A stretch of 64,000 nt of DNA from Synechococcus sp. JA-3-3Ab (GTDB taxonomy: Bacteria; Cyanobacteriota; Cyanobacteriia; Thermostichales; Thermostichaceae). The stretch's first letter is position 1, and each line of letters starts with the position of its first letter. The stretch is from contig NC_007775.1 of assembly GCF_000013205.1 (NCBI RefSeq), forward strand, positions 1,422,501 through 1,486,500. The letters run 5' to 3'. Shown here piece after piece: positions 1-64,000 of the stretch. The notes under the pieces are model-generated. The model did no database searches and had not been told where the DNA came from. It saw nothing but the letters and a program-made list of their open reading frames with translations. Made by a program: the position numbers and the translations under genes.

Positions 1-182
1 ACCGCCCCATACAAGCCCGCCACCGGCCCGGCACCAGAAGCCACCCCAAAGGCCAGGGCCATCGGCAGCGAGACAATAGCCGTCGTCAGGCCACCGAAGA
101 GATCCCCACGCCAGTTTTCTAGGCTCAGACGCCGACGCCAAGCCAGCACTCCCCCACCTTGCCCCGTCACTTGGCCCAACAT
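1..182 (-). CDS. SulP-family anion/bicarbonate transporter, N-terminal part
   Basis: Only the first 60 codons lie in the window; the gene runs off the left edge. The translation contains GDLFGGLTTAIVSLPMALAF followed by a glycine-rich GVASGAGPVAGLYGA stretch, the first transmembrane helix and substrate-site region typical of SulP permeases and close to the cyanobacterial bicarbonate transporter BicA. SulP proteins move sulfate or bicarbonate across the plasma membrane; which ion is used cannot be told from this fragment. The ATG at 182 is the first start after an in-frame stop. It is divergent from gyrA. Confidence 0.8.
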   Translation of the reverse strand, partial: MLGQVTGQGGGVLAWRRRLSLENWRGDLFGGLTTAIVSLPMALAFGVASGAGPVAGLYGA

Positions 183-483
183 GCCCCACTGCCCTCAATG
201 CTATAGGCAGCCTATCATTGAGCGTTACCATAACGCCCCGATTAGAGGATAGATTTTTATCTATAAATGTCTTCAGGGATCCCCTTGGGACAGGGGGCGG
301 CTCCGGGCAACTCCCTCTGCCCCGGCAAAAGGCAATGGTAGACTAGACGCAGGCGCACTTTATTTTAGTTTCCTGGGTTGCCGACCGTTGGCCGGCAATG
401 GCGATTGCTGCTGCGACAGCTTTGTAACCTCGAACCGTGCCCGCGCCCAAGCCGACCGGGATCCCTCACCTCTACCCCCACCC
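183..483. promoter_or_regulatory. Divergent intergenic region with two dyad symmetries
   Basis: This 301-bp gap separates the divergent SulP gene and gyrA and contains no credible ORF. It holds a perfect inverted repeat CGTTA-CCA-TAACG at 223-235 and a perfect ATAGAT-TTTT-ATCTAT dyad at 249-264. Both sit nearer the transporter start and could be operators, for example for a LysR-type regulator; the regulator is inference. Confidence 0.4.
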
Positions 484-3039
<2,556 letters not shown>

Positions 3040-3229
3040 TCTCCGAGGCGGCGCCTCCCGAGGTACGGCATTTGCCGCCTCAAAGGGGTGGGATCCCGTA
3101 CCGAAGGCGGCGAGGCTCGGGTGTTAGGTTTGACATAGCCCAATTGGCGGAGCTGCGAAGGCCTAAGGAATGGGGCCAACAGCTCCGAGTTGGGCTAGAT
3201 TTGCTGTGTTTGGGGAGCTTGGTGACTCC

Positions 3230-3625
3230 ATGTCGAGCCCGATCAATTTCATTCCTGGTTTTGAGGCCGCGCAAACGCCCAGCCCCAACAACCGGCTCTG
3301 GCAATATCTGCAGTCTCAGGACCCCAGCGTTTTTCAAGACATCGCCCGCAACTCGTCGCCGGAGGTGCTGGAGATCTTGGGCCACAACATTCGCAGCTTG
3401 GTGGGCAGTTTGCCGCCAGACCAATTTGGCGTTCAAATCATCACCAACCGCGAGAGCTTGGCAAAAATGCTCTCCGGGGCGATGATGGGTGGCTACTTTC
3501 TGCGGGTGATGGAGCAGCGTCTGGCCCTGGAGCAGTCTTTGGGTAACTCATCCGCCGCCGTCCCCTCTCCCCAACCTTCAACACCGGATCAACCTCCAAC
3601 AGCGGAGGGGGGCAGTGCCCAATAG
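3230..3625 (+). CDS. DUF760 family protein
   Basis: A 131-aa soluble protein of the cyanobacterial/plastid DUF760 family, whose function is not established. The diagnostic core runs from SPEVLEILGHNIRSLVGSLP through QIITNRESLAKMLSGAMMG to YFLRVMEQRLALE at about residues 40-110; a Ser/Pro-rich tail follows. The frame is open upstream to 3170, but the ATG at 3230 gives the usual short N-terminus. It lies 190 bp after gyrA on the same strand, with glycerate kinase just downstream. Confidence 0.8.
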   Translation: MSSPINFIPGFEAAQTPSPNNRLWQYLQSQDPSVFQDIARNSSPEVLEILGHNIRSLVGSLPPDQFGVQIITNRESLAKMLSGAMMGGYFLRVMEQRLALEQSLGNSSAAVPSPQPSTPDQPPTAEGGSAQ

Positions 3626-3702
3626 CTCCGGGCTCAGCCTTGCGGGCCCGCAGCCAAGTTCAATCCATCCTCTCTGTTGCCGCCGAGGACGTTTTAGGGC
3701 TG

Positions 3703-4896
3703 ATGCTGGGTATGGGTTCACCAGACCAGGGATCTGAGTTCAGCCGCCCACCTCGGCGGGTTTTGATCTGCCCGGATAGCTTCAAAGGATCCCTGACAGC
3801 CAAGGCAGCAGCGGAGAGCATCTCCCGGGGCATCCGCCAGGTCTTGCCGAAGGCCAAGGTGGAGCTACTCCCCCTGGCCGATGGGGGCGAGGGCACGCTG
3901 GAGACCTTGTTGCCGGCGCTGGGGGGAGAGAAACGAGGGCTGTGGGTCACTGGCCCGCTGGGGGATCCCGTCTGGGCCGAGTACGGGGTGGCAGGCGAGC
4001 GGGCGCTGCTGGAAGTAGCCCAGGTGGCCGGCCTGACCTTGGTGCCCCCTGAGCAGCGGGATCCCACCCGCACCACCACCTATGGCCTGGGGGAGCTGTT
4101 GCGGGCCGTCTGCCGGGATCCCATCGCCGAGATTTGGATAGCGCTGGGCGGATCCGCCACCGTCGATGCGGGTGCGGGGATGGCGCAGGCCTTGGGCTAT
4201 CGCCTCTTGGATGGGGCCGGGGATCCCATCGGCTGGGGGGGAGGGGAGCTGGCCCGCCTGGCGCGCATCGAGCCACCTAAACAGCGCATTTGGCAAGGCA
4301 AGCGCATCCGCGGCCTCTGCGATGTGCAGAACGCCCTCACTGGCCCGTTGGGGGCGGCTGCCGTCTTTGCCCCCCAGAAGGGCGCCACTCCCCAGCAAGT
4401 GCGGCAATTGGAGCAGGCACTGCAGCAGTGGGCCAGGGTGGTGGAGCGGGATCTGGGCCGGGCCGTGGAGGGGATCCCAGGGGCCGGCGCCGCCGGCGGG
4501 CTGGGGGCAGGATTGGTGGCTTTTTTGGGCGCCACCCTGGAGTCCGGGATCCAGCTCTTGGCCCAGCACTTGGCCCTGCCGGAGCGTCTCCGCCGCTGCG
4601 ATCTGGTGGTAACTGGCGAGGGCCGCCTTGACGAACAGAGCAGCATGGGCAAGGTAGTGGGGGCGGTGCTGGAGCAGGCCATGGTGGCCCAGAAGCCCCT
4701 GCTGATTCTCTGTGGCCAGGCCACCCCGGCAGCCCGGGCCGACTTGGCCGCCCGACCCCTTCCCATTAGAGTTGCTGCCCTCTGTGACCGGATCCCGGAT
4801 GTGGCCGAGGCGCAGCGCCAGGCCGGTTACCACCTGGAGCAGATGGCCGCTTGGGAGTTGAAAAAGTTTCTGGCCGGGGATCCGATCCCCACCTAG
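3703..4896 (+). CDS. Glycerate kinase, type I (GlxK/GarK family)
   Basis: A cytosolic kinase that phosphorylates D-glycerate, probably feeding photorespiratory or organic-acid carbon back to glycolysis. Family hallmarks are the N-terminal CPDSFKGSLTA, then LPLADGGEGTLETL, IALGGSATVDAGAGMAQALG, and GAGAAGGLGAGL near the middle. VVTGEGRLDEQSSMGK is the C-terminal substrate/nucleotide motif. From the ATG at 3703 the protein has 397 aa, close to the usual 375-385; a second ATG lies at 3712, and a TTG at 3640 would add 21 residues. The 2-phosphoglycerate-forming regiochemistry is family knowledge, not visible here. Confidence 0.9.
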   Translation: MLGMGSPDQGSEFSRPPRRVLICPDSFKGSLTAKAAAESISRGIRQVLPKAKVELLPLADGGEGTLETLLPALGGEKRGLWVTGPLGDPVWAEYGVAGERALLEVAQVAGLTLVPPEQRDPTRTTTYGLGELLRAVCRDPIAEIWIALGGSATVDAGAGMAQALGYRLLDGAGDPIGWGGGELARLARIEPPKQRIWQGKRIRGLCDVQNALTGPLGAAAVFAPQKGATPQQVRQLEQALQQWARVVERDLGRAVEGIPGAGAAGGLGAGLVAFLGATLESGIQLLAQHLALPERLRRCDLVVTGEGRLDEQSSMGKVVGAVLEQAMVAQKPLLILCGQATPAARADLAARPLPIRVAALCDRIPDVAEAQRQAGYHLEQMAAWELKKFLAGDPIPT

Positions 4897-4933
4897 CAAA
4901 TGGCTGGGAAACAGCTTATCCATCGATCTCCAG

Positions 4934-4973
4934 CTCCCCTCTCCCCTTGGGAGAGGGGCTGGGGGTGAGGGCC
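4934..4973. repeat. GC-rich dispersed repeat
   Basis: CTCCCCTCTCCCCTTGGGAG followed by AGGGGCTGGGGGTGAGGGC, between glycerate kinase and psb28; same family as 7899-7935. Confidence 0.7.
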
Positions 4974-5035
4974 GCTAGGGGCGGGGATCGCTTGGGTCAG
5001 CGACAAAGTGTCTTAATCATCGTGTTTGGAACAAC

Positions 5036-5041
5036 TATAAT
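5036..5041 (+). promoter_or_regulatory. Probable -10 box of psb28
   Basis: A perfect TATAAT lies 27 bp upstream of the psb28 start codon. A weak TTAATC sits 17 bp upstream of it as the only -35 candidate. Transcription would start near 5048, giving a leader of about 20 nt. Confidence 0.5.
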
Positions 5042-5067
5042 GACTTGAATGAGTTTTTTTAAAAATT

Positions 5068-5382
5068 ATGGCCACTATTGAGTTTTCTCCCGGTATTCCA
5101 GAAGTGCCAACGCAGGTGCGGTTGCTGAAATCCAAAACCGGCAAGCGGGGATCCGCCATTTTTCGCTTTGAGGAGCTGAAGTCCGACACGCAAAGCATCC
5201 TTGGCATGCGGATGATCGACGAGGAAGGGGAGCTGACCACCCGCAACATCAAAGCCAAGTTCTTGAACGGGGAATTCAAGGCCTTGGAAGTGATCTACGA
5301 CATGGAAACAGAAGCAGAATGGGAGCGCTTCCTGCGCTTCATGGAGCGCTTCTCGGCAGCCAACCAGATGGGCATGGCCTAG
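5068..5382 (+). CDS. psb28: Photosystem II assembly protein Psb28
   Basis: A 104-aa soluble factor that binds the cytosolic side of photosystem II assembly intermediates. The family pattern is visible: IEFSPGIPE at the N-terminus, QVRLLKSKTGKRGSAIFRFE, then IDEEGELTTRNIKAKFLNGE, and the C-terminal EAEWERFLRFMERFSAANQ. Length matches the usual 105-115 aa. No strong Shine-Dalgarno precedes the ATG, but a TATAAT box does. It converges on gatA with only 5 bp between the stop codons. Cyanobacteria often have two Psb28 forms; which this is cannot be settled here. Confidence 0.93.
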   Translation: MATIEFSPGIPEVPTQVRLLKSKTGKRGSAIFRFEELKSDTQSILGMRMIDEEGELTTRNIKAKFLNGEFKALEVIYDMETEAEWERFLRFMERFSAANQMGMA

Positions 5383-5387
5383 TGGGC

Positions 5388-6917
5388 TCAGCTTTTGGAT
5401 TTTTTGCTCCCCTTGGTGGACTTGCTCTTGGCTTTGGGCTGTTGAGCGGTTCCCTGGGCCTGCTCAAGGGGGGGCTGTCCCAGGGGAGGTCGCCGCTTGT
5501 GCCAGTCGGTGCTCTGCTCATAGGCATAGGCCACCCGCAGCACCTTGCTCTCCTGCAAGACGTTGCCTATGATCTGCAGGCCAATGGGCAGACCGTTGGC
5601 AAAGCCACAGGGCAGGCTCAGCCCCGGCAGGCCCGCCAAATTGACCGGGATCGTCATCAGGTCGCACAGGTACATACTCAAGGGATCCTCCCGCTCCCCC
5701 GCCTTGAAGGCCGGCGTGGGGGTGGTGGGGCTGACCAGCACATCCACCTTCTCGAAGGCCCTGAGGAAATCCTGCTTGATCAGGGTGCGCACCTTCTGGG
5801 CTTTGAGGTAGTAGGCGTCGTAGTAGCCGGCAGAGAGGGCATAGGTGCCGATCATGATGCGCCGCTTCACCTCCGGCCCAAAGCCGCGGGCGCGCGTTTT
5901 GCCGTACATAGCCAAGAGCGAGTCGGCGGGTTCCCGCAGGCCGTACTTGACGCCGTCGTAGCGGGCCAGATTGGAAGAAGCTTCCGAAGGGGCAATGATG
6001 TAATAGGTGGCCAGGCCATAGCGAAAGCTAGGACAGTCGATCTCCAGGATCTCTGCCCCCAGCTCCTCTAGGTGTTGGATGGCCGCTTGCACGGCAGCGC
6101 GGGTCTCTTCCCCACACCCTTCTCCCAGCAGGTCGCGGATGACTCCAATCTTGAAGCCTTTGATCTCGGGGATCAAAGCCTGGCTGTAGTCCGGGATCTC
6201 CACCTTGAGGCTGGTGGAATCCAGGGGGTCATGGCCGGCAATCCCCTGCAGCAGCAGGGCCACGTCCTCCACCGTGCGCCCAAAGGGCCCCACTTGATCC
6301 AAAGAGGAGGCAAAAGCCACCAGCCCATAGCGGGAGACCAGCCCATAGGTGGGCTTGAGGCCGACCACGCCACAGAAGGCCGCCGGCTGGCGGATCGATC
6401 CCCCCGTATCCGATCCCAGGGCCACCACCGCCTGGTCTGCCGCCACCGCCGCCGCCGACCCGCCTGAGGATCCCCCCGGCACCCGCGTCAGGTCCCAGGG
6501 GTTGGCGGTGCGCTGAAAGGCCGAGTTTTCCGTAGAACTGCCCATGGCAAACTCGTCCAGGTTGGTCTTGCCCACCGTCACCATGCCGGCAGCCGCCAGC
6601 CGCGCCGTCACCGTCGACTCGTAGGGCGGGATGAACCCCTCCAGCATCCGGGAAGCGCAGGTGGTGCGGATCCCTTGGGTACAGAGGTTGTCTTTGACAG
6701 CTAACGGGATCCCGGCCAAAGGGCCAATCTCTTCCCCGGCCCGAATGCGGGCGTCCACCGCCTTGGCCTGTTGCAGAGCCAGTTCTTCGGTTACAGTAAT
6801 AAAGCTTTTAAGCTGCGGCTCCAGTTGGGCCAGGCGCTCCAGGTACTCGCGGGCGATCTCTTCGGCAGAGCGCTCTTTGGTTACCAACTGCCTGTGGAGG
6901 GCACGGATGACAGACAT
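5388..6917 (-). CDS. gatA: Glutamyl-tRNA(Gln) amidotransferase subunit A
   Basis: The amidase subunit of GatCAB, which makes Gln-tRNA(Gln) by transamidating mischarged Glu-tRNA(Gln). The catalytic Lys is in PLAVKDNLC. The amidase signature [17 protein letters not shown] follows, and [16 protein letters not shown] carries the cis-Ser and nucleophilic Ser. Length is 509 aa from the ATG at 6917 ([10 protein letters not shown], the family N-terminus); an ATG 24 bp further upstream (6941) would add 8 residues. The C-terminus ends in a Lys/Ser-rich tail. Confidence 0.95.
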
Positions 6918-7097
6918 AGGCAAACTCGTGGGGAAGGGCAAATGCCAGTGAAGCCAGACAAAGTTCCTCTAGATTAATCTAGGTGGGATCCCTTCCCAAC
7001 CCTAACTCCCTAAAGATCTCGTGGATCCCCCTCTCTTGCTAGGAGAGGATCTAGGGATGATCACATCAGCAGCGCCGAGCGCCTGGGCTGTTGGCAG

Positions 7098-7415
7098 TCA
7101 ACGCCGTTCCAAAAAATCGCGGCGCAGATCCCGAATCTCCTGCCGCATCTCCCGCATCTCTTGGGCCATCTCGTCAGTGCGCCGTTCCAAAGCCTCGGTG
7201 CGCCGTTCCAAAGCCTCGGTGCGCCGTTCCAAAGCCTCGGTGCGCCGTTCAATGGCTCGGGTGCGCTCGTCAAAGCGATCCAGCGCCTCCCGGAAAAACT
7301 GTGCCAGCATCGCCTGCCCTTCCCGCAGCTCTTGGATCAAAACCTGCTGGTTCTGCTGGGCAGCTTGCAACTCCTGGACGGCCCGAATCAGCCACTGCTC
7401 TTGCTCAGGTGTCAT
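7098..7415 (-). CDS. Small heptad-repeat coiled-coil protein (copy 1 of 3)
   Basis: A 105-aa predicted coiled-coil protein of unknown function, one of three close paralogues on this strand within 2 kb. It begins TPEQEQWLIRAVQELQAAQ, continues through a conserved REGQAMLAQFFREALDRFDE core, and has tandem seven-residue units ERRTEAL encoded by 21-bp repeats, ending EIRDLRRDFLERR. The start at 7415 matches the other two copies; an upstream start at 7439 is possible. The strongly charged amphipathic sequence suggests an oligomerising protein, not an enzyme. Confidence 0.65.
   Translation of the reverse strand: MTPEQEQWLIRAVQELQAAQQNQQVLIQELREGQAMLAQFFREALDRFDERTRAIERRTEALERRTEALERRTEALERRTDEMAQEMREMRQEIRDLRRDFLERR
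7176..7262. repeat. 21-bp tandem repeat encoding ERRTEAL heptads
   Basis: About four 21-bp units of the form GTGCGCCGTTCCAAAGCCTC lie in tandem inside the coiled-coil gene; the last unit has diverged. The two paralogues carry two and four units, so the array changes by whole heptads and keeps the frame. Confidence 0.8.
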
Positions 7416-7522
7416 GGTTACCAAGGCGCTACAGAACAAGGAAATCCTACCACCCTAAATCTCCTCCTGGGAGAAGGATCCGGGGATGGTTACACTAGCA
7501 ACGCAGAGCGCTTGGGCCCAAG

Positions 7523-7861
7523 TTACCGCCGTTCCAAAAAGTCGCGGCGCAGATCCCGAATCTCTTGCCGCATCTCCCGCATCTCTCGGGCCATCTCGTC
7601 AGTGCGCCGTTCCAGGGCTTCCGTGCGCCGTTCAATGGCTCGGGTGCGCTCGTCAAAGCGATCCAGTGCCTCGCGGAAAAACTGTGCCAGCATCGCCTGT
7701 CCCTCCCGCAGCTCTTGGATCAAAACCTGCTGGTTTTGCTGGACAAGACGCAGCTCCTGCTGGGCAGCTTGCAATTCTTTTTGGGAGGCTTGCAGCTCTC
7801 TTTGGGAGGCTTGCAACTCTTGGATGGCTTGAATCAGCCACTGTTCTTGCTCGGGCGTCAT
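7523..7861 (-). CDS. Small heptad-repeat coiled-coil protein (copy 2 of 3)
   Basis: A 112-aa paralogue of the proteins encoded at 7098-7415 and 8742-9128. The N-terminal half has extra QASQKELQAAQQELRLVQ heptads, while only two ERRTEAL-type units are present in the C-terminal half. The same EALDRFDERTRAIERRTE core and DLRRDFLERR end are present. The function is unknown. It lies between tRNA-Ala and copy 1, and a GC-rich dispersed repeat sits just upstream. Confidence 0.65.
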   Translation of the reverse strand: MTPEQEQWLIQAIQELQASQRELQASQKELQAAQQELRLVQQNQQVLIQELREGQAMLAQFFREALDRFDERTRAIERRTEALERRTDEMAREMREMRQEIRDLRRDFLERR

Positions 7862-7898
7862 GGTTACTGAAACACTACAGAATAAGGAAATCCTACCA

Positions 7899-7935
7899 CC
7901 CCTCTCCTGCTGGGAGAGGGGCCAGGGGTGAGGGC
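7899..7935. repeat. GC-rich dispersed repeat (GGGAGAGGGG...GGGGTGAGGG)
   Basis: A copy of a dispersed repeat made of CCCCTCTCC, a short loop, GGGAGAGGGG and then GGGGTGAGGGC. The arms can form a hairpin. Other copies are at 4934-4973, 8682-8720, 9160-9243, 9300-9335 and 26177-26213. Confidence 0.7.
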
Positions 7936-7937
7936 GA

Positions 7938-8010
7938 TGGAGAGTAGGGAACTCGAATCCCTGACCTCTGCGGTGCGATCGCAGCGCTCTACCAACTGAG
8001 CTAACTCCCC
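7938..8010 (-). tRNA. tRNA-Ala (anticodon CGC)
   Basis: The minus strand folds into a complete 73-nt cloverleaf. The acceptor stem is GGGGAGU/ACUCUCC with the G3:U70 wobble that identifies alanine tRNA. The D arm is GCUC...GAGC, the anticodon stem CUGCG/CGCAG, and the loop AUCGCAC gives anticodon CGC. The T arm is AGGGA-UUCGAGU-UCCCU. CCA is not encoded. The first 10 bases overlap the 3' end of the Uma2-type gene. Confidence 0.93.
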
Positions 8011-8675
8011 GTAGCTCTACCAGGATAACCTGAATCGGCAGCCAAGATCTCCCCCACCTGCAACTCTAGCCCCACAAAAACCTGCGAAGGTACCCCCTCG
8101 GATCCCTTCAGCTCCAGCAGGTCGTACCAGCCCTCGTGCAACAGCAGCAGGCTCACCTTCTCTTCCAAAGGATCCACAATCCAATACTCGCCGATGCCCA
8201 AAACGCAGTATTCCGCCCGTTTGGCCCGGTAGTCCGCCGCCCGGCTGGATTCGCTCACCACCTCCACCACCAATAGCGGCGGCGGATCCTCCAAGCGAAT
8301 CAAAGCCTCTCGGGATCCCATCTCCTGCCACTGCTCCAAAGGCAGCACCACCACATCCGGGATCCGCACCGTTTCCCAGCGGTTGCCCCGCGGCGACTGG
8401 ATCCCCAGGCCGCCCTGGATTGTTGTCCAAGGCAACTGCCGTCTGGCGATCTCCGCCTCAAAAACCTGGCTGAGAAACTTTTGGATCTGGACATGCCGTC
8501 CGGTTGGAAGGGCCATGGGCACCAACTCCCCCGCCACCAACTCATAGCGGGTATCGCCGCCATCGGAATACTTGAGGTACTCTGCCAAACTCAGGCGAGC
8601 CGTTGTCGATCCAGAAGCAGAAACGGATCCGATCGTCAAAGCCACAGCCACCTCCAAAGGCTGCTCTGCTGCCAT
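8001..8675 (-). CDS. Uma2-type (DUF820) PD-(D/E)XK nuclease-like protein
   Basis: A 224-aa member of the Uma2/DUF820 family, very abundant in cyanobacteria and structurally related to restriction-type endonucleases; its physiological role is unknown. Markers are SLAEYLKY, DTRYELVAGELVPM, VRIPDVVVLP, LLVVEVVSESS and YWIVDPLEEKV; the D and the E-x-V pair are the expected metal-site residues. The ATG at 8675 is preferred because upstream codons read through a dispersed repeat. The stop codon lies inside the tRNA-Ala gene, an unusual overlap. Confidence 0.8.
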   Translation of the reverse strand: MAAEQPLEVAVALTIGSVSASGSTTARLSLAEYLKYSDGGDTRYELVAGELVPMALPTGRHVQIQKFLSQVFEAEIARRQLPWTTIQGGLGIQSPRGNRWETVRIPDVVVLPLEQWQEMGSREALIRLEDPPPLLVVEVVSESSRAADYRAKRAEYCVLGIGEYWIVDPLEEKVSLLLLHEGWYDLLELKGSEGVPSQVFVGLELQVGEILAADSGYPGRATGS

Positions 8676-8681
8676 CCTAAC

Positions 8682-8720
8682 CCCCCTCTCCCTCAGGGAG
8701 AGGGGCTGGGGGTGAGGGCC
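8682..8720. repeat. GC-rich dispersed repeat
   Basis: Same family as 7899-7935: CCCCTCTCCCT, GGGAGAGGGG, then GCTGGGGGTGAGGGC. It lies just upstream of the Uma2-type gene and would encode a spurious PHPQPLSLRERG peptide if the gene were started further upstream. Confidence 0.7.
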
Positions 8721-8741
8721 GGCGCGGAGCACTTGAGGCTG

Positions 8742-9128
8742 CTACCGCCGTTCCAAAAAATCGCGGCGCAGATCCCTCATCTCCGCTGCCATCTCATCAG
8801 TGCGGCGCTCTAGGGCTTCCGTGCGCCGTTCCAAGGCTTCTGTGCGCCGTTCCAGGGCTTCGGTGCGGCGTTCAATAGCGCGGGTGCGCTCGTCAAAGCG
8901 ATCTAGCGCCTCGCGGAAAAACTGCGCCAGCATCGCCTGCCCCTCGCGCACTTCCTGAATCAGAACCTGTTGATTTTGCTGGCCCGCTTGCAGCTCTCGA
9001 ATCAAAACCTCCTGGTTTTGCTGGACAAGGCGCAGCTCCTGCTGGGCAGCTTGCAGCTCTTTTTGGGCAGCCTGCAGCTCCTGGACAGCTCGGATTAACC
9101 ACTCTTCTTGTTCTGGGGTCATCGTCAA
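8742..9128 (-). CDS. Small heptad-repeat coiled-coil protein (copy 3 of 3)
   Basis: The longest of the three paralogues (128 aa). It carries an extra RELQAGQQNQQVLIQEV insertion in the N-terminal half and four ERRTEAL-type heptads in the C-terminal half, ending EMRDLRRDFLERR. It begins MTMTPEQEEW, so translation could start at either Met. The function is unknown; the array with Uma2 and tRNA-Ala suggests local duplication around these genes. Confidence 0.65.
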   Translation of the reverse strand: MTMTPEQEEWLIRAVQELQAAQKELQAAQQELRLVQQNQEVLIRELQAGQQNQQVLIQEVREGQAMLAQFFREALDRFDERTRAIERRTEALERRTEALERRTEALERRTDEMAAEMRDLRRDFLERR

Positions 9129-9159
9129 AAAGTTCTACAGAGGATAAAAAAATCCTACT

Positions 9160-9335
9160 CCCCTCTCCCTCAGGGAGAGGGGCTGGGGGTGGTCGCGTTA
9201 GCGGCGCGGAGCGCTTGGGCTGGGAGAGGGGCTGGGGGTGAGGGCCGCCGGCGGCGCACAGCGCTTGAGGCTGCCGGAAAGAACCACCCAAAACAAAAAC
9301 CCCTCTCCCCATGGGAGAGGGGCCAGGGGTGAGGG
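9160..9335. repeat. Cluster of GC-rich dispersed repeats
   Basis: Three copies or partial copies of the GGGAGAGGGG/GGGGGTGAGGG family lie at about 9160-9198, 9221-9243 and 9300-9335, between the ferredoxin stop and the third coiled-coil gene. No gene is seen in this gap. The hairpin arms could act as transcription end signals for petF. Confidence 0.65.
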
Positions 9336-9350
9336 ATCGGAGGTGAGGGC

Positions 9351-10152
<802 letters not shown>

Positions 10153-12456
10153 ATGAACGGAACAATGCAGAGGTGGCTGCTGAAGTCACTTGGTTCTCTG
10201 ACCTTGGCGTCTGCCGTGGTGCTCTTGCCCGTGATTCTAACGGGCTGCGGTGAAAGCAGTACTAGCCCAACTGTGCCGGTGCCTCCGCCACCGCCGCCCC
10301 CGCCTCCCCCAGCACCAACTCCTACGCCGACTCCCACGCCAACCCCGCCAGCAGGAACAGTTAGAGTTACGCCCGAAACCGACATTAACCGGATTATCGC
10401 CACTTCTGATCGCACCCAGCCTCTCACGATTGTCCTGGGGCCAGGCGTCTATCGCCAGAACATCGTGATCGACCGCAGCAACGTTACGGTGCGCGGTGCC
10501 ACTGGCTTGGTGGGCGATGCTATTGTGGTGGGTGCAGAGAAGGACGCTCCTGTTCAGGTCACTAGCAATGCCAGTGGCGTTGTTCTGGAGAACTTCAGCA
10601 TTCTCAACACCCGCTCCCTGGCACCGATTGAGTACGGCATTGACGCTGAGGGGGCCACAGAAGTTACTGTTACGGGCGTTGACATCGTTCTCTTCCCCAC
10701 AGTAACCACTCCAGCTTCCCGTGGGGTAGCCATTAGCTTTGGCTCAGCTGCTGCTGGCGCCACCTCTAAGAACCTGACAGTAACCCGCTCCAACCTCTTT
10801 GTGGCTGGCGCAGCTGACTCAGCGGGTATTCGCATTGCCGGCGACAACGCAGGCATCAACCTGCGGGTGGAGGCCAACAACATCTTCTTGGGCTACGCCG
10901 CACCTCCCGCTCGCGTGCAAACTCAGTTGATTAACTTGGTGCCGCAGGATGTGGGTGAGGGCTCGGCGGCTATTTTCATTGAGCCTGCCGTTACAGGGCT
11001 GAGCTTGGTGGCCGTTGATGACAACATCATTGATCCCATAACCCCAACGGCTAACGTCTACGCCATTCGCGACGAGCGAGGCAGCGGCCTCAATGCCGTG
11101 GAGCGCCGTGACATCGTTGCTAGAGGCACGAGCTTGGCGTTTAACAGCAACACCAGCAACATTTACCTCTCCATTACCCGCGCCATTGCTGAGGCAGCAG
11201 GTCCTAACCAGACAGTAACGGCTGGTCCTGGATCCTTTGAGGATGAGGGCGAGATTGTTCTGCCTGCCGACAGGCCTGGCTTGACCTTGAACTCCGTTGA
11301 TGGCACGAGCACAGTGCAGTCAGTCAAGATCCTGGCCGCTGATGCCACGTTGGGCGGAACGGAGGGCAACGGCTTCCGGATTACTGGCATTTCCCCAGAT
11401 CCGGACGCTATTGGGCCGGCTGCACCTTACCAAGTAGCCATTGGCGAGTGTGACCTAGCCAACCTCACCACCCGCAACGTAAAAGTCTCCTTCAACGATT
11501 TCACGCGGCCTCCTACGCAGGTGGGTCCCTACGTCTCTGTGCAAGTCTGCGACTTCTCGCAGGCGGAGGTTTACGGAAACCTGCTGCGCGGCTTCACCGT
11601 TGCTGGCGTACATGTGGTGTCGGCTGAGCCAAACGCGGTAACCATTCGCGAGAACCTCTTTGAGCCTGCGATTGACAGCCCGGTCTTCATTGCTGCTATT
11701 GTGGATCGCCAGACTCTGGAACCGGGAACGCTGGCTCCTTTCGCCACGGCTTCGGTGAGGGGCAACATCTTCCGCCTGCCGCCCCAAGGCACTTTGGCCG
11801 TCTACGCTCGTCCTGAGCTTAACCTCACGCCAACCTCGGCGGAGGCGCTGGGCGGAGAAGGCACCATTCTCAAGGCTTTCTTCAACAACACCATCACGCC
11901 CACGCCCATTCCTGGCTTTGCCGTGTGCGGTCGCCAAGAAAGCTTGGCGGGAGCCCCGGGCAACCTTCTGAACTTCTTGGATGTCACGCCAAGAGATAGC
12001 ACGCCAAGAGTCACTCCTTTCACCTCTACTGTCTTTGGCAGGGTGTCGGATGCCCTCTGCTCGGCAGTGGGCTTCGGCCCAGGGGCCGGTCTGCAGTTCC
12101 AGCCTGGAGGCGCGCCACCGGCAACGCCTACTCCCACGCCTACGCCCACGCCTCAGCCTGCCGGTGTGAGGATCACTATCCCAGGCCTGCCTGCCAACGC
12201 GGTGGTGACGGTGACGGGGCCAGGCGGTAATCCGGTCATCGCCAGGTCCACCTCGGTGGCTGAAGACTTGGCTATCTTCCAAGAACAATCCATCACCATC
12301 CCCTTTGGTGGCCAGATTCGGGTAACTCCCGCCATTCCTTCACCTAGGCCGATTACGGTTGGCGGTACTGCCATCAACACCTTTGACAACGAAACTAACC
12401 CTGGCAGCACCACCTACTTCAACTTCGGGCCTGCCATTACCGTGACCGCGAACTAG
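10153..12456 (+). CDS. Lipoprotein with parallel beta-helix and C-terminal shared module
   Basis: A 767-aa predicted secreted lipoprotein. The signal peptide ends in the lipobox LTGC, followed by a Pro-rich/(PT) linker at about residues 45-65. The central 500 residues look like a right-handed beta-helix: repeated short strands with Asn turns such as NIVIDRSNVTVRGATG, VVLENFSILN and NLTVTRSNLFVAG. A second (PT) linker precedes a C-terminal module of about 95 residues ([10 protein letters not shown]...[16 protein letters not shown]...NPGSTTY), also found in the protein at 16236. A strong AGAGGAGA site precedes the ATG at 10153. The substrate or ligand is unknown; surface attachment or polysaccharide interaction is inference. 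Confidence 0.75.
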   Translation: MNGTMQRWLLKSLGSLTLASAVVLLPVILTGCGESSTSPTVPVPPPPPPPPPPAPTPTPTPTPTPPAGTVRVTPETDINRIIATSDRTQPLTIVLGPGVYRQNIVIDRSNVTVRGATGLVGDAIVVGAEKDAPVQVTSNASGVVLENFSILNTRSLAPIEYGIDAEGATEVTVTGVDIVLFPTVTTPASRGVAISFGSAAAGATSKNLTVTRSNLFVAGAADSAGIRIAGDNAGINLRVEANNIFLGYAAPPARVQTQLINLVPQDVGEGSAAIFIEPAVTGLSLVAVDDNIIDPITPTANVYAIRDERGSGLNAVERRDIVARGTSLAFNSNTSNIYLSITRAIAEAAGPNQTVTAGPGSFEDEGEIVLPADRPGLTLNSVDGTSTVQSVKILAADATLGGTEGNGFRITGISPDPDAIGPAAPYQVAIGECDLANLTTRNVKVSFNDFTRPPTQVGPYVSVQVCDFSQAEVYGNLLRGFTVAGVHVVSAEPNAVTIRENLFEPAIDSPVFIAAIVDRQTLEPGTLAPFATASVRGNIFRLPPQGTLAVYARPELNLTPTSAEALGGEGTILKAFFNNTITPTPIPGFAVCGRQESLAGAPGNLLNFLDVTPRDSTPRVTPFTSTVFGRVSDALCSAVGFGPGAGLQFQPGGAPPATPTPTPTPTPQPAGVRITIPGLPANAVVTVTGPGGNPVIARSTSVAEDLAIFQEQSITIPFGGQIRVTPAIPSPRPITVGGTAINTFDNETNPGSTTYFNFGPAITVTAN

Positions 12457-12621
12457 CTCTTGTCTAGTCTGGCAACGGCGGCCTGCTGCTATTGGGCTGA
12501 CGGAGTTGCTTGGTGGTGGCAGGTCGCTTTTTCCATCTCGCTTGGCTTGCGCATCTCTTCGTTCGATTGGTTTCCCTGTTGTACTTTTTGGCTTCTGCAT
12601 GGGTATACTACTAGCAGCTAG

Positions 12622-12700
12622 GCCTTTGTGGGTTTCCCTGTAGTGAGTTGAGCTGCGCTTGCCAAGGCTTCAACCAGTTGTAGAGCCTTTCTTCTTGGAG
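12622..12700 (+). promoter_or_regulatory. Shared leader of the lipoprotein family (copy A)
   Basis: The leader contains GCCTTTG, then GTTTCCCTG, TGAGTTG and GCTTGCCAAGG in the same order and spacing as the region upstream of 17422, with a weaker match upstream of 16236. It ends in a GGAG Shine-Dalgarno. A TATACT box at 12604 could be the -10 element. Confidence 0.45.
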
Positions 12701-12707
12701 ATTGATG

Positions 12708-14825
12708 ATGTCTAACCGTAACCTCAAGCACAGCTTGCGTTCCACGCTGGCCTCCTTGGCGCTGGCTTCTTCTCTAACCGGGGTGGTAGCGGCCTGCTCT
12801 GCCGACACGCCTACCGTTACGCAGGTTCCTTCCACCATCTCGGCTCAAGTTCCCGAAACCGCTGCTCCCGTTGCCGAGGGCCTCTCCTTCTACTACGACG
12901 GGGTGAAAACCTCGGTTAGCAGCAAGGATGCGGCAGTGCTTTTTGCCGCCTGCAGCCTCAACACCGGCGACGCTGCCAAGATCGTCAGCTTCGTCAACAA
13001 CACGCTTAAAGCAGGGCCGATTACGCCCAGCGATGTCACCGGGCTAGGTGACCCGCTGCAGCCCGCTATCTCCGACTTCAACGGCAACGGAGTTGTCAAC
13101 TGCGAGGATGCCGCCATTTTGTTTGCCGTGTCCACTGTGGGTGTGGACGCGACCAAGGTCAACAACTTTGTGTCCAGCACTCTGAAGATTTCGGGGGTAA
13201 GCGTTACTCAAACTCAGTTGGATACCTTCTTCAAGACTCCAGCAACACCGACCCCGACGCCCACGCCCACGCCCACGCCGACGAGCAATGCACTCAAGGT
13301 CACCCCTGACGATTTGAAGCTGCCGAGCGGCTCCAGCCAAAGCGTGACGGTGTCGTTGCCCAGTGCGCCACCAGGGAATGTGACGGTAACGGTGACGCCT
13401 TCTAGCGGCATTACAGCTACCCCAACGACCCTGCCTTTTACTCCCACTGTTTTCAGCGGCACGGTGACGGTGAGCAGCACGGCGACCCCAGGCACGACTG
13501 GCACCGTCAAGTTCTCTGCTCCGGGCTATGCGGATGGAGTGGTCAATGTTACGGTTGACCAATCGACCAACCTTGTGGTGGATCCTGCCAGCCTGGAAAT
13601 TCCTGCCAATGGGGCAAAGTCGTTTACGGTCAAGCTGGCCAACGCCCCGACAGCGCCGGTGACGGTAACGGTGACGACTTCTACGCCTGACCTGACCGCC
13701 ACTCCGGCTTCCCTGACCTTTACGTCGACCAACTTCAACTTCGACCGGACGGTTTTGGTGAGGGCTGAACTGGGGGCCGCTCCAGGAGCGCAATCGGTTC
13801 TCTTGGATGCGGGGCCGTTGGGTCAGTTCAAGCTGCCGGTAACCATTACCCCCTTCTCGAGGACGACTTTCTTCGTCGATCCTACGCCTGGGGGGGCTGG
13901 GAACGACGACTTCCCGGGCACAGCGGCCCAGCCTTGGAGGACTGTTTGGAAGGTTTTGGACAGTGGCCAAAGTATAGCTTCGCGAGTGGCGGAGGTGGCC
14001 GGCGCGGGCAATAACGTGGTGGTTACTATTTTGGGTGGAGCCAATACTGACAATGTTCCTACTTCTACTAACATTAGCACACCGACTTTGTTGGCCGGCT
14101 CGGTAACGGTGCTGCAAGCTCCATTCCCGAAGACGTTTACGTTGAATATGGGGGGTAATAAACTGACCCTGAACAAGGGCTACAAGCTGCAGGATATCAA
14201 CATTACCTCCACCGTCAGTGCTGGTTCAGGAGAGACAGCAGTACTAATCACGCATCCAACGGCTGGGCTAGCCAGTGTGGATGTCAAGTGTAGTGTGACG
14301 GCAAACAACACTGCTGTTAAATGCGTGCAGGTTCAGGGAGCTGGCTCCCATATCCTTAGGGATGTGAGGGTTGATGTGGCGGATGCTATTGGGACGTCTG
14401 GTACACCTAGCATTGGCATTCTGAATGATCCCAATGTCAACCTCAGCATTATCGGTGGCAGAGTTCGGCCTATCGCCGCTGGTTCCGGTGTCACCCGAGG
14501 AGCTGTCACTTTGATCGATTCCCAGGGGGTTCTGACTGTTACGGGCTTGACGGTGGATATGACTAACGAGGGGCACTCGCAAGACAGTACAGGTATCCTT
14601 CTCAATGCTCCCGGATCCTCGGTTACCGGCTCCACCATCAAGGTGAGTTATAGCGCGAATGCCAGAGGTATCAAAGTCCTAGATGGGGCGAGAAAATCCA
14701 CTGTTGAAGGTAACACCTTTACTGCCTCCGGTAAGGGAATTGGAGTTGACGGTGACAATAACCTCTTCTCTAGTGCTCTTCGCAATAACAACTTTGAGGG
14801 ATCCTTTACAAGAGAAGTTCAATAA
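12708..14825 (+). CDS. Lipoprotein: dockerin-like repeats, PT linker, two Ig-like repeats, beta-helix
   Basis: A 705-aa predicted lipoprotein (lipobox VAAC). Residues about 55-170 hold two dockerin/EF-hand-like repeats: YYDGVKTSVSSKDAAVLFA and DFNGNGVVNCEDAAILFA, each followed by a helix with FVNNTLK or FVSSTLK. A short (PT) linker follows, then two beta-sandwich repeats (LKVTPDDLKLPSGSSQSVTV; LVVDPASLEIPANGAKSFTV) and a DUF1565-type beta-helix that starts FFVDPTPGG. The layout resembles the protein at 17422. GGAG lies 7 bp before the ATG at 12708. A rho-independent terminator follows. The function is unknown; calcium binding by the D-x-N-x-N loop is inference. Confidence 0.75.
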   Translation: MSNRNLKHSLRSTLASLALASSLTGVVAACSADTPTVTQVPSTISAQVPETAAPVAEGLSFYYDGVKTSVSSKDAAVLFAACSLNTGDAAKIVSFVNNTLKAGPITPSDVTGLGDPLQPAISDFNGNGVVNCEDAAILFAVSTVGVDATKVNNFVSSTLKISGVSVTQTQLDTFFKTPATPTPTPTPTPTPTSNALKVTPDDLKLPSGSSQSVTVSLPSAPPGNVTVTVTPSSGITATPTTLPFTPTVFSGTVTVSSTATPGTTGTVKFSAPGYADGVVNVTVDQSTNLVVDPASLEIPANGAKSFTVKLANAPTAPVTVTVTTSTPDLTATPASLTFTSTNFNFDRTVLVRAELGAAPGAQSVLLDAGPLGQFKLPVTITPFSRTTFFVDPTPGGAGNDDFPGTAAQPWRTVWKVLDSGQSIASRVAEVAGAGNNVVVTILGGANTDNVPTSTNISTPTLLAGSVTVLQAPFPKTFTLNMGGNKLTLNKGYKLQDINITSTVSAGSGETAVLITHPTAGLASVDVKCSVTANNTAVKCVQVQGAGSHILRDVRVDVADAIGTSGTPSIGILNDPNVNLSIIGGRVRPIAAGSGVTRGAVTLIDSQGVLTVTGLTVDMTNEGHSQDSTGILLNAPGSSVTGSTIKVSYSANARGIKVLDGARKSTVEGNTFTASGKGIGVDGDNNLFSSALRNNNFEGSFTREVQ

Positions 14826-14892
14826 CAACTTTTTGGGAACCTTTACAGCAAAAGTTCTTCCGTAACTGGCGCTGGAAGCTGTTTCCCCCCCT

Positions 14893-14914
14893 GCCCCCCA
14901 GGGGGGCTTTTTTG
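14893..14914 (+). terminator. Rho-independent terminator
   Basis: GCCCCCC/GGGGGGC hairpin followed by six T, about 70 bp after the lipoprotein stop codon. Confidence 0.8.
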
Positions 14915-15020
14915 TAGGCCCCGGTGCTCTGCATTCCCTTGCCCCTTTCCGGGAAGTCGGGCTGCAACGGCGGGAGAGGAATTGTGGTAGGCTAGCACCA
15001 GCTTGCAGGAAAAGGTGAGT

Positions 15021-15527
15021 ATGGCCAAAAGGATTGTCTGGCTGTTGGGGGTAGGACTGGCGCTGGCAGCCTGTTCCGGCAGGGCGCGGGGCCCTTCTCT
15101 ATGTGTCAATGCCCGCCAGGTAACGGCGGAGGAGGTATTGGCGGCCAAGGGCAAGAATCTCTCCGGCTGCCAGTTGATTGGGGTGGTGCTCGCTAACGCC
15201 AAGCTGGCCGGCGCTGATCTGGGCGAGGCGCTGGTGCAGGGGGGAGTCTTCCTGCAGGCGGATCTGTCGGGGGCCAATTTGGCGGGGGCCTATGTGGAAA
15301 ACACCGCTTTCAACGGGGCCAAGTTGCGGCGGGCCAACTTGCAGAAAGCCAGGTTTCCCGACTCCAGCCTGGCTGAGGCCGACTTGACAGGGGCCAATTT
15401 GCAGGAGGCGGATCTGCGGCGGGCCAACCTCAGGGGGGCAATTCTCAAAGGGGCCAAGCTGGAGGGGGCGCTGACGGACGGGGAGACCATCTGCCCCGAT
15501 GGGGAGCGCGGCCCCTGCCGCTGGTAG
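15021..15527 (+). CDS. Pentapeptide-repeat lipoprotein
   Basis: A 168-aa predicted lipoprotein with lipobox LAAC near residue 18. From about residue 45 to 155 it consists of A(D/N)LxxA pentapeptide repeats, for example LSGANLAGAYVENTAFNGA and ADLTGANLQEADLRRANL, which form a right-handed quadrilateral beta-helix. Cys residues near the end (ICPDGERGPC) may cap the coil. AGGAAAAGG precedes the ATG at 15021. Many cyanobacterial pentapeptide proteins are periplasmic or lumenal; the role is unknown. Confidence 0.8.
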   Translation: MAKRIVWLLGVGLALAACSGRARGPSLCVNARQVTAEEVLAAKGKNLSGCQLIGVVLANAKLAGADLGEALVQGGVFLQADLSGANLAGAYVENTAFNGAKLRRANLQKARFPDSSLAEADLTGANLQEADLRRANLRGAILKGAKLEGALTDGETICPDGERGPCRW

Positions 15528-15575
15528 GCCAGGGATCCGGCTAGAATGGGATCCTAAGCCGGTGTAGGGAACCCC

Positions 15576-16097
15576 ATGTCGGAGCGGTTGGAGCGGGTGG
15601 AGGCCATCTTGGAAGTCCTGGCCCAGCAGACCCTGGCCACTGCCCAGGCCACTGCCCGGAATACAGAAGCCATCGAGCGTCTTTTTGCAGCCACCGCCCA
15701 GAACACAGAGGCCATTGGGCAAGTTTTTGCAGCCATTGGTCAGAACGCAGAGGCCATTGGGCGTGTTTCCACAGTTACTGTCCAGAACACAGAGGCCATC
15801 GAGCGTCTTTTTGCAGCCACCGCCCAGAACACAGAGGCCATTGGGCAAGCCTTTGCAGCCATTGGTCAGAACGCAGAGGCCATTGGGCGTGTTTCCACAG
15901 TTACTGTCCAGAACACAGAGGCCATCGAGCGTCTTTTTGCAGCCACCGCCCAAAACACAGAGGCCATTGGGCAAGTTTTCGCAGCCATTGCCCAAACTAG
16001 GGAGTCCATCGCTGAGCTGCGGGCCAGCATTGCCGAGCTGCGCCAGGTGGTTGAGCAGCAAAACCGCGCCATTACCTACCTTATGAGCCAAGACTAG
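15576..16097 (+). CDS. Protein built from 42-residue near-identical repeats
   Basis: A 173-aa hydrophilic protein whose centre is a string of 14-residue units (NTEAIERLFAATAQ, NTEAIGQVFAAIGQ, NAEAIGRVSTVTVQ) arranged as a 42-residue, 126-bp higher-order repeat. The N-terminus SERLERVEAILEVLAQQ and C-terminus AELRQVVEQQNRAI look like coiled coils. There is no signal peptide. The function is not recognised; the design resembles the heptad proteins at 7.1-9.1 kb but the sequence differs. Confidence 0.6.
   Translation: MSERLERVEAILEVLAQQTLATAQATARNTEAIERLFAATAQNTEAIGQVFAAIGQNAEAIGRVSTVTVQNTEAIERLFAATAQNTEAIGQAFAAIGQNAEAIGRVSTVTVQNTEAIERLFAATAQNTEAIGQVFAAIAQTRESIAELRASIAELRQVVEQQNRAITYLMSQD
15669..15990. 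repeat. 126-bp in-frame tandem repeat
   Basis: Units begin at 15669, 15795 and 15921, exactly 126 bp apart; the third is partial. They are nearly identical at DNA level, which suggests recent expansion. Confidence 0.85.
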
Positions 16098-16149
16098 GCC
16101 CAGAGCCGTGGATCCCCTTCCTTCTCGGCCAGGGTTGGGGAATAATACC

Positions 16150-16227
16150 CGTTAGTTCCCCTGAGCTGGCCGGCGCCGAACCAAGACTGCAACCGCTACC
16201 CCAATTCTTGCTGATCCTTCGCTGGAG
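16150..16227 (+). promoter_or_regulatory. Shared leader of the lipoprotein family (copy B)
   Basis: Contains GTTCCCCTGAGCTGG and CCAAGACTGCAACC, similar in order to the leaders before 12708 and 17422, and ends in GCTGGAG. It is the most diverged of the three copies. Confidence 0.3.
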
Positions 16228-16235
16228 ATTTGAGA

Positions 16236-16901
16236 ATGTCTGACCGCAACTTCCCAACCAATTGGCGTGTTTCCCTTGTTTCCTCAGTGTTGGCCGCCGC
16301 TCTGGCCGGGCTAGTGGTGGCCTGTGGCTCTTCCTCAAGGGATCCTCTCACGGTTGCCACGCCCACGCCCACTCCGACCCCCACACCAACACCTGTGCCC
16401 ACTCCAACCCCTACACCAACTCCAACACCCACCCCCACGCCCACTCCGACCCCCACACCCACGGCAACGCCCACTCCGACACCCACCCCCACGCCCACTC
16501 CGACGCCTACGCCCACGCCGACACCTACTCCCACGCCCACTCCAACTCCAACACCCACGCCGACACCTACTCCCACGCCCACTCCAACTCCAACACCTAC
16601 TCCCACGCCCACTCCTGCTGGCCCGCGGATTACGATCCCGGGCTTGCCGGCAGGGGCCACGGTAACCATTCGACAAGCAGATGGCACAGTAATTGCCACC
16701 TCCACCTCGGTGTCTGGGGACGTGGTTATCTTCCCCACTTCCTTTACCATCCCCTTTGGCGGCCAGATCCGGGTGACTCCCGCCATTCCTTCACCTGGGC
16801 CGATTACGGTCGGCGGTACTACCCTCAGCACCTTTGACAACACCACCAACCCTGGCAGCACCACCTACTACAACTTTGGGCCGGCCATCTCAGTGAACTA
16901 G
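16236..16901 (+). CDS. Lipoprotein with long Pro-Thr stalk and shared C-terminal module
   Basis: A 221-aa predicted lipoprotein. The signal peptide ends VVACGSSS. Residues about 42-128 are an almost pure Pro-Thr repeat. The last 95 residues ([10 protein letters not shown]...[16 protein letters not shown]...[14 protein letters not shown]) are closely related to the C-terminus of the protein at 10153, including at DNA level. GGAG precedes the ATG at 16236. The design suggests a stalked surface module; the function is unknown and the Pro-Thr stalk is a plausible O-glycosylation site. Confidence 0.75.
16362..16616. repeat. Pro-Thr-encoding low-complexity repeat
   Basis: Irregular CCNACNCC-type hexamer repeats encode about 43 Pro-Thr pairs. 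Such tracts can change length by replication slippage. Confidence 0.85.
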
Positions 16902-17054
16902 CTTGGGGCTGGCCCTAGAAGGGCAATCGGTTTCCATTCAGGAGCATGCCTCTAACCCCAAAACCCTGAACTTTGCTGAATTTACTGAGCTTTAGGCGGT
17001 TTGGCAAAAGTCATTGAGAGGGATATAGTAGACCAAGTTTCCCCCTGATCCTTG

Positions 17055-17235
17055 AGTCCACCGCAACGGTTGCCGGGAAGTGAAGGGGGAAAGCGCTCGG
17101 GGGGTATTCCTCAGGGCTTTGCGGGATACCGCCTTCCTGTTTGGACTCCGTCCCGCTGACGCGAACAGAGATAGGCAGGATGCGATCGCTTCTTTCCTGA
17201 ACCATGTTCAGGAGAGTTCAGCGTGAATGTATCAG
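17055..17235 (+). pseudogene. Remnant of IS607-type tnpB 3' end and right element end
   Basis: Residual codons read RALRDTAFLFGLRPADAN and end DAIASFLNHVQESSA before a TGA, matching the C-terminus of TnpB encoded at 22669 and 56119. GAATGTATCAG at 17225-17235 is the inverted right terminus of the same element. The rest of the transposon is missing, so this is a 5'-truncated relic between lipoprotein genes. It includes a copy of the 24-bp dispersed repeat. Confidence 0.75.
17143..17166 (+). repeat. 24-bp dispersed repeat (copy a)
   Basis: GGACTCCGTCCCGCTGACGC followed by GAAC, inside the tnpB relic where it encodes GLRPADAN. Confidence 0.8.
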
Positions 17236-17318
17236 GTGCTAGATGGCAACCGGTTGTCTTCTTCTTCAGCTTTGGGAAAGGCACCGTCGCTGTGCATTTT
17301 TGAGCGCCCTTTGGGTAT

Positions 17319-17413
17319 CCTTGAGAATAGACTCAAGGTTTGCCTTTGAGTTTCCCTGGGGTGAGCTGGGCAGCTCTTGCTAAAGACGTTGACCCTAGCA
17401 AGTTTTTGAAGGA
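17319..17413 (+). promoter_or_regulatory. Shared leader of the lipoprotein family (copy C) with hairpin
   Basis: A perfect CCTTGAG-AATAGA-CTCAAGG hairpin at 17319-17338 is followed by GCCTTTGAGTTTCCCTG, TGAGCTGG and CTTGCTAAAGACG, matching copy A in order and spacing. It ends in GAAGGAG, 8 bp before the ATG. Confidence 0.45.
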
Positions 17414-17421
17414 GATCTGCC

Positions 17422-19164
17422 ATGGCTTCCCACAACTCAAAATCCCGCTTTCGTCACCCGATAGCTCCCTTGGTTTTGGCTTCCTCCCTCGTAGGAGGAG
17501 TGGCTGCTTGTTCCCTTACTTCGGATCCTCCGGCTGTTACTCAGGTTCCCCCGACAATTTCAGCTCAGGCGCCAGAAACAGCAGTGCAGGGCTCTGAGAG
17601 CATTGCTTTCTACTACGACGGGGTAAAGACCTCAGTCACCATCAAGGATGCGGCAGTCCTTTTTGCCGCCTGCACCCTCAACACCAACGACTCCGGGAAG
17701 ATTGTTAACTTTGTCAATAACACGCTCAAGGTGGGGCCGATTACGGCTGCCGACGTGACGGGGTTGGGTGATCCGCTCAAGCCCTCTGTTTCCGACTTTA
17801 CTGCCGACGGGGTGGTGGACTGCAAGGATGCGGCGGTTTTGTTTGCGGCAATTTCAACAGGTCTTCCGCCGACGGCCAGTAAGATCAATTCCTTCCTTGC
17901 CACCACCCTGAAGCTCAGCGGTGTCAGCGTCACGCAGCCGAACTTAGATACCTTCTTCAGCGGGCCCACTCCCACGCCGACTCCGACACCCACGCCGACC
18001 CCGACGCCGACTCCGACTCCGACACCAACGCCGACACCCACCCCCACGCCGACACCCACCCCCACGCCGACCCCGACACCGACACCCACGCCAACGCCGA
18101 CACCTGCTCAGTTCTATGTGCATCCAACCAGAGGCGATGATAATAACCTAGGTACCTCACGTCTCGAGCCGTTCAAAACTGTGGAGCGCGCGCTGGAATC
18201 CACTGAAGTTCAGACCGCAGCCAGTCTTGGCGGCGGGACAAATGTGATTGTAAGGATCATTGCCGACGGAACGGAGGAGGTTAGTAGCACCAACATCGAG
18301 AGTCTGACTTTGACAGCTGGATCCGTCACGGTGCTTCCTGACAGCGACGTTAATTTCACACTCAAGCTGATGAACGGTAAGCTTTTAACTCTCAACAAAG
18401 GCTACAGGCTTCAAGGGTTCAAGATTGAGAGCGGGGATCCCGGTGGTACTAATACAAGAGCCGCCGCCATCACGCTCGCTGCTGCGGGAACGCCCCTGAA
18501 AGACATGCTCATTGATTGTACAGGTCTTGGCACTGCTGGTACTGCTACTGCTGGCGTAGGGTCTGGCGACAGATGTATCGAAGTAACTGCTTCTTCTGCC
18601 ACCGTCACCCTCGACAATGTGGATGTTTTGATTAAAGGCGACAAAGACTACACTGCTGGGATCCGCCACGTGGGGACTAGCACAATCCTCAGAGTAATCA
18701 ATGGCAGCTCGGTTGTGGCTACTGGGCAAGGGTCGTCGGGGAACCAGGGTGTCGTGGGCATTTTGGAGAATTCAGATCTCGGATCTGTAGAGATTGAAGG
18801 CCCGAACACAGAGGTCAACTTGAGCGCGATCCGACCTGTTGCAAGTGGTGCTCGCAACGTTGCTATCCTCCTAAGAGGTAATTCATTCCGTACAAGAAAA
18901 GTGATAAACTCCGAGATTAAGGTAAACGAGGCAAATCCAGGTCAAATTGGCGTTTGCGTTGGTAGTACTATTAACGTAACAGTGCAAGGCAGCACCTTTA
19001 CCAATTCTTCTCCGGGAAGAAACAGCATCGCTATCTGTCAACGAACAACTGGAAGTGTGAGTCCTGATCCCCTTTCTTCGGGCAACAGGTTCAACAACTT
19101 CTCCACGTCCCCGGATAAAAGGTTTGTAACTTTCCCCGACTGCTCTTGCCCCTCCTCCTCCTAA
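17422..19164 (+). CDS. Lipoprotein: dockerin-like repeats, long PT linker, DUF1565 beta-helix
   Basis: A 580-aa paralogue of the protein at 12708. Lipobox VAAC; dockerin-like repeats YYDGVKTSVTIKDAAVLFA and DFTADGVVDCKDAAVLFA at about residues 55-165; then a long Pro-Thr linker (about residues 182-229); then a DUF1565 beta-helix beginning FYVHPTRGDDNNLGTS. The two Ig-like repeats of the paralogue are absent. The second Ca-type loop has lost one expected side chain (TADG instead of NGNG). GGAG lies 8 bp before the ATG. A terminator follows. The function is unknown. Confidence 0.75.
   Translation: MASHNSKSRFRHPIAPLVLASSLVGGVAACSLTSDPPAVTQVPPTISAQAPETAVQGSESIAFYYDGVKTSVTIKDAAVLFAACTLNTNDSGKIVNFVNNTLKVGPITAADVTGLGDPLKPSVSDFTADGVVDCKDAAVLFAAISTGLPPTASKINSFLATTLKLSGVSVTQPNLDTFFSGPTPTPTPTPTPTPTPTPTPTPTPTPTPTPTPTPTPTPTPTPTPTPTPAQFYVHPTRGDDNNLGTSRLEPFKTVERALESTEVQTAASLGGGTNVIVRIIADGTEEVSSTNIESLTLTAGSVTVLPDSDVNFTLKLMNGKLLTLNKGYRLQGFKIESGDPGGTNTRAAAITLAAAGTPLKDMLIDCTGLGTAGTATAGVGSGDRCIEVTASSATVTLDNVDVLIKGDKDYTAGIRHVGTSTILRVINGSSVVATGQGSSGNQGVVGILENSDLGSVEIEGPNTEVNLSAIRPVASGARNVAILLRGNSFRTRKVINSEIKVNEANPGQIGVCVGSTINVTVQGSTFTNSSPGRNSIAICQRTTGSVSPDPLSSGNRFNNFSTSPDKRFVTFPDCSCPSSS
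17966..18107. repeat. Pro-Thr-encoding low-complexity repeat
   Basis: CC(N)AC(N) hexamer repeats encoding about 24 Pro-Thr pairs between the dockerin-like and beta-helix domains. Confidence 0.85.
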
Positions 19165-19187
19165 CCTTTTCCAGCCCTTTCTCTGGC

Positions 19188-19211
19188 AGGCCCCTGGCGG
19201 GGCCTTTTTTT
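19188..19211 (+). terminator. Rho-independent terminator
   Basis: AGGCCCC-TGGC-GGGGCCT hairpin running directly into a T tract, 24 bp after the lipoprotein stop. Confidence 0.85.
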
Positions 19212-19305
19212 GTTGCAGCTCCACAACGGGTCGGGCTATCCCTGGGCATTTTGCCAAGGACGAGTTGGGGTAGCGGAGGGCCACCACGCCAAGTCTGGAA
19301 GGCTA

Positions 19306-20766
19306 TCAGGGAAGAGGATGGATCTCGCCCCCAATTGGGCCAAAAACCGCATCGTTCCCCAGGAAAAGCCCCTCTCCTGGTCGGATGCGTCCCTCTGGCG
19401 GCAGGGCATAGGGATCCGCAGCAGACAGGTTGACGCCCGTGAACCCCAAGTCTTGCATGGCTGCAGCCGTAATACGACTAAGAGCAGGGCGTGCAGGTGG
19501 CGGTGGCAGCACCGGCGTCATCAGCTCCAACCCTAGGGTTCGCCGCCAGTGACTTTCGGGAGGTGGCTCAACCTCCACCGGCACATTCCCAGATCCGCCC
19601 AGGCTGTTGTACTCAGCCGTGGCCTGCCGGCCGGCAAAGCGCGGGTTGGTGGTGCCGCTGTTGAGGAGAAGAGGACGCCAGTTGGGGACGGTGCCAAACC
19701 CCAGAGCATGGCCCAGCTCGTGCAGGACAACGTCAAAGAGGGATCTCTGCTCCTCTAGCCGATTCAAATCCGCTGGGTCGATCCCCATCCTGGCATAGGG
19801 GATGATGTCGATCCCAGGCCGAAGAGGGCCGCAGGGGCCTGCCTGAGCCAGAACTCTACTCGGGCCATCGCTATCGGGGCCGGAGAGAAGCCGAGCGCCA
19901 GTTACCTGAACCAAGAGGTCATCCACAGGCCGGTTGACCAGAGGAGTCGGGGGGAAGCCAGCTCCGCAGAAGCCAGCCTGCAGAGTTAGGGTGACGTCGG
20001 GCAAGTCGCCGGTGATGATCTGTTCCCACCGCCGGGCTGCCCGAAGCACAACCTCTCGCTGGGAGGGGCTGAGGCTGTTGTCGATAAACTCAATCTCGAT
20101 GTTAAACCCACCAGGAGACGGAGATGGCGAGGGGGTTGGCGTTGGTGGAGGAGGTGAGGGCGTTGGCGTTGGTGGAACTGGCAAGGGGGTTGGTGTCGAT
20201 GGATCTTCCGGTGGGGGGGGTGGTGTCGGCGAAGGGGAGGCCGTTGGAGGACTTGTGGGGGGAACAAATCCTGGCCCTGGCAGTCTGGCTGCCTGTTCAG
20301 GCGTCAGGTTGAGGGGAGGTTGCAGCCGCAAAACGGTGTTGACGAAGGTGTTGATGCGGTTGGCGTCGCGGGTCTGCAAAGTGGCAATGGCAAACAAAAT
20401 AGCCGCATCCCGAATGGTGCCTGGCGTGCCGTCTCCATCAAAGTCAGAAATGGCCACAGGGTTGGGGTTGGCGGTGGTCACCTCGGCCAAAGTGAGGGGG
20501 GGCTGTAGCCTCAAGACGTTGTTGACAAAGCTAACAATCTGGCTGGGCTGGGTGATCCCGCTGGCAATGGCAAAGGCAATGGCGGCATCGCGGATGGTTA
20601 CCGATTGCGGGTTGCCGTCGTAGTAGGCAGCAACGCCTCCTTCTGGGGCGGGCGATGAAGTCTCTGGGCGACTGAGGAGGCTGGGCCCGCTAGCTAGCCC
20701 ACAAGCAGCCAGAATTCCAAGGAGAAAAGTTGCCATTAACCAAAACAGCCGCTTGCGGGGGCTCAT
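19306..20766 (-). CDS. Leishmanolysin-like (M8-type) metalloprotease lipoprotein with dockerin-like repeats
   Basis: A 486-aa predicted lipoprotein (lipobox LAAC). Residues about 45-155 contain two dockerin-like repeats related to those at 12708 and 17422: YYDGNPQSVTIRDAAIAFA and DFDGDGTPGTIRDAAILFA. A Pro/Ser/Thr-rich linker covers about residues 165-215. The C-terminal half is a zinc protease: HELGHALGFG gives H349, E350 and H353, H406 in ESHW is the likely third ligand, and LMTP at about 415 resembles the Met-turn, the spacing seen in leishmanolysin relatives. It is divergent from the methyltransferase gene with 158 bp between. It may process surface proteins (inference). Confidence 0.8.
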   Translation of the reverse strand: MSPRKRLFWLMATFLLGILAACGLASGPSLLSRPETSSPAPEGGVAAYYDGNPQSVTIRDAAIAFAIASGITQPSQIVSFVNNVLRLQPPLTLAEVTTANPNPVAISDFDGDGTPGTIRDAAILFAIATLQTRDANRINTFVNTVLRLQPPLNLTPEQAARLPGPGFVPPTSPPTASPSPTPPPPPEDPSTPTPLPVPPTPTPSPPPPTPTPSPSPSPGGFNIEIEFIDNSLSPSQREVVLRAARRWEQIITGDLPDVTLTLQAGFCGAGFPPTPLVNRPVDDLLVQVTGARLLSGPDSDGPSRVLAQAGPCGPLRPGIDIIPYARMGIDPADLNRLEEQRSLFDVVLHELGHALGFGTVPNWRPLLLNSGTTNPRFAGRQATAEYNSLGGSGNVPVEVEPPPESHWRRTLGLELMTPVLPPPPARPALSRITAAAMQDLGFTGVNLSAADPYALPPEGRIRPGEGLFLGNDAVFGPIGGEIHPLP

Positions 20767-20924
20767 CGAAGGATCCCTCTTCCGCCTTCCTGGCTAGTTA
20801 CAAAACACCCCACCACTATACCATCCTCAGGCTTTTCTGGATTTGCCTCAGTCTTTTGCTTGCTGTGCAGTACGATAGGGTACGTGCTAAGAGTGTTGGG
20901 ATACCTAAAAGCAGGGAGATCACC

Positions 20925-22193
20925 ATGGCAAAGACCGCTGTGTCTAACCCCGTCCAGGCGCAGTTTGACGAGTTTCCCTACCCAAATGTGCCAATTGAGC
21001 AGACGGTTACCGACAACTTTGCTTTGTTTGCCAACAGCATCACGACGGCCAGGTACCTAAGGGATCGCAAGGTGGTATCCCCGGAAGGCAAGGTGATCCT
21101 CAATGCCGGCTGCGGCTCCGGTTGGGAAACCTTAGTTGTGGCAACAGCCAACCCCGGCGCCCGCTATGTGGGAGTAGATATTTCCCCAGAGTCTATCAAG
21201 ACAGCGGAGCAGCGTTTCAAGTTCCACAAGATCGAGAACGCCCGCTTTTACGTTATGGACATTACCGACATGAGCGCGCTGGGGGAGGAGTTTGATTTTA
21301 TTGCCTGCAACGACGTTCTCTACCTCCTGGACGACCCAGTTGCCGGTTTGAAAGGCATGCGGCAGGTGCTCAAGCCCGATGGGATCATCCGCACCAATGT
21401 TCACAGCCTTTACCAGCGTCAGTTTATCTTCAACATGCAGGAGGCCATGGAGCTGCTGGGGGTGATGGATGAGCCGGCAGCTAAAGCGGTGCCCCTGCTG
21501 CGGGAGGTGATGGAAGCGCTCACCGACGCCAGCTTTGTCAAAAGCCACTGGCAAGGAGATGCCATCAAAACCACAGCGGGTATCCTGGCCAATTTCCTGC
21601 TGCGCAGCGACAAGGGCTTTACGGTGCCCCAAGTGTTTGAGATGTTGAGGCAGGCCGGTCTTGAGTTTATCAGCATGGTGAATTGGCAGCAGTGGAAGCT
21701 GGAGAGGGTCTTGACTAAGCCAGTGCCCTACTCGATGCGGCAACTCAATAAGTTAAGCGAGGAGCAAAAACTTCACTTCATCGAGCTGATTTTCCCCAAC
21801 ATGACCCGCTTGATTGATTTTTGGTGCGGGCACCCCGGCATTCCCAAGCCCGAGCCGTTTACAAACGACGAATGGTGGAACGGCACCGTACAAGCCCACC
21901 CCCTTTTGGTGAGGTTGGATGCCAAGCAGGCTTTTCTCAACGCCATTCGCGACAACGGCCCTGTCAACATCAACGGCTGGCCGGGAGCTGAGGGGAACAT
22001 TACCATCGATCCTTTCTCGGTGCGCTGGCTGGTGGATGTCTTCGGCCCTTTGCCGGTGCCGGTGCAATCGCTGGTTCACAAAACCATGGAGATCATGGAC
22101 TGGACCCAGGAAGAAGCGTTTAGTCAAGTGTTGGCCAACCTGAAGTTTTTGGAAGAACGCCTGGTCATTCTGCTGGATTCCCCACTTCGCTAG
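20925..22193 (+). CDS. Class I SAM-dependent methyltransferase
   Basis: A 422-aa cytosolic protein. Motif I is VILNAGCGSGWETL at about residues 55-68, followed by ARYVGVDISPESI (acidic SAM-ribose residue), NARFYVMDITD and FDFIACNDVLYLLDDP. About 240 C-terminal residues form an additional conserved domain without a recognised name. The substrate is unknown. GCAGGGAG precedes the ATG at 20925; in-frame codons further upstream are probably untranslated. A terminator follows at 22221. Confidence 0.85.
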   Translation: MAKTAVSNPVQAQFDEFPYPNVPIEQTVTDNFALFANSITTARYLRDRKVVSPEGKVILNAGCGSGWETLVVATANPGARYVGVDISPESIKTAEQRFKFHKIENARFYVMDITDMSALGEEFDFIACNDVLYLLDDPVAGLKGMRQVLKPDGIIRTNVHSLYQRQFIFNMQEAMELLGVMDEPAAKAVPLLREVMEALTDASFVKSHWQGDAIKTTAGILANFLLRSDKGFTVPQVFEMLRQAGLEFISMVNWQQWKLERVLTKPVPYSMRQLNKLSEEQKLHFIELIFPNMTRLIDFWCGHPGIPKPEPFTNDEWWNGTVQAHPLLVRLDAKQAFLNAIRDNGPVNINGWPGAEGNITIDPFSVRWLVDVFGPLPVPVQSLVHKTMEIMDWTQEEAFSQVLANLKFLEERLVILLDSPLR

Positions 22194-22220
22194 GCAAGTG
22201 CAAAGCCAGGACTTACGAAA

Positions 22221-22250
22221 GCCCCCCTGATTCATACATGGGGGCCTTTT
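22221..22250 (+). terminator. Rho-independent terminator
   Basis: GCCCCC...GGGGGC hairpin with a 12-13-base loop followed by CTTTTT, 28 bp after the methyltransferase stop. Confidence 0.75.
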
Positions 22251-22300
22251 TGGTTGACATACCCCCCGCCCTAAAGGACGGGGATTCTTTCTCAGCCAGC
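22251..22300 (-). mobile_element. Right end of an IS200/IS605-type element
   Basis: On the minus strand the sequence contains CCCCGTCCTTTAGGGCGGGG, the subterminal hairpin typical of IS200/IS605-IS1341 right ends, followed by GTATGTCAACC. The matching tnpB 5' part is at 24417-24875, and the element has been invaded by IS607-type sequences. Confidence 0.6.
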
Positions 22301-22307
22301 AGAATTG

Positions 22308-22613
22308 CTGATACATTTACGCTGAACACTGCTGAACATCACTGTTCAACTATGCAGCGATAGCATTCTGTTTGTTTCCATTCGCGTTAGCGGGACGGAG
22401 TCCAAACAGAATGGCGGTATCCCGCAAAGCTTTGAGTAGAATACCCAAAGCGCAGTTTCCGTGTCGTCTTACTACCAATTTTCTGCTTTGCTTTGGCTAC
22501 CATGTTGGCAGACTCGAAAGTAAACAGAAAGATCAACTGGTAGTAATCCGTACTGAGCATATTATACATTATTTTCAGTATAGTTGAGCTTATTATTGAC
22601 TAGAGTCATGCTC
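22308..22613 (-). mobile_element. 306-bp non-autonomous IS607 derivative
   Basis: Both termini match the full element next to it: right end CTGATACATTTACGCTGAAC and left end TGACTAGAGTCATGCTC. Between them is an internally deleted, diverged tnpB whose minus-strand frame still reads LIFLFTFESANMVAKA and later FAGYRHS. tnpA is absent. It could be moved only by TnpA from another copy. It also carries a 24-bp dispersed repeat. Confidence 0.75.
22380..22403 (-). repeat. 24-bp dispersed repeat (copy b)
   Basis: ATTCGCGTTAGCGGGACGGA followed by GTCC, in the same orientation relative to tnpB as copy a. Confidence 0.8.
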
Positions 22614-22668
22614 TCTTCCCCCTCTTCTTCCGGCAGCGTATCCCCCACCTTGTAGCAAGCTGATACAT

Positions 22669-23802
22669 TTACGCTGAACACTGCTGAGCATTACTGCTCA
22701 ACGGTGCAGCGATAGCATTCTGCCCATTACTGAACAGAAAGGCGGTATCCCGCAAAGCCCTGAGCATGACACCCAGGGCGCCTTGCCAGTCCCGTGGTAG
22801 CTTGCGTCCGCATCTTGGGCAGACAAACACCTTCGCGCCACCTAACTTGGTGTGGATGTGCCCGCACTTGGTACAGGTTTTGCTGGTGTACCCTTCCGAT
22901 ACTTCCACGACGACCACGTTTTTCTTCTTGGCTTGAAACTTCAGGAACTGCTTGAACCGATAGTGCGCCCAGGTGAGCATCGCCCTTGCTGTCTTGCTAC
23001 CAAACTTCCTCCCTGCCTTGGCAACCATCTTGGCTGACTCGAAAGTGGGGAGGAATATCAATCGGTAGTTATCCGTTAGGAACGCCGCTACCTTGCGATG
23101 GCACTCGTCCACCAAGTTCCTGATTCTCTCCCGCAGACGAAACGCCGCTTGCCGCATTCGCCTACGCTTGAGTCTCGGCGCTTTACTCAGCCTAGATTGC
23201 AGATCGTCTAGGTGGTAGCACAGCCGAACGATCCTGCCAAAGTCTCCCTTGGCGATATCTACAAAGCCCGCCCCATCAAACCCTGTAAGGAAGCTTCTTA
23301 CTCCAGGATCAAGTGCGATCACCCCCTTTGCTAACGAACACTGCTCGTTCACGGGCTCAGGAAAGATGGCATACCATCTGTCTTTCACCCGCATTAGCTC
23401 AGTTCCACGTGCCCATTCTCTGGGCATCTCCTCGGATGCACGGAACGCCAAACCTCGGGTGAGTTTCGGATACCACGTCCCATTGCGAAAGTTGCCGGCG
23501 TTGAATTGCAGCGTATGCGACCTGTCCCGCACACTGCGAAATCTCGCGTCTTTGCTTCGGCGGAACGCCAACCACGCCTCGACGACCGCGTTCTGCTTGA
23601 TGTGGCAAGGGACGTCCTTCACCCACTCGGGTAGGTCGGAGCGCAGGATGATGTCCCGCAACTTTCTGGCCGTTTTTGGGGCACCATGCTGACGCTGATA
23701 GGCAATCGCTTGGTTGTAGCAGTACCGGCACGCCGCTTGCCACCGCTTCCAAACTTTAGCCAGCGCTGGCTCCGGATAAATCCGTATCTTTCTCGATTGC
23801 AG
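22669..23802 (-). CDS. tnpB: IS607-type TnpB, RNA-guided nuclease
   Basis: About 377 aa from a possible CTG start at 23802. The RuvC-like catalytic residues appear intact: Asp in VIALDPGVRSF, Glu in VVVVEVSEGY and Asp in PRDWQGALG. The zinc ribbon is CTKCGHIHTKLGG...CPRCG. TnpB proteins cleave DNA using an RNA transcribed from the element's right end. No ATG, GTG or TTG lies near the family N-terminus (RKIRIYPEP); the frame stays open through tnpA to an ATG at 24258, so coupling, a rare start or an N-terminal extension must be considered. It overlaps the 3' end of tnpA. Confidence 0.8.
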   Translation of the reverse strand: MQSRKIRIYPEPALAKVWKRWQAACRYCYNQAIAYQRQHGAPKTARKLRDIILRSDLPEWVKDVPCHIKQNAVVEAWLAFRRSKDARFRSVRDRSHTLQFNAGNFRNGTWYPKLTRGLAFRASEEMPREWARGTELMRVKDRWYAIFPEPVNEQCSLAKGVIALDPGVRSFLTGFDGAGFVDIAKGDFGRIVRLCYHLDDLQSRLSKAPRLKRRRMRQAAFRLRERIRNLVDECHRKVAAFLTDNYRLIFLPTFESAKMVAKAGRKFGSKTARAMLTWAHYRFKQFLKFQAKKKNVVVVEVSEGYTSKTCTKCGHIHTKLGGAKVFVCPRCGRKLPRDWQGALGVMLRALRDTAFLFSNGQNAIAAPLSSNAQQCSA

Positions 23803-24349
23803 CCCGGTATTTTCTGAGTCCGTAGAGCCGACTGCTGAAGCAGTGCAGGATGGTGAGGATATCCTCAACCAGTTCCTGCTGGGGAGAGAGGTGATCGTCA
23901 TCGAGAACCAAGATTTCGCACCCGTATTGACGGCAGTACCACTCAACGAACTCAAATCCAAACCGGCAGAGTCGATCCCGGTGAGCGACCACAATTGTTC
24001 CGACATCTCCCGCACGGACTCGTTCCAATAAGGCAAGGAACTTTGGTCTTTTGAAGTCGAGACCGCCGCCAACCTCTCCGACCACTTCGGCTCCAGGATA
24101 GAGGTTAACCAGTCTTGCAATCTGTCTCTCCAAGTCTGACTTTTGCCCTCGACTGCTGACTCGGGCGTACAAAACGACTCGTTTGTCCTTCTTGGGCGCT
24201 CTGATGTAGCTGTCGAGGTCATACCTTCTCGCCCTACCGGATGGTGTACGTGTTGCATGGATCCAGCCCTTCTGTTCCCATCGCCTCAAGGTGTGGAGAC
24301 ATACCCCAAAATAATCCGCCGCTTCTCTCGGTTTTACATATCTAGCCAT
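23756..24349 (-). CDS. tnpA: IS607-type TnpA, MerR-like/serine recombinase
   Basis: A 197-aa transposase. The N-terminus is a MerR-type helix-turn-helix (YVKPREAADYFGVCLHTLRR), then the resolvase domain begins KRVVLYARVSSRGQKSDLE with the nucleophilic Ser in VSS, and continues with IVVAHRDRLCRFGFEFVEW. The length and order are those of IS607 TnpA. Compared with the copy at 57254 it lacks an 8-residue insertion after DLDSYI and is otherwise nearly identical. Confidence 0.9.
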   Translation of the reverse strand: MARYVKPREAADYFGVCLHTLRRWEQKGWIHATRTPSGRARRYDLDSYIRAPKKDKRVVLYARVSSRGQKSDLERQIARLVNLYPGAEVVGEVGGGLDFKRPKFLALLERVRAGDVGTIVVAHRDRLCRFGFEFVEWYCRQYGCEILVLDDDHLSPQQELVEDILTILHCFSSRLYGLRKYRAAIEKDTDLSGASAG

Positions 24350-24416
24350 GCTAAGCAGCCATACTGAACATACTGTACATTATTTTCAGTATAGTCCAGC
24401 GTATCATTGACTAGAG

Positions 24417-24875
24417 TCATGCTCTCAACTCATACTGCTGGCCATCCCAGCCCATCTCTACCCAAACAGGTGTGTCCCAAGCCCAGTTAATCATCAGAGG
24501 CTCATTGCCTTTCCCGTTCGACAATCGCAGCTTTCCATTGACGACTTGGATGGCTGAAGACTTCCATTGAACTTTGGAATAGTACCGACGCCGTCGAGGT
24601 GGACGGGCGTTGGGGTCGGTTTGGCGGCGTTCTCGCCAGGACTTCAAAGAGGCAAAGAAGCTTTGCACTACCGCGTCTGCACTGTGAGCATGAAGTGTAT
24701 TCTCAGGGTCGTTGGGAAACCACCGCATTAGCGTGGAAGGTTTCAACCACAGTCCCTTCTTGCGGACAACCCGCCAAAAGTGAACGAGCACCTTTGAGTA
24801 CAGCTCGCCTGCTGCCCTGCTCAACAGCTGCAGTTGCTCTGAGACGCCTAGCTTGAGCTTGCGGACAAGGTACAT
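24417..24875 (-). pseudogene. 5' part of an IS200/IS605-family tnpB, truncated by IS607 insertion
   Basis: The 152-residue frame matches the N-terminal region of cyanobacterial IS1341-type TnpB (RKLKLGVSEQLQLLSRAAG, HAHSADAVVQSFFASLKSW, VWVEMGWDGQQYEL). It ends at a TGA supplied by the left end of the IS607 element. The catalytic C-terminal two-thirds is missing; only the right-end hairpin survives at 22251-22300. It is not functional. Confidence 0.75.
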
Positions 24876-24906
24876 GCAAAGTTGCCTTTTCTGTCGAATA
24901 GCATCT

Positions 24907-24940
24907 TACAAAAGCCGCCCTAGAAGGGCGGGGCTTGTAA
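24907..24940. mobile_element. Left-end hairpin of the IS200/IS605-type element
   Basis: TTACAA...CCGCCCT-AGA-AGGGCGG...TTGTAA forms a long hairpin upstream of the truncated tnpB, typical of IS200/IS605 ends. On the minus strand it is followed by TTTTG, so it may also stop transcription from the ABC ATPase gene. Confidence 0.55.
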
Positions 24941-24963
24941 CCCAGTTTTTTTGGTCATCGTTT

Positions 24964-26085
24964 TTATCCCAGCCGCTGCTCGGTTTCGGGATCGAACAGG
25001 TGGAAGCGATCCATGTCGAAGATCACTTCCGCCCACTGGTTGACGCGCAGCTGGGTACGGGGATCCACGCGGGCAATAAACTCCTGCTCGGCCAGGATCC
25101 CTTCTCGGTCGGTGGTGCTGAGATGGAGGATCACTTCATGGCCGATCAGCTCGGTGACGGAGACCTTAGCCCGCACCGGGGCAGGTTGGATCCCTGGGGG
25201 TTGGTAGTGGGGATCGTGGATGTTTTCTGGGCGGATGCCGAAGATGACCGACTTGCCGACGTATTGCCAATAGGGCTCTGCCTGGTGGGGCGGGATGGCC
25301 ACGCGGAAGGCGCCGGTATCCACCCAGAGAGTGCCCTCCTGCTCCCGCAGCTTGGCCTGGAAGAAATTCATGGCGGGGCTGCCGATGAACCCGGCCACAA
25401 ACAGGTTGGCGGGGCGGCTGTAGAGGGCCTGGGGAGTATCCACCTGCTGCAGGCGGCCATCCTTCATGACGGCGATGCGGTTGCCCATGGTCATGGCCTC
25501 CACCTGGTCGTGGGTAACGTAGATAAAGGTGGTGCCCAGTTGCATGTGCAACTTGCTGATCTCGGCCCGCGCCTGCACCCGCAGCTTGGCGTCGAGGTTG
25601 GAGAGGGGCTCATCCATCAAAAACACCGCCGGATTGCGCACGATGGCCCGCCCGACGGCAACCCGCTGCCGTTGCCCACCCGAAAGTTCCTTGGGCTTGC
25701 GGTTGAGCAGGTGTTCGATCCCAAGGCGCTTGGCCACCCCCCTAACCCGGCTTTCGATCTCCGCCCGTGGCAGGCCGCGCAGCTTGAGGCCAAAGGCCAT
25801 ATTTTCGGCCACGGTCATGTGGGGGTAGAGGGCATAGGATTGGAAGACCATGGCGATATCCCGATCCTTGGGGGGGACATCGTTCACCCGTCGATTGCCA
25901 ATGTAGATGGAGCCGGCGCTCACTTCTTCCAAGCCGGCCAACATGCGCAGGGAGGTGGTTTTGCCGCAGCCGGAGGGACCGACGAAGACGAGAAATTCCC
26001 CGTCTTCGATGGCGATGTTCAGGTCGTGGACGGCAGTGGTGTCGCCGTAGCGCTTGGTAACGTGTTCGTAGGTCACGCTGGCCAT
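24964..26085 (-). CDS. ABC transporter ATP-binding protein, MalK/UgpC type
   Basis: A 373-aa ATPase that would energise uptake of sugars or glycerol-phosphate-like solutes. Walker A is GPSGCGKTT, the signature LSGGQRQR, Walker B VFLMDEPLSNLDAK and the H-loop VTHDQVEAM. The C-terminal 130 residues form the TOBE/regulatory domain typical of the MalK subgroup (SVIFGIRPENIH). The ATG at 26085 gives ASVTYEHVTKRYG, the family N-terminus. No permease or binding-protein genes lie nearby, so one ATPase probably serves several transporters, as in other cyanobacteria (inference). Confidence 0.88.
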   Translation of the reverse strand: MASVTYEHVTKRYGDTTAVHDLNIAIEDGEFLVFVGPSGCGKTTSLRMLAGLEEVSAGSIYIGNRRVNDVPPKDRDIAMVFQSYALYPHMTVAENMAFGLKLRGLPRAEIESRVRGVAKRLGIEHLLNRKPKELSGGQRQRVAVGRAIVRNPAVFLMDEPLSNLDAKLRVQARAEISKLHMQLGTTFIYVTHDQVEAMTMGNRIAVMKDGRLQQVDTPQALYSRPANLFVAGFIGSPAMNFFQAKLREQEGTLWVDTGAFRVAIPPHQAEPYWQYVGKSVIFGIRPENIHDPHYQPPGIQPAPVRAKVSVTELIGHEVILHLSTTDREGILAEQEFIARVDPRTQLRVNQWAEVIFDMDRFHLFDPETEQRLG

Positions 26086-26176
26086 GCTCTCGCTCCCCAG
26101 CCACTTCGCCCTCAAACTTATCCAACCCTAGGGGCAGAGGTCAAATCGGATCCCTGGGCTGGAGTAAGCTGGGGTC

Positions 26177-26213
26177 GCCCTCACCCCCAGCCCCTCTCCC
26201 AGAGGGAGAGGGG
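26177..26213. repeat. GC-rich dispersed repeat
   Basis: GCCCTCACCCCCAGCCCCTC then CC...GGGAGAGGGG, an inverted copy of the family seen at 7899-7935. Confidence 0.7.
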
Positions 26214-26235
26214 AGTTGAGGATCGAAAAGCCAAA

Positions 26236-26266
26236 AAACCCAAAAAGGTAGGCCACGAGCCTACCT
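26236..26266 (-). terminator. Rho-independent terminator of hsp20
   Basis: On the minus strand AGGTAGGC-TCGTG-GCCTACCT forms a perfect 8-bp hairpin followed by TTTTTGGGTTTTTT, about 50 bp after the hsp20 stop. Confidence 0.8.
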
Positions 26267-26314
26267 CTGGGATCTGGATCTTGTTAAGCCAAAAGTGGCG
26301 CTCGCCTCCCCCCC

Positions 26315-26755
26315 TTAGGAGACAACGTTCACTTTGACCACTTGGGCTTTTTCGGAGTCCGCCTTGGGCAGAGTCAGGGTGAGGATCCCATCTTTGTATT
26401 CGGCTTTCACCTGATCGTGTTTGATCCGGTTCGGCAGCGGGATCACCCGTTGGAAGCGCCCGTAACGGAATTCAGTCCGGGTTACCCCTTTGTCTTCAGA
26501 GCGCTTCTCAAATCGCCGTTCCCCAGTGATGGAGACCGCTTCGGCTGTGACTTGGATATCCAAGTCGTTGGGGTTCAAGCCGGGCAGCTCCAGCTTCAGG
26601 GTAATGGTTTCGGGATCATCGTGCATCTCCACTGCCGGCATGAAGGCAAAGCCGTCGGCCTCGGTGGTGCGAGGGATCAGCCGGTCGAACATCCGGTTCA
26701 TTTCCCGTTGAATTTCGTCAATTTCACGAAATGGATCCCAGCGGACAAGAGCCAT
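26315..26755 (-). CDS. hspA: Small heat-shock protein (Hsp20 / alpha-crystallin)
   Basis: A 146-aa ATP-independent chaperone that holds unfolding proteins and, in cyanobacteria, also protects membranes. The N-terminus ALVRWDPFREIDEIQREMNR is the family pattern. The alpha-crystallin domain spans about residues 38-140 and contains LELPGLNPNDLDIQV and AEYKDGILTLTLPKA. A strong AGGAGG lies 8 bp before the ATG. The leader has unusual complementary segments (see 26761-26856). Confidence 0.95.
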   Translation of the reverse strand: MALVRWDPFREIDEIQREMNRMFDRLIPRTTEADGFAFMPAVEMHDDPETITLKLELPGLNPNDLDIQVTAEAVSITGERRFEKRSEDKGVTRTEFRYGRFQRVIPLPNRIKHDQVKAEYKDGILTLTLPKADSEKAQVVKVNVVS

Positions 26756-26760
26756 AGAGC

Positions 26761-26856
26761 ATCCTCCTCCTCTATTACTTTGCTTTTTTGACTTCCAGTT
26801 CGAGTTTTTAGCTTAGCTTTCGGGGCTCAACTTTAGAGGTATAAGCAAAACCTCTA
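26761..26856 (-). promoter_or_regulatory. hsp20 leader with mutually exclusive pairings (possible RNA thermometer)
   Basis: In the mRNA sense, UAGAGGU (26856-26850) and ACCUCUA (26840-26834) form a perfect 7-bp hairpin. ACCUCUA can instead pair with UAGAGGA (26774-26768), which is part of the Shine-Dalgarno region. A TACACT near 26868 could be the -10 box, placing the first arm near the 5' end of the transcript. Confidence 0.4.
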
Positions 26857-26933
26857 TGCTTCTAGTGTATTCAAATCCGTTCCGGGAAATGTAGGGTTTT
26901 CTGGAATGTTTCTTAGGTGTTTACCCTACAGGT

Positions 26934-27245
26934 TTATCCATCCAAAACCCTCTGGGACTCCGTATGTTTGGGGCGGCGATGGAGTTTTGTGGGTAACCAC
27001 ATACTGAGACCGGTGGCCACCATCACCAGCAGCCCCAGTCCGTTTAAGAACGGGTAAACCGCTTGCAGATCGAGGGGGCCCCACTGCCCTTTGTGGATTT
27101 GGATCAGCCAGTAGTAGTCGAAGTTTTGGTTAAGGCGGGCAATTTGATACAGGGATCCCGTTACCACCGTTACCACCAAGGGCAGAGCCAGGATGGGGGC
27201 CAGGGCGCGGTGGATCTGGCGGGCGAGTTTTCGAGGCGGGGCCAT
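26934..27245 (-). CDS. Small PepSY-associated membrane protein
   Basis: A 103-aa protein with two predicted membrane helices: LAPILALPLVVTVVTGSLYQ at about residues 16-36 and FLNGLGLLVMVATGLSMWLP at about 68-88. The HRALAPILALPLVVTVVTG start and the GLSMWL end are typical of PepSY-associated TM proteins. The ATG at 27245 is chosen because upstream codons lack support. It lies 75 bp downstream of acnB on the same strand. The precise role is unknown. Confidence 0.65.
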   Translation of the reverse strand: MAPPRKLARQIHRALAPILALPLVVTVVTGSLYQIARLNQNFDYYWLIQIHKGQWGPLDLQAVYPFLNGLGLLVMVATGLSMWLPTKLHRRPKHTESQRVLDG

Positions 27246-27320
27246 CAGGGTTTCTCCAAGGCTAAGGCCACCACCTTGCCATGGTAGCAGGGCAGCCCAA
27301 GCTGCCAAGCCCCCCTGGGT

Positions 27321-29954
27321 CTAGGGACGGATCCCGAGGGCTTCCTCCAGCTTGGGCATTTGCTCGCGGGGGATAACCCGCCCTTCGTCCTCAAAGCCGG
27401 GGATCTCGTGGAAGTTGAGGTAGCGGTACAGCTCGCCGGCAAAGGGCTGGATCTTGGTGGCGACGATCTCCCGGTATTCCTCAGGGGTAGGGATCCGGCC
27501 CAAGAGGGCGCAGGCGGCAGCCAGCTCGGCGGATCCCAGATAGACCCGCGCGTCTTTGCCCATGCGGTTGTTGAAGTTGCGGGTGGAGGTGGACATAACC
27601 GTGGCCCCGTCTGCCACCCGCGCCTGGTTGCCCATGCACAGGCTGCAGCCGGGCATCTCCGTCCTCGCCCCGGCAGCGGCAAAGGTGCCGTACACCCCTT
27701 CGGCGCGCAGTTGCGCCTCGTCCATGCGGGTGGGAGGACAGATCCAAAATTGGCGCACCTTGGCCCGCCCCTGGCCTTCCAAAATCTTGGCGGCGGCGCG
27801 GTAGTGGCCAATGTTGGTCATGCAGGAGCCAATGAACACCTCGTCAATGTGGATGGGTGTGTCGGGGTTGCCGGCCGCGTGCTGGGCGTGGACTTCGCTC
27901 AGGGTCATCACCTTGTCGGGATCGTTGGGGGCACAGACAATTGGCTCGGTGATGGTGCTGAGATCAATCTCGATGACGGCGGCGTATTCGGCGTCGGGAT
28001 CCGCCTCCATCAGGGTGGGGTTGGCCAGCCAGGCCTCCATCTTGGCGATGCGCCGCAGCAGGGTTCTCGCATCCTGATAGCCGCGGGCGATCAGGTTTTT
28101 CAGCAGCACCACGTTGGAGCGCAGGTACTCGGCAACCGTCTCGACGCTCAGCTGGATGGTGCAAGCGGCGCAGTTGCGTTCCGCCGAGGCGTCGGTGAAC
28201 TCGAAGGCTTGCTCCACCTTCAAGTTGGGCAGGCCCTCGATCTCCATAATTCGCCCGGCAAAGACGTTTTTCTTGCCCTGTTTCTCGACGGTGAGCAGCC
28301 CCCGCTGGATGGCCACGTAGGGGATGGCGTGGACAATGTCCCGCAGGGTGATCCCGGGCTGCAGTTCCCCCTTAAAGCGCACCAGCACCGACTCCGGCAT
28401 ATTCAGGGGCATCACCCCCATGGCGGCGGCAAAGGCCACCAGCCCAGAGCCAGCCGGGAAGGAAATGCCCAAAGGGAAGCGGGTGTGGGAGTCGCCCCCG
28501 GTGCCAACAGTATCCGGCAGCAGCATGCGGTTGAGCCAGGAGTGGATGATGCCGTCGCCTGGCCGCAGGACGACACCTCCCCGCGAGGCAAAAAAGTCGG
28601 GCAGCTCTTTGTGAACCTGGATATCCACCGGCTTGGGATAGGCGGCGGTGTGGCAGAAGCTCTGCAGCACCAGGTCGGCGCTGAAGCCCAGACAGGCCAA
28701 TTCCTTGAGCTCGTCGCGGGTCATGGGGCCGGTGGTGTCCTGGGATCCCACCGTGGTGATCAGCGGCTCGCAACTGGTGCCGGGGCGCACTCCGGGCAGC
28801 CCGCAGGCTTTGCCGACGATTTTCTGGGCCAGGGTATAGCCCTTGCCCGTGTCGGCGGGCGGGGTGGGGCGAATGAACAGGGGGGAGGGATCCAGCCCCA
28901 GGGCCTGGCGGGTTTTGTCGGTAAGGGCCCGGCCAATCAAGAGAGGGATGCGGCCCCCGGCCCGCACCTCGTCGGGCAGCGTCACAGGCTGCAGGGAAAA
29001 GGTGGTGAGGACTTGGCCATCCTCAGAGCGGATAACGCCCTCGTAGGGGTAGATCGTCACTACCATGCCCGTCTCCAGGCAGGAGACATCGCACTGGATG
29101 GGCAGGGCGCCGGCATCTTCGGCGGTGGTGAAGAAAATGGGCGCGATCGTGCCCCCCAGAATCACCCCGCCGGCCCGCTTGTTGGGCACATAGGGAATGT
29201 CGTGGCCGATGTGCCAGAGCAGGGAATTAAGGGCGGACTTGCGGGAAGATCCCGTGCCCACCACATCCCCCACAAAGGCCACCGGATGGCCGCGGCGCTT
29301 CAGCTCGGCAATGGCTGCTATCGCTCCCGGCGCCCGCGATTCCAGCATGCTCTGGGCATGAAGGGGAATATCGGGGCGGGTGGTGGCGTGGGCGGCCGGG
29401 GAGAGGTCGTCGGTGTTGATCTCGCCGGCAATTTTGAACACCGTCGCCGTGATCGCCTCGGCCAGGGGCGGCCTGGCGGTGAACCACTCCCCTTCCGCCC
29501 AAGAGTGGAGCACCTGTCGGGCATAGGCGTTGCCCGCTTGGCTCAGCTCCAGCACGTCGTGGAAGGCGTCGAAAACCAGCAGCGTGTGGCTGAGGGCGCG
29601 GGCCGCTGCGGCGGCAATTTCCGGTCGCTCATCCTGCAGCAGCTCCAGCAACACCTGGACGTTGTAGCCCCCCAGCATCGTGCCCAAGAGCTCTACCGCC
29701 CGCAGGGGGGTAATGAGGGGCGAGTGCACTTCTTCCTTAGCCACAGCGGCCAAAAAGCCCGCCTTCACATAGGCCGCTTCGTCCACCCCCGGCGGGACGC
29801 GCTCTGTAAGCAGATGCAACAAAAAGGCCTCTTCGCCGGCGGGGGGATCCTTGAGCAGCTCGCACACCTGGCTGGTCTGGGCGGCGTTCAAGGGCAGCGG
29901 CGGGATCCCTTGGGCCGCGCGGGCAGCAGCATGTTGGCGGTACTCGGCCAGCAT
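27321..29954 (-). CDS. acnB: Bifunctional aconitate hydratase 2 / 2-methylisocitrate dehydratase
   Basis: An 877-aa TCA-cycle enzyme that interconverts citrate and isocitrate. The N-terminal HEAT-like domain (about 1-160) is AcnB-specific and precedes the swivelling domain ([38 protein letters not shown]). The [4Fe-4S] ligands are Cys in [10 protein letters not shown] and the two Cys of [30 protein letters not shown] is the substrate-site motif. Length is as expected for AcnB. An isocitrate dehydrogenase gene is at 52505, so consecutive TCA steps are encoded in the window but not adjacent. Confidence 0.95.
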
Positions 29955-30028
29955 GGGGAGGATTCCTTAGGTCACTCGATGTGGGTATTCATTCTACCGC
30001 CAGCTCGGCAGCAACCAGCTCTGCCGCC

Positions 30029-31114
30029 TCAGGATAGCTCCGCCAACAGCTCTTTTTGGTATAGGCCAATACAAGCCTGGATCAACTCGTCCAGCTCCCC
30101 TTCCAAAATTGGCTCGAGCAGGAAGTTCTGGTTGAGGCGGTGATCGGTAACCCGGTTGTCTTTGTAGTTGTAGGTGCGAATTTTTTCCGAGCGCGATCCC
30201 GTTCCCACCTGCATGCGACGGGCGGAGCTGATGGAGGCCTGTTGCTCCTGCAGCTTCATCTCGTAGAGCTTGGCCCGCAAAATCTGCATCGCCCGCTGCC
30301 GGTTCTGCAGCTGGGAGCGCTCCTCGGTACAAAACACGCGGATGCCGGTGGGCTTGTGGAGGAGGTCCACCGCCGTTTCCACCTTGTTCACGTTTTGGCC
30401 GCCCGCCCCGCCGGAGCGCGCCGTCTTGATCTCGATGTCCTTCGGGTCGATCACCACCTCCACCTCGTCCACTTCCGGCATCACCGCCACCGTGGCCGTC
30501 GAGGTGTGGACGCGCCCCTGGGCCTCTGTCACGGGCACCCGCTGCACCCGATGCACGCCGGCCTCGAACTTCAGCTTGCTGTAGACCTGATCCCCGCGAA
30601 TTTCCAGGATGGCCTCTTTGTAGCCTCCCATCTCTCCTTCCGAGAGGCTGGCCAGGCGCACCGACCAGCCCATCTTCTCGGCGTAGCGGGTGTACATGCG
30701 GGCCAAATCCGCCGCCCACAGGGCCGCCTCCTCGCCGCCGGTGCCGGCGCGGATTTCCAACATAATGTTTTTCTCGTCGTTGGGATCCCGGGGCAGCAGC
30801 AGCAGGGTCAGCTTTTCCTCCAGTTGTTCTTGGCGGACGCGCAGTTGCTCCAGTTCTGCCCTGGCCATCGCCTCCAGCTCTGGGTCGTCGGAAGCCACCT
30901 CCCGCAGCAGCTCTTCCGTCTGCTTCAGCTCGCGAGTGAGCTTTTGCCACTCGTGAAAGGTCTGGACGGTGGCTTCTAGGGAGGAGCGGGCCTTGGCAAT
31001 CCGCTGCAGCTCAGCCGGATCGGTCGCCACATCGGGATCGGCCAGACGTACCGTCAGCTCCTGAAAGGTGGCTTCAACGTTTTTAAGCTGCTCGATGAGT
31101 TGAGCAGAGGCCAT
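30029..31114 (-). CDS. prfA: Peptide chain release factor 1
   Basis: A 361-aa release factor for UAA and UAG codons. The GGQ motif that triggers peptidyl-tRNA hydrolysis is in [16 protein letters not shown]. The codon-recognition tripeptide is PVT in [20 protein letters not shown], corresponding to the P-x-T of RF1 and not the SPF of RF2. It follows rpmE, the usual cyanobacterial position after the ribosomal cluster. Confidence 0.95.
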
Positions 31115-31184
31115 AGATCCAGTGTCAGCGAAGACTCACAGCAATGCCCAGCAAGGCAGAAAAGAAACTCAGATTGAAGCTCGG

Positions 31185-31406
31185 CTACCTAGCTTTCTTG
31201 CCGCCCATGCCGTACTTGCGCATGAACTTGTCCACGCGGCCTTCGCTGTCAATGATCTTCTGGCTGCCGGTGAAAAAGGGATGGTTGCCCGACCAAACAT
31301 CGACCTTCAGCTCCGGCTTGGTGGATCCCACTGTCATCACCACTTCGCCGTTGCAGATGACTTTGGCTTCGGGATACCACTGGGGGTGTATTCCTTTTTT
31401 GGGCAT
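31185..31406 (-). CDS. rpmE: 50S ribosomal protein L31
   Basis: A 73-aa protein starting PKKGIHPQWYPEAKV, with the family core WSGNHPFFTGSQK and GRVDKFMRKYGM. It lacks the four Cys of the zinc-binding form (only one Cys, in ICNGE), so it is the zinc-independent type usual in cyanobacteria. A start at 31406 is preferred over in-frame codons upstream. Confidence 0.95.
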   Translation of the reverse strand: MPKKGIHPQWYPEAKVICNGEVVMTVGSTKPELKVDVWSGNHPFFTGSQKIIDSEGRVDKFMRKYGMGGKKAR

Positions 31407-31483
31407 GGCAATCTCCTCCTCTGGGCCTGTTCCTATACCCTTGTCTATCAACATCTAACTTGAAAAAGCAATGGCAGGGATCC

Positions 31484-31897
31484 CTAGCGCTTCGAGTACT
31501 GGGGAGCCTTGCGGGCCTTGCGTAGGCCATATTTCTTCCGTTCCACGGCGCGCGGATCCCGTTTTAGGTAGCCCTCTGTCTTGAGGGGGCCGCGGTTAGC
31601 CGGATCCACCTCGCAGAGGGCGCGCGCCACGCCCAACTTGATGGCATCGGCCTGACCGTGGACGCCGCCGCCATGAGCCCGCACCAAGATGTCGTAGGAG
31701 TTCTCTAGGCCGAGGAGCTCCAACGGCGCTTTCACACTGGCCAGTAGCGCCTCCTGGTATTGCAGGTATTGGTCGCCGGGCCTGTCGTTGATGATCAGCT
31801 TGCCGGTGCCGGGCACCAGGCGCACGCGGGCGACAGCCGTTTTGCGGCGTCCGGTTCCCCAGTAGACGGCTCGTTGGCTGCTGGCTGCTTGGGTCAT
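31484..31897 (-). CDS. rpsI: 30S ribosomal protein S9
   Basis: A 137-aa protein with [20 protein letters not shown] at the N-terminus, the [15 protein letters not shown] core and the C-terminal [12 protein letters not shown] tail that reaches the P-site tRNA. It overlaps rplM by 4 bp (ATGA), so the two are translationally coupled. Confidence 0.96.
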
Positions 31898-32349
31898 ACT
31901 TTGGCTCCTGGGATCGTGTGGATGGGGTAAACCTGAGGTTGCTGGGCCTCGTGGGGGTGGTGGGGCCCGGCGTACACTTTTAGCTTGGTGAATTGCCGCC
32001 GGCCCAGGCGGGTGTGGGGCAACATCCCCTTCACTGCTTTCTCAATCACCCGCTCCGGCAGGCGAGCTTGCAGTTGGGCAAAAGTCTCGACTTTCATGCC
32101 GCCGGGACGGCCAGAGTGGCGGCGGTAGAGCTTTTGGGTGCGCTTTTTGCCGGTGACCACCACTTTCTCGGCGTTGATCACGATCACGTAGTCCCCCGTA
32201 TCCAGGTGAGGGGTGAAGTTGGGTTTGTGCTTGCCCCGCAGGAGCTTGGCCACAACCACGGCCAAGCGGCCGAGGCGCTGGTTGGCAGCGTCCACCAGAT
32301 ACCAGCGAGGGGTTAGAGTTTCGGGGGGAGGAACGGGAGTTGTGTTCAT
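31894..32349 (-). CDS. rplM: 50S ribosomal protein L13
   Basis: A 151-aa protein. Hallmarks are [38 protein letters not shown] and [18 protein letters not shown]. The ATG at 32349 ([15 protein letters not shown]) is the plausible start. The frame is open further upstream, but that sequence has no family match. It overlaps rpsI by 4 bp. Confidence 0.95.
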
Positions 32350-32398
32350 GGCAGCCAAGGATGACATCAACCGCAGAATGGAATGGACAAGAAAACGC

Positions 32399-33262
32399 CT
32401 AGGCCAGGGAAGAAACACACAAAGCCGCCGACCAATCGGGGGTTTTGGGCAACCCCTGCAGGGGCAAGGCCCAAAAGGGCGGCGAGTGAGCGAAGCGGCG
32501 GCCAAAGGGATCCCCAGCATAGCCCACATCCACCAGGCACAGCCCTTGCGGAGGGGCGCTGTAGCGGGTGCGCATCCGGCTCCAGTCGTTGTGTTGCCAG
32601 AGGTGGACAAATTGTTGTGGGCTGATCTCGCCACGGCCCACCACCTCCAGGGATCCCACCAGCAGCCGCATCATGCGGTAGAGAAAGCCGCTGGCCTGCA
32701 CCTCGATGCTGATGAGATCCCCCAGCCGCTGGCAGAGCACCTCCTGCACCTGCACCCGCGAGTGGGGCCGGTCGGATCCCCGGCGGCGAAAGGCTTCTAG
32801 GCTGTGCTCGCCCAGAAGAGAGTTGAGGGCCTCCGCCATCGGCTCCACCTGCAAAGGCCAGCGCACCTGCCAGCTAAAGAGGCGCCAGAACACATCCGGC
32901 AGCTCCCGGTTCAGGATCAAGTAGCGATAGCGGCGCCAGCGAGCCGAAAAGCGGGCATGCCAGAAATCGGGCACCTGAGCGGAAGCCAATACCACCACAT
33001 CTTCCGGCAGACAGTCGTTGAGCACCCGCGCCCACTCCGTCGGCGGGATGCCAGAGGTGGTGTCGAAGTGGGCCACCTGGCCCGAGGCATGAACCCCCGT
33101 ATCGGTGCGACCTGCCCCGTAGAGGGCCACCGGGTGCCCGGCCCGCAACGCAATCGCCTCCTCCAGTACCCCTTGCACGGTGCGGTGGCCCGCTTGCCGC
33201 TGCCAGCCGCGAAAGCCGCTGCCGAGGTACTGAATTTTCAGGGCAATGCGACGGCTCTGCAT
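32399..33262 (-). CDS. truA: tRNA pseudouridine(38-40) synthase TruA
   Basis: A 287-aa enzyme that isomerises uridines 38-40 in the tRNA anticodon arm. The catalytic Asp54 lies in [18 protein letters not shown]. Other conserved segments are [19 protein letters not shown]-like [14 protein letters not shown] and [16 protein letters not shown]. The C-terminus extends about 25 residues past the usual end. It lies between rplQ (5 bp upstream) and rplM. Confidence 0.95.
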
Positions 33263-33267
33263 GGGGC

Positions 33268-33618
33268 CTACACCAACTCGATGACCGCCATTTCTGCCCC
33301 GTCGCCCCGTCGACGCACCGTGCGCAGGATGCGGGTGTAGCCCCCAGGCCGATCGCGGTAGCGCTCCGGCGCTTGCTCAAACAGGGAGCGCACCAGCTCC
33401 TTGTCATAGATGTAGGCCAGGGCCTGCCGCCGCGCTGCCAGAGAGCCGTCCTTGGCCAGGGTGATCATTTTCTCAGTGGTGGCGCGAATGGCTTTGGCGC
33501 GGGCTTTGGTGGTCGTGATCCGCCCTTCCCGCAGCAGGGCCGTGGTCAGCGCCCGCATCAGGGCCTTGCGCTGGTCGGCGGGCTTGTTGAGGTGAGGGGT
33601 ACGACGGCGGTGACGCAT
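33268..33618 (-). CDS. rplQ: 50S ribosomal protein L17
   Basis: A 116-aa protein with the complete L17 pattern: [20 protein letters not shown], then [18 protein letters not shown], and the C-terminal [20 protein letters not shown]. It is followed after 5 bp by truA and preceded by rpoA. Confidence 0.97.
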
Positions 33619-33690
33619 AGTAGCCTCTGCCTTTTATCTTGTGTCCTGTGGAGATGTTGACCGGTTTTGCCGCAGCGAGCCGGCAAGGCT

Positions 33691-34686
33691 CTACGTCTTG
33701 CTCCTTTCGCGGGGCAAGGTTAGGCCTAGGCGGTTCTTCAAAGCTTGCACCACCTCTTCCGCGGATTTTTGGCCGAAGTTTTTGATCTCCAGCAAATCCT
33801 CTTCGGTATAAACCAATAGATCCGCCACCGTATTGATTTGAGCGCGCTTCAGGCAGTTGTAAGCCCGTACCGAGAGCTGCAGCTCTTCGATGGGGATCTG
33901 GTTCTTCTGGTTATCCTCAGCTTGCCGGGGCTCTGGCGGGGTGTCGAAGCTGACCTCCTGCAGCGGCGAGAACAGGCCCACCAAAATGCGAGCCGCCTGG
34001 CTGAGGGCCTCCTGGGGGGTGAGGCTGCCGTTGGTCCAAATCTCCAAAATTAGGCGATCTTTTTCCAGAGATTGTCCCACCCGCGCCGCCTCAACGGTGT
34101 AGTTGACTTTGCGCACCGGCATGAAGACGGAGTCGATCTGGAGAAAGTCGATGGCCATCGATTTGCTGTCGGAGTAATCGACGGCACGGTAGCCACGTCC
34201 GCGGCCAATCATGAACTCCATTTCCAGGATCGCCCCTTCCGCCAAGGTGGCAATGTGATGGCGGGGGTTGATCACTTCCACCTCGCTGGGCAATTGCAGC
34301 TTCTCGGCGGTCACCTCTCCCGGCCCTTGTGCCACCAAACGGCCCACCTGCGTGTCGGGAGCGTTGGAGCGCAGCACCAGCTCCTTCATGTTGAGTAGGA
34401 TCTCCATCACGTCTTCCCGCACCCCCGGCACCGTGGAAAACTCGTGGGTCACCCCGGCAATGCGTACAGCGGTTACTGCCGTCCCTTCTAGGTTGGAGAG
34501 CAACACCCGCCGCAGGGCGTTGCCCACCGTGATCCCTTGACCCCGCTCCAGTGGCCCCAGGGCAAATTTGCCGTAGTGAACGCCATTGGCTTCCTGATGG
34601 GATTCGACGCACTCGGTCTGGTAGGGAGCAGCACTAGAAGCGGCTTTGCTGCCCAGATTGTGGAGGGTTCGGCTGGTCTGCATCAT
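33691..34686 (-). CDS. rpoA: RNA polymerase subunit alpha
   Basis: A 331-aa subunit. The N-terminal domain for assembly has GNALRRVLLSNLEGTAVTAV and the C-terminal domain that contacts promoter DNA and activators has LSVRAYNCLKRAQINTVADL and FGQKSAEEVVQAL. The N-terminus is about 15 residues longer than in many homologues (MMQTSRTLHNLGSKAASSA). Two consecutive Met codons begin the frame, so the start is 34686 or 34683. Confidence 0.96.
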   Translation of the reverse strand: MMQTSRTLHNLGSKAASSAAPYQTECVESHQEANGVHYGKFALGPLERGQGITVGNALRRVLLSNLEGTAVTAVRIAGVTHEFSTVPGVREDVMEILLNMKELVLRSNAPDTQVGRLVAQGPGEVTAEKLQLPSEVEVINPRHHIATLAEGAILEMEFMIGRGRGYRAVDYSDSKSMAIDFLQIDSVFMPVRKVNYTVEAARVGQSLEKDRLILEIWTNGSLTPQEALSQAARILVGLFSPLQEVSFDTPPEPRQAEDNQKNQIPIEELQLSVRAYNCLKRAQINTVADLLVYTEEDLLEIKNFGQKSAEEVVQALKNRLGLTLPRERSKT

Positions 34687-34808
34687 AGAGTAGCCCCGTC
34701 CGTCTGGCTCAACATCTGTTTGGAGAACTTAGAAGACTGGAGGCCATGCCTCACATCCTGCAGGAGGGCAAGCCTGTCGCCAGCGCTTGGCCCGCCCTGG
34801 GGATCCCT

Positions 34809-35195
34809 TTAGACGCGCCGCCGCTTGGGGGGACGGCAGCCGTTGTGGGGAATGGGAGTGATATCTCGAATCAGGGTGATTTCTAGACCAGTGGCCTGCA
34901 GAGCGCGAATGGCGGTTTCCCGACCGGCGCCAGGGCCACTCACCATTACCTCAATCTGGCGCATGCCGTTCTCCATGGCCTGACGCGCTGCGCTCTCTGC
35001 CGCCATTTGGGCTGCAAAGGGGGTGCCTTTCTTGGCGCCCTTGAACCCCGTAGAACCTGCGGAGGCCCAAGACACCACGTCGCCATTGGGATCCGTGATG
35101 GTGACGATGGTGTTGTTGAAGGTGGACTGAATGTAGGCCACACCGTTGGGGACATTCTTCTTGACCTTGCGTCCGCGCCGTTGCTGCCGAGCCAT
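34809..35195 (-). CDS. rpsK: 30S ribosomal protein S11
   Basis: A 128-aa protein starting [17 protein letters not shown]. The S11 core is [37 protein letters not shown] and the C-terminal [17 protein letters not shown]. The ATG at 35195 is the family start. Confidence 0.97.
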
Positions 35196-35283
35196 GACCT
35201 GTGCGTCCTTTGAACAACTGTTTACATCCCGTTTTGCAGTTTGGAGAGGGTGGGAAACTCTGCCCGCCGCCCCAGCCGCGCCA

Positions 35284-35667
35284 CTACTTCTTGGCGGGAG
35301 CTTTCTTCTTGCCGGCCACCGTCTTCCTGACCCCCTTGCGGGTGCGGGCGTTGGTGCGGGTGCGCTGGCCACGCACAGGCAGGTTCAGACGATGGCGGCG
35401 GCCCCGATAGGTGCCGATGTCGATCAGCCGCTTAATGTTCATCGCCTCCTGCCGGCGCAGATCTCCCTCCACCTGGTACTCGCCTTCTACCACTGCCCTC
35501 AAGGCGGCCACCTCGGCGTCGGTAAGGTCGCGGGTGCGGGTATCGGGGTTGATGCCGGTCTTCGCCAAAATTTGGCGGGAGCGGGTCAGCCCAATGCCGT
35601 AGATGTAGGTGAGGGCGATCTCGACTCGCTTGTCGCGTGGGATGTCAACTCCCGCAATCCGTGCCAT
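35284..35667 (-). CDS. rpsM: 30S ribosomal protein S13
   Basis: A 127-aa protein starting [20 protein letters not shown], with [15 protein letters not shown], the helix-two-turn-helix region and [20 protein letters not shown]. The C-terminus is Lys-rich. It is followed by rpsK and preceded by rpmJ. Confidence 0.97.
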
Positions 35668-35880
35668 GGTCGGTGGTACCTTTCAAACAAACTTAGATAA
35701 ACTTGCTCCATAGGCCAGGCCGAGGTTGGCGGCGTGGAGCTTTGGCCGGAAGACGTCGCTGTTGAGGTGAAGAACCCAGAGTCTCCTCTCGCAAGAGAGG
35801 GGTTGCTTGATCTTCCGCGGCGGCAGCAGGGCCGTTTGGATCTGTTCCCCCCCGTCGGGCGCACTCCTCCATCCGCCCCT

Positions 35881-35997
35881 CTACCCCTGCCGCTGCTTGT
35901 GCTTGGGGTTGGCAGGGCAAATCACCATCACCCGGCCATGGCGGCGGATGACTCGGCACTTTTCGCAGATTCGACGGACGGAGGGCCGCACCTTCAT
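35881..35997 (-). CDS. rpmJ: 50S ribosomal protein L36
   Basis: A 38-aa protein that is easily missed because of its size. It reads [20 protein letters not shown] and ends [11 protein letters not shown]. Cys residues in ICEKC and the later VICPANPKH form the zinc site. It is the first gene of the rpmJ-rpsM-rpsK-rpoA-rplQ group; the S10/spc genes that often precede it are not in this window. Confidence 0.95.
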
Positions 35998-36164
35998 GGT
36001 TTATCCTGACGAAACCAGCGAATATCCATTTTAAGGTCGCCGCGGCAGACTGTCAAAAATTGTTTGGGTTTTCTGACGTGAATCCAATAGGGAAGGGCGA
36101 GCAGGTTGGCTATGCTGGTTGGGCGCAGAAGCAGAGCAGGCGCGGTTGAGGAGCGAAGAAGGCG

Positions 36165-38123
36165 ATGCGCTGGCAATGGCTGGTTGTGCTGATGAGCGGC
36201 GTGCTGGGCTTGGGATCCCCCGTGTTGGGGCAAGGGATCCCTTCGCCGGAAACAGGCTCTCCCGCTTCTGGGGGGAACCTCTCGGCGGACGGGAATGAAC
36301 TGAGGACAGAGGGGGATTGGCTGTTGCCCTTGCCCAGCTCTGCCGATTGCCTCGATGCGGTGCCGGAGCGGGGCTGGCTGGCGGTGGGACTGTTGGAAGC
36401 GCAGGCAGTGGCGCTGCTGGATGGGGCGAGCGGGGATCCCTTGTGGCAGGTGGCGGTGGGGTTTGCCCCCGGCGTGGTGCGGGTGGATGCGGCACGGCAG
36501 GTGGTCTATGCCGCCGGCCCCCATGCTCCTGGGGTGGTGGGCCTCGATCTGCTCACCGGAGAGCTGCTGCAGGCCTACGGGCTGCCGGCGGGGGTTCTGG
36601 ACATGGCTGTGGATGCGGCCAGGGGGCGGGTTTTCGCCTCCCTGCCCGCCGCCCAAAGCTTGGCGGTGATTCCCGCTCCGAACCGCCAACGGCATGGATC
36701 GGAGCCGCCGCAGGCCCGCAACTTGCCGCTGCCGGGGCCACCTTTGGCTTTGGCCTATGCCCCAGAGCGGGGATCCCTGTTTGTCGGCCTGGCTGGGGAG
36801 GATCCCCTCAGCCTGCTGGTGGTCAACCCCGACAATGGAGAGCTGCTGGCCCGCTGGCGCGGCGGCAACACGCCGGAAGCCATGGTCCTAGATGCGCAAC
36901 AGCAGCGCCTGGTGGTGCTCAACTCGGGCAGCCAAGATCTGACGGTGCTGGATCTGGATCGCAGCGGCGAGGCTCTGCAGCGGATTGGCTTGGATTGGCG
37001 ACCGACGCGGCTGGCCCTTTCTCCCGATGGCCGCTGGGCCTACGTGACCTCCCGCAACAGCGACCGCCTGCAAATCGTGGATCTGGAGGCGGGGCGATTG
37101 GCCGCCTCGCTGCGGCTGGAGGGGCAGCCAACGGGTCTGGTGAGGCTGGGCGATCGGGATCTGTGGGTGGTGGCGGCAGGGATCCCGGCTTTGCGGCGTC
37201 TGGTGGATATTGAGGCTCAAGTTGGCGAGCGCGAGACCGAGGCCCAGATCCCCTCTTCAGGCAACCGCGGGGTGGTGACGGGGCGGGTGCTGGACATTGC
37301 CGGCCAACCCGTCCAGACGGGGGTTTTGCGCCTGGCCGCCACCTCTACCCAACCCCAGCAGACGGTTCGCATCGCCGCCGACGGCACCTATGTCCTGCCG
37401 GAACTGCCGGCGGGGCTGTACCTGGTGGATGTGGAGGTGCCGGGGTTTCCGCCCACCAGCACCCAGGTGGAGGTGCGGGCCGGTTTTGTATCCAGCCAAG
37501 ATATTCGCCTGCCGCCGGGGCAGCCGGCCCGCCAGCCGGAGGGCATTGGCCTGTTGCCGGATGAGCCGGTTTACTCGGATGAGCTGGCCCGCCACCTCAG
37601 CCTGGCCCTGAAGGAGTTACAGCCGCAGCGACCCGTGATCCTCCTCAAGGGGCCACTGGGGCCGGATCCCCGCTTTGAGCCGCTTTTGCCCCTCGTCCAG
37701 GATCTGACACTCTTGGATCGGGATGAGCGCTACACCGCCGACTTGGCCAAGCTGAAGGCCGTTGGCGATGCCCTGGGCTTGCGCTACATCCTCTTGACTC
37801 ACCTGCAGATCTCGCGGGATTACAACCGCCAGGGCAGCCCGCTGCTGAATACGGCCTTGCGCTTTCTGGCGCCGACGGTGCCGGTGGAAATTCCCAATTT
37901 CACCCCCAACCAGTTGCGCAGCCGCGGGGTGGTGGTGGTGGTGGACTTGCAGCGGGATCGACCGGGGGATCGGGCTCGCTACTACGAGGCCTATGGCCGG
38001 GACGACGTGGGCGGGGATCCGCTGTTTGAAGATGCGGCGGCGGGCCTGTTTCGGCTGCAGGTGCGCAACATGGTGCCCGTCTTTATCCAACAATGGCAGG
38101 CCAACAATCCCTTTGCGGGGTGA
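36165..38123 (+). CDS. Secreted beta-propeller protein with carboxypeptidase-regulatory-like domain
   Basis: A 652-aa exported protein. The signal peptide ends near VLGQG (about residue 23). Residues about 45-345 contain YVTN/SMP-30-type beta-propeller blades such as WLAVGLLEAQAVALLDGASG and LALSPDGRWAYVTSRNSDRL. Residues about 365-445 form a carboxypeptidase-regulatory-like fold (GRVLDIAGQPVQTGVLRLAA). The last 200 residues form a domain also present in the next gene. There is a clear divergent gap from rpmJ. The role is unknown; an envelope scaffold is inference. Confidence 0.75.
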   Translation: MRWQWLVVLMSGVLGLGSPVLGQGIPSPETGSPASGGNLSADGNELRTEGDWLLPLPSSADCLDAVPERGWLAVGLLEAQAVALLDGASGDPLWQVAVGFAPGVVRVDAARQVVYAAGPHAPGVVGLDLLTGELLQAYGLPAGVLDMAVDAARGRVFASLPAAQSLAVIPAPNRQRHGSEPPQARNLPLPGPPLALAYAPERGSLFVGLAGEDPLSLLVVNPDNGELLARWRGGNTPEAMVLDAQQQRLVVLNSGSQDLTVLDLDRSGEALQRIGLDWRPTRLALSPDGRWAYVTSRNSDRLQIVDLEAGRLAASLRLEGQPTGLVRLGDRDLWVVAAGIPALRRLVDIEAQVGERETEAQIPSSGNRGVVTGRVLDIAGQPVQTGVLRLAATSTQPQQTVRIAADGTYVLPELPAGLYLVDVEVPGFPPTSTQVEVRAGFVSSQDIRLPPGQPARQPEGIGLLPDEPVYSDELARHLSLALKELQPQRPVILLKGPLGPDPRFEPLLPLVQDLTLLDRDERYTADLAKLKAVGDALGLRYILLTHLQISRDYNRQGSPLLNTALRFLAPTVPVEIPNFTPNQLRSRGVVVVVDLQRDRPGDRARYYEAYGRDDVGGDPLFEDAAAGLFRLQVRNMVPVFIQQWQANNPFAG

Positions 38124-38181
38124 GGATCCCTGCAGCAGGATTTTGTCTCTCCAGAACCCACTGCGATTAGGGGATGTCGCC

Positions 38182-39219
38182 ATGCCTTTCTTCTTCCTCA
38201 CTTCGCTGCGGCGCAGGGTCCGCTTGGGCAGTCTGGCTCTCTGGTGCTGGCTGGCACTGACTCCAGGAGCGCTGGCCCAGGCGCCGGCCACCCCCCTTCC
38301 CCGTTTCACGCCGCTGTTTCCTTCTCATAACAGAGATCAAGCGGGATCCCAGGCGCGGCTGGTGGGCCAGGTGAGCAACAGCCTGGGTCAGCCGGTGGCC
38401 GGGGCGCAGGTGCAGTTGGAGGGCTTGGAGAACCTCGATCAGCCGATCCAAACGGACGAGCAGGGGGCGTTTGAGCTCAACCAGGCTCCTGCCGGACGTT
38501 GGATGTTGACCGTATGGCACCCCGACTACGAAATAGTGCAACAGGAGATCCTGCTGCAGGCGGGCCTGACCACCCCTGTAGATGTGGTTTTGCAGGTGCC
38601 CATCCGGCCCCAACCCCGGCGTCGCCTCGGCGTTTTGGGAGTGGGAGGACTGGAGCACACCCAGCTTTTAGGCCAGCGCCTGGCCATGGAGGCAGTGCGC
38701 CTGGGCCTGATCCCCAATAGCGAGAAGGTGGTGCCCCTGGACAACCGCCGCCTGCAGCCGATTCTGCGCCAGGTGGGCTGGCCGATCTACGAGCTGTTTG
38801 AGTGGGATCGCCGCAAGCCGGAAGCGGTAGGCCAGTTTTTCGATTACCTAGGCCTGGAGGCCATCGTCATCGCCCGCGTCGATGTCCTCACCCGCCCGGC
38901 CTCGCCCACGGAGGTGAGCCTGCGCTCCCGCAGCCGCCTAGAGCTGTGGCGGTTTGACGAGCAGGGCAACCTCGTGGCGGAGGTATTGGCGGAGGCCAGC
39001 CGCGACCAGGTGGAGCGGGGCAACCTCAACGCCGCTGAGCTGGCGCAGCTCTACCAAATCCAGGTCACCCAAATCGCCGCCGAAATCGGATCCCGCTGGC
39101 AAGCCAATCACCCCCTGGCCTCCTACCTAGAACTGGCCCCAGGCGAGGCCCCACCCCCGCCCTCGCGCCTGGATACAGCGGTGGAGCTGGTCATCCCCAC
39201 CCCTACACCCACTCCCTAG
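38182..39219 (+). CDS. Secreted carboxypeptidase-regulatory-like domain protein, partner of 36165
   Basis: A 345-aa exported protein with signal peptide ending GALAQA. Residues about 58-135 are a carboxypeptidase-regulatory-like beta-sandwich (GQVSNSLGQPVAGAQVQLEG). The C-terminal 200 residues resemble the end of the protein at 36165, including YLGLEAIVIARVDVLTRP and GSRWQANHPLASYLEL. The last residues are a short PTPTPTP tail. It lies 58 bp after the stop of its partner, probably in one operon. The function is unknown. Confidence 0.7.
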   Translation: MPFFFLTSLRRRVRLGSLALWCWLALTPGALAQAPATPLPRFTPLFPSHNRDQAGSQARLVGQVSNSLGQPVAGAQVQLEGLENLDQPIQTDEQGAFELNQAPAGRWMLTVWHPDYEIVQQEILLQAGLTTPVDVVLQVPIRPQPRRRLGVLGVGGLEHTQLLGQRLAMEAVRLGLIPNSEKVVPLDNRRLQPILRQVGWPIYELFEWDRRKPEAVGQFFDYLGLEAIVIARVDVLTRPASPTEVSLRSRSRLELWRFDEQGNLVAEVLAEASRDQVERGNLNAAELAQLYQIQVTQIAAEIGSRWQANHPLASYLELAPGEAPPPPSRLDTAVELVIPTPTPTP

Positions 39220-39405
39220 AGCTCGCCCCCTCCCGTAGCCCCAGAAGTGGGGGTTCCAAGCAGCCGCTGTCAGCCCTATGCCCCGCAAAGTCGGAGCAAA
39301 TGGCTGTTCTCGAGATCCTCCAGCTCTTCTAGGGAAGTCCAAAGAAGGGGAGCAGGGGCTAAAGTAACACTGGGGATCCTCGCCGTTTGTTGTTGGCTGC
39401 TGCCC

Positions 39406-41058
39406 ATGAGTTCCGAACCCAACCCTCTTGCCGAAGATCGAGATCTAGGCCCGGAAGGAGATGAGCTGTCGCCAGCGTCTTCCGAGGGCGTTGGTGGAGT
39501 GGGATCCGGCGATCCTCCCGCTGCAGCAGAGCTCGCCACTTCCTCGTCCGCTTCTGCCTTGGTCGGGATTTGGCCGGAGGGATCCCGCCGCTGGCTGCTG
39601 GGGGGAGCGCTCGCCATCTTTCTGGTGGGCCTGGGGCTGCGCCTGTGGCGACTGGCCGAGTTGCCGGCGCCGGTGTTCGACGAGGTGTACTTTCCCAAGT
39701 TCGCCCAGAACTATCTCGACGGCGAGCCCCTCTACGACGTGCATCCGCCGCTGGGGAAGTACTTCATCGCCCTCAGTATCCAGCTTTTTGGCCGCAACGA
39801 GTGGGGCTTTCGCCTGGCCACCGCCTTGTGCGGATCCCTGATCCCGCTCTTGCTGACCGGCTTGGCCTACCGCCTCACCTATCACGTGGGCTTTGCCCTG
39901 TTGAGTGGGGCCCTGCTGCTCACGGACGGGGTGTTTCTGGTGGAGTCCCGCTTTGGCCTGATTAACGTGTACCTGGTGGCTTTTGGCCTGGCGGCCACCA
40001 TTCTGCTGCTAAGCGGGCTGGAACGCCGCGGTTGGCAACGGGCCGTTCACCTGACCGGCTCGGGGATCCTCCTGGGGGCGGCGGCTTCCGTGAAGTGGAA
40101 CGGCCTCTGGTTTGCCTTCATGTTTGCCCTGTTGGGGATCCTTGTTTGGGCGGTGGTCTGGCTGCGCCCGCAGTGGATCCCGCGTCTGGGCATTTTGATC
40201 CAAATCCGCCACCTGCGCTGGTGGCACTATGCCTTTTGCTTTGTCCTTGCGCCGCTGGCTTTCTACGCCATCCAGTGGATCCCCCACCTGCAGCTCAACC
40301 CGCAGCAGGGGCTAGCCCTGGGTTGGAGCTGGACTGGGATCCAGAATTACTTTCGCTCTCTAGTGCTCATCAATCAGGCGGTTTACAGCGGGCACCTGCA
40401 TGCCGATCTCGTGGTGGACGAAAACACCCCCGTTCACCCCTACTGCTCCACCAGTTTGCGATCCCTGGTGGCCTGGTTCCCGGCGCTGCGCCCTTGGCTG
40501 ACCACCCCCTTGGCCTCGGCAGGAGCCTGGTCTTGGCCGATTATGGGCCGCCCGGTGGGCTACTACTTCGCCGCGCAGGGCGACCTGTGGCGAGTGGTCC
40601 ACGGCCTGGGCAATCCCTGGCTGTGGTGGCTGGGGACGGGATCCATCCTGGTGCTGGTCTGGCGGGGGATCCGCCGCTTCCATGGCGTGGAAGCCTTTAT
40701 CTTAATTGGCTATGCGGCCAACTACCTGCCCTGGTTTATCGTCAGCCGCTGCGTTTTCATCTACCACTACATGAGCGCTCTGGCATTTAGCACCCTGGCC
40801 CTGGCCTGGCTGGTGCTGCTGGGCTGGCAGAGCTATCGCCGCTTCTGGCGCGGGGCGAGCATCACGGCAGTAGCCTTGGTTTTGGCGTCTTTTCTCTTCT
40901 TTTTCCCTGTTTGGTTTGGCCTTCCCCTCAGCCCCGGCGGATTTTATGCCCGCATGTGGTTCCGACCCACCCCTGTGCCCCTATTCTGCTTCAGTCCCCA
41001 AGCCTGCGAGCGGGCCCCCCTGCGCCTGCCGCCCATTCCCGGCTTGAACTGGATTTGA
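39406..41058 (+). CDS. PMT-family (GT39) protein O-mannosyltransferase-like glycosyltransferase
   Basis: A 550-aa polytopic membrane enzyme. The N-terminal 65 residues are acidic and low complexity. Then follow at least ten hydrophobic helices. The first external loop contains FDEVYFPKF, with the D-E pair catalytic in the GT39 family, and HPPLGKYFIALSIQLFG. The C-terminal region contains YYFAAQGDLWRVVHGLGNPW and YHYMSALAF. Members transfer a sugar from a lipid carrier to Ser/Thr of exported proteins. The start is uncertain; an earlier GTG at 39247 is also in frame. It may act on the Pro-Thr-rich lipoproteins encoded at 10-20 kb (inference). Confidence 0.85.
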   Translation: MSSEPNPLAEDRDLGPEGDELSPASSEGVGGVGSGDPPAAAELATSSSASALVGIWPEGSRRWLLGGALAIFLVGLGLRLWRLAELPAPVFDEVYFPKFAQNYLDGEPLYDVHPPLGKYFIALSIQLFGRNEWGFRLATALCGSLIPLLLTGLAYRLTYHVGFALLSGALLLTDGVFLVESRFGLINVYLVAFGLAATILLLSGLERRGWQRAVHLTGSGILLGAAASVKWNGLWFAFMFALLGILVWAVVWLRPQWIPRLGILIQIRHLRWWHYAFCFVLAPLAFYAIQWIPHLQLNPQQGLALGWSWTGIQNYFRSLVLINQAVYSGHLHADLVVDENTPVHPYCSTSLRSLVAWFPALRPWLTTPLASAGAWSWPIMGRPVGYYFAAQGDLWRVVHGLGNPWLWWLGTGSILVLVWRGIRRFHGVEAFILIGYAANYLPWFIVSRCVFIYHYMSALAFSTLALAWLVLLGWQSYRRFWRGASITAVALVLASFLFFFPVWFGLPLSPGGFYARMWFRPTPVPLFCFSPQACERAPLRLPPIPGLNWI

Positions 41059-41166
41059 GGAGGGCATGGTAAGCTTTGTGCAGTTTGTTTCAGGAGTAGC
41101 TGCGCTTCGTTGCCCAAAGGCGGGGTGCGGTTTGTCAAGCGCTTGTGGTGGAGGTAGTGGAAACCT

Positions 41167-42216
41167 ATGGCTCGATCCTGCCCGCGTCCTGCCAACTCTC
41201 CCCGCCGTTACCCCGGGCAGCCGGTGCCTGTGGGCGTCATTGGAGTCGGCAACATGGGCCAGCACCACGCCCGCGTCTTCAGCTTGATGAAGGATGTGCA
41301 GGTCGTAGGGGTAGCCGATATCAATGTGGAGCGGGGTTTGGATGTGGCCAGCCGCCACCGCGTTCACTTCTACGAGGATTACCGCGACCTGCTGCCCCAC
41401 GTAGCGGCAGTAGCCATCGCCGTGCCGACGGTTTTGCACCACGAGGTGGGCATCGCCTGCCTGGAGGCGGGGGTCCATGTGCTGATCGAAAAGCCCATTG
41501 CCGCCAGCATCGCTGAGGCAGAATCCCTGGTGAACCGCGCTGCCGATTGCAATTGCATTTTGCAGGTGGGGCACATCGAGCGTTTCAGCCCCGTTTTTCA
41601 AAAGCTGGGCCAAGTTTTGCAAAGCGAAGAGCCGCTGGCCTTCGAGGCCCACCGCCTCAGCCCTTACTCTGACCGGGCCAGCGACGTGTCGGTGGTGTTC
41701 GACCTGATGATCCACGACATCGACCTGTTGCTGGAGCTGATCCCCTCCCCAGTAACCCAAATTACCGCCAGCGGCAACCGCGCCTCCAAGCTGGGCTACC
41801 TGGACTACGTCACTGCCACCCTCACCTTTGCCAACGGTGCCATCGCCACCCTCACGGCCAGCAAGGTTACCCATCGCAAGGTGCGCAAAATTGCCGTCCA
41901 CTGCAAAAATGCCCTGGTGGAAGCCGATTTTTTGCACAACGAGATCTCCATCTATCGCCAGGGATCCAGCAGCAGCGACTACGGCCAGGTGTCCTACCAG
42001 CGGGACTGCCTCATCGAGAAGGTTCACATCGAACCCATTGACAAGCTCCACGCCGAGCTGGAGCACTTTATCAACTGTGTGCGGGGGGGCAGCCAGCCGT
42101 CGGTGGGCGGGGAGCAGGCCCTGAAGGCCTTGAAGTTGGCTTCCGAGGTGGAGCGGATCGCCTTAGATGGATGCGCCTGGAGGGAGGCCAAACCCTGCCG
42201 CAGCTTTTTGTCTTAG
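41167..42216 (+). CDS. Gfo/Idh/MocA family oxidoreductase
   Basis: A 349-aa NAD(P)-dependent dehydrogenase of unknown substrate. The Rossmann motif is VGVIGVGNMGQHHARVF at about residues 22-38. The conserved EKPIA motif with the catalytic Lys is in VLIEKPIAASIAEAE. The family C-terminal beta-sheet domain follows (VFDLMIHDIDLLLEL). Many relatives act on sugars or cofactors. The upstream 20 residues are Arg/Pro-rich and may not be translated. Confidence 0.88.
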   Translation: MARSCPRPANSPRRYPGQPVPVGVIGVGNMGQHHARVFSLMKDVQVVGVADINVERGLDVASRHRVHFYEDYRDLLPHVAAVAIAVPTVLHHEVGIACLEAGVHVLIEKPIAASIAEAESLVNRAADCNCILQVGHIERFSPVFQKLGQVLQSEEPLAFEAHRLSPYSDRASDVSVVFDLMIHDIDLLLELIPSPVTQITASGNRASKLGYLDYVTATLTFANGAIATLTASKVTHRKVRKIAVHCKNALVEADFLHNEISIYRQGSSSSDYGQVSYQRDCLIEKVHIEPIDKLHAELEHFINCVRGGSQPSVGGEQALKALKLASEVERIALDGCAWREAKPCRSFLS

Positions 42217-42268
42217 CTTTGCCGCCGGCCTCCAGGCGGGGGCAGGTGGTATCTTCTGCCAGCCGGTC

Positions 42269-43222
42269 ATGGGTGGGGAGGGCGAGGAGGGCAGAGGCTT
42301 TGTGGAGAGGCAAGGTCGGGCAATCGTGGTAGAAGAGGGGTTGGCCTTAGCAATCGGCGGCCTAGCGGCAGGGATCCTGGCCGGTTTTTTGGGCATTGGC
42401 GGCGGGACGATCTTGGTGCCCTTGCAGGTGAGCTTGGGGATCCCGCCGCTGCAGGCGGTGGCCACCAGCAACTTTTCCATTCTCCTCACCTCCTTGGCCG
42501 GCAGCATCCAAAACTGGCGCATGGGGATGCTGGATCCCAAACGGGTAATTTTGCTGGGGATCCCGGCTCTGTTTACGGCGCAGGTTGGGGCGATCCTCGC
42601 CAGTCGCCTGCCCGGCTATCTGCTACTAGCGGCCTTTGGGGTGCTGTTGCTGGCGAACATTTACCTGGTGGAGCTGCGCAAAACCGTGGTCGCCCACGCC
42701 CAAGCGTTGGAGAGGCCAGGGGTTGCTGCCGGGGGGACGGACGACGCTGGAGAACTCCGCGACCGCCCTGCTGCCGAGGGGCAGATGCCGCGGTGGCTGG
42801 CCCGCACCCTCACCGGTGGCGCTGCCGGCTTGTTGGCGGGGCTTTTCGGCATCGGCGGTGGCGTCATCCTGGTGCCCCTGCAGATCCTGCTGTTGCGAGA
42901 AACCCTCAAGGTGGCCATCCAAACCAGCTTGGGGGCAATTGTTCTCACGGCAACTGCTGCTACCCTCAGCCATGCGGGCCTGGGCAACTGGATGGCGAAC
43001 GCGCTCGGCTTTGGAGATGGCACCATCCGCCAGAATGTGCTCTGGATCCCGGGCCTGATCCTGGGTGCAGGTGGGTTGGTCGGCGTCCAGATCAGCACCC
43101 GCACCCTGCCCAAGCTGCCGGATGAGATCGTCGGCCTGCTTTTTCGAACCTTTCTCGCCGGGCTTTCCCTCTACGTTTTTTGGCAAGCCTGGCAGGACTA
43201 CCAAGCCCTGGACAACCAGTAG
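42269..43222 (+). CDS. TauE/SafE-family sulfite exporter-like membrane protein
   Basis: A 317-aa permease with two homologous halves, each carrying the family signature: GFLGIGGGTILVPLQVSLGI and GLFGIGGGVILVPLQILLLR. About eight membrane helices are predicted. Members export organosulfur anions or take up small carboxylates; the substrate here is unknown. The start is uncertain: 42167 would overlap the preceding gene by 50 bp. Confidence 0.85.
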   Translation: MGGEGEEGRGFVERQGRAIVVEEGLALAIGGLAAGILAGFLGIGGGTILVPLQVSLGIPPLQAVATSNFSILLTSLAGSIQNWRMGMLDPKRVILLGIPALFTAQVGAILASRLPGYLLLAAFGVLLLANIYLVELRKTVVAHAQALERPGVAAGGTDDAGELRDRPAAEGQMPRWLARTLTGGAAGLLAGLFGIGGGVILVPLQILLLRETLKVAIQTSLGAIVLTATAATLSHAGLGNWMANALGFGDGTIRQNVLWIPGLILGAGGLVGVQISTRTLPKLPDEIVGLLFRTFLAGLSLYVFWQAWQDYQALDNQ

Positions 43223-43339
43223 CAATTCCCAACTTCGACGCCTCACCCTCCCCTATTCTTTTAGCGTATCTGGGTCTAGGAGGGGAGGGAAAGGCTTCGG
43301 GATCCCCGCAGATAGCAAGTCGGGCCTGGCCGGCCTGTC

Positions 43340-44239
43340 CTATTCTGAGTTGCAAGGACGACGCTCGCTCGGCTTGCTGAGGTCGTGGACGGGGTAGCTG
43401 CCGAAAAGCTTCAGGGTTTCTGCGATCGCTTCCAGGGCAGCGATTACCTCTGCATCCAGATAGGGTTGGCCGACCGGATTCTCCAGATCGACAAAAAAGA
43501 CATAGGTCCCCGCCGATTTCTTGGTGGGGCGCGACTCAATGCGCGACATATTGAGGCCCCGCTCTGCAAAGACTTGCAGCGGCTTTAGCAGCGCCCCTGG
43601 CACATTGTGGGGCAGGCTGAAGGCCAAGGAAGTATGGGATCCCCCTGGCGAGGAACGGCGACGGCCCACCACCCAAAAGCGGGTGCAGTTATCCGGGTGG
43701 TCGTTGATGGGACAGGCCAAAACCGGCAGTTGGTAGAGCTCAGCGGCCCGCTCTGAAGCAATGACGGCAGCGTTGGGCTGTGCTCGCAGCCGCTCCAATT
43801 CTTCGGTGGTGGAGCGGGTTGGAATCAAGGTCGCCCGGGGCAGATGGGATCCCAGCCAAGCCTGACATTGGGCCAAGGCTTGCGGATGGGAATAGACCTG
43901 CTCGATCTGCTCCAGCCGGGAGGCGCAGCCGATGAGGGCATGGCGGATGGGCAGGATCAGCGCCTGGCGAATGCTCAGCCCCTCCAGTTGCCAGAGGGCA
44001 TCCAAGGTCATCGAGACCCCGCCCTCAACGGAGTTCTCCACCGGCACCACCGCCCATTCTTGCTCGCCCGCAGCCACGGCTGCCAAGCAGGCGCTAATGG
44101 TGGGGTAGGGCACCAGAGGATGGGACCCCTGGCTATGGAGATGGGGCTGCTCGGGACAGGCGAGCAGAGCGGCCAACTCCGTGTAGGTTCCAACAGGGCC
44201 GAGGAAGGCTACCGGCGCAGAGGAGACGATTAAAGCCAT
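43340..44239 (-). CDS. pheA: Prephenate dehydratase
   Basis: A 299-aa enzyme that converts prephenate to phenylpyruvate for phenylalanine synthesis. The catalytic domain starts VAFLGPVGTYTELAA, with VPVENSVEGGVSMTLD and the conserved Thr-Arg-Phe in NCTRFWVVGR. An ACT regulatory domain follows at about residue 205 (GALLKPLQVFAERGLNMSRI; ESRPTKKSAGTYVFFVD), typical for Phe feedback. It lies 3 bp from the ComFB-like gene, suggesting an operon. Confidence 0.94.
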   Translation of the reverse strand: MALIVSSAPVAFLGPVGTYTELAALLACPEQPHLHSQGSHPLVPYPTISACLAAVAAGEQEWAVVPVENSVEGGVSMTLDALWQLEGLSIRQALILPIRHALIGCASRLEQIEQVYSHPQALAQCQAWLGSHLPRATLIPTRSTTEELERLRAQPNAAVIASERAAELYQLPVLACPINDHPDNCTRFWVVGRRRSSPGGSHTSLAFSLPHNVPGALLKPLQVFAERGLNMSRIESRPTKKSAGTYVFFVDLENPVGQPYLDAEVIAALEAIAETLKLFGSYPVHDLSKPSERRPCNSE

Positions 44240-44242
44240 TCT

Positions 44243-44617
44243 TTAGTTTTGTTTGCGAGTGTCGCTAGGAGCCAGCTCTAACTCTACTGCCTCGACGTTG
44301 CGCTGCAGCGGGCAATCAGGCTCTGGGCAACGGGGATTTGCCGCCACTATCTCCATAGCCTTCCCCACCTCCCGCCGAATCAGGCTCTGCAACTCTTGAT
44401 CTGCTTGGATGGCTTCCAGGGTGTATATGGAGCCTTCAAAACTGGTGGTGTAGCGGGGCTGGAGGTTGTTGAGGGCCAAGGCGGCGGCATCGTGACAGAA
44501 TCTCTCACAGGAGCAGTAGCGCTGCTGGCTTTCCAGGAGCAGCAGCTCGTTCACCATCTCCAGAACAGCCCGCTCCATCTGATTTTCCAACCTCTTCAGA
44601 GGTTTGCGTGCCTCCAT
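44243..44617 (-). CDS. ComFB-family protein
   Basis: A 124-aa protein of the late competence ComFB family (PF10719), common in cyanobacteria, where some members have been reported to bind cyclic di-nucleotides. The typical CSCERFCHDAAALALNNLQP and RYTTSFEGSIYTLEAIQ segments are present with three clustered Cys; further Cys occur in RCPEPDCP. It precedes pheA on the same strand by 3 bp. Confidence 0.78.
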   Translation of the reverse strand: MEARKPLKRLENQMERAVLEMVNELLLLESQQRYCSCERFCHDAAALALNNLQPRYTTSFEGSIYTLEAIQADQELQSLIRREVGKAMEIVAANPRCPEPDCPLQRNVEAVELELAPSDTRKQN

Positions 44618-45047
44618 GGCTGCCTCCCGATGTCACTGATCCCGCCGCCAGTCCTCATTTTCCCAAAAACAGGACGGTTCTCGGCTTACTTCTGAGGCTG
44701 CTATATCCTTCACTACTTGACAAGTCAGGAAAAGCTACCCTACGTAAACTACCCGACTCCGACCGCCCCCCAACCCCCTGTATACGGGGGGCAGGGGGGC
44801 GGGGGGATATAGGGGGCTCCTGCGGTTTCTAGCTCAACAGGAAGAGAAGTGACCGCAAACCCCCAGGCGCCGACGCGGCCAGCTACAATTTCACCCCAAC
44901 TCCTCTGCTGGCGGGAGTCAGTTCTCACTTGCTAGCCCCTCTACCAGAATTGAGGGGGGAGGTAGGGATCCGAACCCACGCTTAAAACCTCGCCTGCATT
45001 TGCTGCTACCATAAACCGCCCAACAAAAACGTGCCATAGCGTCAACG
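44618..45047. other. Gene-free stretch with a palindromic repeat and a hairpin
   Basis: No convincing CDS is present. It contains one copy of a repeat with a GTATAC centre (44764-44836) and a CCCCTC-N10-GAGGGG hairpin at 44936-44957 downstream of alr, which may end transcription although it lacks a T run. Confidence 0.5.
44764..44836. repeat. GTATAC-centred repeat, copy 1
   Basis: CCCCCTGTATACGGGGGG followed by a G-rich run, ATATAGGGGGCTCCTGCGGT and TTCTAGCT. A related copy lies at 47864-47934. Confidence 0.7.
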
Positions 45048-46352
45048 TCAGCTAGCTTCCCCGAGCACGTTGACCAGCACTCTCGGCAGGCGGGCAGAAA
45101 GTCCGCACAGCAGTTCATAGGAAATGGTGCCCAACTGATCCGCCCAATCCTGGATTGAGAAACCCGCACTCGCCAGATGGGGGCCCAGCAGCTCCACCAC
45201 ATCACCCACCTGAATATCCGGCCTCTCGGTGACATCCCACATGCACTGATCCATCGTGATCGTGCCCACCTGCTGGATCAGGCTGCCGCGCACCCACCCC
45301 CGCAGCCAGCCGGAAAGCCGCCGTGGGATCCCGTCGGCATAGCCGATGGCCAGTGTGGCAATGCGACTGGGGCGAGAAGTGACGTAGCGATGGCCATAGC
45401 TGACGCCGGTGTGGGCGGGTACGGTTTGGATGTGGGTCAACCGCGCTTTGAGGCGCAGGATCGGCCGCAACCCCGGCACCTGCAGGTGCGGGGCAGGAGA
45501 CAAGCCGTAGAGGGCCAGCCCCAACCGCACGCGGGGATAGTGGAGATGGATTAGGGCGCCGGCGGAGTTATCCAGATGCAGGGGGGGCAGGGGATCCCCG
45601 GCCTGGCGGATCTGCTCCACCACCTGGGCGAAGCGGGCCTCTTGCTGGGCCATCACCGGAGAATCGGGCTCATCTGCCGTTGCGAAGTGGGAAAACAGGC
45701 TACAGCCTTCCAGCTCGGGGATCCGGCAGATCTGCCCCCACACGGCGGCGGCCTCTTGCCAGGGAATCCCCAGGCGGGTCATGCCCGTATCGACGTTGAC
45801 GTGGACAGGAACAGGCCGCCCGGCCCAACGGGCCACCTGGCGCATCACGGGGATCTGCTCGGCCCGGGTGAGGCTGACCTCCAGCCGCGCAGCCATGGCC
45901 TGCTGCAGCTCGGCCCAGGTATTCAAAGCCCCCAACACCAAAATCGGGGCCTGGAGGCCGGCCTGCCGCAGCTCGATCCCTTCTGCCAGGGTGGCCACAC
46001 ACAACCCCTTGGCACCGGCAGCGAGGGCTATGGGAGCCACCAAGCGAGCTCCATGGCCGTAGGCATTGGCCTTGACCACTGCCCAGATCTCAGTGTCTGG
46101 CGACAGGCGCGCCTGCAACAGACGCAGATTTTCTCGCAATTGGGCTGCGTCAATTTCCACCCATGCCCGGCTGGTCAGCAGCTCCAGCTCTGGGTTGAAA
46201 TCCGGCCAGAACCCCGTCTCGCCGACGGGATCCGCTCCCTGGGATCCCTGGCTCTGGGTCCACGAGGCGGACGCCGTGGCCAGGGGGCTATGCCCTGCCG
46301 TCGCCAGCGCAGAAGCGTCGTCCGGCGTGTGATCCACAGCTTCACCCCTCAC
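45048..46352 (-). CDS. alr: Alanine racemase
   Basis: A 434-aa PLP enzyme that makes D-alanine for peptidoglycan. The PLP lysine is K94 in AVVKANAYGHGARL; the catalytic Tyr is in HTGVSYGHRY. The fold-type III barrel and C-terminal beta domain are complete (LAIGYADGIPRRL; GTITMDQCMWDV). The N-terminal 55 residues precede the usual start, so translation may begin later than 46352. It follows sppA by 25 bp. Confidence 0.93.
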   Translation of the reverse strand: MRGEAVDHTPDDASALATAGHSPLATASASWTQSQGSQGADPVGETGFWPDFNPELELLTSRAWVEIDAAQLRENLRLLQARLSPDTEIWAVVKANAYGHGARLVAPIALAAGAKGLCVATLAEGIELRQAGLQAPILVLGALNTWAELQQAMAARLEVSLTRAEQIPVMRQVARWAGRPVPVHVNVDTGMTRLGIPWQEAAAVWGQICRIPELEGCSLFSHFATADEPDSPVMAQQEARFAQVVEQIRQAGDPLPPLHLDNSAGALIHLHYPRVRLGLALYGLSPAPHLQVPGLRPILRLKARLTHIQTVPAHTGVSYGHRYVTSRPSRIATLAIGYADGIPRRLSGWLRGWVRGSLIQQVGTITMDQCMWDVTERPDIQVGDVVELLGPHLASAGFSIQDWADQLGTISYELLCGLSARLPRVLVNVLGEAS

Positions 46353-46377
46353 ACCAAGCCTATGATCACTGTCAGGT

Positions 46378-47418
46378 TTAGCGCAAAGTCCACCCGGGCG
46401 CCATCCACAGCAGCGGCACTTCCGGGATCCCGGCCACCTCGTGGCTCCCCAACAGTCGAGCGGGCCAGAGATTTTGCCCTTGCGGAGGCAGTCCTTGGCT
46501 CAATAGTCGCTGCAGGGCGCGTTGGAAGGGATCTCTCGCCGTTGCTGGCGACAAAGAGGGATCCCCGGTCATGCGCCGCAGATCTTCCACGGCTTCGGCA
46601 TATCCTCCCAGGGCATCTACCAGGCCCAACTCCACAGCCTGCGCCCCGGTGAAGATGCGCCCATCGGCCAACTGGCGCACCCGCGCCTCATCCAAGCTTT
46701 GCCGTCGGGCGATCATCTCCGCATCCAGCACCTTTTCTGCCCCTTTGTCCGGCAAGCGCTGGCGTCCGCGGGCCACATCGCGAACGAACTGGTCGAGGGT
46801 ATCCTCCACCAACTCTTGCAGCAGACGTTGCTCTTGGGGGGTGGCAGCCCGGAAAGGGGAAAGAATGTCTTTGTACTCGCCGGTTTTGAAGGTCTGCGGC
46901 TCTATGCCGTAGTTGTCGAGCAGTTTGCCAAAGTTGAGGCCGCTGATGATCACCCCTATGCTGCCGGTCAGGGTGCCCGGGTTGGCGTAGATCTTGTCGG
47001 CAGCACTGGCTACATAGTAGCCGCCGCTGGCGGCAACGTCTTCCATGACGGCAATCACCGGCTTGCCGGCTTCCCGCAGAGCCGTGACGGCGCGGTAGAG
47101 CTCCTGGCTGGATCCCACAGCCCCGCCCGGGCTGTTGATGCGCAGCAATACAGCCTTGACGGCGCGATCCTCGACAGCTTCCCGCAACTGATCTAAGGGA
47201 GAGGTGGGCAAACCTACCAAAGTCGAGCCCCGTGGCCCTCCTATCGTTCCCTCGATGGTAACCACCTCAATGCGATTCGCCCCTCGAGGGGCCTCTAGCC
47301 CGACGCCACCCCGAACCGACTCTGCGGCAGGTCGTGTGCCGCCAATAACAGCCGCAATCAGGCAGACCACCAGCAAGGAAGCGGCCAAAAGGCGGTTAAG
47401 CTGAGATCCCTGTGTCAC
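46378..47418 (-). CDS. sppA: Signal peptide peptidase SppA (S49)
   Basis: A 346-aa membrane-anchored serine protease of the short, bacterial SppA type. An N-terminal membrane helix (LLAASLLVVCLIAAVIGG) is followed by INSPGGAVGSSQELY, the nucleophile S131 in AASGGYYVAS and the general base K183 in GEYKDILSPF. The C-terminal RIFTGAQAVELGLVDALGG is typical. It degrades signal peptides in the membrane. It is upstream of alr on the same strand. Confidence 0.93.
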   Translation of the reverse strand: MTQGSQLNRLLAASLLVVCLIAAVIGGTRPAAESVRGGVGLEAPRGANRIEVVTIEGTIGGPRGSTLVGLPTSPLDQLREAVEDRAVKAVLLRINSPGGAVGSSQELYRAVTALREAGKPVIAVMEDVAASGGYYVASAADKIYANPGTLTGSIGVIISGLNFGKLLDNYGIEPQTFKTGEYKDILSPFRAATPQEQRLLQELVEDTLDQFVRDVARGRQRLPDKGAEKVLDAEMIARRQSLDEARVRQLADGRIFTGAQAVELGLVDALGGYAEAVEDLRRMTGDPSLSPATARDPFQRALQRLLSQGLPPQGQNLWPARLLGSHEVAGIPEVPLLWMAPGWTLR

Positions 47419-47531
47419 AAGCCCCCCAATGTCGCTGACTCCGTTCTATCACCCGGCAAGCTCCTGCAACAGAGGGCAGGAGCCAGGTGGATCCAATCTC
47501 CACTTTTGCAAGTGGACGCTCCAACCCAACT

Positions 47532-47560
47532 CTTGACAAGGATCTCCCGTCTATTTAGGA
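47532..47560 (+). promoter_or_regulatory. Sigma70-type promoter upstream of tRNA-Ala
   Basis: A perfect TTGACA at 47532-47537, a 17-bp spacer and TAGGAT at 47555-47560. Transcription would start near 47567, about 100 nt before the tRNA. Confidence 0.7.
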
Positions 47561-47666
47561 TAGATTCCCGTACTTTTCACCGCCAAAGCAGCTTCTACAG
47601 GCTAAAATTGTAGTCTGGAGCGGGCATAAATCAATTGCCCAGGCTCTTGCCGGAAGGCTGCATCTT

Positions 47667-47739
47667 GGGGCTTTAGCTCAGTTGGTAGAGCACTTCAATG
47701 GCATTGAAGGGGTCAGCGGTTCGAGTCCGCTAAGCTCCA
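47667..47739 (+). tRNA. tRNA-Ala (anticodon GGC)
   Basis: A complete 73-nt cloverleaf. The acceptor stem is GGGGCUU/AAGCUCC with the alanine G3:U70 pair. The D arm is GCUC...GAGC; the anticodon stem CUUCA/UGAAG with loop AUGGCAU gives GGC; the T arm is AGCGG-UUCGAGU-CCGCU. CCA is not encoded. Confidence 0.95.
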
Positions 47740-47863
47740 TTGGCCTGATAGCATCCGAGGCCCAGCAAATGGTCACTCCTTCCCTCCGACCGGAGGAGAC
47801 GGCTTCGGCCATGGGATCCCCGCCTTGCGGGAGGTATCTGAGCCGCCGTGAGGCAACCCGGCC

Positions 47864-47934
47864 ATGGTCGCCCCCCTTTCCCCGTATACGGGGGGAAGGG
47901 GGTACGGAGCGGGGCTCCTGCGGCTTCTAGCTGA
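47864..47934. repeat. GTATAC-centred repeat, copy 2
   Basis: CCCCGTATACGGGG, a G-rich run, then GGGGCTCCTGCGGCTTCTAG. The order matches copy 1 at 44764-44836. Confidence 0.7.
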
Positions 47935-48314
47935 CGCTGCCTCAATCCCTTGCAGATCTGCGCCGATCCCTGGGCGAAGGGCCCCTGCCATTGGACAAAG
48001 ATGCTCTAAAACGCCGCCTAGGGTGCAACTAAATAAAAAATGGTGCAAACTATTGGTGGTGGCAGGCTGGAGGGATCCCGGGCAGCGATAGTGTGTAGTG
48101 CGGGTGAAGCAAGGGGGGCAATCGTAGCAAGCTCTCAAGGCAACCCCAGGCCGCAGCTGACCTCTGGGGGGAAGGGAGACGTCTTCTGGCGAAAAAACGG
48201 CCAAACAGAGGTTCCGCTGCCAGCTCAACTCCCTGATGAGGAGCCCCCAAGACAAGAAGGGCGGCCAACAGGCCTCGGAATCGGAAAGAAACCTTACAAG
48301 ATCCCTCCCCTGGC

Positions 48315-48343
48315 TTGAACCCACCGGAAAACTTCTCTATACT
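48315..48343 (+). promoter_or_regulatory. Sigma70-type promoter of the coiled-coil/priA unit
   Basis: TTGAAC at 48315-48320, a 17-bp spacer and TATACT at 48338-48343, 50 bp before the ATG at 48393. Confidence 0.7.
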
Positions 48344-48392
48344 GCAGGGAACTTTATCCTGTACCTCCCCTTCTTCATCTTCGCTTTAACCT

Positions 48393-49910
48393 ATGCGTGC
48401 TCCCTCCTCAGGCGACTCGGATCCCACCTTTCCCGAAGCTCAAGCCGGCCAGTCGGCCAAGGACTCCGTCCCGCTTACGCGAACGGAATCGGATCCCAAT
48501 CCAGAGCGGCATTCGGCCCTGAGGCAGCGGCAGCAGTTGGAGGCTCGGCTACTCGAAGCCGAAGCGGAGCTGCAGGAGCGGCGTGCCCTTCAGGAAAAGC
48601 TACAAGCTGAAGTAGAGGCGCTGCACAGTCAACTGGCCGAGAGGGAACTGCAGTCTCGCAAGCAGCAACAGCAGATAGAGCTCTTGCAATTGAAAGCCCA
48701 AACGCCTGCAGACGCTGCTTGGGAAGCCGAATGCCGAGCCCTGCGCCAGAAGGTGGCCGAGCAAGAAAAGGCGCTGCAGGAGCGGGAACATGCCCTGCGC
48801 CAGTTGCAACAGACTTTGGCAGAGCAAAAAGTTCAGCTCTCGGAGCAGGAAGCTCAGCTGGCGGCGCGGCAACGCCTCAACGAGCGGCAGCGCCAAGATA
48901 TCGAAGCCCTACAGGAGCAGATCGAGCAGCTACGGCTGGCCCATGCTCAGGAGCGCCGTCAGTGGGAACACCGTCAGCAGGAGCTACAGGCTTCTCTGGT
49001 GGAAGCTCAAGACCTGGCGGAAAAACGGGTGGAGATGTTGCAGCGTTTCAAGGCAGAGCTTTCGTTGGCCCGCACCCAAATTGCAGAAACTCAGGCGGAG
49101 CTGAACAGCCTGCGGGCTCTGTACAACGACCAACGGGCAGCCTGGCAAGAACAGCGGGAACATCTCGAGGCGCGTCTGGCGGGCTATGCCGAGACAGAGG
49201 CGGAAGCGGAGCAGCGCTGGCAGGAACAACGGCAGGAATTGGAAGCGGCGCTGGCCGATGCCCAGGCGCAACTGGCCGCTTTGCAAGCTCAGCAAGAGCA
49301 ATGGCGTCAGGACTCCCGGGAGCAGCAACAGCAGTGGCAAGCCCAGGTCGAAGCGCTGCAAGCTGCCCTCGCCCAAGCGCAGGCGGAAATTGCCCATTGG
49401 CAGCAGGAGCACCGCCGTCTGGAGGAACGGTACGCCCAGGCCCAGCAGCGCCTCGGCGATCTGGAGCAGCGGCTCCAAGCAGCTCTGGCCCAGCTTGCCG
49501 ACCAACCCACCTGGCAATCGCAATTGCGCTCTGCCCAGATCGCCGTCACCCATCTGCAGGAGCAAACAGAGGCCTTGGAGGGGCAGGTGAGGGCCCTGCA
49601 GGCGGAACGCGCCGCCCTCGCCGAAGAAAACCGCTCCCTGAGAGAGAAGTACGAGCAGCAGCAGATGCACCTGCTCAGCCTGAAGACGGCTTTGGAGCGC
49701 AAGGGAATAGACATCCCGCCTCGCGCTGGTGCAGCGGCTCCCAATGCTGCCGACACGCCAACACGGTCTGAGTCTCTCGCTTCGCTCCAGGCCGCCAAGC
49801 CCAAGTCTGCCCTATGGACTCCGTCCCGCTTACGCGAACAGTCCCGGCCTTTGCTGGCTCGCCCTGATAAGCGGGCAGTGGATCTGCCGCGGTTCTTGCC
49901 CCGACCGTGA
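48393..49910 (+). CDS. Long coiled-coil protein upstream of priA
   Basis: A 505-aa hydrophilic protein. Residues about 45-435 are an almost unbroken Gln/Glu/Arg/Leu-rich coiled coil. The C-terminus has LLSLKTALERKGIDIPPRAG, resembling the end of cyanobacterial proteins annotated Npun_F5560 family (from memory, moderate confidence). Two 24-bp dispersed repeats lie in the frame and encode KDSVPLTRTE (near residue 25) and WTPSRLRE (near residue 477), outside the coiled coil. The stop overlaps the GTG of priA (GTGA). Confidence 0.75.
   Translation: MRAPSSGDSDPTFPEAQAGQSAKDSVPLTRTESDPNPERHSALRQRQQLEARLLEAEAELQERRALQEKLQAEVEALHSQLAERELQSRKQQQQIELLQLKAQTPADAAWEAECRALRQKVAEQEKALQEREHALRQLQQTLAEQKVQLSEQEAQLAARQRLNERQRQDIEALQEQIEQLRLAHAQERRQWEHRQQELQASLVEAQDLAEKRVEMLQRFKAELSLARTQIAETQAELNSLRALYNDQRAAWQEQREHLEARLAGYAETEAEAEQRWQEQRQELEAALADAQAQLAALQAQQEQWRQDSREQQQQWQAQVEALQAALAQAQAEIAHWQQEHRRLEERYAQAQQRLGDLEQRLQAALAQLADQPTWQSQLRSAQIAVTHLQEQTEALEGQVRALQAERAALAEENRSLREKYEQQQMHLLSLKTALERKGIDIPPRAGAAAPNAADTPTRSESLASLQAAKPKSALWTPSRLREQSRPLLARPDKRAVDLPRFLPRP
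48461..48484 (+). repeat. 24-bp dispersed repeat (copy c), in coding sequence
   Basis: GGACTCCGTCCCGCTTACGC followed by GAAC, within codons 23-31 of the coiled-coil gene. Confidence 0.8.
49816..49839 (+). repeat. 24-bp dispersed repeat (copy d), in coding sequence
   Basis: Identical to copy c over the 24 bases but read in another frame, giving TPSRLRE. Confidence 0.8.
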
Positions 49911-52345
49911 GGGATCCGGTGGCGCAGCCTGCTCCTCCCCGCTGGCTGGAGGTGTGGGTGGATCATCCCCACTTGGGGGGCTGCTTCACCTACCGCGTGC
50001 CAGAGGGATGGGAGCCAGAAGCGGGCGATCTCCTCAGCGTTCCCTTTGGCCAACAGGTGGCAGGGGCGGTGGCTCTGGGCTGGCGCTCGGAGTTGCCGAC
50101 AGGAGTAGATCCCCAGTCGGTGCGAGAGATTGAAGCGGTGGTGGCCAAAGGGATCCTGCCCAAGGATTTCTGGCCTCTGCTGCAGCGGGTAGCCAACTAC
50201 TACCTCACCCCCCTAGCCCAGGTGGTGCGCACCGTTTTGCCGCCGGGCTTGCTGAGCCGCTCCCAGCGGCGGATCCGCCTGGTTGGATCCCCGCCAGGGG
50301 AATGTTCGCCGGCTGCCCAGGCTTTGCTGCGGCTGCTGCGGGAGAAGGGAGGGGAGCTGTCTTGGCGTTACCTCCAGCAGCAGGTGCCTGGCGCCGAGGT
50401 CGCTCTGCGGGAGCTGCAGCGGCGGGGTTGGGTGGAAAGCTTCTGGCAGGAGCAGCAGGGGGGCAGGGTGAAAACCCAACAGGCGGCCACCTTGGTGGAG
50501 GACTCGCTGGAGGGGCTGAGCTTGCCCCAGCAGAAAGCGCTGCAGATCCTCAAGCAAAAGGGGGGGGAGCTGCTGCTGGTCGAGTGGGAGCGCCTGGCGG
50601 GGGTGAGCCGGTCAGTGCTGCAGAGCCTAGCCCGCAAAGGCCGGGTGCACCTCTACGAGCGACCCTTGCTGCGGCTGGGAGAGGCCGAGCGGCCTGTGGA
50701 GAAAGATTTGCCCAAGCCTCTGACGCCAGCCCAGGCCGAGGCAGTGGCGGCCATCCAGCAAGCCCTGGGGCGAAACCAACGCTTTCTGCTGCATGGGGTC
50801 ACCGGCTCCGGCAAGACAGAGGTGTACCTGCAAGTCATTGCCCAGGTGCTGCAGCAGGGGCGGTCAGCCTTGGTGCTGGTGCCGGAGATCGGCCTTACCC
50901 CGCAACTGACGGATCGCTTTCGGGCGCGGCTGGGATCCCGCGTGTGGACCTACCACAGCGGCCTCTCAGCCGGCGAGCGCTACGACCTCTGGCGGCAGAT
51001 GTTGGTTGCTGTCCCCCAGGTGGTGATCGGCACCCGCTCGGCGGTGTTTGCCCCCTTGGCCAACCTGGGCCTCATCGTTCTGGACGAGGAGCACGACGAC
51101 AGCTTCAAGCAGGATCAGCCCCAGCCCTGCTACCACGCCCGTCAGGTGGCGGAGTGGCGGGCTGAGCTAGCCAACTGTCCCCTAGTTCTGGGCAGCGCCA
51201 CACCGGCAGTGGAAACCTATGCGGTCCACCTGCAGGATCCGCAGCGCTGGGTTCGTCTCCCTTTGCCGCAGCGCATCCCCCAGGCGGGGATCCCGGCCAC
51301 CCTGCCCCGGCTGGAGCTGGTGGACATGCGCCAGGAGCTGCAGGCGGGCAACCGCAGCATTCTCAGCCGCCGCCTGCATCAAGCTTTGCACGAGACTTTG
51401 AAGAGGGGGGAACAGGCCATCCTCTTTGTCCCCCGGCGGGGGCACAGTACCTTTGTCTTGTGCCGCAGTTGCGGCTTTGTCCTCACCTGCGCCCACTGCG
51501 ACGTCTCCCTTACCTTTCACCTGGAGGGCGGGCAGGAGCTGCGCTGCCACTACTGCGGCGCCCGCCAACCCCACCCCCAGCACTGTCCTGCCTGCGGCTC
51601 GCCCTACCTCAAGCACTTCGGCACCGGCACCCAGAAGGTGGTGGAGGTGCTGCAGCAGCACTGGCCGCAGGTGGCGATTTTGCGCTACGACAGCGACGCC
51701 ACCCGCCGTAAGGGATCCCACCGGGATTTGCTGGAGCAGTTTCGCAGCGGCAAGGCCCAGGTGCTGGTGGGCACCCAGATGCTCACCAAAGGGCTGGACA
51801 TCCCCCAGGTGACGCTGGTGGGGGTGGTAGCCGCCGACGGGCTGCTGCACCAGCCTGACTACCGCGCTGGCGAGCGCACCTTTCAACTGCTGACCCAGGT
51901 GGCGGGCCGGGCAGGCCGCGGATCCTTGCCAGGCCAGGCCATTATCCAGACCTATTTGCCAGAGCACCCCATCTTGCAAGCGGTGCTGGCCCACAACTAC
52001 GAGGGCTTTGTCCAGGCCGAGCTGCGCCAACGCCAAGAGGGGGGCTACCCTCCCTACCGGGCGTTGATTTTAATTCGCCTGAGCAGCAGCCGCCTGGAGG
52101 CGTTAGAGCGCTACTGCAGCCGCCTAGCTGAGGGCCTGCAAGGGATCCCGGCGGAGGTGTTGGGGCCAGGACCGGCCCGAGTGGAGCGGGTTGCCGGCCG
52201 CTACCGCTGGCAGATCCTCCTCAAACAGCTTCCCGATCAGCCCTGGGATCGCGCCCAGATCGATACCCACCTGCGCCGCGCCCTTGGACATATTCCCCAG
52301 GGGATTCGCGTCAGCCTCGATGTGGATCCGCTGCGGATCCTCTAG
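49907..52345 (+). CDS. priA: Primosomal protein N' (PriA helicase)
   Basis: An 812-aa superfamily 2 helicase that reloads the replisome at stalled forks. The Walker A motif is HGVTGSGKTEVYL, the DEAH-type box DEEHDDSFKQD, and the zinc-binding insertion contains CRSCGFVLTCAHCD and CHYCGARQPHPQHCPACGS. The N-terminal DNA-binding domain (about 1-200) precedes the helicase core. The GTG start overlaps the upstream stop by 4 bp, so translation is coupled. Confidence 0.95.
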   Translation: MRDPVAQPAPPRWLEVWVDHPHLGGCFTYRVPEGWEPEAGDLLSVPFGQQVAGAVALGWRSELPTGVDPQSVREIEAVVAKGILPKDFWPLLQRVANYYLTPLAQVVRTVLPPGLLSRSQRRIRLVGSPPGECSPAAQALLRLLREKGGELSWRYLQQQVPGAEVALRELQRRGWVESFWQEQQGGRVKTQQAATLVEDSLEGLSLPQQKALQILKQKGGELLLVEWERLAGVSRSVLQSLARKGRVHLYERPLLRLGEAERPVEKDLPKPLTPAQAEAVAAIQQALGRNQRFLLHGVTGSGKTEVYLQVIAQVLQQGRSALVLVPEIGLTPQLTDRFRARLGSRVWTYHSGLSAGERYDLWRQMLVAVPQVVIGTRSAVFAPLANLGLIVLDEEHDDSFKQDQPQPCYHARQVAEWRAELANCPLVLGSATPAVETYAVHLQDPQRWVRLPLPQRIPQAGIPATLPRLELVDMRQELQAGNRSILSRRLHQALHETLKRGEQAILFVPRRGHSTFVLCRSCGFVLTCAHCDVSLTFHLEGGQELRCHYCGARQPHPQHCPACGSPYLKHFGTGTQKVVEVLQQHWPQVAILRYDSDATRRKGSHRDLLEQFRSGKAQVLVGTQMLTKGLDIPQVTLVGVVAADGLLHQPDYRAGERTFQLLTQVAGRAGRGSLPGQAIIQTYLPEHPILQAVLAHNYEGFVQAELRQRQEGGYPPYRALILIRLSSSRLEALERYCSRLAEGLQGIPAEVLGPGPARVERVAGRYRWQILLKQLPDQPWDRAQIDTHLRRALGHIPQGIRVSLDVDPLRIL

Positions 52346-52504
52346 GGGCGGCAGTTTTGCCGCAGCTTGGCGTTGGATGGCCCCAACCTGTTTTATAGTC
52401 GTTTAAGCTTCGTTTAAGCTCAGGGATCCCCCACGGGCTCAAAGGCCGGCGCTAGGCGGGATCCCGTCAAGCTGCCAGCGTCAATCCTGGGAGGAGAAGG
52501 ATTT

Positions 52505-53611
52505 GTGGCCTATCGTGTAACGTTGATCCCCGGCGATGGCATTGGCCCGGAAGTAACCAGGGCAATGACCACAGTCCTGGAGGCCAGCGGGGTGGACTTG
52601 GAGTGGATCCGAGTAGAAGCAGGGGTAGAGGTGATTGAGAAATACGGCACGCCTTTGCCACCGCAGGTGTTGGAGTCCATCCGGGAAACCAGAGTGGCCA
52701 TCAAAGGGCCCATCGGCACCCCTGTAGGCACGGGCTTTCGCTCAGTCAATGTAGCCATCCGCAAAGAGCTGGATCTCTACGCCAACCTGCGCCCGGCCAA
52801 GTCCCTCCCCGGCATCAAAAGCCCCTTTCAAGACATTGACCTGGTGGTGGTGCGGGAAAACACCGAGGATCTCTACGCCGGGATCGAGTTCGAGCGAGGC
52901 ACCCCCGAAGCAGCCCACGCTCGCGAAGAGATGATGCGTCTTTCTGGCAAGTTCATCCGCGAGGGATCTGCCATTGGCATCAAACCCATTTCGGAGTTTG
53001 GCAGCCGTCGCATTGTCAAGTTTGCCTTCGAATACGCCCGCCAGAATGGCCGCAAAAAGGTAACGGCCGTTCACAAAGCCAACATCATGAAGTTTACCGA
53101 CGGCCTGTTTTTGCAGGTGGCACGGGAGGTGGCCCAGGAGTACCCCGACATCGAGTTTGAAGATCTCATTGTCGACAACATGTGCCTGCAACTGATGCAA
53201 AAGCCCCAGCTCTACGATGTGCTGGTGCTCACCAATCTTTATGGGGATATTATCTCCGACCTGTGCGCCGGGATGATCGGCGGGCTGGGGGTGGCGCCAG
53301 GGGCCAACATCGGCGATGGCATTGCGGTTTTTGAGGCTATCCACGGCTCAGCGCCCAAGTATGCCGGCCAAAATAAGGTCAACCCCTCTGCCCTCATCCT
53401 CTCCGGGGCCATGATGTTGCGCTACCTGGGCGAGCGGGAAGCCGCCGCGAGGGTAGAAGCGGCAGTGCAGTCGGTCATTGCCGAAGGCAAATACGTCACC
53501 TATGACCTGGCGCAAGGGGAGCCTGTGGGCACCCAGGAGATGGCCGAGGCCATCGCCGCCCGCGTCCAGGAGATGGCTCCTCCCCAGGATCCTATTCCCA
53601 TCGAGTCCTAG
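52505..53611 (+). CDS. Isocitrate dehydrogenase, short form
   Basis: A 368-aa beta-decarboxylating dehydrogenase. The N-terminus [44 protein letters not shown] and [14 protein letters not shown] identify the isocitrate/isopropylmalate dehydrogenase family. The length is that of NAD-type enzymes, but [15 protein letters not shown] has the Lys-Tyr pair, and KYVTYDL the Tyr, that bind the 2'-phosphate of NADP in E. coli Icd (K344, Y345, Y391); R395 is Gln. NADP specificity is therefore likely but unproven. It starts at GTG, 6 bp after GGGAGGAGAAGG. Confidence 0.85.
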
Positions 53612-53642
53612 ATCCCTGCTTCCCTCGGGAGAGGGTGAGGGC

Positions 53643-54569
53643 TCAGTAACCTAGAACCGGATCCACCACCCCCAGCAAGGGTTCTCCCAGCCGAAAGCGG
53701 CTCACATTTTCCCGCACCCGCTCGGAGAGGGCAGGGACAATCATGGCGTCGGTGATGGCCGTGTGGGGGGTAATTAGGCAATTGGGCAAGCGCCAGAGGG
53801 GATGTCCATCGGGCAGCGGTTCTGGATCCGTAACATCCAGGGCGGCACCCCGGATGATCCCCTCCTGCAAGGCGGCCACCAGGTCAGGGGTGACGATATG
53901 TTTGCCGCGCGCCACATTGACCAACCAACAGCCGGATCCCATCTGCTCCAGCTCTGGCCAGGCGATGATCCCCTCTGTCTCGGGGGTGAGGGCCAAGGCC
54001 AGGATCACCACATCCGCTCCTGCCAGCACTGCCTGCCGCTCCGCCAACGTCACCACCCGGCTGGCTCCCGGCAAGGGATCCGCCCTGCGCCGCACCACCT
54101 CAACGGAACACTGGAAGGGCTGCAACAAGCGGATCAGGGCCTGGGCAATGCCCCCCGCCCCGAAGATGACCACGCGGCTGCCCCAGAGGCTGGTGCCGGA
54201 TCCCGGCTGCCAAGTCTGGGCCAGAGCGCGGTGCTTGAGATCCCGCAGGCCGGCCAAGGTGAGGGCCAGGGCATGCTCGGCCACCGCTTGGGCATAGACC
54301 CCCTTGCCGCAGGTCCACACATAGGCGGGATCCAGGATCCCTGCCTGGGCAAAAGGCTCCACGCCCGCCCAGGGCAACTGCACCCAGCGGATCCCCTTTC
54401 CTTCGGCAAGACACTGCTTGAGCTTGGGCACGTCAAAGGCATCGGCCCACACCAGAGCCTCCGCTTCCGCCAGCGGCACCAGTTCGCCACCCCCCGCCAG
54501 GACTGCCTCTTTTAACCAGGGTCGGAGGTGGTCGGGTTCGACGGCTATGCGTCTGCCTTGGATGCCCAT
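53643..54569 (-). CDS. D-isomer-specific 2-hydroxyacid dehydrogenase family protein
   Basis: A 308-aa NAD(P)-dependent dehydrogenase. The dinucleotide motif is VVIFGAGGIAQALIRLL at about residue 130. The catalytic Arg is in VNVARGKHIVTP and the His in ITPHTAIT; the Glu is in DPEPLPDGHPLW. The closest type is the ghrA/glyoxylate-hydroxypyruvate reductase group, but the substrate cannot be assigned. It converges on isocitrate dehydrogenase. Confidence 0.85.
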   Translation of the reverse strand: MGIQGRRIAVEPDHLRPWLKEAVLAGGGELVPLAEAEALVWADAFDVPKLKQCLAEGKGIRWVQLPWAGVEPFAQAGILDPAYVWTCGKGVYAQAVAEHALALTLAGLRDLKHRALAQTWQPGSGTSLWGSRVVIFGAGGIAQALIRLLQPFQCSVEVVRRRADPLPGASRVVTLAERQAVLAGADVVILALALTPETEGIIAWPELEQMGSGCWLVNVARGKHIVTPDLVAALQEGIIRGAALDVTDPEPLPDGHPLWRLPNCLITPHTAITDAMIVPALSERVRENVSRFRLGEPLLGVVDPVLGY

Positions 54570-54733
54570 CAGAGCTCTCGAAGATGACTTCCCCTTTGCC
54601 AGGATATCGCTGGCAGAAGGGGGTGGGAAAAGCCTCAGAACTGTTAAGGGATCCCAAAGGGAGGATGGGAAGGGATGCCGGAATCGCTAGGTTAGGAGCT
54701 GTAGCCTCTGCCTCTTCTTCTCGTCTTCAGCCC

Positions 54734-54829
54734 ATGACCCTTTCTGAGTTTTTGACCTTGGTGCTGCTGCTTTTTCCGGGCATTCTGCTGTCTTTGATTT
54801 TGATGGCCACTTTTGCCGCCGGCGGATAG
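54734..54829 (+). CDS. Small single-span membrane peptide
   Basis: A 31-codon ORF, MTLSEFLTLVLLLFPGILLS followed by LILMATFAAGG, with one clear hydrophobic helix. It resembles photosynthetic small subunits in size and design, but I do not recognise the family. There is no strong Shine-Dalgarno, so it may not be translated. It ends 12 bp before the next gene. Confidence 0.4.
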   Translation: MTLSEFLTLVLLLFPGILLSLILMATFAAGG

Positions 54830-54841
54830 GAGCTGCCAAGC

Positions 54842-56113
54842 TTGCTCAAAGCCAAAAACTTGCCCTCTTCCTGCCAGATGCAGTTTCCCAACTTGGCGCC
54901 TTGGGTGGTGCCGGCAAGGTGGGTCTCTTGGTCCAAAGCTGTGGCCTGGGCGGGGGCAGCTCTCCTCTTGCTCAGCAACCTACCTGTCCCTGCCCAGACG
55001 CTCCTCAACGGGCAGCCTGTGCGGGTAGTAGAGGGGATCCCTTTGTACCAAAGGATGGTTTGGCTGGAGGATCGACGGATCCTGGTTTCCGTCGTGGCAG
55101 TTTCCCTAGCCGCCGGCCAGTTGCGCCCCATTTGGGCCGACCCTGCCAGTCTAGTGGGCCTGGGGGAGCTGCCCGCTTTTAGCCGCGAACGGGGAGCGGT
55201 GGCTGCTATCAACGGCGGCTTCTTTAACCGCAATACCCGCCAGCCGCTGGGGGCCATTCGCCTGGAAGGCCGCTGGATCTCCAGCCCCATCTTGGGCCGA
55301 GGGGCGATTGCCTGGTTTGACGCCGCCAATTCTCCCCCTGGCTTGGAGCCGGTGCGCTTTGCCCGCCTGCGGATGCAAATAGAGCTGCGCAACGACTTGG
55401 GGGATCGGATCCCCTTGGTCGGCATCAACAGCGGCTACATCCTGCCCGGGATCGCCCAGTACACCCCTGATTGGGGATCCACCTACACCACCCAGACGGA
55501 CGACGAAGTTCTCCTCATTGTGCAAGAAGACCGGCTGCAGCAGATCCTGTCGGCAGGCGTGGCCGGCAAAGTGACGGTGCCGATCCCTCCCAAAGGCTAC
55601 ATACTGGCAGCACGAGGGCTAGAGGGCGCTCTAGAAGCCGGCAAGCTGATCCCAGGAGATCGCCTCCGGCTGGACTGGACGGTGGATCCGCTGGAGCTGG
55701 AAGCCTACCCCCACATTCTGGGGGCAGGGCCGCTCTTGCTCTTGGACGGCCAGGTGGTCCTGGATGCCGAATTGGAGGGGTTTCAGCCTCTCTTCCGCCG
55801 GCAACAGGCTGCCCGCAGCGCCATCTGTCTGCGGCAGGGGCAACCGGACAACAGGGATCTGCTCCTGGTGGCCGCCGGCAATGCCCAGGAAAACCAAGGG
55901 CTCACCCTGTTGGAGATGGCGCAGTTGTTGCGGCAGTTGGGCTGTCGCCACGCTTTGAACCTAGATGGAGGCCGCTCTTCCACACTGGTGCTGGGGGAAG
56001 AAGCCGTCAATCTGGAGCCAGAGATCGGACTAGCCGACGGCGAGACTGATCCCAATACAACGAGATCTCGGCGGCGCCTACCCCGGGTTCACAATGGCTT
56101 GGGTTTTTTCTGA
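54842..56113 (+). CDS. Phosphodiester glycosidase (NAGPA-type) family protein, exported
   Basis: A 423-aa protein from a TTG at 54842 preceded by AGGAG; an ATG at 54878 is an alternative. A hydrophobic export signal lies around residues 30-50 (AVAWAGAALLLLSNLPVPAQ). The NAGPA domain has ERGAVAAINGGFFN and HALNLDGGRSSTLVL. The enzyme would remove GlcNAc from phosphodiester-linked glycans; substrate in bacteria is unclear. The final residues VHNGLGFF are followed by a TGA whose last bases belong to the right end of an IS607-type element, so the native stop has been replaced. Confidence 0.8.
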   Translation: MLKAKNLPSSCQMQFPNLAPWVVPARWVSWSKAVAWAGAALLLLSNLPVPAQTLLNGQPVRVVEGIPLYQRMVWLEDRRILVSVVAVSLAAGQLRPIWADPASLVGLGELPAFSRERGAVAAINGGFFNRNTRQPLGAIRLEGRWISSPILGRGAIAWFDAANSPPGLEPVRFARLRMQIELRNDLGDRIPLVGINSGYILPGIAQYTPDWGSTYTTQTDDEVLLIVQEDRLQQILSAGVAGKVTVPIPPKGYILAARGLEGALEAGKLIPGDRLRLDWTVDPLELEAYPHILGAGPLLLLDGQVVLDAELEGFQPLFRRQQAARSAICLRQGQPDNRDLLLVAAGNAQENQGLTLLEMAQLLRQLGCRHALNLDGGRSSTLVLGEEAVNLEPEIGLADGETDPNTTRSRRRLPRVHNGLGFF

Positions 56114-56118
56114 TACAT

Positions 56119-57300
56119 TTACGCTGAACACTGCTGAGCATTACTGCTCAGCGGTGAAGCGATAGCATTCTGTCCGTTTCCGTTGTCACTACGCGACGCT
56201 GACGCGACCGCGCTACTCGGACGGAGTCCAAACAGAAAGGCGGTATCCCGCAAAGCCCTGAGCATAACACCCAGAGCGCCTTGCCAATCTCGTGGTAGCC
56301 TATGGTTGCACTTTGGGCATCTAAACACCTTTGCGCCACCCAACTTGGTGTGGATGTGCCCGCACTTGGTACAGGTTTTGCTGGTGTACGCTTCCGATAC
56401 TTCCACGACAACCACGTTTTTCTTCTTGGCTTGAAACTTCAGGAACTGCTTGAACCGATAGTGCGCCCAGGTGAGCATCGCCCTTGCTGTCTTGCTACCA
56501 AACTTCCTCCCTGCCTTGGCAACCATCTTGGCTGACTCGAAAGTGGGGAGGAATATCAATCGGTAGTTATCCGTTAGGAACGCCGCTACCTTGCGATGGC
56601 ACTCGTCCACCAAGTTCCTGATTCTCTCCCGCAGACGAAACGCCGCTTGCCGCATTCGCCTACGCTTGGGTCTCGGTGCTTTACTCAGCCTAGATTGCAG
56701 ATCGTCTAGGTGGTAGCACAGCCGAACGATCCTGCCAAAGTCTCCCTTGGCGATATCTACAAAGCCCGCCCCATCAAACCCTGTAAGGAAGCTTCTTACT
56801 CCAGGGTCAAGCGCAACAACCCCCTTTGCTAACGAACACTGCTCGTTCACGGGCTCAGGAAAGATAGCATACCATCTGTCTTTCACCCGCATTAGCTCAG
56901 TTCCACGTGCCCATTCTCTGGGCATCTCCTCGGATGCACGGAACGCCAAACCTCGGGTGAGTTTCGGATACCACGTCCCATTGCGAAAGTTGCCGGCGTT
57001 GAATTGCAGCGTATGCGACCTGTCCCGCACACTGCGAAACCTCGCGTCTTTGCTTCGGCGGAACGCCAACCACGCCTCGACGACCGCGTTCTGCTTGATG
57101 TGGCAGGGGGCGTCCTTCACCCACCCGGGCAGGTCGGAGCGCAGGATGATGTCCCGCAGCTTTCTGGCCGTTTTTGGGGCACCATGCTGACGCTGATAGG
57201 CAATCGCTTGGTTGTAGCAGTACCGGCACGCCGCTTGCCACCGCTTCCAAACTTTAGCCAGCGCTGGCTCCGGATAAATCCGTATCTTTCTCGATTGCAG
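56119..57300 (-). CDS. tnpB: IS607-type TnpB, RNA-guided nuclease
   Basis: About 393 aa from a possible CTG start at 57300. The catalytic motifs are as in copy 1: Asp in VVALDPGVRSF, Glu in VVVVEVSEAY, Asp in PRDWQGALG, and zinc ribbon CTKCGH...CPKCN. A 16-residue insertion GLRPSSAVASASRSDN lies after DTAFLF. There is no canonical start near the family N-terminus. It overlaps tnpA by 47 bp. Confidence 0.8.
   Translation of the reverse strand: MQSRKIRIYPEPALAKVWKRWQAACRYCYNQAIAYQRQHGAPKTARKLRDIILRSDLPGWVKDAPCHIKQNAVVEAWLAFRRSKDARFRSVRDRSHTLQFNAGNFRNGTWYPKLTRGLAFRASEEMPREWARGTELMRVKDRWYAIFPEPVNEQCSLAKGVVALDPGVRSFLTGFDGAGFVDIAKGDFGRIVRLCYHLDDLQSRLSKAPRPKRRRMRQAAFRLRERIRNLVDECHRKVAAFLTDNYRLIFLPTFESAKMVAKAGRKFGSKTARAMLTWAHYRFKQFLKFQAKKKNVVVVEVSEAYTSKTCTKCGHIHTKLGGAKVFRCPKCNHRLPRDWQGALGVMLRALRDTAFLFGLRPSSAVASASRSDNGNGQNAIASPLSSNAQQCSA
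56190..56228 (-). repeat. Dispersed-repeat-related insertion in tnpB (copy f, diverged)
   Basis: GGACTCCGTCCGAGTAGCGC in minus-strand sense shares the GGACTCCGTCC core with the 24-bp repeat and adds a GCGTCAGCGTCGCGT-like duplication. Copy 1 of the element lacks it. Confidence 0.6.
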
Positions 57301-57871
57301 CCCGGTATTTTCTGAGTCCGTAGAGCCGACTGCTGAAGCAGTGCAGGATGGTGAGGATATCCTCAACCAGTTCCTGCTGGGGAGAAAGGTGATCGTCATC
57401 GAGAACCAAGATTTCGCACCCGTATTGACGGCAGTACCACTCAACGAACTCAAATCCAAACCGGCAGAGTCGATCCCTGTGAGCGACCACAATTGTTCCG
57501 ACATCTCCCGCACGAACTCGTTCCAATAAGGCAAGGAACTTTGGTCTTTTGAAGTCGAGACCGCCGCCAATCTCTCCGACCACCTCGGCTCTAGGATAGA
57601 GGTCAACCAGTCTTGCAATCTGTCTCTCCAAGTCTGGTTTCTGCCCTCGACTGCTGACTCGGGCGTACAAAACGACTCGTTTGTCCTTCTTGGGTGCTCT
57701 GTTCGCGTCAGCGGGCCGGAGGCCAATGTAGCTGTCGAGGTCATACCTTCTCGCCCTACCGGATGGTGTACGTACTGCATGGATCCAGCCCTTCTGTTCC
57801 CATCGCCTCAAAGTGTGGAGACACACCCCAAAATAATCCGCCGCTTCTCTCGGTTTTACATATCTAGCCAT
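57254..57871 (-). CDS. tnpA: IS607-type TnpA, MerR-like/serine recombinase
   Basis: A 205-aa serine recombinase almost identical to the one at 23756, with the 8-residue insertion GLRPADAN after DLDSYI, between the helix-turn-helix and the catalytic domain. The nucleophilic Ser of YARVSSRGQ is retained and the insertion is in a linker, so activity is probably kept (inference). Confidence 0.9.
   Translation of the reverse strand: MARYVKPREAADYFGVCLHTLRRWEQKGWIHAVRTPSGRARRYDLDSYIGLRPADANRAPKKDKRVVLYARVSSRGQKPDLERQIARLVDLYPRAEVVGEIGGGLDFKRPKFLALLERVRAGDVGTIVVAHRDRLCRFGFEFVEWYCRQYGCEILVLDDDHLSPQQELVEDILTILHCFSSRLYGLRKYRAAIEKDTDLSGASAG
57701..57724 (-). repeat. 24-bp dispersed repeat (copy e), precise insertion in tnpA
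   Basis: A variant of the repeat (core GGCCTCCGGCCCGCTGACGC then GAAC) that is absent from the otherwise identical copy 1 sequence, so insertion boundaries can be read directly. Confidence 0.75.
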
Positions 57872-57946
57872 ACCAAGCAGCCATACTGAACATATTGTAC
57901 ATTATTTTCAGTATAGTCCAGCATATCATTGACTAGAGTCATGCTC

Positions 57947-59304
57947 CAACCTAAGTCGCTAGCGGCAAACCAAGACAACTCTTCCGGCAGCAGGATACGG
58001 TTCTTTTGATGTACGGCTCGAGCGTCGGATCCCCATCTGCTTTCTGGCTACTTTTTAATCAGCTTGACACTCCCTCTGCCTGAAGGCGCAGTCCACAAAC
58101 GAACTCGTAGAGGCGTTGTCAAGCCACCCCTAGACAGCCCCTTGAGGCAGAGCCCCAAGGTTCTACTTACTTTTCTGAGACTAAAGGAGGCTTCTCAGAG
58201 AAGAAAGAGCCTTGCCCCCCTTGCGCCATAGGATCCCGGCAACATCGGTACCCAAGGATCTGGAGCGCGGAGTGACCGGCTTCAAATGGGATCCAACCCC
58301 AGCTTTTTCCGGCAACCCTGACGGGAGCCGCTACGGATCCGTTCCTTGTCTGCAGCGATCCTGCTTGCCTACAGAACCCTCATAAAGTTGGCAAAAACCC
58401 AATAGAAATTCCCATTCATTTGATCAGGAAACAGCGACGCAATCTATATAGAAATACTGAAGTTTAATTCAACAGAAAAACTATCAAACAACCAACTGTA
58501 CGAAAAATTGGTCTTGCAATAAGTTTTACATTATTTTCCAATTAACCGCCGATCCTGATAGACCTTATCAAAAGACCATCTTTATGACGGCAGTAAACAA
58601 TCTGCGTTTATCGACCTAAGAAAGTAGACCTTCTGGCTCTGTGGTCGCAACCTTTCTCAAATGAACTACTTTGGAATGCACACAAGTTCTTCGACTTCCA
58701 ATCAAGCGGATTAGTCTATAGTCTATGCCGAGCAAGGCTCCTGGGACGCCTCAAGTCTCTTTTCTATTGAGTTGAGCAAGCCGCCGTCATTGGCCTTCTC
58801 ATGTATTGAGAGTTAATCTTATCTAGAAAAAGTGATCTTTTGCTTGCATCTTTTTGGGGCACATTTTCGTGATTAAGCAAGATGGCTAGACGCTTAAGCT
58901 TTTACACCTCGGCGGAAGTTTTATTAAGATCTCATCCAAAAGCTTTTCTTCTCGCCCATCGCCTCCGCCTGGCAAAAAGCTAGGATGGGCAAGGATTATA
59001 CTTTCTAACACCGTATTCGGGGCGATTTGTGTGTCGACGGGAAACAGAACTGACTCGTTGACGAATAGGCACAGGTGGTGTTTCATGGAATCCGTAGTCA
59101 ATGTTTTCCACCACTTGTAAGCCTTGCGTCCCATCAGTTGCCGTTTGCCTTGGCAGGCGGTAGTTGCTTGTGGCTCTCCTTCGCGTCTCCGCAACGGTGA
59201 CGGATAGGGCTTTTGTTCCTCGGCAAAGCCGCCCAGACCAAGGGCCTTGTCCCCTAGCCCCCTCACGAGATAAAACCGTGGTTCGCACTGCCTCACCCAA
59301 TCCT
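57947..59304. other. Gene-free, partly AT-rich region
   Basis: No credible CDS is seen in 1.36 kb. At 58063-58180 GTTGACA-like and CCTGAAGGC-type motifs resemble decayed IS200/IS605 ends. From about 58380 to 58910 the base composition is clearly more AT-rich than the rest of the window, with no ORF of note. A weak minus-strand ORF at 58886-59137 was not accepted. Confidence 0.45.
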
Positions 59305-59955
59305 ATGCCCTCCCCCAAGGATGCCGTTCCTGTTGCCCGCATCAAACAGCCTGCAGCCCAGGCCAACCCTGCTGCCGGCGACCGCTTTTTCCAGCGGGAC
59401 GGAGCCTTTTCTGCCCAGCTGATCCCCCAGGGATCCCTGCAGCTCTACACCCATCCCAGCCGGGGCATGTTCACTCCTGTGATGGCTCAGGCACTGCGCT
59501 TGGCCGGCCAGGGGACGCGGGTGTTGATCGTGCAATTTCTCAAGGGCGGGATCAACCAGGGGCCGGAAAATCGTCTTTTGCTGGGCAGCTCGCTGGAGTG
59601 GGCCCGCTGTCGTCTGCACCGCTGCATCGATACGCCTCACCTGGAGCCGGAGGAGCGGGTGGCTCTGGACGAGCTGTGGCAATTTACTCAGGAGGCGGTC
59701 AGGAGTGGCCGTTATGGCTTGGTGGTGCTAGACGAGTTGGGCCTGGCCATCAAGCTGGGCCTGATCCCGGAGGCGCAGGTGCTGGATTTGATCGATCAGC
59801 GCCCAGTCTGGATGGACATGGTGATCACCGGGCCGGAGATGCCGGATTCTCTCCTGGAGCGCGCCGATCTGATCACCCAGCTACGTCCACGGCGGGATCC
59901 AGTCCTCGTTCCTCCTTCCCCAGAGAGCGGCCCCCCGCCGAGAATGGATCCCTAG
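59305..59955 (+). CDS. CobO/ButR-like P-loop family protein with degenerate Walker A
   Basis: A 216-aa protein of the cyanobacterial group annotated as P-loop NTPase related to cob(I)yrinic acid a,c-diamide adenosyltransferase. The fold is recognisable from GQGTRVLIVQFLKGGINQGP, YGLVVLDELGLAIKLGL and VWMDMVITGPEMPDSLLERA. The nucleotide loop reads YTHPSRGMFT (residues 48-57) and lacks the GK(S/T) of active CobO. Cobalamin adenosylation is therefore doubtful. The ATG at 59305 is chosen by context. Confidence 0.75.
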   Translation: MPSPKDAVPVARIKQPAAQANPAAGDRFFQRDGAFSAQLIPQGSLQLYTHPSRGMFTPVMAQALRLAGQGTRVLIVQFLKGGINQGPENRLLLGSSLEWARCRLHRCIDTPHLEPEERVALDELWQFTQEAVRSGRYGLVVLDELGLAIKLGLIPEAQVLDLIDQRPVWMDMVITGPEMPDSLLERADLITQLRPRRDPVLVPPSPESGPPPRMDP

Positions 59956-60039
59956 CGGGTCAGCAGCTCGTAGCCTTGCCAGCAGCGACTGCGCTCTCTT
60001 CTCCAAACTCTCTGGCCTGTCGGGCAGCCTGTTGCAGCC

Positions 60040-60633
60040 ATGTTAAAAAACGACCGCTGGATCTACGAGCAAGCGCAACGGGGGATGATCGAGCCGTTTT
60101 GTCCTGAGCTGGTGCGCCGCGTGGAGTGGAACGGCCAGATGCGGCCCGTCTTGAGCTACGGGCTCTCGTCCTACGGCTACGACATTCGCCTGTCACCGGT
60201 GGAGTTCAAGATCTTCCGCCACGTGCCCGGCACGGTGGTGGATCCCAAGCGGTTTAACCCCAAAAACCTGGAACCTGTGGAGCTGCACCACGACGAGATG
60301 GGGGACTACTTCATCATCCCCGCCCACTCCTACGGCCTGGGCGTCTCCCTAGAACGGCTGCAAGTCCCGGATAACATCACCGTCATCTGCATTGGCAAGT
60401 CCTCCTACGCGCGGGTAGGGCTGATCGCCAACCTCACCCCAGCCGAGGCGGGGTGGCGGGGCTATCTCACCTTGGAGTTCTCCAACGCTTCCAGCGCCGA
60501 CTGCCGCGTGTATGCCAATGAAGGGGTGGTGCAGCTCCTCTTCTTGGAAGGGGATCCCTGCCAGACCACCTACGCCGACCGCCAGGGCAAGTACCAGGAT
60601 CAACCCCAGCGGGTGGTGGTGGCCAAGGTCTAG
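60040..60633 (+). CDS. dcd: dCTP deaminase
   Basis: A 197-aa enzyme that deaminates dCTP to dUTP for dTMP synthesis. The N-terminus MLKNDRWIYEQAQRGMIEPF and SYGLSSYGYDIRLS are typical. The catalytic Glu lies in PAEAGWRGYLTLEFSNAS, and the C-terminal YADRQGKYQDQ closes over the triphosphate. A monofunctional Dcd is more likely than the dUTPase-fused form because of the YANEGVVQLLFLEG context. Confidence 0.94.
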   Translation: MLKNDRWIYEQAQRGMIEPFCPELVRRVEWNGQMRPVLSYGLSSYGYDIRLSPVEFKIFRHVPGTVVDPKRFNPKNLEPVELHHDEMGDYFIIPAHSYGLGVSLERLQVPDNITVICIGKSSYARVGLIANLTPAEAGWRGYLTLEFSNASSADCRVYANEGVVQLLFLEGDPCQTTYADRQGKYQDQPQRVVVAKV

Positions 60634-60724
60634 GTGGCACACCCTCCCCCCAATCCCTCCCGGACAAAGCCTCTGGCAACCGGCATCCGTCGGCTATGCT
60701 GGAGGCGTGCTGCTGTGTTTGTCC

Positions 60725-61915
60725 ATGAGCCATTCTTTCCTACTGGCTGCTTCTGCTGGCCAAGCCGAACCCGGCCAGCTTCTTCCAGGGAGCGTTGGAG
60801 AGCTCAACCCGGATCTCCTAACGGCTAGCTACGACTACTCCCTGCCCCCTGAGCGGATCGCGCAAGCCCCTGTGGAGCCACGGGATCAGGCGCGAATGCT
60901 GGTGGTGTACCCAGATAGGCACGAGCACCGCCGCTTCTGCGACCTCCCCGACTACCTGCAGGCCGGGGATCTGCTGGTTCTCAACGACACCAAGGTAATC
61001 CCAGCCCGGCTATGGGGGGCTAAGGTTTTGCCGGGAAAGGACGCTTCCGGGGCACGGGTGGAGGTTTTGCTGCTGGAGCCCATCCCGGCCAACACCTCCA
61101 AGCAGGAGCAAATCTGGCGGGTCTTGGTTAGGCCAGGCAAACGGGTCAAGGTGGGGGATCAAATCCGGTTTTGGGATCGCCAGGGATCCCCGGCTGAACT
61201 GGGGGCCACAGTGCTGGCCGTGGACGCGGAGACGGGTGGCCGGGTGGTGCAGTTGACCTGGGAAGGGGCGGATACCTTTGAGCAGATCCTGGGGCGGGTG
61301 GGGCGGATCCCGCTCCCTCCCTATCTGAAAGCTGCCCACGCCCTTGATCCGACAAGCGCGGGAGTCCGACCTGAAGACTATCAAACGGTCTGGGCCAGAC
61401 ACCCGGGCTCGGTGGCCGCCTCCACCGCCGGGCTGCATTTTACCCCCCAGCTCTTGGAGCGGCTGGCCCAAAAGGGGATCCAAACTGCCTACATCACCCT
61501 CAACATCGGCCTGGGCACCTTCCGCCCGGTGGAGGCGGAGCGAGTAACCGACCACCGCTTGCACAGCGAGTGGCTCAAGGTGCCAGCGGAAACGGTGGCC
61601 ACTATTCGCGAAACCCAGGCCCAGGGAAGGCGGGTGATTGCCGTGGGGACAACGGTGGTGCGGGCACTGGAAACGGCAGCCCTCTGCGGCACCCTGCAAC
61701 CCTGGCAGGGAAAAAGCGACCTCTTTATCTACCCCGGCTACTCCTGGCGGGTGGTGCAGGGGCTGATCACCAACTTTCATCTGCCCCGCTCCAGCCTGAT
61801 GATGCTGGTGGCAGCCTTGATCGGGCGAGAGCGTTTGCTGGATCTCTACCAAGAGGCCATCCGGGAGGGTTATCGGTTCTACTCCTTTGGGGACGGCATG
61901 CTGATCCTGCCCTAG
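60725..61915 (+). CDS. queA: S-adenosylmethionine:tRNA ribosyltransferase-isomerase
   Basis: A 396-aa enzyme that builds epoxyqueuosine on tRNA using the ribosyl part of SAM. The hallmarks are YDYSLPPERIAQAPVEPRDQ, LLVLNDTKVIPARLWG, TAGLHFTPQLLERL, TLNIGLGTFRPVEAE and NFHLPRSSLMMLVAAL. The ATG at 60725 leaves about 35 extra residues before the family start, so a later start is possible. Its stop overlaps the end of the convergent HAD-like gene by 4 bp. Confidence 0.95.
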   Translation: MSHSFLLAASAGQAEPGQLLPGSVGELNPDLLTASYDYSLPPERIAQAPVEPRDQARMLVVYPDRHEHRRFCDLPDYLQAGDLLVLNDTKVIPARLWGAKVLPGKDASGARVEVLLLEPIPANTSKQEQIWRVLVRPGKRVKVGDQIRFWDRQGSPAELGATVLAVDAETGGRVVQLTWEGADTFEQILGRVGRIPLPPYLKAAHALDPTSAGVRPEDYQTVWARHPGSVAASTAGLHFTPQLLERLAQKGIQTAYITLNIGLGTFRPVEAERVTDHRLHSEWLKVPAETVATIRETQAQGRRVIAVGTTVVRALETAALCGTLQPWQGKSDLFIYPGYSWRVVQGLITNFHLPRSSLMMLVAALIGRERLLDLYQEAIREGYRFYSFGDGMLILP

Positions 61916-62688
61916 GGAGAACCCTGCCCTTTGGCTAAGGGTTTGCCAGGAGGGTCGGCAGGACGGTCTTGGCCAGTGGCAAACCAAGTTTGGAGGCGCT
62001 CCCATTCCACTTGGGGGTAACCATCCACCGCCCAGTTGGCCCGCCGCTGCAACATGTGCAGCGGGAAGAAGGTGGCTAGGGCCAAGACCGGGATCCCTTG
62101 CGAGCGAGCTGCTTGAATGCCGGCGTAGGTGGCTTCAAAACTCAAGCACTCCTGAGGGGAAAGCCCCATCCGCTCTAAAAGCAGACGGTGCAACTGCCCC
62201 GGTGATAGGGCGGGATCCCCTGCCTCGCCGGTTACGCGGTAGCGAAAGTCATGAGTCAGCCGCGCCAGAGCTGGACAGGGGAAGCGCTCCAAAAAAGCCT
62301 CCACCTCAGCAGCGGCGTGGCCGCTCACTAGGCCCACCTTGAGCTGCAGCCGCTCCAGCTTCTCTAGGGCCTCTGCCAAACCGGGGACAAGAAGGGATCC
62401 CTTCTGCTCCTGCAGAGCCTGTTGATAGTAAAGGGCCTTGCGGCGCAACAACTCTTCTCGTTGCTTGGGGCTGAGCACCCGTCCCTGGGCTTGCCAAAGC
62501 GCCGGCAGGCGCTCCCAATCCGGTCGGCCCAGATAGTGCAGCCGGTAGAGCTCCTTTTGCTCCCGGGATCCCAGATCCCAGGGACGCAGGTTCTCCTCCA
62601 GCAGCACTTGGTTGATGGCGTGGAGGTGCAGCCCCTCGTCGTCGGCCACCACACCGCTCCAGCTTAGGATCACCCCTTGCAGCGCCAT
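61912..62688 (-). CDS. HAD-superfamily-like protein with altered active site
   Basis: A 258-aa protein with a HAD-like fold and alpha-helical cap: VPGLAEALEKLERLQLKVGL, LVSGHAAAEVEAFLERF and the motif IV-like FEATYAGIQAARSQGIPVLA. Motif I, normally DxDG, reads ILSWSGVVADDE; Ser9 and Ser11 replace both catalytic Asp. It is therefore probably not a phosphatase of the usual mechanism. The role is unknown. It sits 28 bp downstream of the aldo/keto reductase gene. Confidence 0.75.
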   Translation of the reverse strand: MALQGVILSWSGVVADDEGLHLHAINQVLLEENLRPWDLGSREQKELYRLHYLGRPDWERLPALWQAQGRVLSPKQREELLRRKALYYQQALQEQKGSLLVPGLAEALEKLERLQLKVGLVSGHAAAEVEAFLERFPCPALARLTHDFRYRVTGEAGDPALSPGQLHRLLLERMGLSPQECLSFEATYAGIQAARSQGIPVLALATFFPLHMLQRRANWAVDGYPQVEWERLQTWFATGQDRPADPPGKPLAKGQGSP

Positions 62689-62716
62689 TGGACAGCCTTA
62701 CCCCCCACTCCTTGCT

Positions 62717-63712
62717 CTAGGCAGCACGGGCAGGGGGGGCCATGAAGCTGGGGGGGATGGGTTCGGGGACATGCCTTTGCAGGATCGCGTCGATGGCCTG
62801 CATTGCCTCCGCCTCCAGCGACCAGCCCCACACGCCGGCTAGGTCCTCCAACTGCTGGCGCTTGCGCGCTCCCCACAGGATTGCACTTACTCCCGGCTGA
62901 TCCAAGAGCCAGCGCACCGCCAACTGGGGCAGGGTTTTGCCGTAGCGCTCTCGCGCCAGCCGGCTCAGCTCTTCCGCTGCTTGCAAGTAGTGGGAGTAGC
63001 GAGGCTCCGCAAACTTGGGATCGATGCCGCCGCGCAGATCTCCAGGCGGAAACTGGGTTTGCGGCGTCAGCCGTCCCCCCAACAGCCCTCGACAGAGGGG
63101 GCTGTAGATCAGCGTGGCAATACCGTTGGCACGACAGTAGGGCAGGACATCTGCTTCGATCTGGCGCTCAAACAGGTTATAGGGCGGCTGGACGGTATGC
63201 AGGGGAGCCACCTGACGGAAACGCTCCATCTGCGGAGGAGAAAAGTTGCTCACCCCAATGGCGCGGATCTTGCCCTGCTGCAGCAAGCGGCCGAAAAAGG
63301 CAGCCGTCTCCTCCAGGGGCTCCAAGGGATCCGGCCAATGCACCTGGTAGATGTCGATCACATCCGTCTGCAGGCGGCGGAGGGAGTTTTCCAGATCCTG
63401 AGCCAGCCAACTTAGGCTGCAGTTGCGCACCACCTTGCTGTTAGTCCACTGCAGGCCGGCCTTGGTGGCAATGACTACGCGATCCCGACAGCCGGCATCC
63501 CGGATGGCCCGTCCCAAGAGCTCTTCCGAAAGGCCGCGGCCATAGGCCGGAGCCGTGTCAAAGAGCGTAATGCCCAGGTCAATAGCCTTGCGGAGGGTGG
63601 CATACGCTTCCTGGGGATCCGCTGGCCCCCACCAATCCCCGGTCATGCTCCAGGTGCCCAGCCCCACGCGGCTAAGTTTTAGCCTCGTCTCGGCAAGCGT
63701 AACAAACTCCAT
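62717..63712 (-). CDS. Aldo/keto reductase
   Basis: A 331-aa NADPH-dependent oxidoreductase. The tetrad is visible: Asp and Tyr in FDTAPAYGRGLSEELLG, Lys in VIATKAGLQW and His in IYQVHWPDPLEPL. GVSNFSPPQMERF and LIYSPLCRGLLGG are family motifs. The substrate is not predictable. It is the first gene of a two-gene minus-strand unit with the HAD-like gene. Confidence 0.9.
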   Translation of the reverse strand: MEFVTLAETRLKLSRVGLGTWSMTGDWWGPADPQEAYATLRKAIDLGITLFDTAPAYGRGLSEELLGRAIRDAGCRDRVVIATKAGLQWTNSKVVRNCSLSWLAQDLENSLRRLQTDVIDIYQVHWPDPLEPLEETAAFFGRLLQQGKIRAIGVSNFSPPQMERFRQVAPLHTVQPPYNLFERQIEADVLPYCRANGIATLIYSPLCRGLLGGRLTPQTQFPPGDLRGGIDPKFAEPRYSHYLQAAEELSRLARERYGKTLPQLAVRWLLDQPGVSAILWGARKRQQLEDLAGVWGWSLEAEAMQAIDAILQRHVPEPIPPSFMAPPARAA

Positions 63713-63897
63713 GGCAACGTCTGCAGACAGGATCCCGTTTCAGGATGCTAACAGGCGCCAGGGGAGGACAAAGCCGGTTGCGCAGACAACCCACGTGCCT
63801 AGCTGCTGGTGGAAAAAGAGTCCGGGCTTTTGCCTCTACTTTCCTAACTAGAGGCTCAGTAGAGTGGGGATTGAAAAATTCACATCGGCATGGCTCT

Positions 63898-64000
63898 ATG
63901 AAGTCCATTTTCCGTCTCTGCCTGGGCGGCGTTGTAATCTGGGGATTCCTGCCTTCTGCCCAGGCGCAGGTGGTCACCCCCCTTTTTCCAGAACCTGCCA
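63898..64000 (+). CDS. Exported protein, N-terminal part
   Basis: Only 34 codons are in the window. They start KSIFRLCLGGVVIWGFLPSA and continue QAQVVTPLFPEPA, a typical Sec signal peptide with an AQA cleavage site. The family cannot be recognised from this fragment. Confidence 0.55.
   Translation, partial: MKSIFRLCLGGVVIWGFLPSAQAQVVTPLFPEPA

Follow-up and report, generated by a model that had tools for sequence, protein, structure and literature searches.

A 24-nt dispersed repeat of Synechococcus sp. JA-3-3Ab and its relatives: precise insertion, a covarying stem and a probable mobile nature

Two identical 24-mers inside one coiled-coil gene of Synechococcus sp. JA-3-3Ab belong to a large dispersed family that is almost confined to one genus. 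The 24-nt unit is gained precisely, with its target kept and without a long target duplication; insertions occur in both orientations and affect genes, intergenic DNA and other transposons alike. It is quite probably mobile and non-coding, one of the small dispersed repeats (SDRs). Our fuller reading, to which we give a probability of roughly 0.35, is that this element would spread as a two-hairpin single strand without reverse transcriptase (RT), leave its target alive, and act as a natural mutagen whose 8-residue additions may be accepted by a still-multiplying transposase as well as by proteins of the cell.

The window, by which we mean the whole stretch of 64,000 nt analyzed here, lies in a 2,932,766-bp genome. 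As claimed in an earlier note on this DNA, the 24-mer GGACTCCGTCCCGCTTACGCGAAC is present at 48461-48484 and again at 49816-49839 within a protein-coding gene, and the two copies (24/24 identical) are read in different frames (codon phases 0 and 2), covering residues ~23-30 and ~476-482 of the 505-aa ORF. It is also correct that both lie outside the long Q/E-rich coil of the protein. The exact match between them is 24 nt with no extension to the left, and the longest repeat in 200 first-order Markov simulations of the CDS was 17 nt. Exact GGACTCCGTCCCGCTTACGCGAAC has only these two places in its own genome, both within ORF 48393-49910. A domain search of the 505-aa protein returned only a sub-threshold hit to TPR_MLP1_2 (22.4 bits vs. 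a cut-off of 36), a plasmid search with the gene gave zero matches, and Rfam found two tRNAs and nothing else in the 64-kb window. The coordinates of the gene and of the other features are listed in the table.

Table. Copies of the unit and the genes related to them in the 64-kb window
Feature	Position	Strand	Remarks
Host gene, 505-aa Q/E-rich coiled-coil-like protein	48393..49910	+	PriA-like helicase gene directly downstream
Unit copy 1: AA + 22-nt core GGACTCCGTCCCGCTTACGCGA, then A and CGG (target CRG)	48459..48482	+	adds KDSVPLTR
Unit copy 2: T + 22-nt core + A, then CAG	49815..49838	+	encodes TPSRLRE
Unit core in IS-end relic, same surrounding motif (CTGTTT...)	17143..17164	+	1 mismatch to GGACTCCGTCCCGCTTACGCGAAC
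Unit core within ~306-bp mobile element	22382..22403 (24-mer match 22380)	-	2 mismatches; empty element copies in genome
Core, GGCC-TCC-GGCC variant, in presumed IS607-type tnpA	57703..57724 (24-mer match 57701)	-	3 mismatches; adds GLRPADAN
Diverged unit, GGAC-TCC-GTCC + GAGTAGCGCGG second half, in tnpB ORF	56208..56229 (match 56206)	-	7 mismatches, first hairpin exact
TCAC-TAC-GCGA variant	56186..56207	+	adjoins the 56208..56229 unit, opposite orientation
GCGC-TCC-GCGC variant (compensated stem)	9193..9214	-	beside GGGGCTGGGGGTGAGGG repeat
Presumed IS607-type TnpA, 205 aa, with 8-aa insertion	57254..57871	-	MerR + Resolvase domains
Presumed IS607-type TnpA, 197 aa, without insertion (natural empty site)	23756..24349	-	MerR + Resolvase domains

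The gene was aligned with its orthologues in G003, G005, G002, G004, G001 and G006 (the sequence of L031 is the same as that of G001), and this comparison shows both window copies to be insertions. Copy 1 is shared with G003, whose orthologue is the closest at 80% aa identity, and has GG there as its variable dinucleotide NN, against TA in the own genome; it is missing in G004, G005, G002, G001 and G006, and the G004 gene is shorter by exactly 24 nt at this site. Copy 2 is confined to the own genome and absent from all six orthologues; compared with G003, the locus is 18 nt longer on balance, with 24 nt added and 6 nt missing directly downstream. Copy 1 would have inserted into the coiled-coil gene when G003 had not yet diverged, and copy 2 later. 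An alignment of orthologues had been proposed in the earlier note as the check on the two peptides, and neither of them is present in distant orthologues, copy 1 being found only in G003.

Within its own genome, the 24-mer with up to 3 mismatches occurs at 69 places, compared to 0 for a reversed-pattern control; on this count and the simulated maximum of 17 nt, a chance repeat or low-complexity coil DNA was rejected. Many copies in this genome are borne by transposons: the ~306-bp element carries 12, and the GGCC and GGACTACG variants account for 11 and 7, respectively. The core pattern GGACTCCGTCCCGCTNNCGCG, with at most one mismatch, was detected at 61, 18, 50, 175, 208 and 40 places in the six genomes of the genus (G000 to G005, respectively). 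Outside the genus, it was found at 3 places in G007, 2 in G023 and none in the remaining 31 (39 genomes searched). A covariance model gave at least 20-52 matches per genome within the genus (six genomes) and at least 1-4 in 12 others among 145 genomes searched, all of these counts being lower bounds obtained from the 150 or 51 candidates scored per genome. The exact core pattern had 0 matches in viral_contigs, and a virus-borne origin was rejected on this result. To arrive at the six or more copies that the earlier note gives for the 64-kb stretch, one has to include the diverged copy at 56206 (7 mismatches, tnpB).

The unit consists of AA followed by a 22-nt core, NNNC-TNC-GNNN-CGC-TNNC-GCG-A, in which a variable stem is followed by a constant CGC-TNNC-GCG hairpin. 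When the anchor CGCTNNCGCGA alone was searched in 346,520 bases, 90 of the 112 instances (transposon-borne copies included) were preceded by a stem paired at 4 of 4 positions with a 3-nt loop, a structure found in 0.5% of random 11-mers. In 28 of these 90 paired stems, the sequence is not GGAC/GTCC; the left arms are GTGC, GGCC, GCGC, TCGC, TTGC, GAAC, AGAC, ATGC and GGGC, each with a matching complement. An alignment of 94 rows (all 59 non-GGAC units and 35 of the 101 GGAC units) contained both-sided changes in 99 cells, compared to a mean of 28 after shuffling and no more than 14 for slid structures; these rows were preselected for at least 3/4 stem pairs, with 16 of 212 contexts dropped, and the CGCTNNCGCGA-anchored test is the fairer one. 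As the first stem keeps its pairing through changes of sequence, the unit acts as a folded single strand. The second hairpin is near-constant, with CAC-TGGC-GTG as its single both-sided change, and an alternative second half, GAGTAGCGCGA, recurs at several sites. The loops read T-N-C and T-NN-C on the plus strand, and C-GNA-G and C-GNNA-G on the minus strand. The latter two are unusually stable DNA loop types; with standard DNA parameters, the predicted hairpins are weak at 60 C, a point against our best explanation. A second class of units, composed of GGACTCCGTCC followed by a GAGTAGCGCGA-like half and not by CGCTNNCGCGA, was observed in the window (56208-56229) and in L081, L092, L101, L121 and L217, and would fold differently. 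We also observed a repeat around GGGAGAGGGGCTGGGGGTGAGGGC at ~9190 and elsewhere, 20-mers of which have up to four copies in the window, one of them beside the GCGC variant.

Insertion usually takes place before (W)CRG, and the target is left intact. Over 150 independent non-tandem sites, the frequencies to the left of the unit are 0.01 for G at -3, 0.88 for A/T at -2 and 0.79 for A at -1, and those to the right are 0.79 for A/T at +1, 0.78 for C at +2, 0.94 for G/A at +3 and 0.75 for G at +4. The right flanks of the window copies, ACGG and ACAG, both match this target. Compared with empty alleles, the gained 24 nt take one of two forms: AA-core ahead of X-CRG, or W-core-W ahead of CRG. Base X is at times replaced at filled sites (T to A at L072:7557 and at the neighboring G003 insertion), which also counts against our best explanation. 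The octamer HIP1 (GCGATCGC) was considered as a target and rejected, since the target is (W)CRG and HIP1 occurs only 3 times in the 64-kb window, a low number for a cyanobacterium. With CRG surviving the insertion, the site stays open to a further unit. Indeed, 22 distinct tandem pairs were found, mostly with AA at the joint, and such head-to-tail stacking leads to allele differences of 24 or 48 nt. An array of five head-to-tail units with one and the same NN is present at G004:C1:2594309-2594425 (L084), a natural 24-nt tandem array.

Filled sites were compared with orthologous alleles after searching relatives with multi-copy stretches of G000 and G004. In 61 such comparisons covering 35 sites, the alleles differed by 24 nt in 29 cases and by 48 nt in 10 (two-unit sites); the others differed by 0 (11 cases), by -48 (one case, with three units in G003 against one in the own genome) or by other lengths (10 cases). 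An empty allele shorter by an exact multiple of 24 nt was found in at least one relative for 16 of the 35 sites, 11 of the 35 having no orthologue that passed the 60% flank filter (window copy 2 is among these and was judged by eye). In this way, CAGC^TCGGCC corresponds to CAGC-AAGGACTCCGTCCCGCTAACGCGA-TCGGCC at a filled site, and GGTT^TCGGCG and CCCT^TCGGGG are interrupted likewise. Filled and empty copies of the ~306-bp element (12 and about 10, respectively) coexist in the own genome, and in an alignment of 2 filled and 6 empty ones they are exactly 24 nt apart at CTGTT^TGG. At L072:12898-12919 (G000), TCGC-TAC-GCGA in G000 and G004 stands opposite a GGAC-TCC-GTCC of the same length in G003; this difference could represent either in-place replacement or independent insertion at the same target.

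With respect to coding sequence, 42 of 158 sites with full flanks were confidently coding vs. 48.3% of 4,000 control WCRG positions (odds ratio 0.39, p = 6e-8), where coding calls rely on a heuristic codon-usage score with a single frame across the insertion and the control loci are partly different from the site loci. A stricter first threshold called 21 of 165 sites coding, and the relaxed one 43 of 165. In-gene insertions appear to be purged. The unit contains no stop codon in most of its frames, and among the 43 coding sites flanked by 150 nt or more, 42 carry a stop-free insert; as 24 nt preserve the frame, the protein gains 8 amino acids. An antisense frame encoding ~xRVSGTESx was used at 24 of 42 sites vs. 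23% expected (p = 2e-6) and was favored under both thresholds; selection for a loop-like peptide might lie behind this preference. The window peptides KDSVPLTR and TPSRLRE are read in other, less common frames. The idea that the repeat is a source of short peptides is borne out by the orthologues and by the TnpA pair described below, with the qualification that these peptides look like a tolerated by-product of an element moving everywhere, since the share of confidently coding sites (42 of 158) is lower than that of the control motifs (48%).

The window contains a further filled/empty pair in two TnpA genes, which we take to be of IS607 type from their combination of MerR and Resolvase domains. 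Their DNA is 97.5% identical with a single 24-nt gap, and the proteins read SYI-GLRPADAN-RAPKKDK and SYI-RAPKKDK, the additional 8 aa being located in the linker between the MerR and resolvase parts. The GGCC-variant 24-mer in this tnpA occurs at 11 places in the own genome, and three further copies show the same flanks; therefore, the transposon carrying it has very probably multiplied after the insertion. Such later multiplication suggests that the lengthened 205-aa TnpA works. These near-identical genes with and without a linker insertion represent a natural insertion-tolerance experiment.

How the unit moves is less certain than that it moves. We tentatively favor a single-stranded-DNA route, at somewhat less than even odds, in which a candidate host or IS enzyme would copy the unit in trans; the copied form would be two-hairpin single-stranded DNA and not a reverse transcript, and would often derive from a nearby copy and be pasted 5' of CRG (3' of CYG on the other strand). 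The covarying stem fits an RNA intermediate with reverse transcription equally well. Nevertheless, the RT domain PF00078 (RVT_1) was found 0 times in the six genus genomes G000 to G005, while the same search was positive in G007, G008 and G023. A cDNA route is therefore improbable, and RT-based spread was rejected for this genus, although the absence of PF00078 would be compatible with a past RT or an unrelated polymerase. Transposition of the IS200/IS605 or REP/RAYT type, with a Y1 transposase cleaving beside the hairpins and placing the unit on the 3' side of a short target, would account for a short hairpin unit and for a target kept on one side without duplication, and the Y1 domain (PF01797) is present in six of the six genus genomes. 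Yet its numbers (19, 4, 3, 4, 2 and 9 in G000 to G005) do not track the element numbers, the consensus contains no GTAG/CGTC-type tag, and the target is unlike those of IS200/IS605. Moreover, orientations are mixed, and no replichore bias was detected for 108 G004 sites among the matches listed (split score 22, shuffles mean 24); as single-strand transposition on the lagging strand predicts such a bias, this result also counts against the single-stranded-DNA route that we favor. We consider the Y1 route unlikely.

Template switching or gene conversion, in which a replication fork or repair patch switches to a copy close by and then returns, so that the unit spreads mainly locally and with no dedicated enzyme, has a slightly better chance than the Y1 route, yet it is still rather unlikely. 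It would explain why G004 neighbors less than 2 kb apart share NN in 21 of 53 pairs (shuffled mean 9.7; 0.0008), why exact GGACTCCGTCCCGCTTACGCGAAC with its rarer NN of TA is limited to two places, both of them in one gene, why NN is the same in 18 of 22 tandem pairs, and why some flanking bases are altered. Free switching, however, is not expected to yield exact multiples of 24 nt at unrelated sites or a sharp target consensus; seven of the 22 tandem neighbors are unlike each other (four of them in NN), and local sharing of NN is not significant in G000. Dense clusters of units were observed in the 3,046,682-bp genome of G004 (G004:C1 1581751-1587193, 610447-628567 and 320272-325285), in which neighbors share NN and mostly orientation, suggesting local spread. 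Finally, a non-mobile functional motif, such as a binding site or an mRNA hairpin under selection and lost here and there, could be argued from the 11 of 61 comparisons in which the orthologue has the unit too, but it is hardly credible in view of exact 24n presence/absence at 16 sites, including conserved proteins and near-identical transposon copies, and of window-gene outgroups that all lack the unit.

Among known systems, the small dispersed repeats SDR1-8 of Nostoc, reportedly described by Elhai et al. in 2008, come close. An RNA intermediate with reverse transcription is the route proposed for them, and SDR4-6 share a common secondary structure backed by compensatory changes. The 24-nt unit resembles SDRs in being 20-30 nt long and dispersed, with a compensated fold, precise insertion with empty alleles and recent mobility, and in entering other repeats and mini-transposons. 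It differs from them in its apparently different sequence, its near-restriction to one genus, its head-to-tail arrays and its host genomes without an RT domain. SDR5 inserts within HIP1 (PMC4390886), whereas the unit targets (W)CRG and not this octamer. REP/REPIN sequences are described as mostly extragenic, carrying GTAG or CGTC tags and replicating as inverted pairs (PMC3116915, PMC6006769, PMC3733652). Like REP/REPIN with RAYT, which are proposed to move single-stranded, the unit is a short, many-copy hairpin repeat; unlike them, it carries no GTAG/CGTC tag, forms direct tandems and enters genes (42/158 confidently coding). Derivatives of IS200/IS605 likewise keep the target on one side without duplication, but the orientation of the unit shows no replication-direction bias (108 listed G004 sites). 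Retroelements such as group II introns, retrons and DGRs are set apart by PF00078, which is found in 0/6 genus genomes.

Rickettsia palindromic elements (~100-150 bp) insert in protein genes. The unit resembles them in its in-frame insertion into such genes with the extra peptide tolerated, and differs in its 24-nt length, adding 8 residues. Nelson et al. (2012) are said to have described ISSoc miniature elements of thermophilic Synechococcus as deletion derivatives of IS. The ~306-bp element carrying the unit is presumably of this kind, a putative assignment; the 24-nt unit is separate, smaller and inserted into only some of the ~306-bp copies. ISSoc miniature elements are also mentioned in PMC10969869. 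A literature search, with the SDR and ISSoc source papers outside its reach, found no description of the 24-mer, and an earlier one is possible.

At 24 nt, the unit would rank among the smallest mobile elements of DNA. To our knowledge, the mechanism by which such tiny repeats move has not been settled. This mechanism is directly testable here, as the family combines many filled and empty alleles and a defined target with a stem that covaries and a host genus in which no RT domain was found. The family also shows a route by which proteins gain 8 residues in frame; among them is a transposase that exists in many copies in its lengthened form.
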